The position numbers were made by a program, and so were the translations under genes. A stretch of 64,000 bases of DNA from Malus domestica (lineage: Eukaryota; Streptophyta; Magnoliopsida; Rosales; Rosaceae), in the NCBI RefSeq assembly GCF_042453785.1, contig NC_091673.1, positions 11,441,501 through 11,505,500 of the forward strand, in the 5' to 3' direction. This document shows, one piece after another, positions 1-64,000 of this stretch. The notes under the pieces are model-generated. The model did not search any database and was not told the origin of the DNA. It saw nothing but the letters and a program-made list of their open reading frames with translations. Numbering within the stretch: position 1 is the stretch's first letter; each line of letters opens with the position of its first letter.

Positions 1-306
1 AAACAAAACAAAATGAAAGCAGTAAAGATAAGGGTGTAAAATTGCAAATCTGATTGGGTTAGCGATTCCAAAGTCTCCCTTCGTTGAATGCTTGGGTTGC
101 CTCCCAAGAAGCGCTTGATTTAACGTCTTTAGCCGGACGCATCTTTCCTTTAAATTTCCCTCAGCTCCATTTGTGCCTAAAATCAAAGAAAGAAAAATAA
201 ATCAAATATCAAAAGTAAAATACACAAACACCAATATAAACATAAACAAAAACAAAAATAAAAGGATTAGCAAAGTTACTAATCCCCGGCAACGGCGCCA
301 AAATTT
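1..306 (-). mobile_element. LTR retrotransposon internal region, PBS side (partial)
   Basis: On the minus strand the bases directly inside the LTR read TTTTGGCGCCGTTGCCGGGG, the leader/PBS-type sequence common just inside the 5' LTR of plant Ty3-like elements. The rest of the segment is A-rich leader and contains a tract whose complement reads GCGCTTCTTGGGAGGCAACC, recurrent in such leaders. No gag or pol reading frame is visible; the element continues beyond the left edge of the window. Confidence 0.65.
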
Positions 307-2197
307 GATGCGTAAAATAAGTTCACACACAAAATTAAACCCTCTTTTTGTCAATTGTAGTATAAGTATAAGTAGGGTATCGTTCTAGGCCGGGGATTAG
401 GAGGGCTTGCTAAAACCTCTTAAAAACATAAAAAACAAAGTAAAAAATATTAAACAAGACTCAAGGACACAAAACTAGGCTAAAAACTCTAATAATTCGA
501 AACACACTTAAAATGACTCAAAATAATAAAAACAATCAAAATAGACACTAGGAATTGAAATGGACGGAAATTGAATTAAAAGACTAACAACAATGAAAAC
601 TAACTAAATAATATAATTTAATAATGGGGGGTTTGGTTTTGATGAGAAGTAAATTAAACTTAAATAAATTACAGAATTGACAAAAACATGAAATTAAGGT
701 GAAAGGATAGGTGATGGATTAGCTAGAGGGTTCTTCTCCACACATGACACATATGCAACCTAAATTGATTTTCAGTTGTTCTTTCAATAAGTTGTGAATC
801 TCAACACTTCAGATTAACCGTGAACATCACTTTTTTAATCTTCAAGTTTTCCTTAAGTTATTGAATTGGACGGGAAAACGCATACAACAATTCAAAACAT
901 TCTTCAAAAGTCCCCTACGTGAAAAGCACAATAGAGATACAATCAAAGATCATTAAACTTTGTGAAAACTATAAGCATTGACGAGGCATTCGTAACTATG
1001 AAAAGCATGATACTCTTGCCAAGAATTTACTTAACACGATTGTAGATAACAACCTTCACTACTTGTGAATATAAGTTCATAACGATTAGGTGAAATTCAT
1101 TTATATTCTAGCATCAAATTCATGCATGTAAATTAAGTATGCATCCTTAATCGACATACAAAAATAAGTTATCAATCAAGCAGTTAAGCAAATTAAATCA
1201 CAACTTAGAAATCACAACTGAAGGTAATCAATTCATATTACAAATATATCATGGCTTTGAATTAACCTCTAGCCAAAATCAATTTATTTACACATTATTA
1301 AAAATAGAAATAAAATAGAAGTTTTAGAAAGATTTAACCGAGAGAGAGAAGGCTTGCAGCTTCTGTCCACCTGACGTTGTCTCTGTCCTCCTCCCATCCG
1401 CGCTACTCTCTTCTAACCTCTCTGACCTCCCTCTATTTTCTTTCTATTTTCTGTCCCTCACGCTGCCCAAAGGCAGCTTTCTGCTCTCCAATTCCTGTTC
1501 CGTGTGCTTTTCTTCACACGCTGCCAAGGCAGCCCTCTCTCCTTTGCTCTCTCCACTCTCACGCTGCCCAAAAGGGCAGCTCCCTGTGCTCCCTTCTGCT
1601 TTCCGTCTCTCCCTGACCCCCCAGCTGCCAAAGCAGCTTTTCTTTCCCTTCTTTTTTTTCTATTTTCTGTTGGTCTCTTTTATTCCCTCCGCGTGGACTC
1701 CTCTTTTTTCTTTTTTTTTCTTTTTTTCTCTGGCCAGCTGCAAAGGCAGCCCTTTCCATCCCCTTTCACGTGCTCTCCTCTCCCTCTATTCACGCCTACT
1801 ACTCTCTGCCTTGCTGCAAGAGGCAGCTTCCTATTCTTTATTTTTTATTTTTTTCCACCTTATTTCTCTGCAGGTTCTCTCCTCTCCCTTGGATTCTTTT
1901 TCCGTCCGTTCCTTTCTTTTCTTCTACAAAACAAAACAAAACCATCATGATGATGTTTCAAACATCATCACGACTTATCATTATTAAATATAATTTTTAA
2001 TTTAATTTAAAAGCTGATCTACACAGACAGTTTTGACGAATTTATTACATAAAATTTCACTTGTTCTATTTTTATTTTCTTTGCATAACAAATCCTATAA
2101 ACACAAAAATAACGTAAATAGCTCAAAAATATAAGGAACTAACTAAGAAAAGACGAGTGAATTCGAAGTAAAAATATATATAAATATGATCTGATCA
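307..2197 (-). mobile_element. Complete 5' LTR (about 1.9 kb) of a minus-oriented LTR retrotransposon
   Basis: The forward strand runs from TGATGCGTAAAATAAG to ATGATCTGATCA, i.e. TG...CA ends, and abuts the PBS-like sequence at its left. Its middle (about 780-1290) is strongly similar to the solo LTR at 20898-22925, including the stretch around TTGACGAGGCATTC and the CATGGCTTTGAATT motif, so both belong to one family. The pyrimidine-rich block 1370-1920 gives several long open frames, but they are low-complexity and not credible genes. The matching TSD lies outside the window. Confidence 0.7.
1462..1827. repeat. Six short GCTGC...GCAGC palindromes in a polypyrimidine tract
   Basis: Small inverted repeats of the form GCTGCC-AA-GGCAGC occur at 1462-1477, 1520-1533, 1563-1580, 1624-1637, 1737-1750 and 1813-1827 inside the LTR. 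Each can fold into a 5-7 bp GC-rich stem with a loop of a few bases. Loop sequences differ while stems are kept. Function unknown. Confidence 0.7.
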
Positions 2198-3240
2198 CCC
2201 ACCATCGAGGAAGTAGGAAGAACCAGTAGTGTGATTGAGATATGAGGTTTTGATAGAAAGTGAAGGAGAATGGCGCCGTCGTCAAGAAGGGGTGTTTCGG
2301 ATTAGCCACCTCAGCAGCCACTGCGGAGGCGAATAACTCGAACCCAGACTGCCGGGAACCTCGGGGAGACGGCTTTCGACAATGAGATTGTGCCATCGTC
2401 CCTTGTCGAAATCATCCTCATTCTTCATGTTGCCAATAAAGTCGAAACCAACAATCCTAGAGTTGCTTAGCTCTCTCTGAACTCCCACGTCCATGGCAGA
2501 CCCAACCGACGTCTCAGCCGGAATGTGCACACCACTTGCCTTGCCGTGACGGAGCCTGAAGTTTCGGCTCTCGAGCTCTCCGTCGGAGTTCCCCTGGACA
2601 GGTTGCCGTCGTCCAAGGCACAGGTTGCCGTCGTCCAAGACACAGGTTGCCGTCGGAGTTTCCCTGTCAGAGTTTCCCTGAAGTTCCACAGGCCGGAGTT
2701 TCCCTGGATAGTTTCTCACAGATGGATAAAAGTCCTGATCAAACAAGGGGTCAAGGCAACGACGAATCCTTTAAAGTATACATTATCTATCTGTCGTACT
2801 TCGAAGCTATTATCACAATGAGCAGAAGCTAGACTCGAAGAACAGAGAGCTGCTGATGTGGGCTCTGGTCAAGGTGGATCTCAAAACTCAAAATCTGCAG
2901 AAGAACATCAATCAAGAAAAACAAGTGTTGTCACTTTAGAGAAAAGGAATACAGAAAGCAAAAGCAATGAGCGGGGAGATCAAGAAAAGCAAAAGATAAG
3001 CTTCCTATTAATTCTATCATGATTCCTTTTGTCTGCCAGGTGGAGAGACATAAAGAAAAGCAAGAAAAGCAAGTGGGTGGTGTCAAGGCTATCCAGGCAG
3101 CTGTTACGTTTTACAGGAGAACATGCAGGAAATGGAAAAGAGAAAGTAAAAGCAAAAGCAATAGCAGAAAGCAAAAGAAGATAAAAAGAAGCAGACATAA
3201 TTGCGATGCTGATGGCCTGCAGAATAAGGAATTATAAGCA
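2198..3240. other. Unassigned segment with possible gene-derived sequence
   Basis: No gene is recognised. The block 2260-2720 is GC-richer than its surroundings and has an open frame on the minus strand (2282-2746, 154 codons) with no identifiable domain. It holds three short tandem copies of a CAGGTTGCCGTCG-containing unit (about 2608-2660). The block 2830-3230 is purine-rich and unremarkable. It could be the interior of a non-autonomous retroelement or a captured gene piece; neither can be shown. Confidence 0.3.
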
Positions 3241-3448
3241 TGACCCATTGAGCAAAGGGTCAGATTTATTTTTGAATGATGTAATTTATTTTTTGTATCT
3301 TTCGGAGATATCTGTATAAACCTCATCAGAGGGTAAAAAAAAAACGGCAAGCCCAAAATAATGGGTTGCAATGTCATGTGGAGGGCAAAGGCCCATATGC
3401 TCAAAAGAGCTAGGCCTTATGGCTCCAAATTTATTCGGCATCCTGCCG

Positions 3449-3586
3449 CTATTATCACCAACCAGGTGATCAAAAGTACGCACAGTACTACAAAAAATTA
3501 TTCGGCAGCCAGGCCCTCTATTATCACCAACCAGGTGATCAAAAGTACGTCCAGTACTTCAAAATTATACATAAGCATCACTCATG
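3449..3586. repeat. Two-copy 69 bp direct repeat with a palindromic core
   Basis: The unit begins CTATTATCACCAACCAGGTG and contains TCACCAACCAGGTGA, an interrupted palindrome, followed by TCAAAAGTACG and CAGTACT. Copies begin at 3449 and 3518. It leads directly into the next tandem array and looks like LTR or leader expansion of the retroelement cluster. Confidence 0.6.
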
Positions 3587-3775
3587 TCAATCATACATAA
3601 ACATTCATAAGCATCACTCATGTCAATCATACGTAAACATTCATGACCATTATTCATGTCAACATTCATGAGCATCACTCATGTCAACATCCATGAGCAT
3701 CACTCATGTCAACATTTATGAGCATCACTCATGTCAATCAACATAAACATTCATAAGCATCACTCATGTCAATCA
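3566..3775. repeat. Tandem array of about 25-36 bp units (CATAAGCATCACTCATGTCAA)
   Basis: About seven degenerate copies of AAGCATCACTCATGTCAA, some followed by TCATACATAAACATT, are arranged head to tail. Unit length alternates between about 25 and 36 bp, so it is a slipped minisatellite and not a CRISPR array. The region has no credible coding potential. Confidence 0.75.
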
Positions 3776-3912
3776 GCTTCAAAAACTTCATTTACAGAAC
3801 TCCAGCTTCAAAAGCTTCATTTACAGAGCTCCAGCTTCAAAAGCTTCATTTACAAAAGCACTAGCTTCATTTACAAAAGCACTAGCTTCAAAGCTTCACT
3901 TGCAAAGCTTCA
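3776..3912. repeat. Tandem array of AGCTTCAAAAGCTTCATTTAC units
   Basis: About five copies of a 20-30 bp unit based on AGCTTCAAAAGCTTCA follow the previous array without a gap. AAGCTT recurs throughout. Confidence 0.7.
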
Positions 3913-4035
3913 CCTACAAAGCTTCAGTGCAGGGTATACAAATACCGTATCCGAACAACCGCCACTTCGGCCCATACATGGATTCAATTTGAAGTCTCCA
4001 GCCAACAGACTCTATTGACTGAAGACTTGGGGGAC

Positions 4036-4440
4036 TACACTATGTACCATATATTGGGCCTCACGAAAAATACTTGGGGGACTTAGCCCATTATTCATGT
4101 ATTGAGGAGCGAGCCTTTATTCTATAAAAGGGACTCCCTCACTTTCATTAGAGAGCACCCATTATTCATGTAATGAGGAGCGAGCCCTTATTTTATAAAA
4201 GGGACTCCCTCACCATCATTAGAAGGCATCGTCACCTGTTGAGCAACCGCCTCGCCGCGAGCATCAACTCTAGCCCATCATTTATGTATTGAGGAGTGAG
4301 CCTTTATTCTATAAAAAGGACTCCCTCACCATCATTAGAGAGCATCGCCGCGAGCATCAACTCTAGCCCATCATTTATCTATTGAGGAGTGAGCCCTTAT
4401 TCTATAAAAGGGATTCCCTCACCTTCAAAGCCGAGCCAAC
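4036..4440 (+). repeat. LTR-derived array of TATA-box promoter modules
   Basis: The sequence before it (3978-4035) matches the region preceding the LTR at 6881, including the purine-rich ACTTGGGGGACTAC, so a divergent LTR start lies near 4036. From about 4087 a module of CCCATTATTCATGTATTGAG, then GAGCGAGCC and TTATTCTATAAAAGGGACTC, is repeated at about 4087, 4148, 4267 and 4367. Each carries the same TATA box CTATAAAAGG as the LTRs at 4580 and 6881. The promoter part of the LTR has been amplified in place. Confidence 0.65.
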
Positions 4441-4579
4441 CGAGGCAACATAAGCCACAAGCAGACCAGCCTCTCAACATGTGCTACTTCTAGTTGAGCA
4501 TCATTTCAGATTGAGCATCGCCTCATATCGAGTATCAGTTGAAGACGACATCTAGTTACGTCGGCCCACACATGGACTG

Positions 4580-4924
4580 TGTTTATACCATATTTAGGGC
4601 CTCGTATTTAGATCTCGTACAAATACTTGGGGGCTTAAATGTAATTATGTAATAAAGGAAAGGGCAAATATGTAATAAGTGAGGAATCCTTATTCTATAA
4701 AAGGACCCCTCACCCTCACAATGAGAGGAGGCCAATTCCTAAGGCTCCACACCCTCTCAAAGCTCTCACTTTCATTCAGAGCTCTCTTTTCCTCATAAAT
4801 ATAATCAGTGTGGACGTAGCCCAAACCTTGTGTGAACCACGATACATCTTGTGTTATTTACATTACATGCAGATTCACGGTCGGATTTACGTTGTTTCAA
4901 GACCTTTGGTTTTGTGCATCAACA
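4580..4924 (+). mobile_element. LTR 1 of a small retroelement (TGTTT...CAACA)
   Basis: Begins TGTTTATACCATATTTAGGG and ends TTTTGTGCATCAACA. It has a TATA box (CTATAAAAGGA near 4695) and downstream CT-rich sequence with CTCTCAAAGCTCTCAC. Two more copies follow at 6490-6820 and 6881-7261, and an inverted relative is at 44026-44573. It is directly followed by a PBS-like leader. Confidence 0.75.
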
Positions 4925-4944
4925 TTTGGTGCCGTCTGTGGGAA
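4925..4944 (+). other. PBS/leader of the small retroelement
   Basis: TTTGGTGCCGTCTGTGGGAA directly follows LTR 1. A TGGYGCCGTCTGTGGGAA sequence is typical of the primer-binding leader of plant Ty3-type elements, so the element reads left to right. Confidence 0.7.
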
Positions 4945-5297
4945 TCGACACGAAAAGTTATGTCGGTTCTCTTTCATTTTTTTCAGCTCCACCGTGAATC
5001 CGCAGAAACCCAAGAACCCAGAAAACCTTCGTAGACTCTGCAGTTTTAAGAAACCATCCAAAAACCCATTTTCCATCTTTCTATCTTGTTTCTGGGGTTG
5101 TGTGCTTTTTAGTCATTGAGATCTGCATCAAGATGGGTTGTCCTATTTTCGTCATTGGCTTGTCCTGTTTTCTCCCACCTCGCCAGAAAAAGAGCAGCCA
5201 GTCATGACAAGCCCCTAAAATCAAACACCTTCCAATTCCGGTGTCAAAATCTTCAGCTTCATTAGAGTTTGGCTCGGTAGCCTATTACGTTTGAGTC

Positions 5298-5636
5298 ATG
5301 ACAAGCCTCGTGGACCCGCAATACCCGACCAAGCCAGGTGCAGTCGCACGGGCCGCAGATGAAAATAGCAATTCAACCCTCGCAGCACTCCGACAACGAC
5401 CGGTTCAGCGGTGATTTCTCTACATACGGCTCGATTCAGCGGCATCGTTTTGGGTCCAACGATCGATCCCGCCGCTCCTTCTCCATCGAGCACTGCACCA
5501 TCAGCCTCGTTTTCCTCATTTCCCGTTGTCGACTTCCCATATTCTCCTCCATCGTCGTCCCCGGTGAAGAAGCAAATTACGCATTTCGATCAGCTGGCTT
5601 TCAGAGCTTCTCATGGCCAGAACATGAACGCATCCA
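5298..5636 (+). pseudogene. Coding-like sequence captured inside the retroelement (unidentified)
   Basis: GC-rich, codon-like sequence in the retroelement interior, unlike the AT-rich flanks. An ATG at 5298 opens 38 codons (MTSLVDPQYPTKPGAVARAA...) before a stop near 5412. A second frame from 5411 (84 codons) is rich in Pro, Ser and Ala. I recognise no family, and the frames are short and overlapping. It may be one or two gene pieces upstream of the protease fragment. Confidence 0.35.
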
Positions 5637-5925
5637 ACAAGTTCGATCTCTCACCACTCAGCTAGATCTAGCCGTTAGAGGTATCGCCAAGTCGGACTTT
5701 AAACCCATGGAAACCGACATCGGGTTACAGCTCGATGCGGATGGTTTTGAGGGCCCCATCATTTTCAAGACGAGTCATGGTAGTGGCGAGTATTTCTCCC
5801 GAGTCGGGATTTGAAAACCATTGAGTCAGGCCTCCATGGTGCTTGACATTGAGAGTGACATCAGCTGGGTGCAGTGCACACCCGGTGCCGATTGCTACCA
5901 ACAAGCCGACCCTATATTCGAAAAT
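5637..5925 (+). pseudogene. Fragment of an A1 aspartyl protease (ASPG/nucellin-like)
   Basis: The frame shows QVRSLTTQLDLAVRGIAKSD, then GSGEYFSRVGI, then after an in-frame TGA at 5812-5814 MVLDIESDISWVQCTP and DCYQQADPIFE. Plant A1 proteases of this group have EYFSRVGIG and VLDTGSDVxWxQCxPC at the first active site. Here the DTGS catalytic motif reads DIES and the frame is stopped, so the piece is dead. It covers only the propeptide-to-first-active-site part (under 100 codons of about 480) and sits between LTRs, so it looks captured. Family assignment is confident from motifs; the exact parent gene is unknown. Confidence 0.75.
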
Positions 5926-6097
5926 ATGGATGCGAATAGCGCTCATGTCCTGGAGCTTCACATATCTGAGATAGAACAGTGAGATAGAAACATAGATATG
6001 GAAGCTTCACAGCTCTCTCACTGTCCTTGAAGTCGTGGTATTTGTCCCGTCTACGCAAATCCCGGCTCAATCTGATGTTTAAAAGCGTCTTAGAGGC

Positions 6098-6303
6098 CTC
6101 ATTCCAAAAGATCTTGTTGACAGACTGTCATCGCTTCGCAATCAGATTGTCTTGGTTGCAGAGGATACTGGTGGATCTACTATATCTAAACTGCGGCGAG
6201 CATTGGAGGAGTACTTGTCTGTTTTAATTGGGCTCACTAAGAAAGAATATGGTCTGGAAAGATTGGTTGAATTCAAGTGGAAATGTTTGGAGGATGGAAA
6301 ACA
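6098..6303 (+). pseudogene. Fragment of a plant BRO1-domain protein
   Basis: An open frame reads LIPKDLVDRLSSLRNQIVLV, GGSTISKLRRALEEYLSVLI and VEFKWKCLEDGKQ, matching the N-terminal part of plant BRO1-like (endosomal-targeting) proteins. The fragment stops exactly at CAG|GTAAAT, a good splice donor, after which homology ends. The captured DNA therefore appears to include an exon/intron border. Only about 70 of roughly 400 residues are present, with no start or stop of its own. Confidence 0.65.
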
Positions 6304-6435
6304 GGTAAATGGACCATAAAAAAACTAGCTGATCTAGCAGTTGAGGAAGGCATCAGTGCTTTGAAGGACTTTATACCCTACAATGGGGTCTTGAACTTGG
6401 AGGGCGTTCACAGGCCACTGCTAACGTGCAGATGA
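6304..6435 (+). pseudogene. Third short coding-like fragment in the retroelement
   Basis: After the BRO1 piece a frame from about 6306 (KWTIKKLADLAVEEGISALK...) runs some 43 codons to a TGA near 6433. It has coding-like composition but I do not recognise it. It could be another captured exon or ordinary sequence open by chance. Confidence 0.3.
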
Positions 6436-6489
6436 GGGGGAGTCGGGTTTCTTCTCGGGCTAGGGTTCAGTTTCAAAATTTCCAGGTGG

Positions 6490-6820
6490 TAGTGGCCTCG
6501 TATTTAGATCTCGTACAAATACTCGGGGGACTTAAATGTAATTATGTAATAAAGGAATAGGCAAATATGTAATAAGTGAGGAGTCCTTATTCTATAAAAT
6601 GACCCCTCACCCTCACAATGAGAGGAGACCAATTCCTAAGGCTCATCACCCTCTCAAAGCTCTCACTCTCATTCAGAGCTCTCTCTCCCTCAGAAATATA
6701 ATCAGTGTGGATGTAACCCAAACCTTGGGGTGAACCACGATACATCTTGTGTTGTTTACATTACATGCAGATTCACGGTCGGATTTATGTTGTTCCAAGA
6801 CCTTCGGTTTTGTGCATCAA
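6490..6820 (+). mobile_element. LTR 2, 5'-truncated copy
   Basis: Nearly identical to LTR 1 from GGCCTCGTATTTAGATCTCG to GTGCATCAAC, but it lacks the first ~13 bases (TGTTTATACCATA) and begins directly after the captured gene fragments. A TATA box (CTATAAAATG) is present. LTR 1 and LTR 2 are closer to each other than to LTR 3, so they probably bound the gene-carrying element. Confidence 0.7.
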
Positions 6821-6880
6821 CTGACTGAATTTCAAGTCTCTGGCCAAAAGACTCTCTTGACTGAAGACTTGGGGGACTAC
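6821..6880 (+). other. Retroelement 3' internal tail with polypurine tract
   Basis: TGACTGAATTTCAAGTCTC to GACTTGGGGGACTAC immediately precedes LTR 3, and the same sequence precedes the divergent LTR start at 4036. The G-rich ACTTGGGGGAC is the likely polypurine tract. Confidence 0.6.
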
Positions 6881-7261
6881 TGTTTGTACCATATTTAGGG
6901 CCTCCGTATTTAGACCTCCTATAAATACTTGGGGAACTCAAATGTAATTATGTAATAAGTGAAAGGGCAAATATGTATTAAGTGAGGAGCCCTTATTCTA
7001 TAAAAGGACTCCTCACTCTCCTTATTAGGGGAGGCCAATTCTTAGGCCTGAGATCCCCAAAGCCTCTCACCCTCTCAAAGCCTCTCATATTCATTACAGA
7101 GGCTCTCTCCCTCACAATCCTCTCAGAGAAATACAATAATTAGTGTGGATGTAGCCCAAGCATTGGGGTGAACCACAATACATCTTGTGTTATTTACTTT
7201 CTTACAGATTCACAGTCGGATTTACGTTATTCCAAGACCCTTCCGGTTTTGTGCATCAACA
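6881..7261 (+). mobile_element. LTR 3 of the same small retroelement family
   Basis: Starts TGTTTGTACCATATTTAGGG and ends TGTGCATCAACA, 381 bp, with the TATA box CTATAAAAGG. It is somewhat longer and more diverged than LTRs 1 and 2. No clear TSD joins it to LTR 1, so the cluster is probably made of two insertions or a recombination product. Confidence 0.7.
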
Positions 7262-7743
7262 TTGTCCATTCATAATATAATCCCTAAATTAGTACCACTA
7301 TGATCTTCTCCATAATAGGATTACGAGACATGCTTGGTGATAATTATATGAAACCAAATATGTTCTCAAATGCACGAGTAGACATGGTTTTAGTGATAAT
7401 TTTATGATACCCGCAATATTGTAATCGGTCTTTTTATTAATAACTAGCCCCTTATTACCCACTTACGCGTGTGGTAATTGATTTTATTTATTTATTATGT
7501 TTATGTATTAGTAATTTTTTTGTTGTCAAATATAGTAATATTAATTTCATCAAGTAAACTACCCACATAGTGGGTGTTTTGTTTGAAATTTTCAAAATGA
7601 TCTAGTTTTACTATTTTACCCTGGTTAATTAAATTGTTTTGTTGTGAAATTCTTAATTGGCGGGGGGCATTTTTGGCATTTTGAATGTGTCACCTTTTTA
7701 GTCTTCTCACTTTATATAGAAGGCATTTTTTGAATCACGGCGT

Positions 7744-8187
7744 GCTACATGCGACTTACATGTTTTAAATGTATTTATATGCGTAAATTGACAAAAGGAA
7801 CGTTAAATATTTAAAGTAAATGAATAATCTTGGATTATGTTAGAAGAAACCCCTCATAAACCAATTAAAGCAGCTAAATTCATATAATAAAATCGGTCTC
7901 TATAGAATTTACATTAAGAATAGAGAAAATAATATTTAATAAACAATTGATTGAATCACATTATTGCTACATGCGACTTACATGTTTTAAATGTATTTAT
8001 ATGCGTAAACTGACAAAAGGAAAGTTAAATATTTAAAGTAAATGAATAATCTTGGATTATGTTAGAAGAAACCCCTCATAAACCAATTAAAGCAGCTAAA
8101 TTCATATAATAAAATCGGTCTCTATAGAATTTACATTAAGAATAGAGAAAATAATATTTAATAAACAATTGATTGAATCACATTATT
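7744..8187. repeat. Two nearly identical 222 bp direct repeats in the Helitron
   Basis: Copies 7744-7965 and 7966-8187 both begin GCTACATGCGACTTACATG and differ at about two positions (for example GGAACGTT versus GGAAAGTT). They are much more alike than the following units, so this duplication is recent. Confidence 0.85.
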
Positions 8188-9560
8188 GCTAGCTCATTTG
8201 AGGCTAAGCCCACCCCCTCCTCCTTAGTGTAGATAATATCGTTTGTTAAATAAAAACAATCATTTGACAACTACTTTAATCATATTATTATCCGCGTGCG
8301 AAATACATTTTTTATAACCGGCATTACATTTCTCTTAAGACGTTTTGAACGTGTTTAAAAATAGAGAAAATAATATTTAATAAACAACTTATTGAATCAC
8401 ATTATTGCTATCCCATTGTGAGACTAAACTCACCCCCTCCCACTTAGTGTATATAATATCATTTGTTAAAAAAAACACAATAATTTGACAACTAATTTAA
8501 TCACATTGCGTGCGAAAAGATCTTTTTATAACCGGCATTAAATGTCTCTTAAGATGTTTTGAACGTGTTTAAAAATAGAGAAAATAATATTTAATAAACA
8601 ACTAATAGAATCACATTATTGCTAGCCCATTGTGAAAAGCTAAGCCCACCCCCTCTCCCTTAGTTTAGATAATTTTGTTTGTTAAAAAAAAAAATCGTTT
8701 GACAACTAATTTAATCACATTATTATCTGCGTGCGAAAGACTTTTTTTATAACCGGCATTACATGCCTCTTAAGATGTTATGAACGTGTTTAAAATAGAG
8801 AAAATAATATTTAATAAACAACATATTGAATCACATTATTTCTAGCCCATTGTGAGGGTAAGCTCAACCCCCTCTCCCTTAGTGTAGATAATATCGTTTG
8901 TTAAAAAAAAAAATCATTTGACAACTAATTTAATCACATTATTATCCGCGTGTGAATGACCTTTTTTATAACCAGCATTACACGCCTCTTAAGATGTTTT
9001 GAACGTGTTTCAACATGGAGAAATTGAATCACATTATTACTAGCCTATTGTGAGGTACTAATTAAAAACAAAAAAACAAAAAAAACAAACAACCAAACCA
9101 CAAAAAAATTAATTATTAAAAAATACTATTAAAATGATGAAAATACCCATCCCCCTTAGTGTAGATAATATCGTTTATTAAAAAAAAAACTATTTGACAA
9201 TTAATTTAATCAGATTATTATCAGTGTGCTAAAGACTTTTTTTATAACCGGCATTATACACCTATTAAGATGTTTTAAATGTGTTTAAAAATAAAGAAAA
9301 TAATATTTAATAAATAACTGATTGAATCACATTATTACTAGCTCATTGTGAGACTAAGCCCACCCCTCCTTACTGTAGATAATATTGTTTGTTAAAAAAA
9401 ATAATCATTTGATAACTTATTTAATCACATTGTTATCCGTGTGTGAAAAACCTTTTTTGATAACCAGCATTACATGTCTCTTAAGATGTTTTGAACGTGT
9501 TTAAAAATAAAGAAATTGAATCACATTATTGCTAGCTTATTGTGAGGTATTAATTAAAAA
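8188..9560. repeat. About seven diverged 200-220 bp tandem repeats with a SINE-tail-like block
   Basis: Units start near 8188, 8407, 8621, 8841, 9038, 9337 and 9528, each at TGCTAGCCCATTGTGAGGC or a variant. They continue with CCACCCCCTCCCTTAGTGTA, GATAATATCGTTTGTTAAAA, ATAACCGGCATTACATG and AATATTTAATAAACAAC. The CCCATTGTGAGGCTAAGCC...ATATCGTTT part resembles the 3' part of the SINE at 24191-24275. The fifth and last units carry A-rich insertions. Confidence 0.75.
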
Positions 9561-9794
9561 AAAGCACCAAAAAGTAAATTATTAACGAAATACAATTAAA
9601 ATTATGAAATGCCCTTATCTTATTTGATGCATTATTTTGGAATGCCCTTGAAGTTTTTTGTTTTGGGGGCATTTTTGTTCAAATATTTTTGTTGAAGCAT
9701 GGTGACACCAAATCACTATTCACTTTTTCCATTGTCTTTATATATAATAGAGAGATAGAAATAGATATACTCTAAATATAAACCTTCCCACTCA

Positions 9795-9882
9795 GTACTA
9801 CGGTTTGATGGTATTCCGTTTCACTTGAAAGTGAGAGGTTTTAGGTTCAAATCTCATGGATGACGAATTCTATACCAAATTA
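9795..9882 (+). mobile_element. 5' part of a tRNA-derived SINE (split by CACTA)
   Basis: Contains a pol III B-box-like GGTTCAAATCT (9844-9854) and runs to GATGACGAATTCTATACCAAATTA. The missing 3' part resumes at 24191 after the CACTA element (GGTTGCCCATTGTGGC). The two together give a SINE of about 170 bp. Confidence 0.7.
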
Positions 9883-10368
9883 CACAAACTTCAGCGCAAA
9901 GTGTATATCCATCGCACAAACTTTAGTGCGACAGAAACTTTGTCGCGCAAAGATCGTGAAGAAAGACTTTGCGCAACGAAAAACATCATTGGTTGCAAAA
10001 ACAATATGCGACGGTTTACCCTTCGTCGCACAAATTTTTTAGGAGCGAATGTTTTCGTCGTACAAAATACAAGGATACATACATGGGACGACTATTATTC
10101 GTCTCTCTAAACTTTGTGTGACAAAACCTAGTTTGTCGCTTGAGTTTTGTCTGATGAAGGTTTTCATCACACAAAAATATTTTTTTTTAATTTATTTTTA
10201 CGTTCTGTTTTTTAAATTTTGTAATAGAAATAAATTGCATTTTTTTTTTTGTAATAAAATTAAATTGCAATTAAAAAATCTAATGACGAAAAAATTAATA
10301 TATTTAAATTAATATAAATGTATGTACTATGTACAAGAAAAATGTTTAAAAAGTAAGGAAGTAAAAAA

Positions 10369-12838
10369 CTAAGAAAATAATGCAGCATAATCTACGTGGT
10401 CGTCTTGCGGAGGCGGTTGGAAGGTCTTGAGGTTGTGGACAGGCTCAGACGTCGAAGGGGCAGAGGTGTGGCCATGCTCGGGTTGGAAGGGCTTGGAGGT
10501 CGATGGGGGAGGAAGATCCGGGAGACGAATGCCAGACTGACTGAGGGCTTGTGCAATCAGTGACATCTGGCTCCTATACGAGGCGAGCTCAGTTCTAAGG
10601 TCGGCCACCTCTGCCGTCAAAGCTGTCACCTGAATCTTTGACTATGATGATGAAGGGGCTCTAGGTTCCCACCGTCGGGCATTCCCCATGCCCCTACAAT
10701 ATGTCCCCGGCCTCCGCCCGAGAGTTTGATCCAAGATCTCCGTAAGGATCTAAAACCCCACATCCTCTGGGAGACCCACAGACTCGAGTACAGCCTCGGG
10801 AGGAAGTTGGGAGGCGGGCTCCTGAAAAACCAATTGCCTATTCTCCATCATCGTCGCCTGTGTAATATAACATCAAATATTAATTCTAACATTCATATAA
10901 TAACCATGAAACTTGAATGCGTAAGATAATAATTAAAATTGAAGAATACTTACATGAAGGGACTTGGCCAACTCATCCCCGAGTCGAACATAAACGTCGC
11001 TAAAGACATCGATCTCTGGGAATTTTGAACCCTCCTGAATAGAACAAGAGAAGAAAAATGTTAGTACGAAAAAAAAAATATTCATGACATATTAAAAATT
11101 GAATATGAAAAACTTTATTATTACCCGTCGTCGTGCCTCCATCCTACATGAGAATGGCCTCGAACTGGAATGGTGGAAAAGAGTCTTCTTGACCATATTC
11201 CTCTTGTTGGCTATCGCCTTCTTCTGTTATACAAAAAATAAACGTATTAGTTCAAATTTAAATGAAATAAAAAAAATCAATAAACATTATTAAGAAATGT
11301 ATTATAATTTTAAACTTAATATAAAAAAAATACCACATAGCCAAGCTCTTGAAAATGCCTGCAGAGCCACGCCCAATTATCTTCCTGACCCTCAAACTCC
11401 TTTGGGCAACCCTCCTCAAGAGCGACATGCGAATCATCAAATGTCTCAAAATATTGGTGCAAGTCGCTCTTTCACTGCTTGTACCATTTAGAGAAGAGCA
11501 TGTTGACATACGCCAACATATCGTTGTTGATGTCCTCGAAATTGTCGTTTGTCTGCAATGTAACAAATTAATTACATACATTAAGTAATATAAATATATA
11601 AAATTTGAAGGAAAAACAATTAAAATGTAGGATACTTACCGACAACAGTGTGCGCACCTTCGTCTTCAGCTCGTCTAGCATCACCTTCCAAGACTTCCAT
11701 TGCATAGGGCAATAGGTTTGAATGACATGACCAATGTTGTGGGCCAATGCGCTAATCTGCTCCGCCGTTGGTGCACCCCGATGCTGCTCGTTGTATCTCA
11801 TAATGATATGTCTGTTGGTCACCCGGGTGATCTTCGCCATCTTCAACTGGCGATAAGGTCCCCAAGTGTTTTTCTTGGCTGCAAAGAAATATAAAATTAA
11901 CGTTAACCCAAAATTAATAACAAATCCTACTAAAATTTAGGCATAACCTCCCTATAATTAAAACATTTCCCAAAAACCTGAAAATAACATAAACAATATA
12001 TGTATCCAACAAAATGATCACAACTATTTAATAATAGGTTCATAACGATGACAACAACAAGCAATAAATATAATAATTGTTTAATCCTTAAATGACATAA
12101 CTTAACAAACTGAACCTAAAATAACAAAACTAAGTTAACCAAATTCTTATCATATTTCATATTTGGTATTCCTTTGCCAACATTGTATGCACTTTTACAA
12201 AATGTAAATACAATCCAACTCCGCAATTTGCATTAGTAAACAATAATTACTTTCAGTTCAAGGAAGCATATGCATTTGAAAAGCACAATGATAAGTCTGC
12301 TTTACACATTTTCTTTCTACTTACCTAAATAACTAAAGATCGAACTTAGAGCAGCTAGAGCTCAAATTTTTGAACAAAATTAAACTAGTAAAACTCGGAA
12401 TTAAGTAGAAAAATTGAACAAATTTTTTTAGAGACATGTTGTTCTCTACAAAGAAATAATGACCACCTTCCTAGCATCATTAAGCAATCCAATATCACGT
12501 ACAACAGTCTATATGGAGAAATCACCAAGGCACTATAGGAAAAAAAAATAGTTATCAACATGCGGGGCATTATTAAACTTTACCTTTTGTGACCCCGAGG
12601 CATCAGTAATGGATGTTGATGGCGTGTCGGGCATGCGAGGGCGGCAGTGACCACGTCTGGCGTTAACAGGTAGAGCCACTGATGAGGCTGATGACGCCAG
12701 TGCCTGGGAAACCTCGGGACCAACCGGTAAGTGGTCCATTTGTGCAGAAGCAGTGGCAGCTGACAGATGAGCCGGGGGAGGCGAATAGGATGCAGTCGTC
12801 ACCGCCTTACGACTTCTAATAAGGTTTGACATCTGCAT
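10369..12838 (-). pseudogene. CACTA accessory (TnpA-like) protein gene, decayed
   Basis: Exons can be followed on the minus strand. Exon 12584-12838 starts MQMSNLIRSRKAVTT. Exon 11640-11881 reads KKNTWGPYRQLKMAKITRV and PMQWKSWKVMLDELKTK. Exon 11333-11554 contains LFSKWYKQ and HVALEEGCPKEFEG. An exon near 11115-11220 has KKAIANKRNMVKKTLFHHSS and RPFSCRMEARRR. A next near 10954-11040 has KFPEIDVFSDVYVRLGDEL. The last contains TALTAEVADLRTELASYRSQ and ends at 10369. This is the standard plant En/Spm accessory protein (Transposase_24-type, C-terminal coiled coil). In-frame stops after LFSKWYKQ, in EDVGF*ILTE and before SKIQVTAL show it is dead. Confidence 0.75.
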
Positions 12839-13060
12839 AATTAGAAAGAAAAAAAAATCAGTAAGTATACATAAATCCCATTACTTGCCAAATTATGTGG
12901 CATATCACTCACACCAACCCCACGACTTCTAATAAGGCGAACAGGGTGCAGTCGTCACCACCTTACGACTTCTAATAAGGTTTGACATCTGCATAATTAG
13001 AAAGAAAAAAAAATTCAGTAAGTATACATAAATCCCATCACTTGCCAAATTATGTGGCAT
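12797..13060. repeat. Tandem duplication (about 157 bp) at the accessory gene 5' end
   Basis: The stretch with CCTTACGACTTCTAATAAGG and TTTGACATCTGCATAATTAG is present at about 12801 and again at about 12957. Both are followed by GTAAGTATACATAAATCCCA and CTTGCCAAATTATGTGGCAT. The first exon start of the accessory gene is therefore present twice. Confidence 0.75.
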
Positions 13061-13129
13061 ATCCCAGTAAGTATACAAAAATTCAGTAACTAAATCAAGC
13101 ATTTGAACCATATATATACCGTTAAACAT

Positions 13130-14640
13130 AAAACAGACAATTAAACCATAAAAGCATCTAGACCTATATGCATTTCGTTAAAGGTGGAACAAAAAACCAA
13201 TCCACTTACCTATATGCATTTCATTCAAGGAGAAACCAAAAAGCAATCCACTTACCTATATGCATTTCCCCATTCAATTGACTTAGTTACATAATCTCTC
13301 ATTCCGGTTTTATGCAGTACGTACTTCATATTTTTCTATAATCAAGACTCTCGCATGTGTGACTTTAAACAATTTATGTATGCCATTAAGAATTTTCTGT
13401 TCAATTTGTGGTATCCATCTATTATATCGTGGTAAGACTACTTGTGTAGGACAGTTTAGGTTAGGTTACACTTCATAAAATATATGAGCAACCATACCAC
13501 ACGACCCAATCTGAAAATGAATAAACAATACAAACCCTTGCATACAACAACGTAAACATTACACAATAGAAAGAAAGATCATGATACAAACATCCAATAC
13601 ATTTCTGAACTCTATCGCCTCCAACCGACCAAAAATATATAAAATTATGACCAAAGCTTTTTGACCTCATACACATAATAGATGCTCACATAATGAATCC
13701 ACAATATAAACCAAGCCCAAGAAGCCTTCTGTAAATAGTCGTTTAAAAAATGGTCCAGCAGTCCATGTAAAGGCCATTGCTTAAATATAACTGTAAAACC
13801 TTTATATGGAAATGCATGAATATACTCATATATGTGTACCACTTTTCATCAGGAACCCTCATTACAAGAACAAACTGTCACCCCGTTAAAGTATAAATCC
13901 CACCACCAAAGTCATATTTTTCTCTCAGTAGAAAATAACCTCAGACCCTCACAACTCCAACCAACATTAGTACTCAGCAAATCTCATACACTAAAGTTAC
14001 AATTCATAGAAAAAGCTTTTGAGTGATAAAAACAAACTAACATGTTAATATGTTATCGCTCTCACAGTGGCTTCCAAGAAAACTTCAAGTTAGTGGACAA
14101 ATTTTGCTTGTCCCACAAATGTATTACACTCAAATCCTATAGCATAAGCAATTGGTCTGTTAAAGCCATAGATTCCTTAAATTGTTGGAAAAGTCGCTTC
14201 TTTGTTCTTAAAAAGCTACTTTTTACTTTTATTTAGCCAAACACCCTAAAAATGTGATTGTATCGGTTAAATTTGATATTTTTTTCCCACCTGCAAAAAA
14301 ACACAATAGAATTCAAGGCATTCAATCACTAACCAGCTTGAACCCAAGCCTCTCTCATCACACATTTCCCAATCCTAAACAGTCCCAATCAACCAAACAC
14401 CCACAATCGCAACCAAGGCCCCAAACAACAGATTGGGAATAAGAGAAAAGGATCTTAAAATCAACAAATTCCAACCATTTAGTCCTAACCCACGAACCAA
14501 AAACCACCCAAAAGAAAATTAGAACCCTAAAGCGGATTAGAACCCTAGTTCTAGCACCCTAATTCAAAGCAATCATCAAATCAAAGCAATTATTCAAAAC
14601 ATTAGAACCCTAATTGTAGAACCCTAATTCCTAATTTGAC
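13130..14640. other. CACTA intergenic spacer without a recognised gene
   Basis: AT-rich; no domain-bearing frame. It has short duplications around CCTATATGCATTTC (13170-13270), and toward its right end several CCCTAATTC/AACCCTA stretches (14525-14640), possibly promoter-like. Confidence 0.5.
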
Positions 14641-14854
14641 TAGAGTTAAGTAAATTGAAATTTTCCTCAGAGGGAGAGCATTGTCGGAGGAGGAAGATAT
14701 AGGGTTGTCGGAGGAGGAAGAGAGAAAGTTGTCGACGGTGGAAGAGAGAGAGGGTGCTGGAGGAGGAAGAGAGAGAGATGCCAGAGGAGGAAGAGACAGT
14801 GCAAGGGAGAGCTAAGAGAGATGGTTGTCGAAGGGAGAGTTTGCAGAGAGGAAA

Positions 14855-15200
14855 GGTGAAGGGAAAATGGGAAAGTGTTTGCGATTTCAGTTTAATCTCA
14901 AGGTTATTGAGCAACAAACAGAAGATATTCGTCACACAATAAATTCAAATTTTCATGAAATTTATTTTCGTGCTCGCCCAATTTTCAGCTCATTGAGTGA
15001 CAAATAGTAATTAATTGTCACGCAAAAGGTGAAGAGAAAATGGGAAAGTGTTTGCGATTTCAGTTTAATCCCGAGGTTATTGAACGACGAACATAAGATA
15101 TTTGTCACACAATAAATTCAAATTTTCATGAAATTTATTTTCGTGCTCGCCCAATTTTCAGCTCATTGCATGAAAAATAGTAATTAATTGTCACACAAAT
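14855..15200. repeat. Direct duplication of 173 bp containing subterminal-type motifs
   Basis: Copies begin at 14855 and 15028 with GGTGAAGRGAAAATGGGAAA and both include TTCAAATTTTCATGAAATTT, CTCGCCCAATTTTCAGCTCA and TTGTCACGCAAA-like ends. GTCACACAA/GACGAA motifs of subterminal type here, between the two transposase genes, could mark an old internal boundary between two elements. Confidence 0.75.
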
Positions 15201-15385
15201 GCCATTTGCATGACGAATAGTATTTTGTTTGTTGCGCAATGAGCTAAAAATTTATTTTACCCTAGTAAATTTTTTAAAATTTATATTTATTCAAATAAAA
15301 CCAATTTATTTATGATATAAGATAATTAAATTACAAAAAAAAATTATTTACTATGTTTTACATGGCAAGTCGCAAATAAATTGCA

Positions 15386-18300
15386 TTATTCATCATCTGA
15401 ACTATAATAAATTTCGCTATCGTCGCTTTCGGTCTCCCAATCCTCCTCCTCCATAACTACGTCACCGTCGTCGTTCGGGCTCACTACAACATCGTAACGT
15501 AGAAGATCATTGAGGTTAATTGTAATTGACTGAATTGGTATTTCGATTGAAAACACTCCTTGTATCTGAAATGGTTCTTGGATAAGATTTGTATCTCGAA
15601 GTGTTTCCGCATCATTTTCCATTGAAGATTCTAAACGTTGGTCAGTAACATTGTCGGCGTCGTACTCAGTTGGGTCTTGTTCTAGTATAGCATACACGTT
15701 CATCTGATCCATCTTCTGAACAACTTTCCAACCTCTCCCGGCTTTAGGGTCATCTAGATACACAATCTGTTTTGCCATGTTTGCCAAAATGTAAGGGTTG
15801 TTATCATACCAAGTTCTGTTAATGTTCACATATAGTAAGCCATGGTCAGTTTTAACACTTCCCTGCCTATTTGGGTTTGTATCAAACCATCGACACTTAA
15901 ACATGATCACTTGGTATCGGTCTTTGTAAAGCAATTGCACGACAGTTGTTAGTTTACCATAGAAATCAATGTTCGTACTTCGCCTCCACCTGGGACATGA
16001 ATACCATTGTTTTGCGTACACAACTTGTTATCTCGTGCATTCCCCAAAAACTTGACGTCATTAACATGGCAACCTGAGAACAATTCAGCTCGAATTGGGC
16101 CGAACGTTAAGTTATATAACTCTTCACTGTAAGTGGGAGAATTTGATGCTTTCAATTCATTCACCTAATATTATACAAAAAATAAACATGTTAGTTTGAG
16201 AAAATTAAATACTACAATATATATGTCAAATACAAAACACTTATAACTTACATACTTAAGAAACCACTGTGGAAACAATTATCGGTGTTTCTTGGCATAC
16301 AAATGTGATGGATGTTCTCGCTTCATCATCTCTTTATGCTCATCTAAATATGCTATTATGTCATCACAACTGTTCAGTATGAACCAATACGCTACCTCCA
16401 TGTCATTTCTGGAAAACGACTTTCCTCGTATAGGATATCCAAAGGGTTGTGCGCTTTGGGCAAAAACAGAAAGTTTCTCCTTTCTCACACCCCCGTCATT
16501 ATTGTGCTGAGGACAATTGAAAGCCGTCTCCACATCTTTTAAATACATTCCATAGAAAGTAAGCGACTCATATTGAACCCAAGCTTCTATAATTGATCAT
16601 TCGGGTTTCGCCCTGTTGTGTACACTTTTTTTCAACTCCCTGAGAAGCCTACCAAAATAAAACAATACGATACAAAATAGTAAGCGTAGACTAATGATAC
16701 ATAAACAAATGATGATGATTATATACCTTTCTATTATATACATCCAGTGATAGTTGACATGACCAGCAAGCAATGCCTCTTCAGGCAAATGAACCATCAC
16801 GTGGATCATACTTGTCAAGAAAGTTGTAGGGAATGTCATCTCAAACTTGCATAGTACTTGGACAATGTCATGGCGCAACTGATTAATGTCCGTCTTTCAT
16901 AATGTTCTTGTCGTCTATTGGGAAAAAAAATCTGGACAACATGATTGGCTTCACTGCATCTGCCAGTAATAGGTGTCGAATACCCAAATGAAGTAGGCAT
17001 TGCATAAACACATGGTAGTCATGGCTCTTTAGTCCAGCAAATTTACCTCCGTCAACATTCACACAATGCGCAATATTAGAAGCATACCAATTGGGAAACT
17101 TTACATACGATACAAACTTTAAAAACACTTTTTTGTCATTTGGTTTCATGGAAAAAAAATGCAAGATCCCTCATGGCTTTATCACTATCCCTATTCATCC
17201 ATAAACCCCTATGTATGCCCATTCTTTCCAAATCAAGATGAGCTTTGATCGTGTCCTTTGTCTTGCCCTCGATATCTAGAATGGTGCCCACCAATGTGTC
17301 AAAGATATTTTTCTCAACATGCATAACGTCGAGGTTGTGTCTCAATTTTAGTTTCGACCAATACGAGAGTTCAAAAAACATAGGCTTGTGCGTCCAGTTC
17401 ATATGTGTAGAAGGTCTAGTCTGACTCACTATTTTCCTGAACGGAGCAAAATCCAAACGGTTAAGCTGTTCCAAAATCTGATCACCCGACCATTCCCTAG
17501 GTCTAAGGCGATGTTCTGTGTTCTCGTCAAACTCTTTATCCTTTTCCCACCACTCGTGGTCTTATGGCAACCATCTCCGATGACTAAGGTAACAAACTTT
17601 TTCGGCATGCCAACCAGATGTTACATCATCCTTGCATACATAGCATGCCATATAACCCTTAGTGCTCTACTAAAAAACCATTGCATATGCGGGAAAATCA
17701 TTCACAGTCCACATGACTGATGCCCACAAAGTGAACATCTTCCCAGTGAACTTATCGTATGTGCGCACATCGTTTGTCCATAAATCCTTTAGCTCATTAA
17801 CCAACGGCCTCAAGTAAACATCGATTGACCTGCTAGAATCCTCAGTTATCAAAAGAGTCATCATCATGTATTCTTTTTTCATGCATTTCCAAGGCGGCAA
17901 ATTATATGGGAATAAGAAAATTGGCCAAGTGTTGTGGTGTTGGTTTAGAACCCCGAACGGATTGAATCTGTTAGTGGCAAGTCCCAATCTAACATTCCAG
18001 GGATCAGCAGGAAACTCGGGGAACGTTCGATCGGACTCTTTCCATGCCTCCCCATTAGTAGAATGCCTCATCACATCATTGCCTACCCGTTTTTCCTTAT
18101 ACCATTTCATGTTGGTGGCAGTATGTGTCGACATATACAATCGCTGCAACTTAGGTTTCAGGGGCAGATAACGCATGACTTTTTATGAGATCTTAGTCGT
18201 TCTATTCTGAGATGTCATTTTGAACCTCGACTCATTGCATACAGGGCATTTATCCAATGCTTTATTCTCTTTGTAGAATAAAAACAATTATTTTTGCAAG

Positions 18301-18955
18301 AGTGAATTTTTTCATAACCCAATCCAAGACCATTCAACACCTTTTGCGCATGTCTATAGTCTTTCGGCCAACAATTGTCCTTCTAATGCATTCTCTTGAA
18401 AACCCCCAAAAAGTAATCGAAACACTGGTTCGACATCCAATACTTTATTTTTCCGTGCATTAGTTCCATAATGGCCATGAGAACGAAAAAGCTCTCACAC
18501 CCCAGATATAACTTTTGGTTGGCATTTTTTTAATAGTTTTTCATACTGTTCGAACTCTGCACTGTCCATTGGTGTAGGCACGTCATCTTCCCGGTCTTGA
18601 TTGGTGTTTGTCGATGCAAATGGAATAGCATCAATTATAATATCCATGACTTGTTCATTAAGATCCACAATAGGTTCAACATTGTCCACTCTTGTGGCAT
18701 TTGAAAACGAACAATTGTCTAATTGTTCCCTATAATGGTTCCAAGTATTATATGTCTCAATCATTCCATTCCTTACTAAATGAAATCGAACATTTTCAAT
18801 TGTCTCCCTTAATGTGTTGTTACACCTCCTACAAGGACATTGGATTTTAGTTGCACCCGGGTTGTGTGTACATGCAAAGTCAATAAAATCCTTGATTCCA
18901 TCGAAGTATTCGTTCGCGCATCTATTCGAGTTCTGTATCCACGTCCTGTAAGGGC
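15386..18955 (-). pseudogene. CACTA transposase Tnp2-like gene, decayed
   Basis: Reading leftwards: an N-terminal Transpos_assoc-type zinc region (NSNRCANEYFDGIKDF, KIQCPCRRCNNTLRE, 18770-18945), then the Tnp2 core (NRFNPFGVLNQHHNTWPIFL, LFPYNLPPWKCMKKEYMMM, RPLVNELKDLW), LRHNLDVMHVEKNIFDTLVG and GKTKDTIKAHLDL, a DUF4218 part (EMTFPTTFLTSMIHVMVHLP) and a DUF4216 part (CRWFDTN...TDHGLLYVNIN, 15386-16021). The frame is broken: a TAA near 18183, stops near 17665 and 17565 and a shift near 16880. It encoded the catalytic transposase; it cannot now. Confidence 0.85.
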
Positions 18956-20261
18956 CCTATCCCATTCGGGAATGTATAGTCATGTCACGTAATTTACGGC
19001 TACATCATATTAGATTTCGACGTGGATGAATTTCAGCAACATCTTGATATTGTTCTTCAGGTGTACGACGTAGATATAAAATACCTATGTACCACCTGAA
19101 GAACGTACAGAGATGACACCGAAATCTCCACAACCGAAACCTAATCCTTCAACCATAAACTACGCGTCATAACTGTGCATTCCCAAACTGTCCAAATAAT
19201 GGGACAATTCAAGAATTAATTGGACCGCAGTCATGCTTTCGTATCCATGAATGAAATCCAACTAATCCTCGAACGGGAAACTAAGTTTTACTAAAAATAA
19301 AAAATAAGTACAAAGTTAATTTCAATTAACTCCGTACATCACAACACATATTTATACGTCACGTACAAATTTAACAACATAATATAAATATAATTTCACA
19401 ACACAATATAAACATAACAAACTAAGTTCAACATAATTTAATTAATTTTATATTTTTTAAAAATATAACGAACAAAATACATTCTCAATCATTCTCCACT
19501 AATCACTAATCACACACAACATCCCTATAGACAACGAAATTAATGGCGTTAGTATGAATTTACATTAATACGTTTACCCTAACAACAAAAAACGCTTACC
19601 AAACACACCGAGATAGCTCGATCAACCTAGAGAAGAAGATGGAGGGAGTATTAGATGATGAAATTAAGAGAAAATGGAAATGACAAATGCCGGATTAAGC
19701 AAAATCGAAGGGATGAGTGCAGAGGCATAATCTGCAAAAAAGTTTTGCAGTTTGCCTCTGCACATGGTTGAATCCATATTAAAAAGTTCACTTTGGGACG
19801 AATGATTTTGCGCGACGAACAAGGTCCTTGTCGCGCAAATACCATTTGAGCGACTAAGATGGTCTTCGTCACGCATATGACATTTGCGCGAAAAAAAAAT
19901 AATCATTCGTCTCGCAAGTTTACCATTTTTTTATTTTATTTCCTTTACTTTACAATTTATTCTTTTCAACAAATTGCGCAACGAAAGCATGTGTCGTAGC
20001 ACAATCCATATTTTTTTATTTTTTTAATGTTTTTCTGTTTTATTTGTATGTATTGTAAATTTTTATTTTATTATAAATCAAAAACTCAAACCTAATTAAA
20101 CATTAAAGTAATTAACAAAACTAATTTACCTTCCCAAATAGAAATTATAATTAATGTAAATATTACTACTCATCATCCACATAACATATATTTATTCATT
20201 AAATTAAATATAAAGTCCACAAAATCTTTTTTTTTTTTTTAAACAACCTTCATTAACTTCA

Positions 20262-20945
20262 ATCATCCCTCGCCCGCAACACATCACACTTCCACTGCCA
20301 GAAACTCTGCTTGAAAAGCCCATCCACATAAATCCGTTGCTTCTCATTGATTTCATCAACATCCCAATGAACCTACATTAATGCCAATAACAATAAATTA
20401 GTAATTTAAAAAATATTACGTTTTAACAAAAATAATTGTTCATTATTTACCACAAACTTACCGATAACTCTCCCAGCATGGAATTTTTCAACTTCTTAGG
20501 GACCTTTTTCGAAGACTCAAACTCGGCAAAACAATCCCTCCACACCAAATTCCCAATGTCATACTAAAATTCGACATACGCCTCAGCCATATTTTTGCCT
20601 TCAAAGTACAGCACTTGCTTTTGTTGATACCTCTCTGATCACACTACAAGTTTCTTTTTTCCAAAACCTTCTCCAAAATCGGCCATTCTTTTCAAAACAA
20701 AAAAAAAATTTGAAAACTAGGGTTATGAAACTGTGTTTATATAGCACTAGGACACCTTTGCACGGCGAAAGGGTTCGTCGCACAAATCTCCATGTTCGTC
20801 GCACAAAATGCATCATAAATGGGAAGGTTTGAACGCAGTCTGACTGTGCTTTGTGCGACAAACAAATGTTTTCGTCGCGCAAAGTTGTCTTATGCGATGA
20901 TGTGAAAATTATGTTGACACACAAATTAAACCCTATTGATGACAA
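20262..20945 (-). pseudogene. TnpA-domain-like two-exon cassette, copy 1
   Basis: Minus strand: about 20465-20680 reads MADFGEGFGKKKLVV*SERYQ and AYVEF*YDIGNLVWRDCFAE, then KVPKKLKNSMLGEL. A second exon at about 20260-20370 reads VHWDVDEINEKQRIYVDGLF and QSFWQWKCDVLRARDD then stop. The VPK...L / F..W.. pattern resembles the N-terminal domain of plant En/Spm accessory proteins. A similar cassette recurs at 23340-23831. Premature stops mark it as decayed. Confidence 0.45.
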
Positions 20946-22925
20946 TTGTAGTAATGATGCAAGTAGGGATCGTTCTAAACCGGGGATTAACTAGGGATGC
21001 TAATCAACACAAATAAGACTCAAGAACACTAAACTAGACTCTATAGACTCAAAACTACCTCAAAACACTCAAAACAGCAAATAACAACAAAAAAGACTCA
21101 ATTCTAGACCTAACAAGTGACTTGGACGAAAATAGGACTTCAAAGACTCAAAAGACCAAAAGAAAACAAGTTTTGACTCTAAAAACAAGACTTAATGAAT
21201 GGGGATTTTGTTTTGACGAAATTGAAAGTTAAAACATAAACTTTGAAAACAAACTCAACAAAAACGATGTTGGATGAAAAAGAATGGTGAAAGGCTAGTT
21301 AGAGGGTTCTTTCTCCACACATGAAACATATGCATACGACTCGATTTCCAGTTACTCTTTCAACAAACCATGAATGACAATGCCCCAAATTAACTAGATT
21401 GCACCAATTAATTCTCAGATTTCCCTAGATTCATTGAATTGAATGGAATACGCATTACAACCAAATTATTCTTATCAAGGACCCTAACTATGGAATACGC
21501 ATGATAGAGACACATATCAAAGATCATTAAGTTCAATGGAAATCATAAGCATTGACGAGGCATTCATAACTATGGAATACGCATGTTACTCTTGCCAAGG
21601 ATTTACTTAACACAATCGTGACTAGCGACTTTTACTACTTATGAATATAAGTTAATAACGATTAGGTGAAATTCCCTTATACTCTAGCGTCAAATTCATG
21701 CATGCGAACTAAGTATGCATCCTTAATTAACATACATAAACATGTTATCAATCAAATAGATAAGTAAACCACATTCACGATTCATGAAATCATAACTGGA
21801 GGAAATCAAGTCATATAAAACATATGATCATGGCTTTGAATTCCCCTCTAACTTATAAAGAAATTAGTTCCTCATGTTCGCAAATAAACAAAGATAAATA
21901 AATCTAAACATTGACATAAAGATAGAAAACACCTAGAAACGCTCCAACAATCCAAGCTCCTTGAATGGCATGCACGGCTCCAAGAGTCTCCTTCCTTCTC
22001 TTTTGCAAATTCACGGCACACAAGGGATGATTGGGTGAATGATGTAGTGAAAATCTGGTAGAGGGTGGTGAATGAATGGTGCGGCATAAGGTGGTATTTA
22101 TAGGCTGAAAATCCCAACTCCTAGGTAGCAAAGGACAAGGTTTTAAAGGTCTAATCTGCATAGGACAATAACATACAATCCTATAAGGAAAACAAGTCAG
22201 AAATCCAAAAAGGAATGGGAGATAAGGTGCGGCACAAAGGGTTGTTTCTAGAAAGAAATACAAGGCAAATTTTTAGGCTTCTAGAAAGGTTCTAGGCGCC
22301 ATCTTTGTAGGAGAAGATTAGGTCTTCTAGAAATCTGATTTTAAGCCTCCTAATCTAGTTAGAAACCCTCCCTTGCAGCTGAAATATGGGTAGTTTAGGA
22401 TTAGGATAAGATAGGATAGGATAAAGTTTGTTTGGATAAGATAAGCTAAGATAAGGTTATGGATGAGGTTTTGGATAAGATTCCTTCACTTGAGCTGATT
22501 CTTTGGCTTTAACTCTTCTTCTTCACGTAGGAATACTTGCTTGAGTAGGAAACTTCATACGTCTAGGAATCCATCTTCAATTAGGACTCCTACATTGATT
22601 AGGAATCCTTCTTCATTTAGGAATCCTACATTTAAGCCCTTTCCTACTTCAACTAGGAAACTTTGTATCTTCAATTCTTCAACTTCAAAAAGACATTCCT
22701 AGCTTCTTCAATCCCTCAAATTCGTCCATCCTTTGTGCTTCACATGCATGAACTTCATTCTAGCCCAGTTTTGCTCCAAAATGCTCCAAATTGCATCCTT
22801 TTGCTTACTTTGTCCTTAAAACCTGAAAACACATGAAAATAGCTTAAAAGACTAACTTAACTAAGAAAACACAACATAAATGCATAAGAACTAACTAACT
22901 AAGGCGCATAAATATGCTCCTATCA
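20898..22925 (-). mobile_element. Solo LTR (about 2.0 kb) nested in the CACTA element
   Basis: Forward strand runs TGATGTGAAAATTATG to GCTCCTATCA with a perfect 5 bp TSD TGCGA (20893-20897 and 22926-22930). In element orientation it starts TGATAGGAGCATATTTATGC. It is homologous to the LTR at 307-2197. No internal domain is present, so the element was reduced by LTR-LTR recombination. The target was a CACTA subterminal repeat unit. A TATA-like TATTTATAGGC lies near 22093. Confidence 0.85.
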
Positions 22926-22944
22926 TGCGACGAGTGAAATAATT

Positions 22945-23002
22945 GTAATTATAAAGTTTACATAAACATAGACATCTATGTTTACGTAAACTTTATAATT
23001 AC
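22945..23002. repeat. 58 bp near-perfect palindrome
   Basis: Arms of 28 nt starting GTAATTATAAAGTTTAC pair with one mismatch around a 2 nt centre (CA). It lies 20 bp right of the solo LTR, in the CACTA element. It could form a cruciform or hairpin RNA. Confidence 0.85.
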
Positions 23003-23011
23003 AAACAAATA

Positions 23012-23125
23012 TTCTGAAAATATTTAATACCTTAAATATTTTTTCTATAAATAATTAATACTTTAAATATTATTCTATAAATAATTAATACTTTAAATAT
23101 TTATTCTATAAATAATTAATGCCTT
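23012..23125. repeat. AT-rich tandem repeat, about 31 bp x 4
   Basis: Four units of TCTATAAATAATTAATAC plus TTTAAATATT, directly after the palindrome. Confidence 0.8.
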
Positions 23126-23339
23126 AATCCATACAATTATGTTTAGCATAAGTACGATATTCATTGAAGATTGAAAACACATATAAACCGAGGATAAGCT
23201 TCTTACATTAGGTCTCAATAAAAAAATCCAACAAGAATTGAAACCTAATTAGGTCCAAATACATAGCTTATAAAAAAAATTAAAAAAAAAACCTTTAATT
23301 TAAATATTGTCATACAAAACATAAATTTAAAACTACTAT

Positions 23340-23831
23340 TTGGATGGTCCTGGTCCATTCCGCAAGACTTCATAACGCCACCGATTGTAACCTCCCTCCA
23401 ACGCAGCATCCATCAACTTCATCGATTGTTCGTTCATATCATCATCAAAAGTATACTTACACTGTTACACATATATGCAAATAATTAATTCCAACAAATA
23501 ACTAAAAATTTCACAAACATAATTATTGATCCATCAACAATATAGTTACTAATAGTTCATCCATCACAACCTTCTTCACATTCCCAGGCACATCTTCCCA
23601 AAAATGCCACTTAACAGTGGGAGAATTATTCCCCATGGCTACAGCAATCACATGCTCAAACTCAAAATGATCCCTCAAATCATGCGGGTTGGCATCACTC
23701 ACACTCTCATCCTTATTTTTATCCGCCAACCCAGCATGAAAGGAGAACAGAATTGTGAAGAAAAATGACAGCAGAAGCGCATATTTATAGGAAAGTTTGG
23801 ATCTTTGAGCGACGAAGGCTTTGTCACACAA
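23340..23831 (-). pseudogene. TnpA-domain-like two-exon cassette, copy 2
   Basis: Exon at about 23530-23831 contains HDLRDHFEFEHVIAVAMGNN and KWHFWEDVPGNVKKVVMDEL. After an intron, an exon at about 23340-23462 reads CKYTFDDDMNEQSMKLMDAA and GGYNRWRYEVLRNGPGPSK then stop. The architecture is the same as the cassette at 20.3-20.7 kb (VPxxxKxxMxxEL, then YxxDxxxNEQ...W+W+.+VLR), so the two are paralogous. It lies on the CACTA transposase strand. Confidence 0.45.
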
Positions 23832-24190
23832 ACATCTGTATTAAATGCTGTATTGATTCCTCTGATTCACATGCAGTAAATGGTCAAAACTGACAGGAAC
23901 TTGCGCGACGAATAATTGGTTGTGCAAAGGCCCCCTTTTCGTCGCGCAAGTTTTTCGTGCCAAAAAAATTTACCTTGTGTTTTCTTTCTAACTTTACGCG
24001 ACAACGATGGTTTGTTGTTGCGCTTAGTATTCTTGAGAGACAAATATTTTCGTCCCACAATTTTTTCTTGTCCTATCCTTTCTGTTTTGCCTGACGAATT
24101 TGTTTTTCCGTCATGCAAGTACATCTTGTGCGACGAAAAAAATTTCGTCGCACAAAATATCGCCTTAAGCTATTTTTTTTTCTAATAGTG

Positions 24191-24275
24191 TTAGGTTGCC
24201 CATTGTGGCTTAGCCGAATTACACATCCCCTTTAGTATAAAAAAAAATATCGTTGTATTAAAAAAAATATATATA
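24191..24275 (+). mobile_element. 3' part of the SINE split by CACTA
   Basis: Begins with the second TTA of the TSD and continues GGTTGCCCATTGTGGCTTAG, CCCCTTTAGTATAAAAA and ATATCGTTGTATT plus an A tail. It joins logically to 9795-9882. Confidence 0.7.
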
Positions 24276-27130
24276 TATATATAAACCTCATATCAATCAT
24301 ATTATAACACTTGAATTAGTAAGACACCAATGACCTCACAAGGAATACAAAACATTATGTTAGTGATAATCATATGAAACCAAATGTTGTCAAATGCATG
24401 AGTAGATTGGTGCATTTGGTGTGGTGGGTAGGAAAACCTTTAAACTTAACAATAAAGGCAATCTGCTGTTGAATGTCGGACTGATTACAAATGCTTCCTT
24501 AGCTCTCAATAAACACCATGATAATTTTAAGGTTATTCATCATCAATATGAAATCATACCACTCGTGGAATATATTTAAGTGGAGAGAGTAATTGGGCTA
24601 CGTATTATTGCTAATGGATTTATAGGCTGATATTATTGAAATTTGCACTTGCGCCCCCAAAAAGGGAGAGAAGACCAATGCAATTATAAATATTTTTCTT
24701 CAGTATCTACATGTATTGAAGGTGGACATCCTTGAAGCCATTAGATCAAATCTAACGGCCCGCGATTATCAGTTTTAAGCTATTAAATCAAAAGCCAACG
24801 GTCAATTGTGAAACAACCAATGTCTTAGATATAATATAAGATCTCTTACTACTTTTAAGTCGTTGGATCAAATTCAACATCCAATCATGCAACGACACTC
24901 GGTTCCTAGGTACATCCAATTGTACATTCCTGACATAAGATTGTTTCTTTGGAGGCATGGGTTTGAACTCTGTTGACTTCCTAATCTAACAAATCTATCA
25001 TTTGACAAACAAAAATTGTATGTTCCTAACATAAGATTGTTTCCTTGGAAGATATGTGGTGTAAAACTTTTGAGCATACAAGGCTACAAGTTAAATGTAC
25101 TTTTTTGGTAGATGATTATGTAATTGATATTGTCAACACTTTAACCTAACAACAATTCATAATTGATATTTATAAGGCTACGAGTGCGCTTAAATATTTT
25201 TGATAGATGAATATGTAATTGATATTATCGATACTTTAACCTAACAGCGATTCATAATTTGATATTTATCACCTTCGAGAGATGTCGATATTCGTTTTGC
25301 TTTGACTTACAAGGTTACCGATGTATTATCAACGTTCAAAAGCCAAGACATGTCAACAACTGTCTTCAAAAGGACTAATAAGGAGAAGGGGGATTAAATA
25401 ATGCACATGGCTTGCATGTGTAGTCTGGTGTTTGTATGCCAAATGAAATCAATGCCACCATGTGCTCTCTCTCCTCTGCTCCCTTCTCTCCTCTGCTCTC
25501 TTCTCTTCTCTCTCTCTCTCTCTCTCTCACGCTTCGTTTTCGTTTTCAAACCCCTGCGTCTGTGAGTCGTATGCATACATTGACAGTATGAGCAACTGTT
25601 GTGGTGCATGTGGTCCTTTTTGAACTATATTATTACAAGGGAGCTAGTTATCCTGCCCAATCAATCCAATTCAATCATCAAAAACCCTAATCCAATCCCA
25701 CTGATAGCGATGAAACACAAACACCCGTGTGTGTGTTGAAGAACCCTTCATCTCTCTCTCTCTCTCTCTCTCTCTGGAGGGACACGTGGAGAAGGATTGA
25801 GGGTGACACTACTAGCTAGCAAAGTGAGTGATGAAAGAAGTATGATTCTCTTCCATCCGATCTCTTCATCTCTCACTTCTCTTTTCTCTTTGTATAAAGA
25901 AATCAACATCAAATGTTGACGTTATTTAACTGTGATCGTAAAAATATAAGAGAATTGAAAGACAAAGTGATTTAGAGCGGAGAGAATCATAACCCGTAAT
26001 AAAATGAGAGTTTTTGTCCAAAAACGTATTAACCAAAATACGTTACCCCTGTGAAGAGGGGCAGGTGAGCACAGAAGGGGGCACAGATAGAACCAGCAAT
26101 CGCCCCCAAATCGGGACTAGTGTGCTCTTGTCCGGTGGGGACGACAAACGCACATGCATATATGTTGTAATTGAACCCATCACCTCCTTCCCAGTAATTT
26201 TATGTTGCTCCGGATTATCGCATGCTAATAAACTGTTAGATTTTAGTTTAACAAAATCAGAATATTTAATACTCTGAAACACCATAAAAATTCCGTCATT
26301 CTTCAATTCTTCTTCTCTCATATTATTTGTATTGACACTTTCGGCAGCTTTTCTTTCTTTCTTTCTACCCCCATTCTTTTTACTTATCTACCCCCTACGG
26401 TCCTACTATAGCAAGCATTTTGCCCACTGAGATATGTGTATGACCAAAATCCCGTACGATATTCCATTCCATTATTCATTTTCCTAACATGTTTAAATTG
26501 CCCCTTCCCTCTTTCCTTCTTCTCCACAACATTCAAATAGGTCTTGTCATTTCTAAGTGGTTACAATGTGTGTGTCCCCAAACTTGCAAGTGATCAGTCA
26601 TGTCAAAACTAACCCAATAGCTCCATAGAGTTCTATCCTTGCTACCTAAATGTTGTTGCAGCTTTCAGCTAAAACCAATTGACAACGAGTAGATGATGAT
26701 TACATTATAACATGATATAAAAATAGATGATAAATGTGACAAACACAACGATATAACATGCGCGCGTCACCCAAACCATCCACATGTTGCTACATTGTGA
26801 GAGAATAATGGTATTTAAGACACAAACGAGACATCATAGCTCACATACTTTATAATACTAGTGGCATTATCAATGTATATAAAAATTTTCTATATGAGGA
26901 TGCATTTTTGTGCGTCTAAATAGTATTTACTAAGATTGCTTAAAAGATTCTCTCCACAAATTGCCAATTAAATTTGAATTGAATTCTCAAATTCTTATAC
27001 ATACCGCTGAACTAAGAGAAAATTAGTCATACTCCATACCTTCAATAAAAAGATAGTAACACAATATTTGCTCTATTTTCTAGTTCAGAATTAGGCGCAA
27101 GTTATTTTGTACAATTTGAAGATTAAGATT
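24276..27130. other. Intergenic region with simple and local repeats
   Basis: No gene recognised. Seen: two copies of TTCCTRACATAAGATTGTTT (24927 and 25024); a two-copy repeat of about 93-116 bp with ATGTAATTGATATT and ACTTTAACCTAACA (25080-25270); CT microsatellites at 25500-25530 and 25750-25776, the second followed by a G-box (ACACGTGG); a short block near 26040-26140 with no domain. The short frames here are not convincing. Confidence 0.6.
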
Positions 27131-27149
27131 ATCATTTTCACAAAACTTT

Positions 27150-27337
27150 AGAGCTCATTTGAAAATATTTTTTAAAACGACAAAAAATAGTTTTGGTGAA
27201 AATATTTTTGAAATCAATCTTTAATAAAAAAAATCAAGTGAATACTGAAAGAAGCTTAAGTGCTTCTTTCAAAATGCACTTCAAATGTTTTTAAAACCCA
27301 AAAATATTTTCTTTAAAAGTATCTCCAAACGAACACA
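27150..27337. mobile_element. Probable hAT-like MITE
   Basis: GAGCTCATTTGAAAATATTT at the left and AAAAGTATCTCCAAACGAAC at the right form imperfect terminal inverted repeats, and the centre folds back (GAAAGAAGCTTAAGTGCTTC). Wording typical of small hAT MITEs in plants. Boundaries are approximate. Confidence 0.45.
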
Positions 27338-27603
27338 CTTACCTAAATTATCCAATAATAATAATACCTATAAAAATAATAATAATTTGGTTATTCAATT
27401 GAAGATTTCTTCCATTTTTTCCATAGTGGTGTGGGTGGAAATAGAATTACTGGAAAATTAAAACGAGAAGAGCTAGACATCATGTATTTAACAGGATAAA
27501 TGACAATTACTTGCACTGAGAGCCAAAAAAGAAAAAAAAAGGAGGAAAGAAAAAAAAAAAGCATTGATCGAGGAACCCATGGCAACATCCCAACCCCGTT
27601 CAA

Positions 27604-28260
27604 TCAAGTGGAGCCGGAAGTTGAACCGGAGAGCAGCTGAGTGAGCCGGCTCATGGCTCGGACCTGCATCTCCAGAGCCGCGATGTAATCAGTCGCTTCT
27701 TCTAGAATCACCGGCAACGGCTGTTTCCGGCAACCGGGAACCAAACGGCCCAGAACCCGTACTTTCTTCTGCACGGCCGGCAAGCCCTTCCCTTTCAGCC
27801 GCTGAACACTGAACTTGGTCTTCCTGGGCCGGGTCGACCGGGTCCCCGACGCAGCGGCGGATCTCTGCCGTTTATGCTGGCGGAACTTGATTTTAAGGCG
27901 GCTGGTGAGAATGGCGCGGCTCCAGCGGGTCTTACCCTTAGCTGCGACGGCGAGTACTCTGTCGGCGGTCTCGCGAACGGCTCGGCCGCGTGGCGGAGTA
28001 CAAGTGGAAGCGGAGGAGTTGGCGGCGGGGGCGGAGGAGTCGGGTGCGGGGTTAATGGAGACTTGGTTGAGGGCGTGGAGGAGCTTGGAGGAGTAGAGGT
28101 GCTGCTGTGCCTCGGACTTCCACTTGGTGTGGCTGTTGGCGGGTTCTTGGTGGTGGAGGTGGTCTTGTTTGGATTGGATTTTCTTCTTCTTTTTCCTTCT
28201 AGAAGGATCCCGGGCTCGTTCGGAGGTGGCTACGGGATTCGAAATCAGAGTCGACGCCAT
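27604..28260 (-). CDS. Atypical bHLH transcription factor (bHLH147/148/149, AIF-like)
   Basis: A 218-residue intronless protein. The frame is open upstream to an ATG at 28563, but that extension is low-complexity Ser/Leu/Pro from a GA-microsatellite 5' UTR. The ATG at 28260 gives MASTLISNPV, the start typical of this family. Features: a basic RRKKKKKIQ patch (21-29), the conserved RAVRETADRVLAVAAKGKTR block (93-112) with WSRAIL (113-118), and a C-terminal helix-loop-helix (about 163-210: VQKKVRVLGRLVPGCRKQPL ... DYIAALEMQVRAMSRLTQLL). The HLH lacks the H-E-R residues needed for E-box binding. Such proteins (ATBS1-interacting factors, IBH1-like) act in the nucleus as dimerising repressors in brassinosteroid and growth control. 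The next gene, a KASH-type protein, is on the same strand about 5.6 kb upstream. Confidence 0.9.
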   Translation of the reverse strand: MASTLISNPVATSERARDPSRRKKKKKIQSKQDHLHHQEPANSHTKWKSEAQQHLYSSKLLHALNQVSINPAPDSSAPAANSSASTCTPPRGRAVRETADRVLAVAAKGKTRWSRAILTSRLKIKFRQHKRQRSAAASGTRSTRPRKTKFSVQRLKGKGLPAVQKKVRVLGRLVPGCRKQPLPVILEEATDYIAALEMQVRAMSRLTQLLSGSTSGST

Positions 28261-28382
28261 GGATTTTGATTCTCCCCTTAAATGGGGGGTTGAGGATTCG
28301 GAATCAAACGGAGGAATTGGAATTGGAATTGGAATGGTATTTGACAGAGGATTTCGGTTTTCTGTTAATCCAATAGAGGAAT

Positions 28383-28413
<31 letters not shown>

Positions 28414-28462
28414 ACGGAACGGAGGTGGTTGGGGGTGGGGAGTTGGGGGGGGGGGGGGGGGG
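28383..28462. repeat. GA microsatellite and G-run in the bHLH 5' leader
   Basis: About 28 bases of (GA)n followed within 40 bases by a run of about 17 G. On the coding strand this is a CT-rich leader with a C run, a variable stretch just upstream of the start codon. Confidence 0.85.
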
Positions 28463-28599
28463 AGAGGGATGGAGAGAGTAGGGAGAGACAGAAAGAGGGT
28501 GGGGACTATTAAGAAGAGGAGGAACGGTGAGAGGAGGCTTATAAAGGAATCAAAAGATAGCACGCGTCATTTCTTTAAACGCACTGACTAGTTATTGTT

Positions 28600-31500
28600 G
28601 GGAAGTGTCGTTTCTTAGATTTATTCTTCCTTTTTCTTTTTCCGAATACCATTTTTACTACCGATATATACTCTAATCTACCATTAAGGAGGGGCGCCGG
28701 TTTAAACTCGGTAAGCAGTTAATTAAACAGAATAATCTTATTTATCAGAATAATCGATCACTTGCGAAATACGATAAAGCGTTCTAATAACCTTTCCCTT
28801 CAAAATTCATTTTCTTGCATTATATAAAGTCTAACTAACTAAAGTATTCTTCTGAATTTTTTTTAACGAACTGTTTCCTCAATACCATATGGGTAATAGA
28901 CTAATGGTGAAATAGGATTGTGTAATTATTTAATTTTACTTCTCTACATGTGAAAAGAAATATGACTAGATAAATAGTTTAAGTTAATAATAAAAGACAT
29001 GACAAATGTTTGAATTTTGTATTCAAACGCAACGAAATTTCTCTTATACATAAAAGTGCGTATCTTTATCTTAATTTGTCTACATGTGGTTTTATGCTGC
29101 TAAGTTTGATTAAACCACACTTTTAGTTCCAAATCAATCATAAATGACAAGCTAACTAAGATGGAAACAAAAGAACTCAAAAACTGTAAAAAATTAGTAT
29201 CAATTAGTTTTAAGTTGAGTGCAGTAAGTTTATCATAAACCAACAAATTTGATCTTGTTATGCATTGCTATCAACCTTGCCCCTTCTTTGCTTAGGTCCA
29301 ATTTTGTTCCTTTAAACCTATTAGGCTATAAACATGCCCTAAAATTTACTGAAAGTTGTATGGCATACCTAAATGACCTCCCTTTGACAAACAAAGTTTT
29401 GCCATTGTCCCTTTTGTGATCAAGCCCTTTACCTAAATTTAACATCTAAACTAGAAGAATACAAGTCACACAACTATGCTAACTTGAATAATTTAATTAA
29501 TTAATTATCTTCCTAATTAGTAGCTAAACTAAGCCAACACACAAAATCCAAAACCCAAGGAACATTTAAATTCAAGAAAAAGTGAGAAGTAATACCAAAA
29601 ATTCAAAAAAGAATTAAGAGAAAAAACAAAGTTTGATTTAGTGACAAGTAACACTTGCCAATGAAAAGGAAGGCCACCAAATAAAATAATTTAGAATTTG
29701 ATTGAAGAGGAAACTTAACCCAACAAACGCCATCCAAAAAATTAATGATACACATGATGAAAGTATAGATTAAGGATTGAAGATTGAAGATTAAGATTAA
29801 GGGGGCATATAAATGTAACAATTTTATTGGCTGGGTGGTGGTGGTGTTGGCTTCCACTAATTGACCAGGTCGGGGGGGTCCCACATAAAATGTTTTGTTT
29901 TCATTCCCTGCAATGATTTTCTGAATGGTGGTGATCCAGAAAAGAAATGATAAACAAAGGGGAAATCCATGTGCAATGTGGGTTGCTTTCTCTGGCACTT
30001 TTGGTATCCCTCCCAGGCCTTTGTATTTGTACCGAGAAATGCTAAGGGAGTCTAAAACGAAATTATTTATGAATTATTTGCATTTTATAGTTTACTATTA
30101 ATTTTTGTATTAATATTATAAAGTATTACGAAAAAACACAAAGTATCAGAAAGTTAATTAAATATCTCATTTTTAAGAAAATCCCCCTTTTGGCATTTTC
30201 TTTTGTATTTGTTAATGGTTTTGGAGTTTTCCTCCTCTGAGGTGTGGGCAGTTATGCTCCAACTCCACCTCCGCATTTCCTTCCGACAGGGCTTCTTCCT
30301 TTTATTAATGTTTTTATTTTGTTAAGAAAACAAGATATTTTTCATACCATAATCGCAATTTGCGACATAATTATCGTTTTATATTCTTAAAGTAAGAGAA
30401 AACCCTCTTTTGTTTTTTGTTGGCTTCCATAACCCATAGAACTGTTGTAGAGCTGGTCAAATTACACATTGCTCACCGAAAATTATAATAGCATTGCTTT
30501 CCTGATCGATGTTTGATATCTCAGTTTACCTCTTACCATCAATTCCCTTAAAAACTCCGTCAAAATCACTAACATGGCACCCAAGTGAAAAAAAATAAAA
30601 AATTAGAGAGTTGCGTCTTCGATTTTGACGGAATTGTTGACGGAATTGATGTTGAATGACAAATTGAGACACAAAACATTTGGCCAAAGAAGCGTTGTAA
30701 ATTTCATAGTGCAATGTGAAATTTAAGCATAACTATGGGAACTAGCTAAGTTGTCACATAAGGGTAATAAAATAGCTAATTGAACAACCATTTACTCCAA
30801 ATATCTAAATCCATTTTATTTTCCTCCCTTACCATAACTTGTGTTAACTTCTAACGCATGCATAACATATTTCATGAATGACACAATACAAGCACCAAAA
30901 CACAACTGGACAATCCTATTTCTCTCGACTCTACTTTGATTTCATCCTATTAAATCTTAAACTCTAAAATTAAAATATAGCAAAAATGTTGAAAATAAAA
31001 AAACAATGAATTTTCCTAATTTACCCCTATGATTCTTATCCAAGGAACATTTCATCGGGCACAAGTCGGAGGAACACCACCGTAGACATAATTCCAATGC
31101 CAAATCTAGCAACAATTATTTGGTCCAAAACCAAAAATAAACAATTTTTTTTTAACGACAGATAGTGCTAACAACTTGACAATGGGATAAACGAAGGTCC
31201 AGAAGCGCATATCACTTATGGTTTTGGGATTAGTTTGGCTTATGTCTTAAAGTTTTGTTAATCATGAACCTAATCCTAATTCTCATCATAAATCATGGTG
31301 GGCATGTGTTATCTCCCAACCCTTTGAGGGGCATTGTATACTAAGAAACCTTAAAACATGCTTTTGAAAGATTAAAAAAACCAACCACAAGGTGGCATTA
31401 TGATGCACCAGAGGGATTGTCTCCCCTGTGACAGACACAATCAAACAATTGAGGCACAAAAAAGTGGGAGGGGATGGAAAAAGACAAAACCCAAAAAATT

Positions 31501-33840
31501 AAAGATGGGTACATATGAATGTTGAAGGTTGGAAGGCGATGGTGAATAATATGGGTTCAAATCAAGGGTTCCGGAAATGAATCCTGACCAATGGTTGTGG
31601 TGGTTTGGTGTGAAGTATGATTATAAATATCTCACTAGCTTATCACTAAATATCTATCTATCTATCTATCTTTTTAGATCTCTAATCTCTATAGTAAATA
31701 CTGTATGAACCTAGTCGGCAAAAACTTCTCTTTTTGCATCTCTCGAGATGTGGCTTATCACGTGATGTGGGATGCAAAGAGAGAAGTAGATGTGGTTAAA
31801 GAATTTATTCCCACTATTTATGCATCTCCTAGAATGTCACTAATCACATGATAAGAGATACAGATAGACAAAAGTAGAAGCCCGTTACATGTAAGTTATT
31901 CTCCAATAAGTATTATGTAACTAAATTCTAAGGAAACAAAAGAAAACTTGTGATATGTTAATTTGACACCTATATATGCCCTACTATGTGATTAAACTAG
32001 GTTTTTGGCACTAAGATAAATTTGTTTATGGGAAGATTGAACATAACCAAACCAATGATTTCAACACAGAATCTTCATCCATGGCAACTAGTGTTTTTCC
32101 CTCTAATTATGCTAATCACTACTTTAAACAACAACAAACTCTCCTTCCTTTGGGAATTATACCCAAATCAGAATCTTTGATTTTAAGTAGAGCTAGCTCT
32201 CTCCTTCTTTCACCGTCACTAAACTAAAAATTATTTTCAAGATTTAAAAACAAGACATTTACCTGCGGACCTTTCGTCGGTGCGATTTGATTGGTCCCCT
32301 CCAGCAAGTTGCTCTCACAGTAGAAGTTTATCCCGTTCTTCATCTGTTCTCCGGAATCCTTGTTACATTAAAATAAAAGCAATTAGGCCTCTGCCGTCAA
32401 TTTATGAGGATTAAAGACAAAAGATTTAACTAGAAGGAAATAATTAATAACTAGAAGGATGACAAGCTTTGAAAAACCAACTTATAGCTGTCGTCTAAAA
32501 ATTCACCTCCCCTCCATTATTCTATTCTCTAAGATTGTTTAGTGCTGTAAATTAGAACAAATCTTTGACCCTAAGGTTTGACTGGTTTTTCTTCCCCTTG
32601 TTCCAATTGAAATTCAACTTACTATCATAGTTTAGTTTTAACAGATTTTTTAAGATGGTATGATCGCATTGCTTATGTCATCACAGACCTAGCTTGGCTA
32701 ATGAATGATGATTTCAACCATTCAAGAATGTGTTCTACCAGATTCACCAAGTGGATATATATATATATTTTTTTATCTAACATATTACTAAGATTCAGCT
32801 ATAGTAAATCAGCAATCAACACATACTCCACCTCTCTTTTTTTCCAAATATGTCGATACAGGTAGAGAGCAAACAAAACGATAAACAGCAAATTAAGCAG
32901 ACAAAATGATGAGCACCATGAAACCCCAATCCTAACAGAATGACAAATTAAGCAAACTAGTTGGTGGATAAACAGGGGGGCTCAAGCAACCCGTTTTGGC
33001 ATTACCAATAATTACAGAAGATGATTCAAATGTTTAGTATATTGGAATGTCATAGTTGGGGCACCCATAACTTCTAGACGACGGACAGAAGTCACAGAAC
33101 CATTTAACTAAAATCCTTGATCATACTCACTTGGTTAAATTTAAATCAATTAGTTATGTGTCGTCAAAAGTACGGTGTCAAACCTAGTTATGTGTCATGA
33201 AAAGTACGGTACCCAAACTAGTTTTCAGAATGATTTTCCAGACAAGGAAAACCAGAAGATCATATCAGGAGTTCTTTTACTTGCATTAACCTAAACAACT
33301 TAACATTAGGGCATCAAAGCCCTCTTCAATGCATTGATAAGATTGCACAAATGTGGACCATGTGTACATATGGGCCAAATCTGGGCTCAACCCAGTACTC
33401 AAATTTGGACATGTTAACTTATTTCTGTGGGCCAAAAGAAAAGAAACAAGAATTGTACAACAGAAGGGCTCAAGAATGTCCTTGTAAAAATGAGTAGATC
33501 TCCAATGACAAGTCACAAACTAATGAAGTTTGGCACGCTGAAAGACTAATAGTCACGGGAAAAAAAAATTACTAAGATTGGATTGGGGATACTAGAATAT
33601 CACATTTGGGGCTCGTTTGGTGACTAGAATTGGATAGGAGTGGACAACTATCCATACTAAAGCCATGAGCATATATATGTGTACACAAAACTAATATTTC
33701 AGACATTGATAGAACTATCCATTGTGAACTGTGCATGTCCACAACCATGAGCACAATGCCAAGAACAAGAGTATTAAATCAGCTCAAATTGGAAGAATAA
33801 AAGCTAAACCACTAAGCCCCAAGACAAGAGGTCTTACTGC
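28600..33840. other. Long intergenic region, no confirmed gene
   Basis: AT-rich with scattered short frames; the longest (29603-29998, minus, 131 codons) is hydrophobic with no domain. A 17-19 bp inverted repeat pairs ACTTCTCTTTTTGCATCTC (31724-31742) with GGGATGCAAAGAGAGAAGT (near 31769-31787). A possible orphan exon is listed separately. A short TCTATCTATC run is at about 31655. Confidence 0.5.
32263..32358 (-). other. Possible orphan exon
   Basis: A 96 nt open stretch of coding-like composition (DSGEQMKNGINFYCESNLLE...) bounded by an AG acceptor (TGTAACAAG) and a consensus donor (CCGCAG|GTAAAT) in phase 0, 32 codons exactly. I do not recognise the protein and see no partner exons, so it may be chance or a gene relic. 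Confidence 0.25.
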
Positions 33841-34837
33841 TCAAGTTGGCAGAGGTCCATGAAAGGTGCTTCGGTGTCCAGAGCTGAACGCCCAGACAGA
33901 CAATGCAATGATCCAGAGCACGAAACACGCCATTGTTATGTAAACTTTTGTCGACAGAAGTTCAGTAACCCGGTCCCTCTCTGCAGGTGAAGTATGGAGC
34001 TCCTCTAAGACAAAGTCAACCAGCGCATCCAGAATCTTCTTACATTTAGTATCCACCTCGGAATTCAAGACCTGAGTCTGCGCTTGCCTGAGAAATCTCG
34101 TTACAATGTCGGCCTCCATAGAACCAAAGTTTGAGCCATCAAATTCGCTTGATTTACCACTACTCAGAGAGACATTGCCCAGCCCGTCCATATTAACACT
34201 GGCCTCCGGAGACAGTGAGACATTGGATGGAAGCAATGTCTCTGATGGCATCAACAGAGCTGGATCCGGCACCAGCATCAGACTCTGAACGATAAAATAT
34301 GCAATTAAAATCCTCACAATCACAATTACACATTCAATTTCAAACCAACAGAAATATTCAGATATTTCATTTCATTCGGACATTTTCTCAGTAACCAAAC
34401 AGGCACATTAAGATCGATTCAAATCCAATCGACCTGAGCTAAAACGTATAACAAATCAAGAGAAATAAAACCGATAAATCAAAAAAAAAAAAAATCGGAC
34501 TGAAATTGAAGCTTACCTCGTTGAAATCCACATCAGAAATCACAGAAATCGGAGTGTAATCCACTGAAATCTTGGAATTCTCAGAAATCGGAGTCGAATC
34601 CACTGAAACCTTGAAATTATCCACCGGTTCGTCTTCCGAAACTGCAGAAAAGACGGTGTTCAAGCTCTTCTTCGGAATCTGCGAGAGAAACTCGGCGAAT
34701 CAGAAATGTCGATCGAAATCGAATGTTGAGGTGAGGAAACTATTAGGGTTTCGAAATCGTACCTTCTTCTTGGGAACGGGAGTCGCGAGCTTCGCAGGTC
34801 GGGATTGGTCCTTGAGCGGTGTTCGGTTCTCTCTCAT
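33841..34837 (-). CDS. Tail-anchored nuclear-envelope KASH-type protein (SINE3/SINE4-like)
   Basis: Three exons, all phase 0 with GT-AG borders: 34763-34837, 34517-34678 and 33841-34284, giving 226 residues. The N-terminus is basic (MRENRTPLKDQSRPAKLATP). Residues about 45-70 hold a doubled motif (SVDSTPIS / SVDYTPIS). A middle acidic/Ser region and a helix (VDTKCKKILDALVDFVLEEL) precede one membrane segment (about VYITMACFVLWIIALSVWAF, 193-212). The protein ends SSGHRSTFHGPLPT-stop. A single C-terminal membrane span with a very short tail ending in hydrophobic-P-T is the plant KASH signature, which binds SUN proteins in the perinuclear space. SINE3/4-type identity is inferred from this and from adjacency to the bHLH gene, not from a search. 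Confidence 0.75.
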
Positions 34838-34989
34838 TTTCTCTAGTTCGTTTGCTTGGCGGGAGAAAAACGAGTTTTGATTTTCCTTTCCTTTTAATGA
34901 GCACGTTTGGAAGATGATGGTATATATGGGCCTAAGATGCAGACAAAATAAGAGACACAAGAAAAGGTCCATCACAAAATGGCCCAATT

Positions 34990-35730
34990 AAACTAAAGAT
35001 GGGCTCAGAAAAACTAAAGGCCCACTTTCAGTTAAGTTGAGGGTTATTACGTCCATTCAGTTAAGGATGTTTTAAAAGATGCCTCGGTTCGATTTTTCTT
35101 GGGGCTTGGGTGTCTTTCTCTTGGTTCGAAGTGTTCTGAGTTCAAACCTTTTCACTCTCTGTAGTGTAGAGTAATTTAATTACAAGGCTCAAATCTAATT
35201 AAAAGTCAAAGCGCAAATCAAAAGAAGATTGTAAGTTTGGCGACATTGCTAAATTTTCCCTTCCTAATAAAAGTTGAATCAAATTTTGCATCAACACCAT
35301 CGTATCTAGTTTGTCATCATCATTAGAAAATGAACCGCGTGCAGCACTGAAGTCAGTGGCGGAGTTAGGAACAACAATGGGATCATGAAAAGAAAAAAAA
35401 ACCAACCAAAAGCCTATGAAGAATAAACGGCAATATATTCCATAAGATTTAGTTTGTAAATTTACTTTCCTAATCAATCAATCGGAAATAATCTTATAAT
35501 CTAGTTATGTAAAATAATCATGCTTATGCACCTTAATGATGTTAAGGTTGAGCATTATTGTCGCTTTAACTAGCAAATTATTTGACTTTATACCTAAACT
35601 AGAAATATAATATTTCAAGTTAAATTATTTTAAATTTGGTATTTAAACCAAAAGCTCCTGTAGACTAACTTTTAAAAGTTGAGGAAAATGATAAAAAAAA
35701 ATATGAAAAAGATTGTAACCATGAATGTGT
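34990..35730. other. Upstream/intergenic region of the KASH gene
   Basis: No gene seen. Several GGCCCA/TGGGCC motifs (around 34928, 34981, 34992 and 35020; site II-like) lie just upstream of the KASH gene start and may be promoter elements. The rest is AT-rich. Confidence 0.45.
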
Positions 35731-36196
35731 GGTAGAAGCAAGGAAGAAAATATCGGTAATATCGGAAATATCGGTAGTCCGAAAACACGGAAATATCGAT
35801 GGAAATATCGGGATAATATCGATATCGATAAAAATTACATGGAAACCACGGAAATTGTAAGAAAAACTTGGAAATTTTTATTGAAACTTTGCAGGATGTC
35901 TATTAAGTCAATTATCTATTAGTTTATCACAAAAAATTGGAAGGAAATGCATTGCATGATGGATTTAACATTATCAAGTTGATTATATAGCGAGCTGTCA
36001 AACATTGTGAGTGTAGAAAATATGTAGTAATTAATGAAAGAAATTTAAACACACCATAATCATTTATATATAATGAATTAGTACAATATTTTACACTTTA
36101 TACATTGTATTTTTTTTTTCTCTCGGATAACACACACGGACTGACACATGGGCTGGATATTTTGAAAGCAGGTTTGGATTTTTTTTTTCTTCTCTC

Positions 36197-36345
36197 GGAT
36201 AACACACACACACACCCCACGATACACACTTCAATAACACACACACACACACATCCCACTTCTACACACACACACGCACAGACACACACTTCAATAACAC
36301 ACACACACACACACACACATCCCACTTCTACACCAGGGACCAAGC
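36197..36345. repeat. (CA)n microsatellites
   Basis: Three interrupted CA/AC runs separated by CTTCAATAACAC and CATCCCACTTCTACAC blocks, so the microsatellite itself is part of a short tandem duplication. Confidence 0.9.
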
Positions 36346-36512
36346 CATTTCCTTCTCTCACTCACTTCGACCCTCTCTCTCTCTCTTCTCTGCACTGTCT
36401 CTCTCTCTCACTCTCTCAAAATCCTCTTACCTTTCTCCCTCTCTTGCCGTGACCACACACACACACAGCAGCAGCACCATCTGCTCGACTCAAGCAGCTC
36501 GAGGACGACACC

Positions 36513-36651
36513 GTGACTCGAGCAGCACCATCTTGCCGTGACTCGAGCAGCACCATCTTGCCGTGACTCAAGCAGCACCATCTTGCCGTGACCTCCACCG
36601 TGACTCGAGCAGCACCATCTTGCCGTGACTCGAGCAACACCATCTTGCCGT
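36513..36651. repeat. 25 bp minisatellite, five copies
   Basis: Unit GTGACTCGAGCAGCACCATC plus TTGCC, with a short GTGACCTCCACC interruption after the third copy. The unit is 25 bp, so frames shift between copies and coding is unlikely. Confidence 0.85.
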
Positions 36652-37041
36652 GACCACACATCATCAGTCTTCTCTCTCCCACCTCTGCGAGAATGGCGGA
36701 CGACACCGTGACCTCCACCGTGGCGCACACTCCGGCGAGCACCATCACCACATGTGAGAGGCGCAGATCTTGGCAGCTGCGACGACGGAGCTCGGCTGCC
36801 GTTCCGATTCCGACGACGGAGATAGAGAGAGCGATATTATCGATATTATTGATAATATCGCGATATTATCACGATAATCAATTGGAATACTCTGAAAATA
36901 TCGCTGTTGGAAAAAAACGATATTATCGGCGATATTTCGCCGATAATATCGATATTTAATTCCATGGGTAGAAGCTTAGAAAGTGTTCAAATCTAGATCA
37001 TTGGAAAATCATAAACTAGCCACTTAAGACTAAAAAGAGTA

Positions 37042-37316
37042 ATGATATTCATACTTTATTTTTATACCACATTTTTATAACATCTTAGGTGACATCTAAT
37101 GTGGATAGCCACATCATTTGAATTAATCAGATTTTTAAATTTAGTTTATTATTTAATAAGCTAATAATTAAGAAAAATTAGTTAATTAAATGATGATTGT
37201 GATATACGAGGAGTCTTTCTTATTCATTTCCTTGGGTTTTGTAATTTTTCAAATAATGTAGCTGTCCACATCAGATACCACCTAAGATAGTATAAAACTA
37301 TGGTATGAATAACATT
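37042..37316. mobile_element. MITE with about 60 bp inverted repeats
   Basis: Left end TGATATTCATACTTTATTTT ... TATAACATCTTAGGTGACAT ... AATGTGGATAG mirrors the right end, whose complement begins TGTTATTCATACCATAGTTT and holds ATCTTAGGTGG and GATGTGGACAG. No coding capacity. Confidence 0.7.
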
Positions 37317-37599
37317 AGCCGACTAAAAAAGTATCACATACGTACAGCGGTGCATACGTTTGTAAGGCTCTAAGCTATCTTGTCTTTTTCCTTATAGACA
37401 AGACTGATCCATAACACGTGAATCCTGAAGGCTGAAACTTTTGTGAATGCTTAACTACGCATTGCAGACTGCCGCTTATTAAATTCGCACGATTTTCATA
37501 TACAAATCACAACGGCTTTTGGAGGGAGGCCCTCGCCTCTCTTATTTTACAAGTTCACAAAGCTTATTTTATGGCTTAATTGAATTAATAGTTTTCGTG

Positions 37600-37970
37600 G
37601 TGATAGAATAGTTAGAAGATAGTCTATGTCGTAAAAAAAATTAGAATTTAAATTTATGTGATGAAATCTGTTATAATTTAAGTTTAAAATTAAAAGTTTC
37701 GTAACTTTCTATTAATTGTTAATACATAAGACTCACATTTAAGGTTAAAAAGATAAATTTAGCTAAAGTTAGTCTCACATATAAACTCACAAACAATTAA
37801 CGGAGAGTTTTATTTAACCCTTATATGTGTAACTCACGTGTTAATAATTAATGAAGAATTGACGGAAATTTCAATTTTAAACCTAAATCATATTAGACTT
37901 CATCACATGAGCTTAAATCCTTATTTTATTTTCATCGTATAGGCTATTTTCCGACTATTCTATTACTACA
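37600..37970. mobile_element. MITE with long (about 90 bp) inverted repeats
   Basis: The segment from GATAGAATAGTTAGAAGATA to TAAGTTTAAAATT (37602-37693) is matched in inverse orientation by 37878-37966. The arms are about 80% alike and the centre is AT-rich. The exact ends and TSD are not resolved. Confidence 0.65.
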
Positions 37971-39420
37971 TAGACTCATAATTCACTTAGACCTTTTATT
38001 ATTATTATTATGGGGATAAAACGTATAGAAACAATAACAAAGAACCAAAAACATGTCTGGAAACTTGTAAATCGTTTTGTTACCAATTTATTCGTGGAGT
38101 CCACTTCCGTAGTGGCCAACTACGCACTTTCATCGTGCTTGACAAAGTTGAAAAAGCTTAGAACATGCTAGATGGGGGCCCTAAATATAATTAAAAAAAA
38201 CTGTTATAAAGTTTTATTCTACAATCTTCACATGTGTATTTTTCTTTCTAACTCACAAATGTATTTTTCTTTCTAACTATAGAAAGTTTAGAGTGCCAGT
38301 AACAATTCCAAAAAACATTATAATATGAAATAAAGAAAAGTAAGAGAGAAATGTGAGAGAGAAAGAAAGAGCAAGAGTGAAACGTCGGTTATTTTTATTC
38401 TTAAATTAGAGACATGCTTTGATAACATGTGAGAAGGAAAGAAAAAAAACAAATTTTTTTCTGCAAAATCACTTCAATGCTCATGATTTTTCTTTTCTTT
38501 CAATTATACAAAAAAATATATATTGTTTAGAACAAACGATGATATCTACACTAAAAATGTGAGGAAGTAGGCTAAACCTTACAATGAGCTTACCGTAATA
38601 CTGTACTTGCTTGCCACTAAATTTCGGCAAAATCATTCTTTGGCATGAAAGAGAATCCTCTCTGCTAGGAATGTACTCTTTTAAGGGGATGAGGTGAGTT
38701 TTAAGAAATGGTCAAAACGGTAAGTTTTGGACCTATAATTGGATTTTTCATTTCCCACTTTTCCATCTTGCCCCAGAAGATCAGAGATTAAATATCAACT
38801 GGAATCTTAAGCCCAGGCCCATCCTGAAATTTTACGAATCTATATTTGTTGTCCACTAGGTTTTGCAATCTAGAGCTTGTAGTGCCTTGGTGTCAACAAC
38901 CTTTGTTTTGTTTTTAAACTAAACCTTATAATTAGCCTTCTATTTTTCACCAAATAAAAATTAATTCTTTTTTTAGTTTGTTCATATATGACAAGTTCTA
39001 TATAATTTAGAGCAAAATCCTATTAATTATGCTGAAATTAAAATCTCATAGTAATATTTTTTGAGTTGTGACCTTATTTTTTTGAGTTCTTATGATATAA
39101 TCATCTCAATACTATTCATAAAAATTTGAATCCCCATCACTATTGTTTGATAAATTTTCCATGCTAAAAAAAGAAAGCAAAAGAAGAGACCTTAAAATTT
39201 TCTCCAATATATTACTATGTTTGGTCTAATTTCTTTATACTTCTCAAACGTCCCTCCTAAGAGAAGTTTCTGACTCCGCCATAGCTTGGATCCAAATCGA
39301 GGAAAGTAGAAATGCTCACCAGAAGTGAGGTTTGTAGCAAAAATGTGGAAACTTTCTATTCCACATAAAGTTAAACTTTTAGTTGGATTCTTATTCGTGA
39401 AAGACTACAAACTACAAAAA
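37971..39420. other. Intergenic AT-rich region
   Basis: No gene or clear element seen. Purine-rich GAGAGAAAG-type sequence at 38340-38390. Confidence 0.5.
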
Positions 39421-39429
39421 GATTGAGTG

Positions 39430-39830
39430 GATTCAATCTAAATATCTCGCCTAATTGACCTTTATGTTATAATGAAGATGAAGATCAGTTGAGAAATATC
39501 AAAGATGTGATGATTGAATGTGATCCCAAGATGGTAAATGATGGGATTCTTGACCGTTGCAAGATCTCTTGGAGGTTCAATTCAGAACTATTATTAAGGA
39601 CATAACATAGCTGGCGAACTCTTTTAATTATATTCAGTGGCAACAAGTTTTAGAAAAGCTAATTTCCTCGCAGATGCCATTACTTCCCTTGGTCTTAATG
39701 TTGAAAATATTTGTATTTAGGATAAGGTGCTTCCTAGTGAGGCTCACTAAACACTTTTATTTGATTGTATGAGTTCCAGGTGCTCCTGGAAATTCTCTTT
39801 ACCTTAATAAAATTTATTTTTTAGCAAAAA
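39430..39830 (+). mobile_element. LINE 3'-end relic (RNase H-like region)
   Basis: Broken frames read VMIECDPKMVNDGILDRCKI then a shifted WRFNSEL, followed by remnants of a FRKANFLADA-like motif, matching the RNase H-like (RVT_3) tail of plant LINE proteins. It ends in TTAATAAAATTTA and A-rich sequence. It is 5' truncated and stop-ridden, as usual for LINE insertions. Confidence 0.5.
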
Positions 39831-40042
39831 AGGAGAGTCTAAATTTCAAGTGGGTTTCCACGTTAGTATTTTGGGGTACACGTAAACACACAAGTGTTTG
39901 GTTCAAATCGCGAGGTGGGTGTCGGTCGATCTCCTTCTCCCAATCCCCCCTTCTATAAATGGCAAACATTTCCCAACCCCTTTTTCTTCATATCCATTCT
40001 CCCATATTCTCCATCAGATCGTATCAGACGGGACACATCTCC

Positions 40043-40123
40043 AGTTTGTGCGTGAATCGAACCCCTTTTAGCCGTCCATCTGTTTGATAGATAATCCAAC
40101 GGTGTTAGATTCACGCACAAACT
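40043..40123. repeat. 16 bp perfect inverted repeat upstream of SLD5
   Basis: AGTTTGTGCGTGAATC (40043-40058) and its exact complement at 40108-40123 enclose a 49 bp loop. It may be a small foldback element in the promoter. Confidence 0.8.
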
Positions 40124-40222
40124 CGTGATCAGTCTCCTCTATCAACACCTTATCTTTCTTTCTTTCCTTCCCTTTTATTTTCTGAATTACTTTTACTTTC
40201 CAAAAAGAAACAAAATTAGCTT

Positions 40223-40230
40223 TTTGGCGC
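40223..40230 (+). promoter_or_regulatory. E2F-binding site upstream of SLD5
   Basis: TTTGGCGC, part of the palindrome TTGGCGCCA, exactly matches the E2F consensus TTTSSCGC and lies 116 bp before the SLD5 start codon. E2F/DP sites are usual in S-phase replication genes. Confidence 0.65.
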
Positions 40231-40345
40231 CAGTTTCGATTCACATTTCCCTCTCAATTAGTTTTTGTTTCCCTCCAGACTCATAAGAAGAAGAGAGAAT
40301 TAGCGAAGAGAGTAGGAATCCTGGAAAATTTGGGAATCGGATCGA

Positions 40346-42891
40346 ATGGATTCGGGTTTGGACTCGGGCTTGGATTCGGGATCAACGGAGGATTACGAGA
40401 CGGACGTGGAGCTTCTGAAGAGGGCGTGGCGGCAGGAGAAGTCCGCTCCGGAGATTCTTCAGTTCGAGAGTGCTTTGGTTCGGAGAATCGTAGAGCAGAT
40501 CCAATTGATGGTAAATTTCCCTAAATCCAAAACAAACAAAACCCTAATTTCTGTTTTTTACTGTCATGCTTGAGTTGGTTGAATTTGAGCTACAAAAATA
40601 TTTGTATTGGAAATTAAATGAATACGGGAGAAATGTTTATTTCTTGTCGATACATACGATATTTGGGAATCGAATAGGACCTCGGATTCAGATAAACGCT
40701 CAACCAGTTGAGTTATGAGCCCGTAGTGGATATAGGAGAACTGTTAACTTAGGGAGAGTATTCAGTTGAAATTTTTGAGGGATTTTAATTCTTTTAATGA
40801 ATCTAGGGGTATTCAATTAGGATTTTAAGTGATTTTCTGAAATTGAAGGGGTATTCAATTAGAATTTTAAGATAGTTTATTAAAATCCTTAGAAATTTGG
40901 GACCATTCAATTAAGATTTTAAAGAAATTTATAACATTCTAAGTGTATTCAATTAGAAATTGATTTTAAAGAATTTGAGAAAGTCGAGGAATTAGAGGGA
41001 ATTGGAGAGATTTCGTAGTGTATTTTAAGCATCCACAAATCTCACATCTCCGCATGAGATTTCGAAGGAATTGAATCAAAATTTTATATGGAATCTCTAC
41101 AAATCAATTAAACTCCATAAAAATCCATTAAAGTCTATCAAATTCTCAATTGAATACAATGTTGATTTTGTTCCTTTTTTTTTATTTTAACTTTAATTAT
41201 TCGGTAAGAGAGTGAAGAAATAATCTTACTGTTAGTTTACCGTGTTAATTTGGTGAAATTTGTGCTAGTAATTTGTGTTTTTGTGTTATTGCTAACCCCA
41301 ATTGGATATATATGACAGGAAGAAACTGTGGAGGAGTTCACTGATAGTGGTATTGATCCGCTTACTGTGTCACTCTACCAGATGGATTTGGACAGGACGC
41401 AGTTCTTGTTGCGATCTTATTTCCGAATTCGTTTGCAGAAGGTAGCAATCGTTTCTCCTTGTTCTTAGTGTGTGTTTTGGTTTTGTTTTTTCATTGCATT
41501 TGAAATCAACTGTATGCTTCTTTGCTTGTTTTTTCGTTATTAGAGAGATGAGCATTCACTATGTTTCATGATGTTAAGTAGGACAGGTTTTTCAAGTCCG
41601 CGTTGGTTCTGCTTTGTGATTTGTTTCTCAAGTAACTTCGTTTTGCAGATTGAGAAATACATGTTTCACATCCGGGATAATGCCGAAAGCCGTCTCTCTG
41701 AGAAGGAGAAGGTGTTTGTTGAAAGGTGAGGGTTCCAACTATCTCATTACTTTATGTTCTATTAATGGACGCACATGCTTAAGGCTTACTCTGATTTGGA
41801 GTTGACATGGTTATTCGTTGCAGATGCTGTGCTGATTTGCAGACGCATCTTGAAAAGAGCGTTCTGTTGCAGTTGCCTTCTACTTATCAGTCTGTATTCC
41901 GTCAATCAAGTGAAAAGGAGACTGACATGGGTAAACATTCACATTATCCTTTTGGATTTTCGTGATGCATCTCTGTTCTCTCTCCACCCTATATGTGCAT
42001 GTGTATCTATTATGGTAACAGCTCATTTACCCAAGATCAGTTCCAAATGCTGTGCTCAGTGCTATGGTTAATGCTTAAAGTTTTCATTCAAATATATCTA
42101 GTTATGTGGTGGCCTTTTCGACAATTTACCTAAGATGCTTGCATTTTCTGATATTGTTCGGCAGATCCACATAACTTGCTCTATACTATTATAAATTTTG
42201 ATGTGATAAATGGTCAGTATTGTTGCTTAGAAAAAATTTAAAACATTAGCACGCGGTGAGATATCCAATGACAAGCTGGTGTATTGAACCAAGGATTTTT
42301 TTTTCCTACTGTTTTTTCTTTATTTGCAGACCTTTTGTGTGTTTAATAATGAAGTTTTTATCAGAAACAAATGCATTATTTTGTTTGACAAATTCTTAGC
42401 TTTCCCTCGTAGACTTGGTATTTCCTCTGTTATTACCGTTCTTGATATCTTGCTTTAACCGAATAGATTGCTTTAACTGCATACTATTTTCTACTAAACA
42501 GATTTTTTTTATTGATCATCTGGTAGGCAGTTTGTAGATTGGACTTCTGAACCCTAACAATGTTCTATGTTCGACTTTTCAGTGCCGAGACCACATTTGG
42601 ATACTTTTGTTGTTTGCAAAACCAAGTACTATCTTGGACATATCCAGCTCGAGGACAATGCAGATGGAGAATCAGATAGCAGGCAACTCATATATTCATA
42701 AACATTTTTACTCTCATAGAAGAAACTGTTGTTTCTTGTTTTGTTTGCTTACGGGTTTGAATTCCCCTTGTGACAGTGCGAGCCAGAGACCATTGGATGA
42801 ACCGTTTGAAATGGAGCCTAATGTGTTATACTTTGTACGTTATAAAGCAGTGAAGAAATTCGTAGAGGAAGGGAAGATTGATTTATACTGA
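40346..42891 (+). CDS. SLD5: GINS complex subunit SLD5 (DNA replication), six exons
   Basis: Exons 40346-40510, 41319-41441, 41649-41725, 41824-41930, 42583-42682 and 42777-42891 join to 687 nt, i.e. 228 residues, close to the usual plant SLD5 length of about 220. Recognisable stretches are TDVELLKRAWRQEKSAPEIL, GIDPLTVSLYQMDLDRTQFL, RSYFRIRLQKIEKYMFHI and the C-terminal RPLDEPFEMEPNVLYFVRYK then VKKFVEEGKIDLY-stop. SLD5 is one of four GINS subunits of the CMG helicase, needed to start and elongate DNA replication in the nucleus. Four introns are GT-AG; intron 5 (42683-42776) must be GC-AG because no GT donor keeps the frame. Intron 1 holds a MITE. The N-terminus carries a short DSGLDSGLDSG repeat. 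The E2F site and foldback lie upstream. Confidence 0.9.
40752..41160. mobile_element. MITE in SLD5 intron 1 (GTATTCAATTG family)
   Basis: Left end GAGTATTCAGTTGAAATTTT and right end AAATTCTCAATTGAATACA form TIRs, with internal repeats of GTATTCAATTAGAATTTTAA. The same family occurs at 43931-44813. It makes up about half of the intron and is spliced out. Confidence 0.75.
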
Positions 42892-43928
42892 GCACCATCT
42901 AGCACCTCATTGCTCGACCGGTTTCTTCAGAAGCTAAAAAGAATATGCAAGTCATGGGAGTGAGTTTCTGAGCAACATCCAGTGCTTCTACGTAGAATGT
43001 TGAAAATGATGAAATCCTCAAACCAAAGATGATGCCGCAGTCTCTCCGCCTTACTGCTTTACAACATTTGTTTGGAAACTATTGATGTTGCGGTGCCTTT
43101 CTTTCAAAAGAAACTATCAATGTGCAAGTTAGGGGAGCGATTTTCTCCCTAGCAAGATCTGTATGTACTCTTCATTTATTATTGGCTAAGACTATTCGTT
43201 GTGCGCAATTGGTATTCTTTTCGATGTTAGTGGAAGGGGTTTTGGGGGAGGGATGGGGGGGGGGGGGGGTGACATAGTAGGGCTTGAAGTGATACAGCTA
43301 CTGGTTTTTCGGAATTAAGCTACATGTAGAAATCATTCATCATTTCAGAAATTTTTCCCTGCTACGTAGAATTGATGGCTTGGATTGATTGGCTTTATTA
43401 CTTTTATTGTGGTTCCGTAAATTCAGACCATCAAATGTTACGTAGCATTAAAGTGGAACATCGTTTTTCCTACATCAACAAAAATCATTTCCTGCTCGTA
43501 GCTGGCCTCCAATAGAAACTGGCGAGACTCACAGTTGTGCATTGTGAAAGTAGGTGCAAATATCGGCCGTGGTTATCTGGCCCGGATTGCTTTCTCTCTT
43601 GTCTTTATCCGGCCCGGATTGCCCTTTGTTTTGAGGAGATCAACTAAAATTATTAGAAATCATCTCTTAGCTGATCAAAACCAATCACAATTTATTCGAA
43701 ATTGATACATAAATCAAATCAAATGTGTACGATATATTAATAAATTGATATCCACAACTGATATTTGAAAATTGATCATTTTGACCGTTTAATTTAAAAG
43801 ATGAAAGTTTGCGATGACAAATCGCAGTGTGCAGTATTAGACAAAGTTGAGGTATGCAGTTCATTGCCAATATGTCGCCACCAAGTATTTTAAAGTTAGA
43901 TCCAAAGAAAAATCATTGAATATTAGGA
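42892..43928. other. SLD5 3' UTR and intergenic region
   Basis: No gene. A G-run of about 13 (43258-43270) lies in a G-rich stretch. A two-copy TCTGGCCCGGATTGC / TCCGGCCCGGATTGC repeat is at 43575-43622. Confidence 0.5.
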
Positions 43929-43930
43929 GG

Positions 43931-44813
43931 GTGTATTCAATTGAGATTTTGAGGGTCAGAAATTTAAGTGATTATTTGAAATTCAATGTGTATTTAATCA
44001 GGATTCTTAGAATCCACGTGTATTCTGTTGATGCACAAAATCAGTGAGGATTTTGGTATAACAGAAAGTGTTAAGTTTGTGACATTCGCTAGATTGCTCC
44101 AGTCACTAGTGTGGATAAGTAGGTAAATGGATAAGGACAGGGAAGCAAACACAAGATGTACGTGGTTCACTCAAATTGACTACGTTCACGGAGTAGAGGA
44201 TTTCGCATTAATTGTGAAGGGTTACACAAGTACATAGGTTCAAGCTCTCCTTTAGTGAGTACTAGTGAATGATGTAGCACAAATGACATTAGAAAATATT
44301 GTGAGAGAATGATCTCTATTTATAGAAGAGAGTTTCTAGTTTCATTCTAACATTGACACGTGTCGTGTTGTGATTAGCTTCTGATGTTGACACGTGTCGT
44401 GTTGTGATTAGCTTCTGATGTTGACACGTGTCGCGCTATGATTGGCTTCTAATGTCGACATGTGTCGCACTATGATTGGCCTCCTGGTTGGAGGGAAACT
44501 CTTCTGGGTCCTTGACAAAATAACGTTGACCAGTGCTCAGTAGTTTCGGGATTGATCAAGTATGGTACAAACATATTCAATTAAGATTTTAAAGAAGTTT
44601 ATATTTAATTAGAATTTGATTTTAAAGCATTAAAAAAAAAAATTTGAGAGATTTTGTAGTGTATTTTAAATATTCACAAATCTCATCTCTTCCTAAGAGA
44701 TTTTGAGGGAATTGAATCAAAATTTTACATGAAATCTTTACAAATCAATTAAACTCCATAAAAATCCATAAATTCATAAATCCACAAAAATTTCTCAAAT
44801 TCTCAATTGAATA
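43931..44813. mobile_element. Second copy of the GTATTCAATTG MITE, split by a solo LTR
   Basis: TIRs GTGTATTCAATTGAGATTTT and (inverted) GTGTATTCAATTGAGAATTT. The MITE is interrupted at 44026-44573 by a solo LTR with TSD TATTC. Removing the LTR restores a MITE of roughly 330 bp like the one in SLD5 intron 1. Confidence 0.8.
44026..44573 (-). mobile_element. Solo LTR with a four-copy G-box array
   Basis: Forward TGTTGATGCACAAAATC to ATGGTACAAACA, flanked by TSD TATTC (44021-44025 and 44574-44578). On the minus strand it starts TGTTTGTACCATAC and ends TTTTGTGCATCAACA, so it is family-related to the LTRs at 4580 and 6881. A 34 bp unit GTTGACACGTGTCGTGTTGT... is repeated four times at about 44352-44480, upstream (in LTR sense) of a TATA box CTATAAATAGAG (near 44320). 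Confidence 0.85.
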
Positions 44814-45051
44814 CACTTGCTTAGTATAAAAAAAAATATTCCAAACAAATTTAAACAAAACAGACCAAAACGAAACATGGACCCACCCATCAATTGTGCT
44901 TTGTCATCACAAAGATTGTGACGACACCGTAATCCCCTCTCCCACCACTTTGCCGGAAAATACAGGGAAAAACTTGCTGGAGCTTTATTCTCCATCTATT
45001 ATCGAATCGAATATTTAGTAAATTATATTATCACTACATTTAAGCCAAAAA

Positions 45052-45555
45052 TTAAGACCTGGCAACTTGGACTTGGCCGACTTGATCAACGGCCAGGATC
45101 TTAAGCAAGCCAGCGTAAGTCACCCCTTGGTTCTCATCGCCACCGCCCAATTTTATCATGGCCTTGATTTCTTCGTCGCTGGCGGCAAAGCCTGCGCTGC
45201 TCATGTAGCTCTTCAGATCCTCGTGGCTCAGCTTGCCGTCCCCGTCCTTGTCCATCACCTTGAACACGTCCTCCATCACTCCCGAGCTTCTCGGCCAGCG
45301 GCCGCCCGCCAAAACGCGCTCGAACTCGTCGTACTGGACGAAGCCGTCGTTGTCGGAGTCGGCCGCCGACATCATTGAACCGATGAGGTTTTCGTCAACG
45401 CCGGAGCTGGAGAAGCCGGCGTAGAAGGCTCGGAGGTCGTCTTTGCTGATCTTTCCGTCGCGGTCGGCGTCCAGGACGTTGAATGCTGGAAGGAAGTCGG
45501 AGGTGAGCGCCGTCGTCTCCGTCTGCGAGCTGAGCGTTCGGCCGGAGGGACACAT
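45052..45555 (-). CDS. CP1: EF-hand calcium sensor, CP1-like
   Basis: A single-exon protein of 167 residues starting MCPSGRTLSS, the start I associate with plant calcium-binding protein CP1. EF-hand loops: EF1 DADRDGKISKDD (29-40), EF2 DSDNDGFVQYDE (66-77), EF3 DKDGDGKLSHED (102-113). A fourth site (GGGDENQGVTYAGL, from about 137) lacks the ligands and is degenerate. Loops 1 and 3 end in Asp, not Glu, which usually lowers Ca2+ affinity or shifts selectivity toward Mg2+. It is probably a cytosolic calcium sensor; CP1-type genes are reported as salt-induced. The leader is short and a TATA-like TATTTATAGACG, inverted, lies at about 45640. The C-terminal tail after residue 155 is poorly conserved. 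Confidence 0.88.
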   Translation of the reverse strand: MCPSGRTLSSQTETTALTSDFLPAFNVLDADRDGKISKDDLRAFYAGFSSSGVDENLIGSMMSAADSDNDGFVQYDEFERVLAGGRWPRSSGVMEDVFKVMDKDGDGKLSHEDLKSYMSSAGFAASDEEIKAMIKLGGGDENQGVTYAGLLKILAVDQVGQVQVARS

Positions 45556-45559
45556 TGCG

Positions 45560-46790
45560 ATGCGAAAAGGGCTGTGTGTTAAACAACGTGTGCGTGGAGC
45601 TTGTGGAATGCAACTTGGACTTTGTGAGAGCCATTCGGGTATTTATAGACGGAAAAGGTTGGTGCCACAATTGCGTGGTTCACAAGATTTCGAGAGTAAA
45701 TGGTGAATTGCCACGTGGGTAATTCCGTGTGACTAATGCGTACAGAGTGACGTCATGAGTGTTAGGGTTTCTTTGGAATGGTGGGTGGACCGGAGAGATT
45801 TTTCAGTGTGACCAGTACACGGGTTGGTAGATCACGTGTTATTATATAAATTGTGAGATATATGTGCTAAAAAATTAATAACTTAAAAGTAAAATTTCTC
45901 ACTACTTCTATTAAAATACGTGGTGTACCATTTATATTTATATCACAATTAAAAATTTATCGGGGGGAATGGTAGGTTTTGTTTGTTTGTTTGTTGGGAG
46001 TTTGATTGACAACACCGAGCGGTGCAGAACCAGCCAAAGACCAAGATGTCTTTATCTCCCATTTCTACGGTGAAGTTTGAACTTTGAATTATACCACATT
46101 GATATGAGATGGTGGTAATTATTGAATTAATGATGCATTAGGGTTTCATTTGATTAAGTTTAAACCTCCAATTAGTAGCATAAACCGACTTACCAAAACA
46201 AGTTTATTTCCTTCTACCAAAAAAACACAAAAAAACAAACAAGTTTATTTCCCCATTTTCTTTCTTGAATATACTTGACTTTTAATATATTATGGCTTAT
46301 TAATATATTTGACTTTTATTTTCTTAACAGTTAATTCCCTTATTTTCTCTCTTGAATATACCATTGACTTTTTGTTAAATGTAATTTAAAGGAAACTACA
46401 ATGATAGACATGTTATCGCAATGATGAAAAATAATTATGCCTATACATTTTTGTGCGAGTTTGATACCCACTTAAGCCCCTCTTTCACCCTACCAACTAG
46501 TAATTTAACTTACTAACACTATCTCGTTTGTTAAAAAAAGAAAACAAAGAGAATTACAATCTTTCAAAAGGATATCAAATCTAAATAGTCCAATGTGGCT
46601 ACCAGACGAGCCTTGACTATGTTTACTGTATATTATTTGTATATAGAGGGTTTAGAAGTAAAACTAACAACACAGTTGATATTACTTTTTTTTTTTTTTG
46701 GTAAAGAACACATTTGATATTTCAAACGGTATCTAATTTGGATTGTACCATTTTATATCCTCATGAAAAATTAAATAGTGAACCAAAAAG
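45560..46790. other. CP1 promoter and intergenic region
   Basis: No gene. The CP1-proximal part holds CCACGTGGGT (45711), ATCACGTGTT (45832) and TGACGTCATG (45749): G-box/ABRE- and TGACG-type sites consistent with stress regulation. The rest is AT-rich. Confidence 0.5.
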
Positions 46791-46804
46791 TATCACATCA
46801 CCTG

Positions 46805-46870
46805 GTGACTGTCGTGGCTCAATAAATTCCATCGTAATCAGATTCTAGGTTCGATTCCTGGAAGGTATAT
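46805..46870 (+). other. tRNA-like/SINE-head-like segment
   Basis: GTCGTGGCTCAATAAATT followed by GGTTCGATTCCTGG (B-box consensus GGTTCGANNCC) with tRNA-like spacing. No tRNA cloverleaf is evident, so it is more likely a SINE head relic. Confidence 0.35.
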
Positions 46871-46926
46871 TTTACTTTACTATATTTCCACAAACGTTTG
46901 GGCTTTGGTCTTCTTCTTTTTTTCTG

Positions 46927-47110
46927 TAGGCCCAATAAGGTCCAGGAAGTTTTGGGTTTGCAGTTCCTAAATTGGGCTGTTTATGTTGGATCCAATCCAA
47001 GTGAGCCTAATGTAATGGTTCATTCGTAATATCACTAACACGAAGGGGCTTTTCATAGTATAAATCTCAACCATTTCATCACCCCACAACCCTAATCCTT
47101 CCTAAAAATT
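46927..47110 (+). promoter_or_regulatory. Site II / telo-box promoter of the putative snoRNA gene
   Basis: AGGCCCAATAAG (near 46928) and TTGGGCTG (near 46973) are site II (TGGGCY) elements. ACAACCCTAATCC (47087) and TTTAGGGTTTA (47266) contain telo-box sequence. AGTATAAATC (47058) is TATA-like. Site II plus telo-box is the known pattern for plant snoRNA and ribosomal-protein gene promoters. Confidence 0.5.
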
Positions 47111-47190
47111 CCAGTATCTAAACACACCCTCCTTCCCTCCCCTCCCCTTCTGCTATTTTTTATTTTATTTTTTGGGTTTTGGGGATAAAA

Positions 47191-47268
47191 ATGGAGAGAA
47201 AGTATCGTGGTGTTTGCTATCGTGCGCCTCTTGATGAAGCCTTGGATCCCATTAATCTGGATCTTTAG
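47191..47268 (+). CDS. Short open frame in the putative snoRNA transcript
   Basis: ATG at about 47191 gives 25 codons (MERKYRGVCYRAPLDEALDP...) to TAG. No family is recognised. It may be an incidental frame in a snoRNA host transcript; translation is unproven. Confidence 0.2.
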   Translation: MERKYRGVCYRAPLDEALDPINLDL

Positions 47269-47485
47269 GGTTTATGTTCTTTATAAAGAACGAGGAGGTA
47301 GATTTTGTGCAGGAACGTTGAGTCGCTTCGCCTCTGAACAATAACCAGGCTCAGTGAATAACACCCTGCCAAATCCCCTTTTCATTTTTTATTTTTTATT
47401 TTCCATCCGACTGTTTGTTTGTTTATTTTTGCATCTGATATTATATTAAATTGATTTGTTGAAGAATTTGGATTTGCGTAGTGGG

Positions 47486-47562
47486 GGCTCCGATGATGGA
47501 TTAAATCTTCGAGACCTGATCATGGAATTGATGATAACTATAAGCATGGTTTCTGAGGATCC
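47486..47562 (+). ncRNA. Candidate C/D-box snoRNA
   Basis: Ordered boxes: C (GATGATGG, 47492), D' (CTGAT, near 47516), C' (TGATGAT, near 47529) and D (CTGA, 47553). They are bracketed by a short terminal stem (GGCTCC / GGATCC with one mismatch). Guide candidates are the bases before D' (AAATCTTCGAGA) and before D (CTATAAGCATGGTT). The upstream site II/telo-box promoter fits. No rRNA or snRNA target has been assigned. Confidence 0.5.
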
Positions 47563-50109
47563 CTTTAATTTTATTTTTTTATTTTTAAGAATTTTAATTT
47601 TAAAAAAAATATTTATTTGGAGTGAGAAAGTATAGATGATGAAGTCAGCACTGGGCTCTGAGTACATTTGATGCACAAATAATGCAGCCTAGAAAGCTAT
47701 TTCTGATATATTCCAACTTCTCTCTCGTTCTAAATCATTTTCTTAGGAGATGGGTCAGCCACTTGAAGTAAACCAGCAGCAAGCACATCAGCAGATCGTT
47801 CCGTTCCATCTCATGGCGATGCAATGGATGTGAACCCCCAACGATCACAACTTCCTGGCCAACATGAGCCATTTTCTTCACCTGAGCGGGACAGATGAAA
47901 CGATCAAACAAAAATATAAGTGGTTTTGGGTTTATGCATCTCAAAGCACAACAACGAAATTACTTCGGAGGAGAAAGTGAAAGAATTATTCTTGCTTCCA
48001 CATTACTCCATGTACTTTCGGGCTAGGCTTCCCCTTCCTTGTGGTCTAACACACAGCACACAACGGAGTACTTGCACCTTAGAGTAGCATGTAACATATT
48101 CTAGCATTGGCTCTTGGAATACTGTCTGGGAAATACCTTGCTTTGATCACTCGAGCCCATAGAGAATTGGGTTCATGTATTAGACGCCAACATTGCTTTG
48201 CCAACAGGACGAGGTTGAACTCATCCCGGTTCCTAAAACCCTTACCTCCTTCCTTTTCACCAAGCCAATAGAAGCCCAACTAACCGAGTGGATTTTGTGC
48301 TCCCCTTCCTTTTGGCCCCACCAAAACCTGACAACTGCCGAATCGATATCGTTGCACAATTTTTCAGGGAAGCATAATACATTCATGGGATATGCAAGAA
48401 TTGTGAAATCTCGTCCTTGGAATTTCGTTATTTAATTTACGTATTTCATATCTATTAGGTTTTATTAACTATATTTTTGTTAATATTAGAATTTTAATTA
48501 TTTAGTTACAAAGTTTGGTTTTTCATAATTAGTATTAAAGAAAAAAAGAAGAAGAAGAAGAGACTAGAATCTACCAGATGACAGTAGGAGAGAGCCAATG
48601 AGAAAAGAAAGAAAGGATGGGAAATGAGAGAAAGGGTAAGCAGGGGATCTTTGACCCGCACCCTTTTGCGACCCAACCTGGTCGAAAACAATGGAACCTG
48701 TTGGTTCCTCTAGCCAAATTTTGGTGATTTAAGCCGAGCAACCACCTGGGAAACACTCCATGACCTTCCCTTTACCTATTCCACCCAAAAAATTGATGAA
48801 AATGGCTTTGAAATTGTGATACCCGCACGGGTGGGTGCGGGGGTCCCTTGCCATCAATCGACCAATTCTGAAATGATTCCCTTCGATCACCACCGCCTAT
48901 AGCGAGCCCAGGAACAAAGCCCAAACAACTGTAGGGGCGACGGAGCACCGGAGGTGATGGATCGAAGCCACCCATTTCTAAGGTTTCCGGGGGGTTCGAG
49001 GGAAATTAGAGCTTTTTCCGGCCAAATTGGCCTTAGTCATAGGTATGAAATTTGCTCTACTCATTGAGATCTACATTTCTGTGAAATTTGGTAATCTTTG
49101 GAGTTAGTCGGAAAATTGGGTTTCTGTTCGTTGGAAACTGCCACTCGTGGTGGCCAGTGGACCCACAATGTCTTTCTAAGTCCAATTAGATGCCTTGATT
49201 TCATATTTGATATCCATATGATGTGATTTGATTATTTGAACCTAGTTTCACTATGATACATCACTTGATCATTATACGAATCGACAATTCGACCGTTGGA
49301 TCGTCTCCAAACTTTAGTGCGTTATAGCACATAATATTTGAGCACATTAGAAACTGACGGATCGAGAATCTGACATACGGATCCTCCCGAATTGAATATC
49401 TAAGTTTGTAAAACTAATTGTTGACCGCCATTTGAATTGGTGATTGGCGGAGATCTAACCGTTGGATCACAATGAGATTTAAATATCTTGTTCTACGATC
49501 TTAATGAGACTCTTGGGAAGATACGGATATGAAATCCTATATATGAATCTTCCGGATTGAATTATGTAGAATTGTGGACCCCATCTTTGACCGAGAGTTG
49601 ACTTTTGGGCATCATGTCTCGAAACATTCTAAATACTAAAATTAGTACTATAGGAAACTTAAGTGAAGTCTAGTGGGCCTACATTGGATAGAGAGTGAAT
49701 TGAATATATGTGATATGGTTATTACCATGATTTCTTATATTGGTATTATTTGTGAATATGACTTGGTTTTATAATGTGATTTGAAATGTGATTTTATATA
49801 TTTAACCATAGACCTATATTTATTAAACATGATTTGGCTTCTGTATTGATGATGATTGTGAAATGTGATTGATGTGCATATTTGAAATGTGGTTTGATTT
49901 GCATGATTGGTATAATGTGATGAAATGTAAGGGCTAGTAGTGGACCATTAACCCATTGCCATGGGGTTTGTTGTTTCAGAGCTTGTTTCATATCCCATTT
50001 CATTGTTTCATTTCTCGCTTCGTTGATCTGTTCTAAATTTAGTACTTGTGCTTTGTTTCATTTTGTTAAGCCTTTGTAAATTGAGCACTTGGTTCATGTT
50101 TTGTTCTTC

Positions 50110-50500
50110 AAGCCGTTGATATGTTTCTTGGCCTTTCGCTCGGTTCCGTTGAGTGATCCGAAACTGGGTATCTGCTGGGGTTCCATTGAGTGGTCTGGTT
50201 CCTTGCTCCGTCTGGATTTCGTTGAGAGGTCTGGAATCCCTCGTGATCCGCGATTCCGTTGAGTGGTCCAGAATCGTATCTTACCTTGGATTTCATTGAG
50301 TGGTCTGATATCTATTGTACTCCGCGATTCTGTTGAGTGGTCCGGAATCGTATCCACTTGGATTCCATTGAGAGGTCCAAAAACCCTTATATTCTACGAT
50401 TCCCTTGAGTGGTCTGGAATCCCGCTTGGTGTTTTGGTTCCGTTAAGTGTTCCGAAACTTGATGTTGTTGGATTTCATTGAGTGGTCCGAAATCCCATTC
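50110..50500. repeat. Degenerate array of TTCCGTTGAGTGGTCYGGAAT units
   Basis: About ten copies, spaced about 35-45 bp, of GATTCCRTTGAGTGGTC-type units; one stray copy recurs at 51010-51035. In many units TTCC and GGAA lie either side of the core, giving hairpin potential. Confidence 0.75.
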
Positions 50501-50689
50501 TTCAGAGATGTAGGTTTCGGCCGAACATTGTCGCTAGCCCTGCATTTTAATGCTTGGTATATAATATAGATTGATGCGATTGTGGAATGGTGTGGAAAGC
50601 ATGTGTGTACATGATTGGCATACCTGTGTGAATGAGATAATGAAAATTATTATTTGGCTTAGGGTTGATGTGTAACAGTGGTACATGGA

Positions 50690-51010
50690 TGGTCCTGCTT
50701 GGTATATCCGCGATAGGGGACCATACATATTTCATGGGTGATCATGATTAGTATATTCACGATGGGTGATCACCGCCTGCACGATTAGACTATGCATATA
50801 TAGTTCTGCTTGGTATATCCGTGATGGGGGACCATATGTATTAAGGGGTGATCATGCTTAGTATATCCGCGATAGGTGATCACTGTCTGCACGATGAGAT
50901 TATGCTTATGGTTCTGCTTGGTATATCTACGATGTGGGACCATATGCATTCTAGGGGTGATGAGGATTAGTTGTACTTGGTACATTTGAAATAGGCGACC
51001 GTAGTTTAGT
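50690..51010. repeat. About 110 bp tandem repeat built from two related half-units
   Basis: GGTCCTGCTTGGTATATCCG with GGGGACCAT alternates with GATCATGATTAGTATATTC and GGTGATCAC; copies begin near 50690, 50800 and 50909. Each half-unit is flanked by its own complement (GGTCC/GGACC, GTGATCA/TGATCAC), so each half can fold. Confidence 0.75.
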
Positions 51011-52062
51011 TGGATTTCGTTGAGTGGTCTGAAATCCTTACTCTTGCTCACTTCCATAAAGTTAGTCTGGCCCCTAGATTCGAGTGAATATAAATTGTTC
51101 ACAGTAGACATTGTGTTTATAAATTGGATTTATCATGTTATTACTTGGAATCCAGGTAGGGAATTATGTTGAATTCCTTTATTAAATTTTGTGATTTGAT
51201 ATGTGATCTTGTTGACTGATTAACGTACTTAAATGTTAATATCGTGCATATGTGATTCATGGAATTGATTAATTGGAGTGATTGTGGAATGATGTTGGAT
51301 ATGATTGTTATTATTACGATCAGATTAGTTGACCATTGTGACTAGAGAATAATATTGTGCTTTGTTGATTCTTTAATATGTTAAATGCTATGAACTGCGA
51401 ATTTATATGGGAAACATGATGATTTATGTGATGGATGAAATGAAAATGTTGATTGTTATGTGGGATTGCTATGTAGCTTGAAACTAGTAATTTCATGCTT
51501 GTCAAGTTCTAAAAATTGATTGATGAGTGCTATGATTTTCTACTTAAAAGTATTGTGATAAAAGTCGAGCGTAGTGTTTGACGAACTACGAATGGCTTGA
51601 TCCCTGTTTAGGGTACGTAATGCAGCCATAATGTATACAAAAAATTACTACGCAATTGGATCGTGAGAGTGTGTATGGCTCATATCTCGAAAGCAGGGTA
51701 TGATAGAAGTACATGTATTTAGTGATGTCATGTGTTGATCCTGGACGTGTGTCGAGATCGAAACGTGACAGGAATGGCCTGAGTCACAACCTTAATTAAC
51801 ACCTCTCTACTAGCTTGGGATAAGAAATTTTGTTTCCAACCTTGGATTTTTGCAATAACTCGATCCTTGACAAACGCCAAAGCCTACCTCTTAGATTTAC
51901 CCCAAGTCGTTGGCATACCCATATACAATCCAGGGTCTTCCACCATTTGCATACCCAAAACCCCACACAACTCCATCCGAGTCGCGAACGGGATGTTGGC
52001 CCTAAAAAATACATGACTTTTGCATATTAACCTCATGTCCCAACGTTAAGCAATAAGAGTCG

Positions 52063-52671
52063 TGTAACATCCCACATTTACCAATGGAGAGGGGGTGATG
52101 TGCCTTCTATGTACATACCCACCTCCATATAACACGAGGCCTTTTGGGAACTCACTGGTTTCGGGTTCTATCGGAACTCCGAAGTTAAGTGAGTTCGAAC
52201 GAGAACAGTCCTAGGATGGATGACCCATTGGGAAGTTCTCGTGTGAGTACCCAGAAACAAAACAATGAGGGTGTGACTAAGGCCCAAAACAGATAATATC
52301 GTGTTATAGCGGAGTCGAGACTGAGATGTGATAAAATGGTATCAGAGCCACTTTGCCGTGTGATGCGAGTGTGCCGACGAGGACGTTGGGCTCCTAAGGG
52401 GGATGGATTGTAACATCAACCAACAAAAAAAGGGTGATGTGCCTTATATGTACATGCCCACCTCCATATAACATGAAGCCTTTTAGGAACTCACTGGCTT
52501 CGGGTTCCATCGGAACTCCGAAGTTAAGCAAGTTCGGGCGAGAGCGGTCTTAGGATGGGTGACCCACTAGGAAGTTCTCGTGTGAGTTCCCAGAAACAAA
52601 ATGTGATGGCGTGGTCGGGGCCCAAAGTGGACAATATCGTGCTACGGCGGAATCGAGACTAGGATGTGTCA
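52063..52671 (+). mobile_element. Complete Cassandra TRIM retrotransposon (5S rRNA-carrying LTRs)
   Basis: LTRs 52063-52333 and 52409-52671 both begin TGTAACATC, flank a tiny interior of about 75 bp, and are bounded by the 5 bp TSD AGTCG (52058-52062 and 52672-52676). The interior starts with TGGTATCAGAGCC (52337-52349), a PBS for initiator Met-tRNA. Each LTR carries 5S-rRNA-derived sequence (about 52156-52252 and 52497-52593) with AACTCCGAAGTTAAG, the GATGGRTGACCC internal promoter part and GGAAGTTCTCGTGTGAG. It encodes no protein and relies on other elements. Right-flank deletion in LTR 2 replaces its start (CAACCAACAAAAAAAGG). Confidence 0.92.
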
Positions 52672-55600
52672 AGTCGAGGATCCTCACAATTCTGACATTT
52701 CGGTATCGAAGTTGCAAGAGTATGAGGGTATCATCAACAAAGAATAGGTGGGAGAGAGTGGGGCCGTGCATACTAAGTCGAATTCCCTTCAAAAAGTCAT
52801 CCTCCACCACCCTTGTATTAGCCTAGACAAGACGTCACTCACGATGAGGAAAAGGTATGCTGAGAGAGAATCCCTTTGTTGGAAGCCCCTCGACGGTTTA
52901 AATTTCTTCCCATGCTGCCCATTGATAAAGACAAAAAAATACACCATGGATACACATCCCATCACCATGTTGACTTACCACCGGTTGAAACCCATATGGA
53001 GCATAACTGTTTCTAAAAAAATCCCATTCTATGATGTCATAGGCCTTGTTCATATCAATCTTCATTGCTAATTCAAACTTCGTCTTGACTTTTTAGAGTT
53101 TTAGAAAGTGGAAGACCTCATGTGCTACTAGAATATTGTCCTGAATTTATCTTCCCCCAACAAAGGCATTTTGGCTCGGGGAGATCAGGGACGACAACTA
53201 GGGCTCCAGTCAATTAGCTAAGATATTCGATAAGTTTTATATGAATAGTTACAAAGGCTAATCAGACGGAATTGTCCCATCAAAATCGAGTTTGTAACTT
53301 TTGGAATGAAAAAAATATGGGTTGAATTAAGCTTCCTTAGGCTGTCATCACCATTAGCAAAAGCACGAACCATTGCATTTACCTCCCCTTGAATAACATC
53401 CCAGTAGGAGTGGAAAAACACCTCATCGAAACCATCGTGGCTTGAGGCCTGCAGACTACCCATCTGAAAAATGACCATCTTGATTTCAGCTAAATTAATC
53501 GGGCTCGAAAAATGAGAGTTCATCTCCTCAGTGACATATGGTTGTGCACTATTCAAAATCGACTCCCATTCCCGACTGCCCTAAGAGGTGAAGAAACACT
53601 TGAAATGTGCATTGACCACCAGTTGGATATCGACTAATCCCTTCTTCTAATTCTCATGCGCATCTTGCATTTTCTTAATCTTATTGAAGCAGCGGCATTG
53701 GATAGTAGTTTGGTGAAAGAAGCGGGAGTTCGAATCGCCTGTTTGTAGCTATTTGATACGGGATTGTTGATGCTAGAACTTCTCGTCCTTTTCCTCCAAT
53801 TTATCTAGCAGAGCAGCGACACCTTTAATCTCATGTTGGTTTCCTTTGAAATGAGATCTACTTTAGTTCAGAAGATTCCCCTTGCAAAAATTAATGCGCT
53901 GTAGCCAATGGTCCACCTCACCTAAACCACCTATGATACTTCAACTTTTCTCAATCGCCACCCTGCACCCATCCACCTAAGCCCAGAAGGCCTCGAATCT
54001 GAAAAGTTTTTTTCCTTTGGGAATAGCCGGCTCCGTGCTTAAGATTAATGGACAGTGGTCTGAGCCATGCACTATGCCATGAACAACAGAGGTGTTAGGC
54101 CAATGGGATTGCCAGCTTTCATTAACTAGGCCCCAATCAAGAAGTTCATGTACCAAGCTATTATTCCTAGTGCCCTGCCATATGAAGTTTGGGCTGCTAA
54201 AACCCAAGTCAATTAGTCTCATAGTAGACATAAACTTCTAAAGATATCTTGGTCTTGTGTGCAAATCCTCCATGCCGCCTGATTTCTCAAATTCCCATAA
54301 GAACTCATTAAGGTCTCTTCCACAAAACCAAGGGTCAGCAGTGGGCTCCAACACCCTTGTAAGCCAACCCATAACTCCCTCTTGTCTGCCCTATAAGGAG
54401 TGCTATATATCCATGAGTCTTGAAACCAATCACAATGATCATTCTCTCGTATCATGGTATGGATCAAATTCTTAGTCGCAACTTTGATAAGAATTTCCAT
54501 AGAATCGTTCCATTAGAGGCTCAACCTACCAGCCGTCATCACTGGTGGAACATCCCATTCATGAGTATACCCCATTCTCCTTCTCACCCTTTGTAATCTA
54601 TGGCTTTTCATCTTGGTTTCAAATAAAAACACCACAGAGGGTCTATGTTTTCGTATGAGTCCGTGAAGGGCTCAAACCACCATGTTCGACCTTAGACCAC
54701 GACAGTTCCATAAGAGGTGCATCATATCGATTTTACAATTGTTTAAGGTCGGCCGCCACCACCCCAGGGTTCTTTTCCCACCCTTCGCTCCTGACTCTCA
54801 TCCTCAGCAATACCATTAAGGTAGTCCCAGATATTGTCTTCTTCCAACACTGGGACATCTTGCAGGTCATCCTCTGCAAAGATTGCATTCTCAACTGCAG
54901 ACCACTGTTCTCGCATGGACATACCATCAAAACAACATTTTTTCCTTCTTCCTTGTGTTATGCTGCCTTCCCCAGCTTTTGCATTTTTCTTAGGAGATTG
55001 CACTCCTAGATAAGACTTCTTGTCATTGCTTCACTTCAAGCCCATCTATTCAAAGATATTGGGCTTTCCTTGGGCCATCTCCACCTCACATGGAATAGCC
55101 ATATTGGAGATTACAAGATTTGGGAATGGGTCTCCAAAGATCCCCTGCATTATTGGGTTACTAGGTTGGCCACCAGATGGAGATGACTCACCTAATTTGG
55201 GTTTGTAGCAAGGCCCATCCCTCATACATTGTTCCACCAGGTCTTGAATGCTTACACCCCCCTCCCGGGCGGTGGGCTTGAGTATCTGACCTAATCAAAT
55301 TAGGGTAGCCATGCCCAAATCCATCACCCCTCGTAATTATATTATGAGCCTCACGTGGTAAGGTCCCACCAATTGTTACTTGGAAAAAGCAGTTGTGTTC
55401 CTTACTTCTCGCGATGCCAACAAAGAGGGTTTTAGGTTCAGGGAACGTTGGTCTGTAAGCCCTCCCCCTCCCCCCGGTTGGGCTAAAATGAACACTAAGT
55501 GCTGATATGCCCAATTCTTCCACATTTGTAACAAAAGTCTTGGAGCTGTTCATACCTAAATTCAATTCATGAGTCCATATCTCTAGATCTTGGTAGCCAG

Positions 55601-56270
55601 CACCACGTGATGAATGGATTTCCAGTATTAACCAGGGTTTTTTTTACTCTTAGAAACCCTATCGCCGTCATTGGGTCCTCTAGTTCAATGAACTCCCCCA
55701 CCTCGGCTGAGAAACGCTTGGCACTATTCTCAGTGCATAAGTTGAGGGAAGACCTTTTATCTGGGCCACTTCCAAGTAGATTTCCTCTAGAGACATGTTA
55801 CTAGGCCATCTCTTCACATAGAAGTTTTGGTAAGACAGAGAAACCGCTAAATTGTCATTCGCATCGACCTAGTCCCAAATGATATTTTGGGTTTTGCATA
55901 TATAAGCCTTTATCTAAATAGATCTCCATTTTTGGCAACAACAGTTGGAGACATTTTGAAAATATTATCTAGGACTCTAGGTCAACTTTTTGAAAATATC
56001 CAAAGGGTTTCCCATTTTTAATGGCCTCATCTTTTTCCTTTGTCACCTAGAGTCATGTAATAAATATGAACCTTATAAATTTTTAAATGCGTTCATTTTT
56101 GTTATTGTTTATTAAGAAAATGAAGGATTCGAGCTGGAAACCTCTTTTCTACAACTGAGAGAAAAATATTGCTAATTAAACTAAGTGTGTTAGGTTTTAA
56201 CAATGCATAAACAAATCATATTTTATGAATATGATGTAGTTTTTTAGTTGTATAAAGGTAAACTAAGAAT

Positions 56271-56480
56271 GTGATATCCACGGATGGAGAAAATGGAGGA
56301 AGTAATCTGGCATTTCAAGGAGCTAACCATTATTCAATGGAGGGAGGAGAGTTTGGAATTGTTTCTGGGACTGGGGATTTTACATTCTTTAAGGGGTATG
56401 GGATTATGGAAATAGAGTCCATGGATACAGAGAATCATAGATCTGTTCTTAAATTTAATGTCAAACTAAAGCACTACTAG
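56271..56480 (+). pseudogene. Dirigent-protein C-terminal fragment, copy A
   Basis: A 69-residue frame reads ENGGSNLAFQGANHYSMEGG, IVSGTGDFTFFKGYGIME and LKFNVKLKHY-stop. This is the C-terminal third of plant dirigent proteins (GTGxFxxARGYxxxE ... V+xNVxVxHY), which guide stereoselective phenoxy-radical coupling in the cell wall. The signal peptide and N-terminal two thirds are absent, and the upstream DNA is shared non-coding sequence in both copies, so truncation predates the duplication. Confidence 0.7.
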
Positions 56481-57129
56481 TGAAAGTAAACGGCATTTGA
56501 TTTCTATTTGTTTTTGCGAACGGTTGTTATTGACATTGCAAAAAGTTAATCTTCCTCATACAGCCATATTTATAATAGCAACAACACTGCAAAAATGTCG
56601 ACCTCACTCTAACTTATAATAGCAAGTGCTTAGAAATTGTCCCAATTTTACTACTTAGGTGTTGAGTTTGTAAGAAAATACTTACTCATATACTTATAAT
56701 AACAAGTGCTTAAAAATTAAATAATAAACATGCATATTTAAAGTAATGTTGTATTGTATTTTATACTTATCTTGTTTCTCCCACGTTTTTTGTGCAGCCG
56801 ATGTGGGATATGAAACGTATACAAACAGCAAAGTGTAGATGGTATTGCCAAAAGCTAATTGGAACTTCAATTTGAGAAATAAAAGGGGATAATATATACA
56901 AGTGACAAACTAAAATGGCTGTTTTGACGTTTTTGAAACATTGTGTGAAAATTTAAAAGTAAGGCCCCTAGGCAAATTAAAGGAAGAGAATCTAAAAGCA
57001 CATACGAGCTGGGACGAGGAGAGGAGGTCCAAAATAAAAATGAACATCGCTACAAAATTGGCTTCACACAGATTGATTGGTATTGCTTAATATAGGTTGG
57101 GGAATGAAAACTTAAAACTAGGATTTGGT

Positions 57130-57323
57130 GGGTTGTGCCAGGCCCAAGCAATAGTGCAACGCTTGGACGACACACGAAAGCTCTAGTAGCAAGCTACTAA
57201 AATGAGCTCTCACCCTTAAAAAATTAATTTAATATCATGTGGACTATTGGTCCACGTATCAGATATAAAACTGATAAGAACAGATACTACACTTGATCTT
57301 AGCCAAAAGGCCGAGAAAGGTAT
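57130..57323 (-). ncRNA. U2: U2 spliceosomal snRNA gene, copy 1
   Basis: The minus strand starts ATACCTTTCTCGGCCTTTTG at 57323 and continues GCTAAGATCAAGTGTAGTAT. It keeps the branch-point recognition GTAGTATC, a stem-loop TGGACCAATAGTCCA and an Sm-type AATTTTTTAA, and ends ...GGCACAACCC after 194 nt (plant U2 is about 196). U2 pairs with the intron branch site in the spliceosome. The promoter is complete. A 3' box-like CAAATCCTAGTTTTAA follows. Probably functional. Confidence 0.9.
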
Positions 57324-57347
57324 GCTTATGTTAATATTGGGCATTTG

Positions 57348-57397
57348 TTTTTATACGCAGTTCATTCTTCTACTTTCTTCCGTGGTCGATGTGGGAT
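57348..57397 (-). promoter_or_regulatory. U2 copy 1 promoter: USE and TATA
   Basis: Minus strand ATCCCACATCG (57387-57397, about -64 to -74) matches the plant upstream sequence element RTCCCACATCG. GTATAAAAA (57348-57356, about -25 to -33) is the TATA box. This spacing is that of RNA polymerase II-type plant snRNA genes. Confidence 0.85.
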
Positions 57398-57737
57398 TCT
57401 AATGCACTATTTCGAAGTACTCTGTCTGTCCTCGTACTTCAACCCAAGTTCACCTAAGGCCTCTCCGCAGCTCCCGTAAAGCATACCCAGAAAAGCAAAT
57501 GCATTAAGCTAATAAGATAAAAAAACTAGAAAAAATTAGTGAAAGTACATAACTGAAACTACAGCTCTTGGGAAATATGATGAAAACCGAAAGTTGCCCC
57601 CAACAGATTAACAACTTCTTGCGATATTTCCAAACCGCCAAAATTTTCGTACAATTATCCGTTAATGGATGTTTGAGATGATGGCCTTGAGCTTCTTCTG
57701 CAATGCTTCAATTTCTCCTCACCACCAACACCAAGGT

Positions 57738-57768
<31 letters not shown>

Positions 57769-57779
57769 ATAACAGTAAA

Positions 57780-58215
57780 GTTTTGTGCTAAAAATTTCAG
57801 CCAAAGTGAAGGTTACAAGAAGCAAAGGCCTTGAAGAAGCGAAGAATCTCATAAGAACTGTTGGGATTCCATAAAAAACCTCTTCTCCAGCAAAATCTCT
57901 TGAGAATGGCAAATGGGTCAAGCTCATCTGCGGCGCAAGCTTCGAGGATGTGGTTGATATCAGGAACCTTTCTCTGGTTTACACTCTTGCCGGAGATAAT
58001 TAACTAAAATTTAACTGATTTTTTGCTGACTAAGTGAGAATAGATATTGGATTAAATTGATGTTAATTGCTTGACAAACGATTGGTTGCGATTGATTGCA
58101 TAGACTCTGTAGCGGATGTGTCAGTGGTGAGTGCAGTGAACGAGGGGATTGATGCAGCAGTTGGGATTTTCAGTGGAATCACAGCACAGTGTTGCTTGTA
58201 TAAAGGATTATCCAG
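57780..58215 (+). pseudogene. Two-exon fragment of a conserved plant (plastid-like) protein gene
   Basis: First part: AKVKVTRSKGLEEAKNLIRT and after a TAA KTSSPAKSLENG, then KWVKLICGASFEDVVDIRNL and LVYTLAG ending near 58005. After a sequence with intron character a second part (about 58095-58192) reads DCIDSVADVSVVSAVNEGID and AAVGIFSGIT. I recognise this as part of a conserved plant/cyanobacterial protein with a downstream 4Fe-4S region, but cannot name it with certainty. The stop after RTVGIP and the loss of the remainder show it is a pseudogene. It lies between U2 copies 1 and 2. Confidence 0.5.
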
Positions 58216-58387
58216 AGCATCTCCTTCAGGCACTTAAGAGAGGCCGTTTCTTTGGTTGGGAACTGTCAATTGTTCCAATAAATACTTGAGTAATGGGCTA
58301 CGTTTGGCTTCTAAATTCTAACCTAAACTGTGATAATACAAAAAACATAATTAGGTTGGGCTGTTAAAGACTAAACTATGATTTGGT

Positions 58388-58581
58388 GGGTTGTGTCAGG
58401 CCCGAGCAGTGGTGCAACGCTTAGATAACACACGAAGTCTCCAATATCAAGTTATTGTAATGAGCCCTCACCCTAAAGAAATTAATTTAATATCGTCTGG
58501 ACTATTGGCCCACCTATTAGATATTAAACTGATAAGAATAGATACTACACTTGATCTTAGCCAAAAGGCCGAGAAAGGTGT
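58388..58581 (-). ncRNA. U2: U2 spliceosomal snRNA gene, copy 2 (variant)
   Basis: The same 194 nt structure as copy 1, starting ACACCTTTCTCGGCC (T2 changed to C) and keeping GATCAAGTGTAGTATC. The stem-loop TGGGCCAATAGTCCA is kept but the Sm-like site reads AATTTCTTTAG, a change likely to weaken Sm binding, and the 3' end is diverged (CCTGACACAACCC). Promoter: USE-like ATCTCACATCG (58645-58655) and TATA GTATAAAAA (58606-58614) at the same spacing. It could be a weakly expressed variant or a young pseudogene. Confidence 0.8.
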
Positions 58582-58699
58582 TATTATTTCGTTGGTGGGC
58601 TTCCCTTTTTATACAAATTAACTCTTCTAATTTAATAAGTTGGCCGATGTGAGATTGTAATACTTTATTGCAGTGCTGTTTCTAACTTTGTACTCTAAT

Positions 58700-59189
58700 A
58701 CAATTACATCTTATCACTCTCAGGCCTACAAAACCATGTCTTATCATCAAAATCCAAAATTAAAAATAAAACTTAACACTAAAACGAAACTAAGCTTTAC
58801 ACTAGGATCTCCACATTAGGATTGAACAAAGAGGATTATACAAGCAAACTCTCTTTATTGATACTTCAATATCTTACAATGCTTGGTGAACCAAGTATGA
58901 ATGCTCAACCAAGTCTCTACTACTAAGCCCTCTTAAAAGTCTCAATGCTCAACTCAGTCTAAGAATACAAAGCATAAGCACACCTATTTATAGGCAAGGG
59001 AGGATGTCTCCCGAACCTCACCTAGGACTAAGAAATATTATACTCTTTTGTCTCTTTTCTACAATAATGGGTGAGAATCTCTCTTTATAACTCATTACAC
59101 TTTACTTTAGTCACACTCACTTCATGTCTTATCGATGCTACGTGTCGTCATCATATTCCACCACGCTTCCGCATGCATTAGTTCCATCA
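58700..59189. other. Intergenic segment, probable LTR-derived
   Basis: No gene. The minus strand has a TATA-like CTATAAATAGG (near 58985) preceding LTR-like leader sequence (CTTGGTTGAGCATTC, TTGGTTCACCAAGC). No TG/CA ends with a TSD could be fixed. Confidence 0.4.
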
Positions 59190-59250
59190 TTCACATCAAC
59201 CTAGTCCTAGATGATATTTTAGGTTTTGCATATATAAGCCTTTATTTAAA

Positions 59251-59402
59251 GGGAACTTTAACGAAAAGTATCCGGTACTGTTCACTTTAACGAAAAACCA
59301 CATTTTTACACTAAAAAGTCAATCCTGGTACTATTCACTTTACCCTTTATTTTGTTCTTATCATTAAAACTCAAAGTTTTCAAGTCTTTTCCATTAGTTT
59401 TC
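59251..59402. mobile_element. Mutator-like MITE, 152 bp
   Basis: GGGAACTTTAACGAAAAG at the left and, inverted, GAAAACTAATGGAAAAG at the right. Flanked by the direct repeat CTTTATTTAAA (59240-59250 and 59403-59413). Unit A has the uninterrupted site CCTTTATCTAAATAG, so the insertion followed the duplication. Confidence 0.8.
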
Positions 59403-59746
59403 CTTTATTTAAAAGGATCTCCATTTTTGGCGAACAATAGTTGGAGACTTTTTGAAAATATTATCTGGGACTCTAGGTCAACTTTTTGAAAATATCCAAA
59501 AGGATTCCCATTTTCAATGGCCTCATATTTTCCCTTGTCACCTAGAGTCACGTGGTAGATATGAACCTTATAAATTTTTAAGTGCATTCATTTTTGTTAT
59601 TGTTTATTAAGAAAATGAATGATTCGAGCTAAAAACCTCTTTTCTACAACTGAGAGAAAAATATTGCTAATTAAACTAAGTGTGTTAGGTTTTAACAATG
59701 CATAAACAAATCATATTTTATGAATATGATATAGTTTTTAAGTTAT

Positions 59747-61127
59747 TGTTTGGACCCAAATTTACACTAACGGCCCGTGCAATCAAGGGCTGTTGATTGA
59801 GCATAACTCCACACCATTAGATATCAAGAAGATAATTTTGTTATTGTTAAAGGATAATATTATGATTTTTCATCATAATAATTATTTTTTAATGATAAAT
59901 TACCTTGATATTTTCTTGTACAAGATAAATGGGGATATGCATTAAGGCACGACATCAAATAATGAAGCATGCATGATGGAATTGAAGCATGAAAGATGGG
60001 ATTGGATTTCTTGAAACTGTTATTATCCAATTCAAGTTTGGTGATAATGATGATGATTAAGTGTTATCATGCACTTGGCTTGGTACTGATCAGGATGGTC
60101 AAAGATGATGGAATAATCGTGAGATAATGATTACACTTCGCGATTTGTAACGGATTGCATGAGTGCATTTGGACAATAAAATGGAGAAGGGAGTCTCTTG
60201 GTTGAAGTAGGAAGCATGACTTAATGCATTATCACTTGGTCATTCATTGGGCTAGTGTGAAAATATGTGGCTATCAAGAAAAGCCATGTTATCTGCTCAA
60301 ACTCATTAGATTCTTCATCGCTATAAATATGAAGCATTGTGCAACGTGCTGAGCCTCTCCAATTCAACACACAAATTGCCCTGCTAAAAGCCTCTCAACA
60401 ACCTTTGAGATTTTATCCTTCTCCTCATTCTTCTTGCCAACACATCTTCAGTTTGGATAAATAGCACTGTGAAAGCAACTGACGACATCTTCAGTTTAGA
60501 TAAACATCACTGGAGCCGTAGAATAAGCCGATCAATGAGCACTTTCAGTTTGGATAAACAACACTGCTTCAAGACAGATTGATTATTTATCTAAGTCTTG
60601 GTCGACAAGGACTTTCAAGTTCTTATTGGTAGAGGTCATTTCATCAGCCTTCTTGGCGAAGTGAGGTGTTACAGGTTACTAGGAAACGTTGAGTTGTTTT
60701 ATGATTGGATATTCACAAGTACACTTTAGATTTCGGCATTCCGACGGTCGAATCACATTTATCATCCAGACATACATCTCTTTCAAGTATTTGTGTCCAT
60801 ATAGTCTGGTACCAGTTTGATGTGCTTATACTCTTACAAATATAATCACCGTGACCGAACCTGACATCGATGATTTGTGAACTTCGCAAAGACTAGCAGC
60901 TTTGTCTTTAGGCTCTAGAACCCGAAGGCCGATATGTGTTCCTTTCTTGACTGCAGTTGCAAGATCAAGAAGTTAGCAGCGTGCTCAACGCGACATCATC
61001 ATATTTTACTCCTCAGCCGAGCTCGGCTGTCGAGTTGGCACACCTTGCACATAACCGAAGGACGTAGTTAACTCATTATTTACTCGGCATGTGCGCCATG
61101 TAGGCTTGGTAGTTTTTAGGGTCAACA
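59747..61127 (+). mobile_element. Solo LTR, 1.38 kb, in duplication unit B
   Basis: TGTTTGGACCC ... TAGGGTCAACA with flanking GTTAT (59742-59746) and GTTGT (61128-61132). Unit A has the empty site TTAGTTGTATAAAGG. A TATA box GCTATAAATATG lies at about 60320. A module containing TCAGTTTGGATAAAC..ACT is repeated three times at about 60450-60570. Confidence 0.85.
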
Positions 61128-61151
61128 GTTGTATAAAGGTAAACTAAGAAT

Positions 61152-61361
61152 GTGATATCCATGGATGGAGAAAATGGAGGAAGTAGTCTGGCAATTCAAG
61201 GAGCCAACCATTATTCAATGGAGGGAAGAGAGTCTGGAATTGTTTCTGGGACTGGGGATTTTACATTTGTTAAGGGGTATGGGATTATGGAAACAGAGTC
61301 CATGGATATAGAGAATCATAGATCTGTTCTTAAGTTCAATGTCAAACTAAAGCACTATTAG
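61152..61361 (+). pseudogene. Dirigent-protein C-terminal fragment, copy B
   Basis: A 69-residue frame closely matching copy A (ENGGSSLAIQGANHYSMEGR, IVSGTGDFTFVKGYGIMET, LKFNVKLKHY-stop). The solo LTR ends 25 bp upstream. As in copy A the N-terminal part is missing. Both frames remain open with mostly single-residue changes. Confidence 0.7.
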
Positions 61362-61566
61362 TGAAAGTAAATGGCATTTGGTTTCTGTTTGTTTTTGCAA
61401 ACGGTTGTTATTGACACTACAAAAAGTTAGTCTTACTCATATAGTCGTACTTATAATAGCAACAACACGGTCCCTGCCCTCGTCTCTTAGGACTGCCAAA
61501 GGCACAACGCAAATAAATTAAATCAACTCATGTGTTGCTCAGGAAATACTTAAAAAGAAAAACAAA

Positions 61567-61713
61567 GGGGTGTGCTATCCACACACCCCAAATTACTTCT
61601 CACACACTCCTTGTTAATTTATGTCCGTTGATCTTCTTCAATTCATCCGATCCGACGGTCGAAAATTAGAAGAATGTGTGAGAAGTAAAATGGGGTGTGT
61701 GGATATCACATCC
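61567..61713. mobile_element. MITE, 147 bp, with about 43 bp TIRs
   Basis: GGGGTGTGCTATCCACACAC + CCCAAATTACTTCTCACACA at the left mirrors the right end, inverted GGGATGTGATATCCACACAC + CCCATTTTACTTCTCACACA. Each TIR contains its own small palindrome (GTGTG..CACAC). It is absent from unit A. Confidence 0.8.
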
Positions 61714-62066
61714 CAAAACAAAATAGAAACAAAGAGGTATTTTGTAGTCATCTATTCTCCAAAGTTAATTTTGGTTGTGCTCAATCAACTTATTTGATGA
61801 ATTTTTTAGAGAGATCTCGTTGTGTTATTTCTCTAATTAGAAGGAATTGCTGAAACGATCTAGAGTGAATAACGCTCTTGCTCGCGTAACCACAGAGGAG
61901 GCAAGTCAGATCATCGATCATCCACGTGCCTCCTAGTGAGGTTTGCTTGGGAGGGTGTCATTACAAATTCTCCATGAACAAACCCCAACTTTGGGAAGAA
62001 CACGAGCGCTTGCATATTCCTGAAGTTGCTTGGGTTGGGCCGTCAAATTTTATACTTTGATTTGGT

Positions 62067-62261
62067 GGGGTGTGCCAGGCCCAAGAAGTAGTGCAACACT
62101 TAGGCGACCCATAAAAACCCCAATAGCAAGCTATTGTGATGGACTCTTCCTCTTAAAAAATTAATTTAATATCATGTGGACCAATGGTCCACGTATCAGA
62201 TATTAAACTGATAAGAACATATACTACATTTGATCTTAAACCAAAAGGCCAATAAATGTAT
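62067..62261 (-). pseudogene. U2 snRNA copy 3, degenerate
   Basis: 195 nt aligned along the whole of copy 1, but the 5' end reads ATACATTTATTGGCC, an extra base is present after GGTT, and the branch-point recognition reads GTAGTATA, not GTAGTATC. A USE-like AACCCACATCG lies at 62317-62327, nearer than in copies 1-2, and the TATA position reads GATAAAATC. Very likely non-functional. Confidence 0.8.
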
Positions 62262-62375
62262 GCTTATTTCACTGTCGGGCTTTCGATTTTATCCCACATC
62301 AACTCTCCTACCTCCTCGATGTGGGTTTCCCCCCATAGTCTCTTGTAGCGCTGTTTCTAACTTTGCACTCTTAAC

Positions 62376-63481
62376 CAAGGAAGAAAAAATCAATAATATC
62401 AGCAATATTTCACCAACATTAATTGTTTTTTTGAAGGTCCGATATTTTTTTAACTATCCAAATGATTTTCATCAAAATATCACAATATTATCGATAATAT
62501 CATAATATTTTTGAAATTATCAATAATATTGTAATATAATATTAAAAAATACTTAAAAATGTTGAGATATCTCAACACATAATACACTTGATCATAACCC
62601 TAAGGCCAACCAAGACATGCTTTTCTCAGCTTGGGAATGTGGGTTTTAAAGGCATTCTTGCTTGCTCACTGCCCTCACATGGGCGATGTGGGACTCGACC
62701 AAGGAAGAAAATAGGAATTTCGGCCGGAAATCCACACCCACTTTAAACGGCCATAACTTTGTCAAAACTCAACAAAATCTAGCAAGACAAAAACGAAAGT
62801 TGTAGCCCTCGAAGAGACGAAGAGAATGGTACCTCACACGACATCTGAATCGTCGTGGTTTGGCCAGAAAATTCCTCGAAAGTCACTGAGGTCGCCGGAA
62901 ACTGGGTAAGATTCAAATGAGTGTAACTTTTTCAATACTCAACGAAATTGAGTGAAACAAAAAGGAAAGTTGTACTACTTGATGAGACGAAGAGATTGAT
63001 ACCTTGCACGCCGGCCAACTGGCCGTGGTTTGGCCGGAAAACCAGTGTCAAATTCGGCACATTATTCTTTATCATTTTATTCACTTCCCTTTTTTTTTTT
63101 TAATATCCTAAATAAAACCTCCCAATATTGTACTAATTAATTATATATAAATGATTATGGTGTGTTTAAACTTCTTTCATTAATTACTACATATTTTCTA
63201 CACTCACAATGTTTGCCAGCTCGCTATATAATCAACTTAAATCAGTTAAATCCATCATGCAATGCATAATGCGTTTCCTTCCAATTTTTTGTGATAAACT
63301 AATAGATAATTGACTAAATAAACATCCTGCAAAGTTTCATTAAAAATTTCCAAGTTTTTCTTACAATTTCCGTGGTTTCCATGTAATTTTTATCGATATC
63401 GATATTATCCCGATATTTCCATCGATATTTCCGTGTTTTCGGACTACCGATATTTCCGATATTACCGATATTTTCTTCCTT
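62376..63481 (-). mobile_element. Mutator-like element MULE B, with U2 relic inside
   Basis: Ends AAGGAAGAAAAAATCAATAA at the left and (inverted) AAGGAAGAAAATATCGGTAA at the right. 9 bp flanks ACTCTTAAC (62367-62375) and GCTCTTAAC (63482-63490) differ by one base. Its right ~370 bp is an inverted near-copy of the left end of MULE A. The empty site is visible beside U2 copy 2. The interior contains a U2 5' relic with USE, then sequence with CGGCCGGAAA and two similar copies of an AACGAAAGTTGTA..GAGACGAAGAG block (62790 and 62960). Confidence 0.75.
62578..62618 (-). pseudogene. U2 snRNA 5' relic with USE, inside MULE B
   Basis: The minus strand keeps GGCCTTAGGGTTATGATCAA and GTGTATT, aligned to U2 positions 1-41 at about three of four bases. 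A perfect USE, GTCCCACATCG, lies at 62684-62694, about 66-76 bp upstream, as in the intact copies. The rest of U2 is missing. Confidence 0.65.
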
Positions 63482-64000
63482 GCTCTTAACACAATTACAT
63501 CTTACCACTCTCAGGCCAAAACCAGGAATGTAACATCACATGGGATTGATCGATGAGAGCAACCAGTCCTCTTTCTCGTCCTCTTCCTGGCTGCATCATC
63601 TTTGCTTCTCCTCCGTGGCTCGGTTTGAAAGATAGAGCTGGAAACAAGAAATTCAGGGGGGAAGCCGAATCTGCAAAAGCTTTCGTTTAAGAGAATGCAG
63701 AAACAAGCCGGAACCATTTCAATTTGCTGTAGTTTAATTTGTTTAAGAAAGTTGATGTTTTGCTGAAAGCAAATTGCTCTAATCCAACTTATGCTGAAAT
63801 AAACAACATATATTTATCGGATTCGCTTATTAGAGCAATTCCAGCTGTTCCCAAAAGAGGTAAGAGCCTTTTAACTGCCCAAAACATAAAAAAAATTGCT
63901 TTAGCGGGCCATGGCGATTAGGGGGCTCCGTCTAGGCCGTTGTGCTGCCCACCCAACTTTTGGCCGCCCTTCCATTGGCAATGGATGACATTAGTCAGTG
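63482..64000. other. Right edge: U2-flank sequence and unassigned DNA
   Basis: 63491-63525 continues the U2 copy 3 upstream flank. The remainder has short frames without a recognisable domain. AGAGCAATTCCAGC (63833) and the GC-rich end could belong to another element running off the window. Confidence 0.4.

Follow-up and report, generated by a model that had tools for sequence, protein, structure and literature searches.

An apple LTR retroelement holding fragments of two or more host genes, and a family of relatives with constant ends and unlike middles

Here we describe an LTR retroelement of apple (Malus domestica) in whose interior about eight pieces, drawn from separate loci of the host genome, form a mosaic; only two of them could be identified as genes, an ASPG-type aspartyl protease and a BRO1-domain gene. 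The element occupies positions 4580-6822 of the window, the stretch of 64,000 nucleotides analysed here, which lies at C13:11441501-11505500 in the genome searched. We conclude that it is probably a cDNA chimera, made by serial switching of reverse transcriptase from one template to another among host RNAs. Relatives at other loci share its ends and carry different middles. A broader proposal, which we advance tentatively and at slightly short of even chances, is that capture is near-obligatory in this family, synthesis passing from a conserved 3′ block over several host RNAs to the leader, so that nearly every jump would bring a new middle. The original prediction was of a small LTR retroelement that holds fragments of two or more unrelated host genes. 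It is borne out by the ASPG and BRO1 fragments and proved largely right, its BRO1 borders, its inference on splicing and its coding-like pieces being corrected below; the interpretation that accompanied it is partly supported.

Host gene capture by LTR elements has been reported as uncommon and mostly as one gene per element. Constant ends around different multi-source middles, copy after copy, would make the capture mechanism testable, as a single genome would offer dozens of independent events in which to study joints, the splicing state of templates, the choice of RNAs and the sites of switching. If the broader proposal is true, the family continually samples the host transcriptome, including RNAs that are partly spliced, and such a family would also yield chimeric transcripts and false gene models in apple. 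A search by title and start of abstract, with subscription journals mostly outside its coverage, found no paper on a family whose copies each hold a multi-gene cargo of their own.

The element has the LTR pair and the short target site duplication (TSD) of an LTR retrotransposon insertion. Its 5′ LTR (4580-4924, plus strand) is 345 bp long with TG...CA ends, its 3′ LTR (6494-6822, plus strand) lacks about the first 17 bases, and the letters GACTG stand on both sides, at 4575-4579 and 6823-6827. The two LTRs had been called closely similar and are indeed 93% identical, differing by 21 substitutions over an alignment of 328 bases (K2P 0.067). The primer binding site (PBS) foreseen after the first LTR corresponds to a PBS-like tract starting with TGG (4927-4944, plus strand), which adjoins that LTR and is present, with substitutions, in the seven relatives that were aligned. 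The shared leader follows (4945-5075, plus strand), matched by relatives to about 5000-5027 and by two of them, L002 and L003, to 5082-5086. When the flanks of the element are joined they align without a gap to a paralogue in the same window (3964-4062; 86% over 99 bases, 1e-25), which represents the empty site. Duplication and empty site together make 4580-6822 a single insertion and speak against LTRs that flank unrelated DNA by chance. As predicted, gag and pol are missing: no such Pfam domain was found in the tested ORFs of the element or of the cargoes of 25 relatives, and on the ORFs tested the element is not an autonomous Gypsy or Copia element, which requires both. A pattern scan of viral contigs gave no match to the LTR.

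The insertion sits in an older element of its own kind. The 3′ block of that element (3134-4579, resuming at 6823; plus strand), recognised by matches to the blocks of L009 and L018, is interrupted by the insertion, and its 3′ LTR (6881-7268, plus strand) is about 80% like the younger LTRs. Upstream of that block, the ORF 2306-2467 has what we take to be a likeness to the N-terminus of callose synthase, with no Pfam or PDB hit. The rest of the window holds tandem arrays whose units measure about 220, 435 and 496 bp (7743-9560), an ORF on the minus strand (15389-16027) with a DUF4216 match (7e-20), a domain often present in transposon-related proteins, a MIR403 precursor match scoring above gathering (40033-40135, plus strand), adjoining snoR66 and snoR118 (47489-47709, plus strand) and three U2 snRNA matches on the minus strand within 5.2 kb (57128-57323, 58386-58581 and 62065-62261).

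Donor loci were sought with 5086-6490 as query against the 651-Mb genome (19 contigs), which gave 43 candidates, 40 of them scored, and 52 matches; this mapping covers the cargo of 4580-6822 only. The single full-length match was the element itself, so that no second copy of the interior appeared among the 40 candidates scored, and the pieces are not contiguous elsewhere in the genome, as a host source free of LTRs would have them. All pieces are given on the plus strand. Piece A (5076-5201) matches C9:32.334 Mb in two blocks (97-98%) and C10, C6 and C16 in one block (90-96%). Pieces B (5200-5294) and C (5311-5411) have DNA matches at C10:31.762 Mb (94%) and C8:5.126 Mb (90-91%), and piece D (5414-5641) matches two blocks at C8:0.109 Mb (93% and 86%), with weaker paralogues on C3, C7 and C11. 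The ASPG1-type aspartyl protease fragment follows (5638-5925; at the DNA level 5645-5921 is 88% like C13:2.866 Mb), then the BRO1-domain gene fragment (5980-6330; C17:0.376 Mb, 94-96%; coding match 6017-6304), piece F (6326-6443; C7:34.482 Mb, 95%, and several more loci at 90-95%) and piece G (6439-6483; C2:31.868 Mb, 91%). Some of these pieces match repeated loci. Identity to the source is 86-88% for ASPG and most of D and 94-98% for A, B, F and BRO1.

At two joints, 5295-5310 and 5922-5979 (16 and 58 bases), no match was reported; the others show overlaps of 1-13 bases or gaps of 2-7 bases, depending on the alignment. The joints are thus not clean, and switching at short homologies is plausible. 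In the two-block donors of A and D the blocks lie 157 and 89 nt apart, compared with 16 and 10 in the window, and since these donor gaps are not clean introns they give no proof of splicing. The two further coding-like pieces of the original prediction survive only as DNA: six stretches besides ASPG and BRO1 have matches at other loci, but the frames are no longer than those of shuffled sequence, their lengths being reached by 81, 179, 205 and 185 of 500 shuffles, and are therefore ordinary. A third gene in frame 1 of 5359-5634 was considered and rejected, none of 15 candidates appearing at E up to 1, and the pieces other than ASPG and BRO1 gave nothing convincing in PDB or Pfam.

The BRO1 fragment bears most directly on the state of the template. 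It shares 91 of 96 residues with a protein of Malus domestica (P0001, residues 16-111) and contains one stop. The domain had been named correctly; its start had been set at 6098, and the coding match begins at 6017. Nor does the piece end exactly at a splice donor, at 6303, as had been proposed, for the DNA match to the parent spans 5980-6323 or 6330 and runs about 19-25 nt past the donor. Two introns of the C17 gene (L039) are absent from the window. One, of 137 nt and with GT-AG borders, was found by script; the other, of 90 nt, has borders that were read by eye as GAG/GTTTGAAAC ... CAACAG/AATATG. The piece then crosses the next exon and enters the intron behind it (GTAAATAGACCATCAAAAACTAGC in the gene, GTAAATGGACCATAAAAAAACTAGC in the window), of which the first 19-25 nt are kept, from 6305, before the next cargo piece begins. 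In an alignment of 120 BRO1 relatives, the residue preceding this GT is the point where some of the proteins break off or have one residue extra, as at an exon border. The retained donor had been taken to suggest capture of unspliced RNA or DNA, an interpretation that does not hold with the two upstream introns of the parent absent. The comparison of parental intron borders that had been called for, with two introns removed and a third partly kept, argues against an unspliced template; exact removal of two introns together with the kept start of the third indicates that the template was partly spliced RNA. Farther upstream in the gene 340 nt are skipped across 8 shared bases without GT-AG borders, which is either a jump or a splice without demonstrable borders.

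These introns also bear on a DNA transposon origin. Pack-MULE and Helitron elements carry multi-gene mosaics, and such a transposon with gene pieces might sit inside the LTR element. We dropped this origin, to which we give a nearly negligible chance, as a simple scan of the interior gave no convincing inverted repeats with a duplication and no Helitron end; the removed introns, and the same layout in 26 further elements, speak against it as well.

The ASPG1-type fragment is identical to a Malus protein (P0121) at 76 of 96 residues, and its TAXi_N score of 29.5 bits is just below the Pfam cut-off of 30. It has the change from DTGS to DIES that had been noticed beforehand and, in addition, one in-frame stop. 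Its decay exceeds what the age of the insertion predicts, with 12 of 48 conserved columns changed (P 1.3e-4; without the edges 10 of 46, P 1.5e-3), a result that at a doubled rate becomes P 0.03 and 0.10, respectively. Excess decay would also arise if the donor had itself decayed or a closer paralogue had been lost. Changed residues are more numerous in ASPG than in BRO1 (20 of 96 versus 5 of 96; Fisher P 0.002), but a count restricted to conserved columns (12 of 48 versus 4 of 39) shows no significant difference (P 0.10, or 0.24 once edge residues are removed). The cargo may be of mixed ages, captured in two rounds.

At least 39 further loci match the LTR and leader, with 40 of 5,102 candidates scored. 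The other copies expected with the same LTRs and interior thus exist as far as LTR and leader are concerned, but not as a second copy of the chimera. The best 30 of the at least 39 loci form the sample described here; they are ranked by likeness to 4580-6822, where only LTR and leader matched. An LTR pair is present at 26 of these 30, and none was found in the stretches fetched for L014, L017, L022 and L029. Exact 5-bp duplications flank 21 of the 26; in L031 and L035 four of the five bases agree, and in L012, L013 (whose LTR end is extrapolated) and L024 the two sides mismatch. The relatives measure 2.7-4.7 kb in 25 of 26 cases, L012, with an extra insert, reaching 8.2 kb.

The ends of these interiors are constant. 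Their first 85 and last 500 bases match in all 325 of 325 pairs, with median identities of 89% and 90% and median best matches of 82 and 373 bases, respectively. The 27 middles, that of 4580-6822 included, add up to 42,056 bp; with the low-complexity filter on and the pair L012/L024 left out, 2,025 bp of this have a match in any other middle, and the largest match is 224 bp, between L011 and L024. Cargo borders were placed where matches by at least three other copies begin and, on the leader side of the first 17 copies, where any match ends, so that part of this unlikeness arises by construction. The raw match profiles show zero-coverage runs of about 0.8-2 kb inside the interiors, except in the pair L012/L024. 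Median cargo length is 1,439 bp, and L010 has lost most of its 3′ block. Only L012 and L024 have the same cargo; they share their flanks, are about 95% alike and lie 0.8 Mb apart on C15, and look like one site duplicated with its segment rather than two insertions.

Twenty-five cargoes, with L012 left out, were scanned against Pfam, 16 with their two longest sense frames and longest antisense frame (48 frames) and nine with the longest of each (18 frames); any tally by strand is biased because the 16 had two sense frames per antisense frame. Host-type domains above the curated cut-off occur in sense in seven of the 25 (QWRF in L010, Trypsin_2 in L011, PWWP in L015, JAB in L016, MFS_5 in L019, NifU_N in L031 and Ank in L033), and the frames scanned of the other 18 gave no domain above cut-off. 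The L016 cargo matches COP9 subunit 6 (2.9e-34) and that of L031 matches ISCU (7.9e-52), and we take those of L027 and L036 to be bHLH-like and annexin-like. The L033 cargo with the sense ankyrin frame also has a V-SNARE antisense to the element (L033:1535-1930, minus strand); cargo pieces may therefore lie in both orientations.

The constant 3′ ends also allow the end of the present element to be judged. The relatives have a GGGACTAC-like purine-rich end before the 3′ LTR, which is missing in 4580-6822: neither this tract nor the conserved 3′ block stands before 6494. An ordinary element could have been broken near its 3′ end after insertion and repaired with genomic patches, at the cost of the 3′ block and of the first part of the 3′ LTR. 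The loss of block, tract and about 17 LTR bases at the cargo end agrees with such filler, as do the many short patches, the kept start of the BRO1 intron and a BRO1 divergence consistent with the insertion age. Repair with genomic DNA does not account for the two introns removed from BRO1, nor for 26 other elements, mostly 3′-intact, with unlike middles at the same position, and we judge it distinctly improbable.

Template switching onto host RNAs, our preferred reading, would start with the RNA of a non-autonomous LTR element under reverse transcription, host RNA having presumably been co-packaged with it. The minus strand would extend through the 3′ LTR and 3′ block, and the enzyme would exit the element template near the A-rich start of that block, copy host RNAs (BRO1, ASPG and others) in turn, in an order of switches that we infer, and return to the leader beside the PBS. 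The product would then have been integrated, with a 5-bp duplication, into the older element of the same kind, and a later deletion would presumably have taken from 4580-6822 the 3′ end of the interior together with the start of the 3′ LTR. In most of 17 copies inspected the 3′ block begins at an A-rich tract, and 25 of 26 copies (all but L010) have an A-rich 40-mer that starts no more than 250 bases ahead of the border, a count made against a soft border and with no control set. Most of the other middles, too, probably derive from host RNA.

How often capture occurs can be approached through the LTRs. Distances within elements have a median of 0.053 (0.017-0.086), and those between the 5′ LTRs of different elements a median of 0.076 (minimum 0.039). 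As the latter barely exceed the former, most of the distance arose after insertion and the sources were alike when they moved; their cargoes are nevertheless unlike, and we therefore take nearly every round to involve capture. Relatives that keep LTRs, leader and 3′ block around different middles likewise make capture seem tied to almost every retrotransposition, and capture at nearly every round is what we infer. Capture might instead be rarer and older, with many lineages that hold earlier cargo each sampled once here, as the ASPG decay, which looks older than the insertion, and a sample confined to the best loci from 40 scored candidates would allow. That reading is unlikely given how close the two LTR medians are, and given that the same cargo recurs only in L012/L024, with their shared flanks, and no second copy of the 4580-6822 cargo was found.

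Among known classes, TRIMs are very small elements with LTRs of about 100-250 bp, and LARDs combine long LTRs with a conserved non-coding interior. With an LTR of 345 bp and relatives of 2.7-8.2 kb the present family falls outside the first, and with short LTRs and an interior conserved only towards its two ends it falls outside the second. Pack-MULEs resemble it in having copies with different host gene pieces; as far as the available text of PMC4717578 describes them they are DNA transposons that retain introns, whereas 4580-6822 lost two. The TGTT and AACA families of Rosaceae, considered as candidates, have non-TG-CA ends in the available description (PMC5659011), unlike the LTR here, and were set apart on that description.

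In the portion available of the same TRIM study (PMC4717578), 30 gene-carrying TRIMs of Medicago and soybean fall into seven subfamilies, measure 1.2-1.4 kb, contain exons only and, all but two, have at least two copies. The soybean element GmaRetroS15 is similar in being non-autonomous, with a 5-bp duplication and pieces of several genes; in our case no second cargo copy was found, and the element measures 2.2 kb and its relatives 2.7-4.7 kb (25 of 26). For maize, the accessible part of PMC2774510 reports 425 LTR elements with gene fragments, none of which, under the conditions used, combined pieces of two or more standard nuclear genes; these share with 4580-6822 the host gene fragments in an LTR element and differ from it in that it holds pieces of two identified genes. 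Switching to a co-packaged RNA has also been proposed for long Veju and BARE2, of which, in the accounts available, BARE2 joins element sequences and long Veju took unknown DNA, whereas 4580-6822 has identified host genes. Another close system is maize Bs1, an LTR element that, in the available parts of its reports, has pieces of three host genes (PMC13317346) and exons only (PMC4717578). Like Bs1, 4580-6822 holds pieces of unrelated host genes, ASPG and BRO1, between its LTRs, and donor introns are removed, in BRO1 only, where two are absent and the third partly kept. It differs from what is described of Bs1 in mixing about eight loci, in keeping part of an intron and in having relatives each with another cargo.
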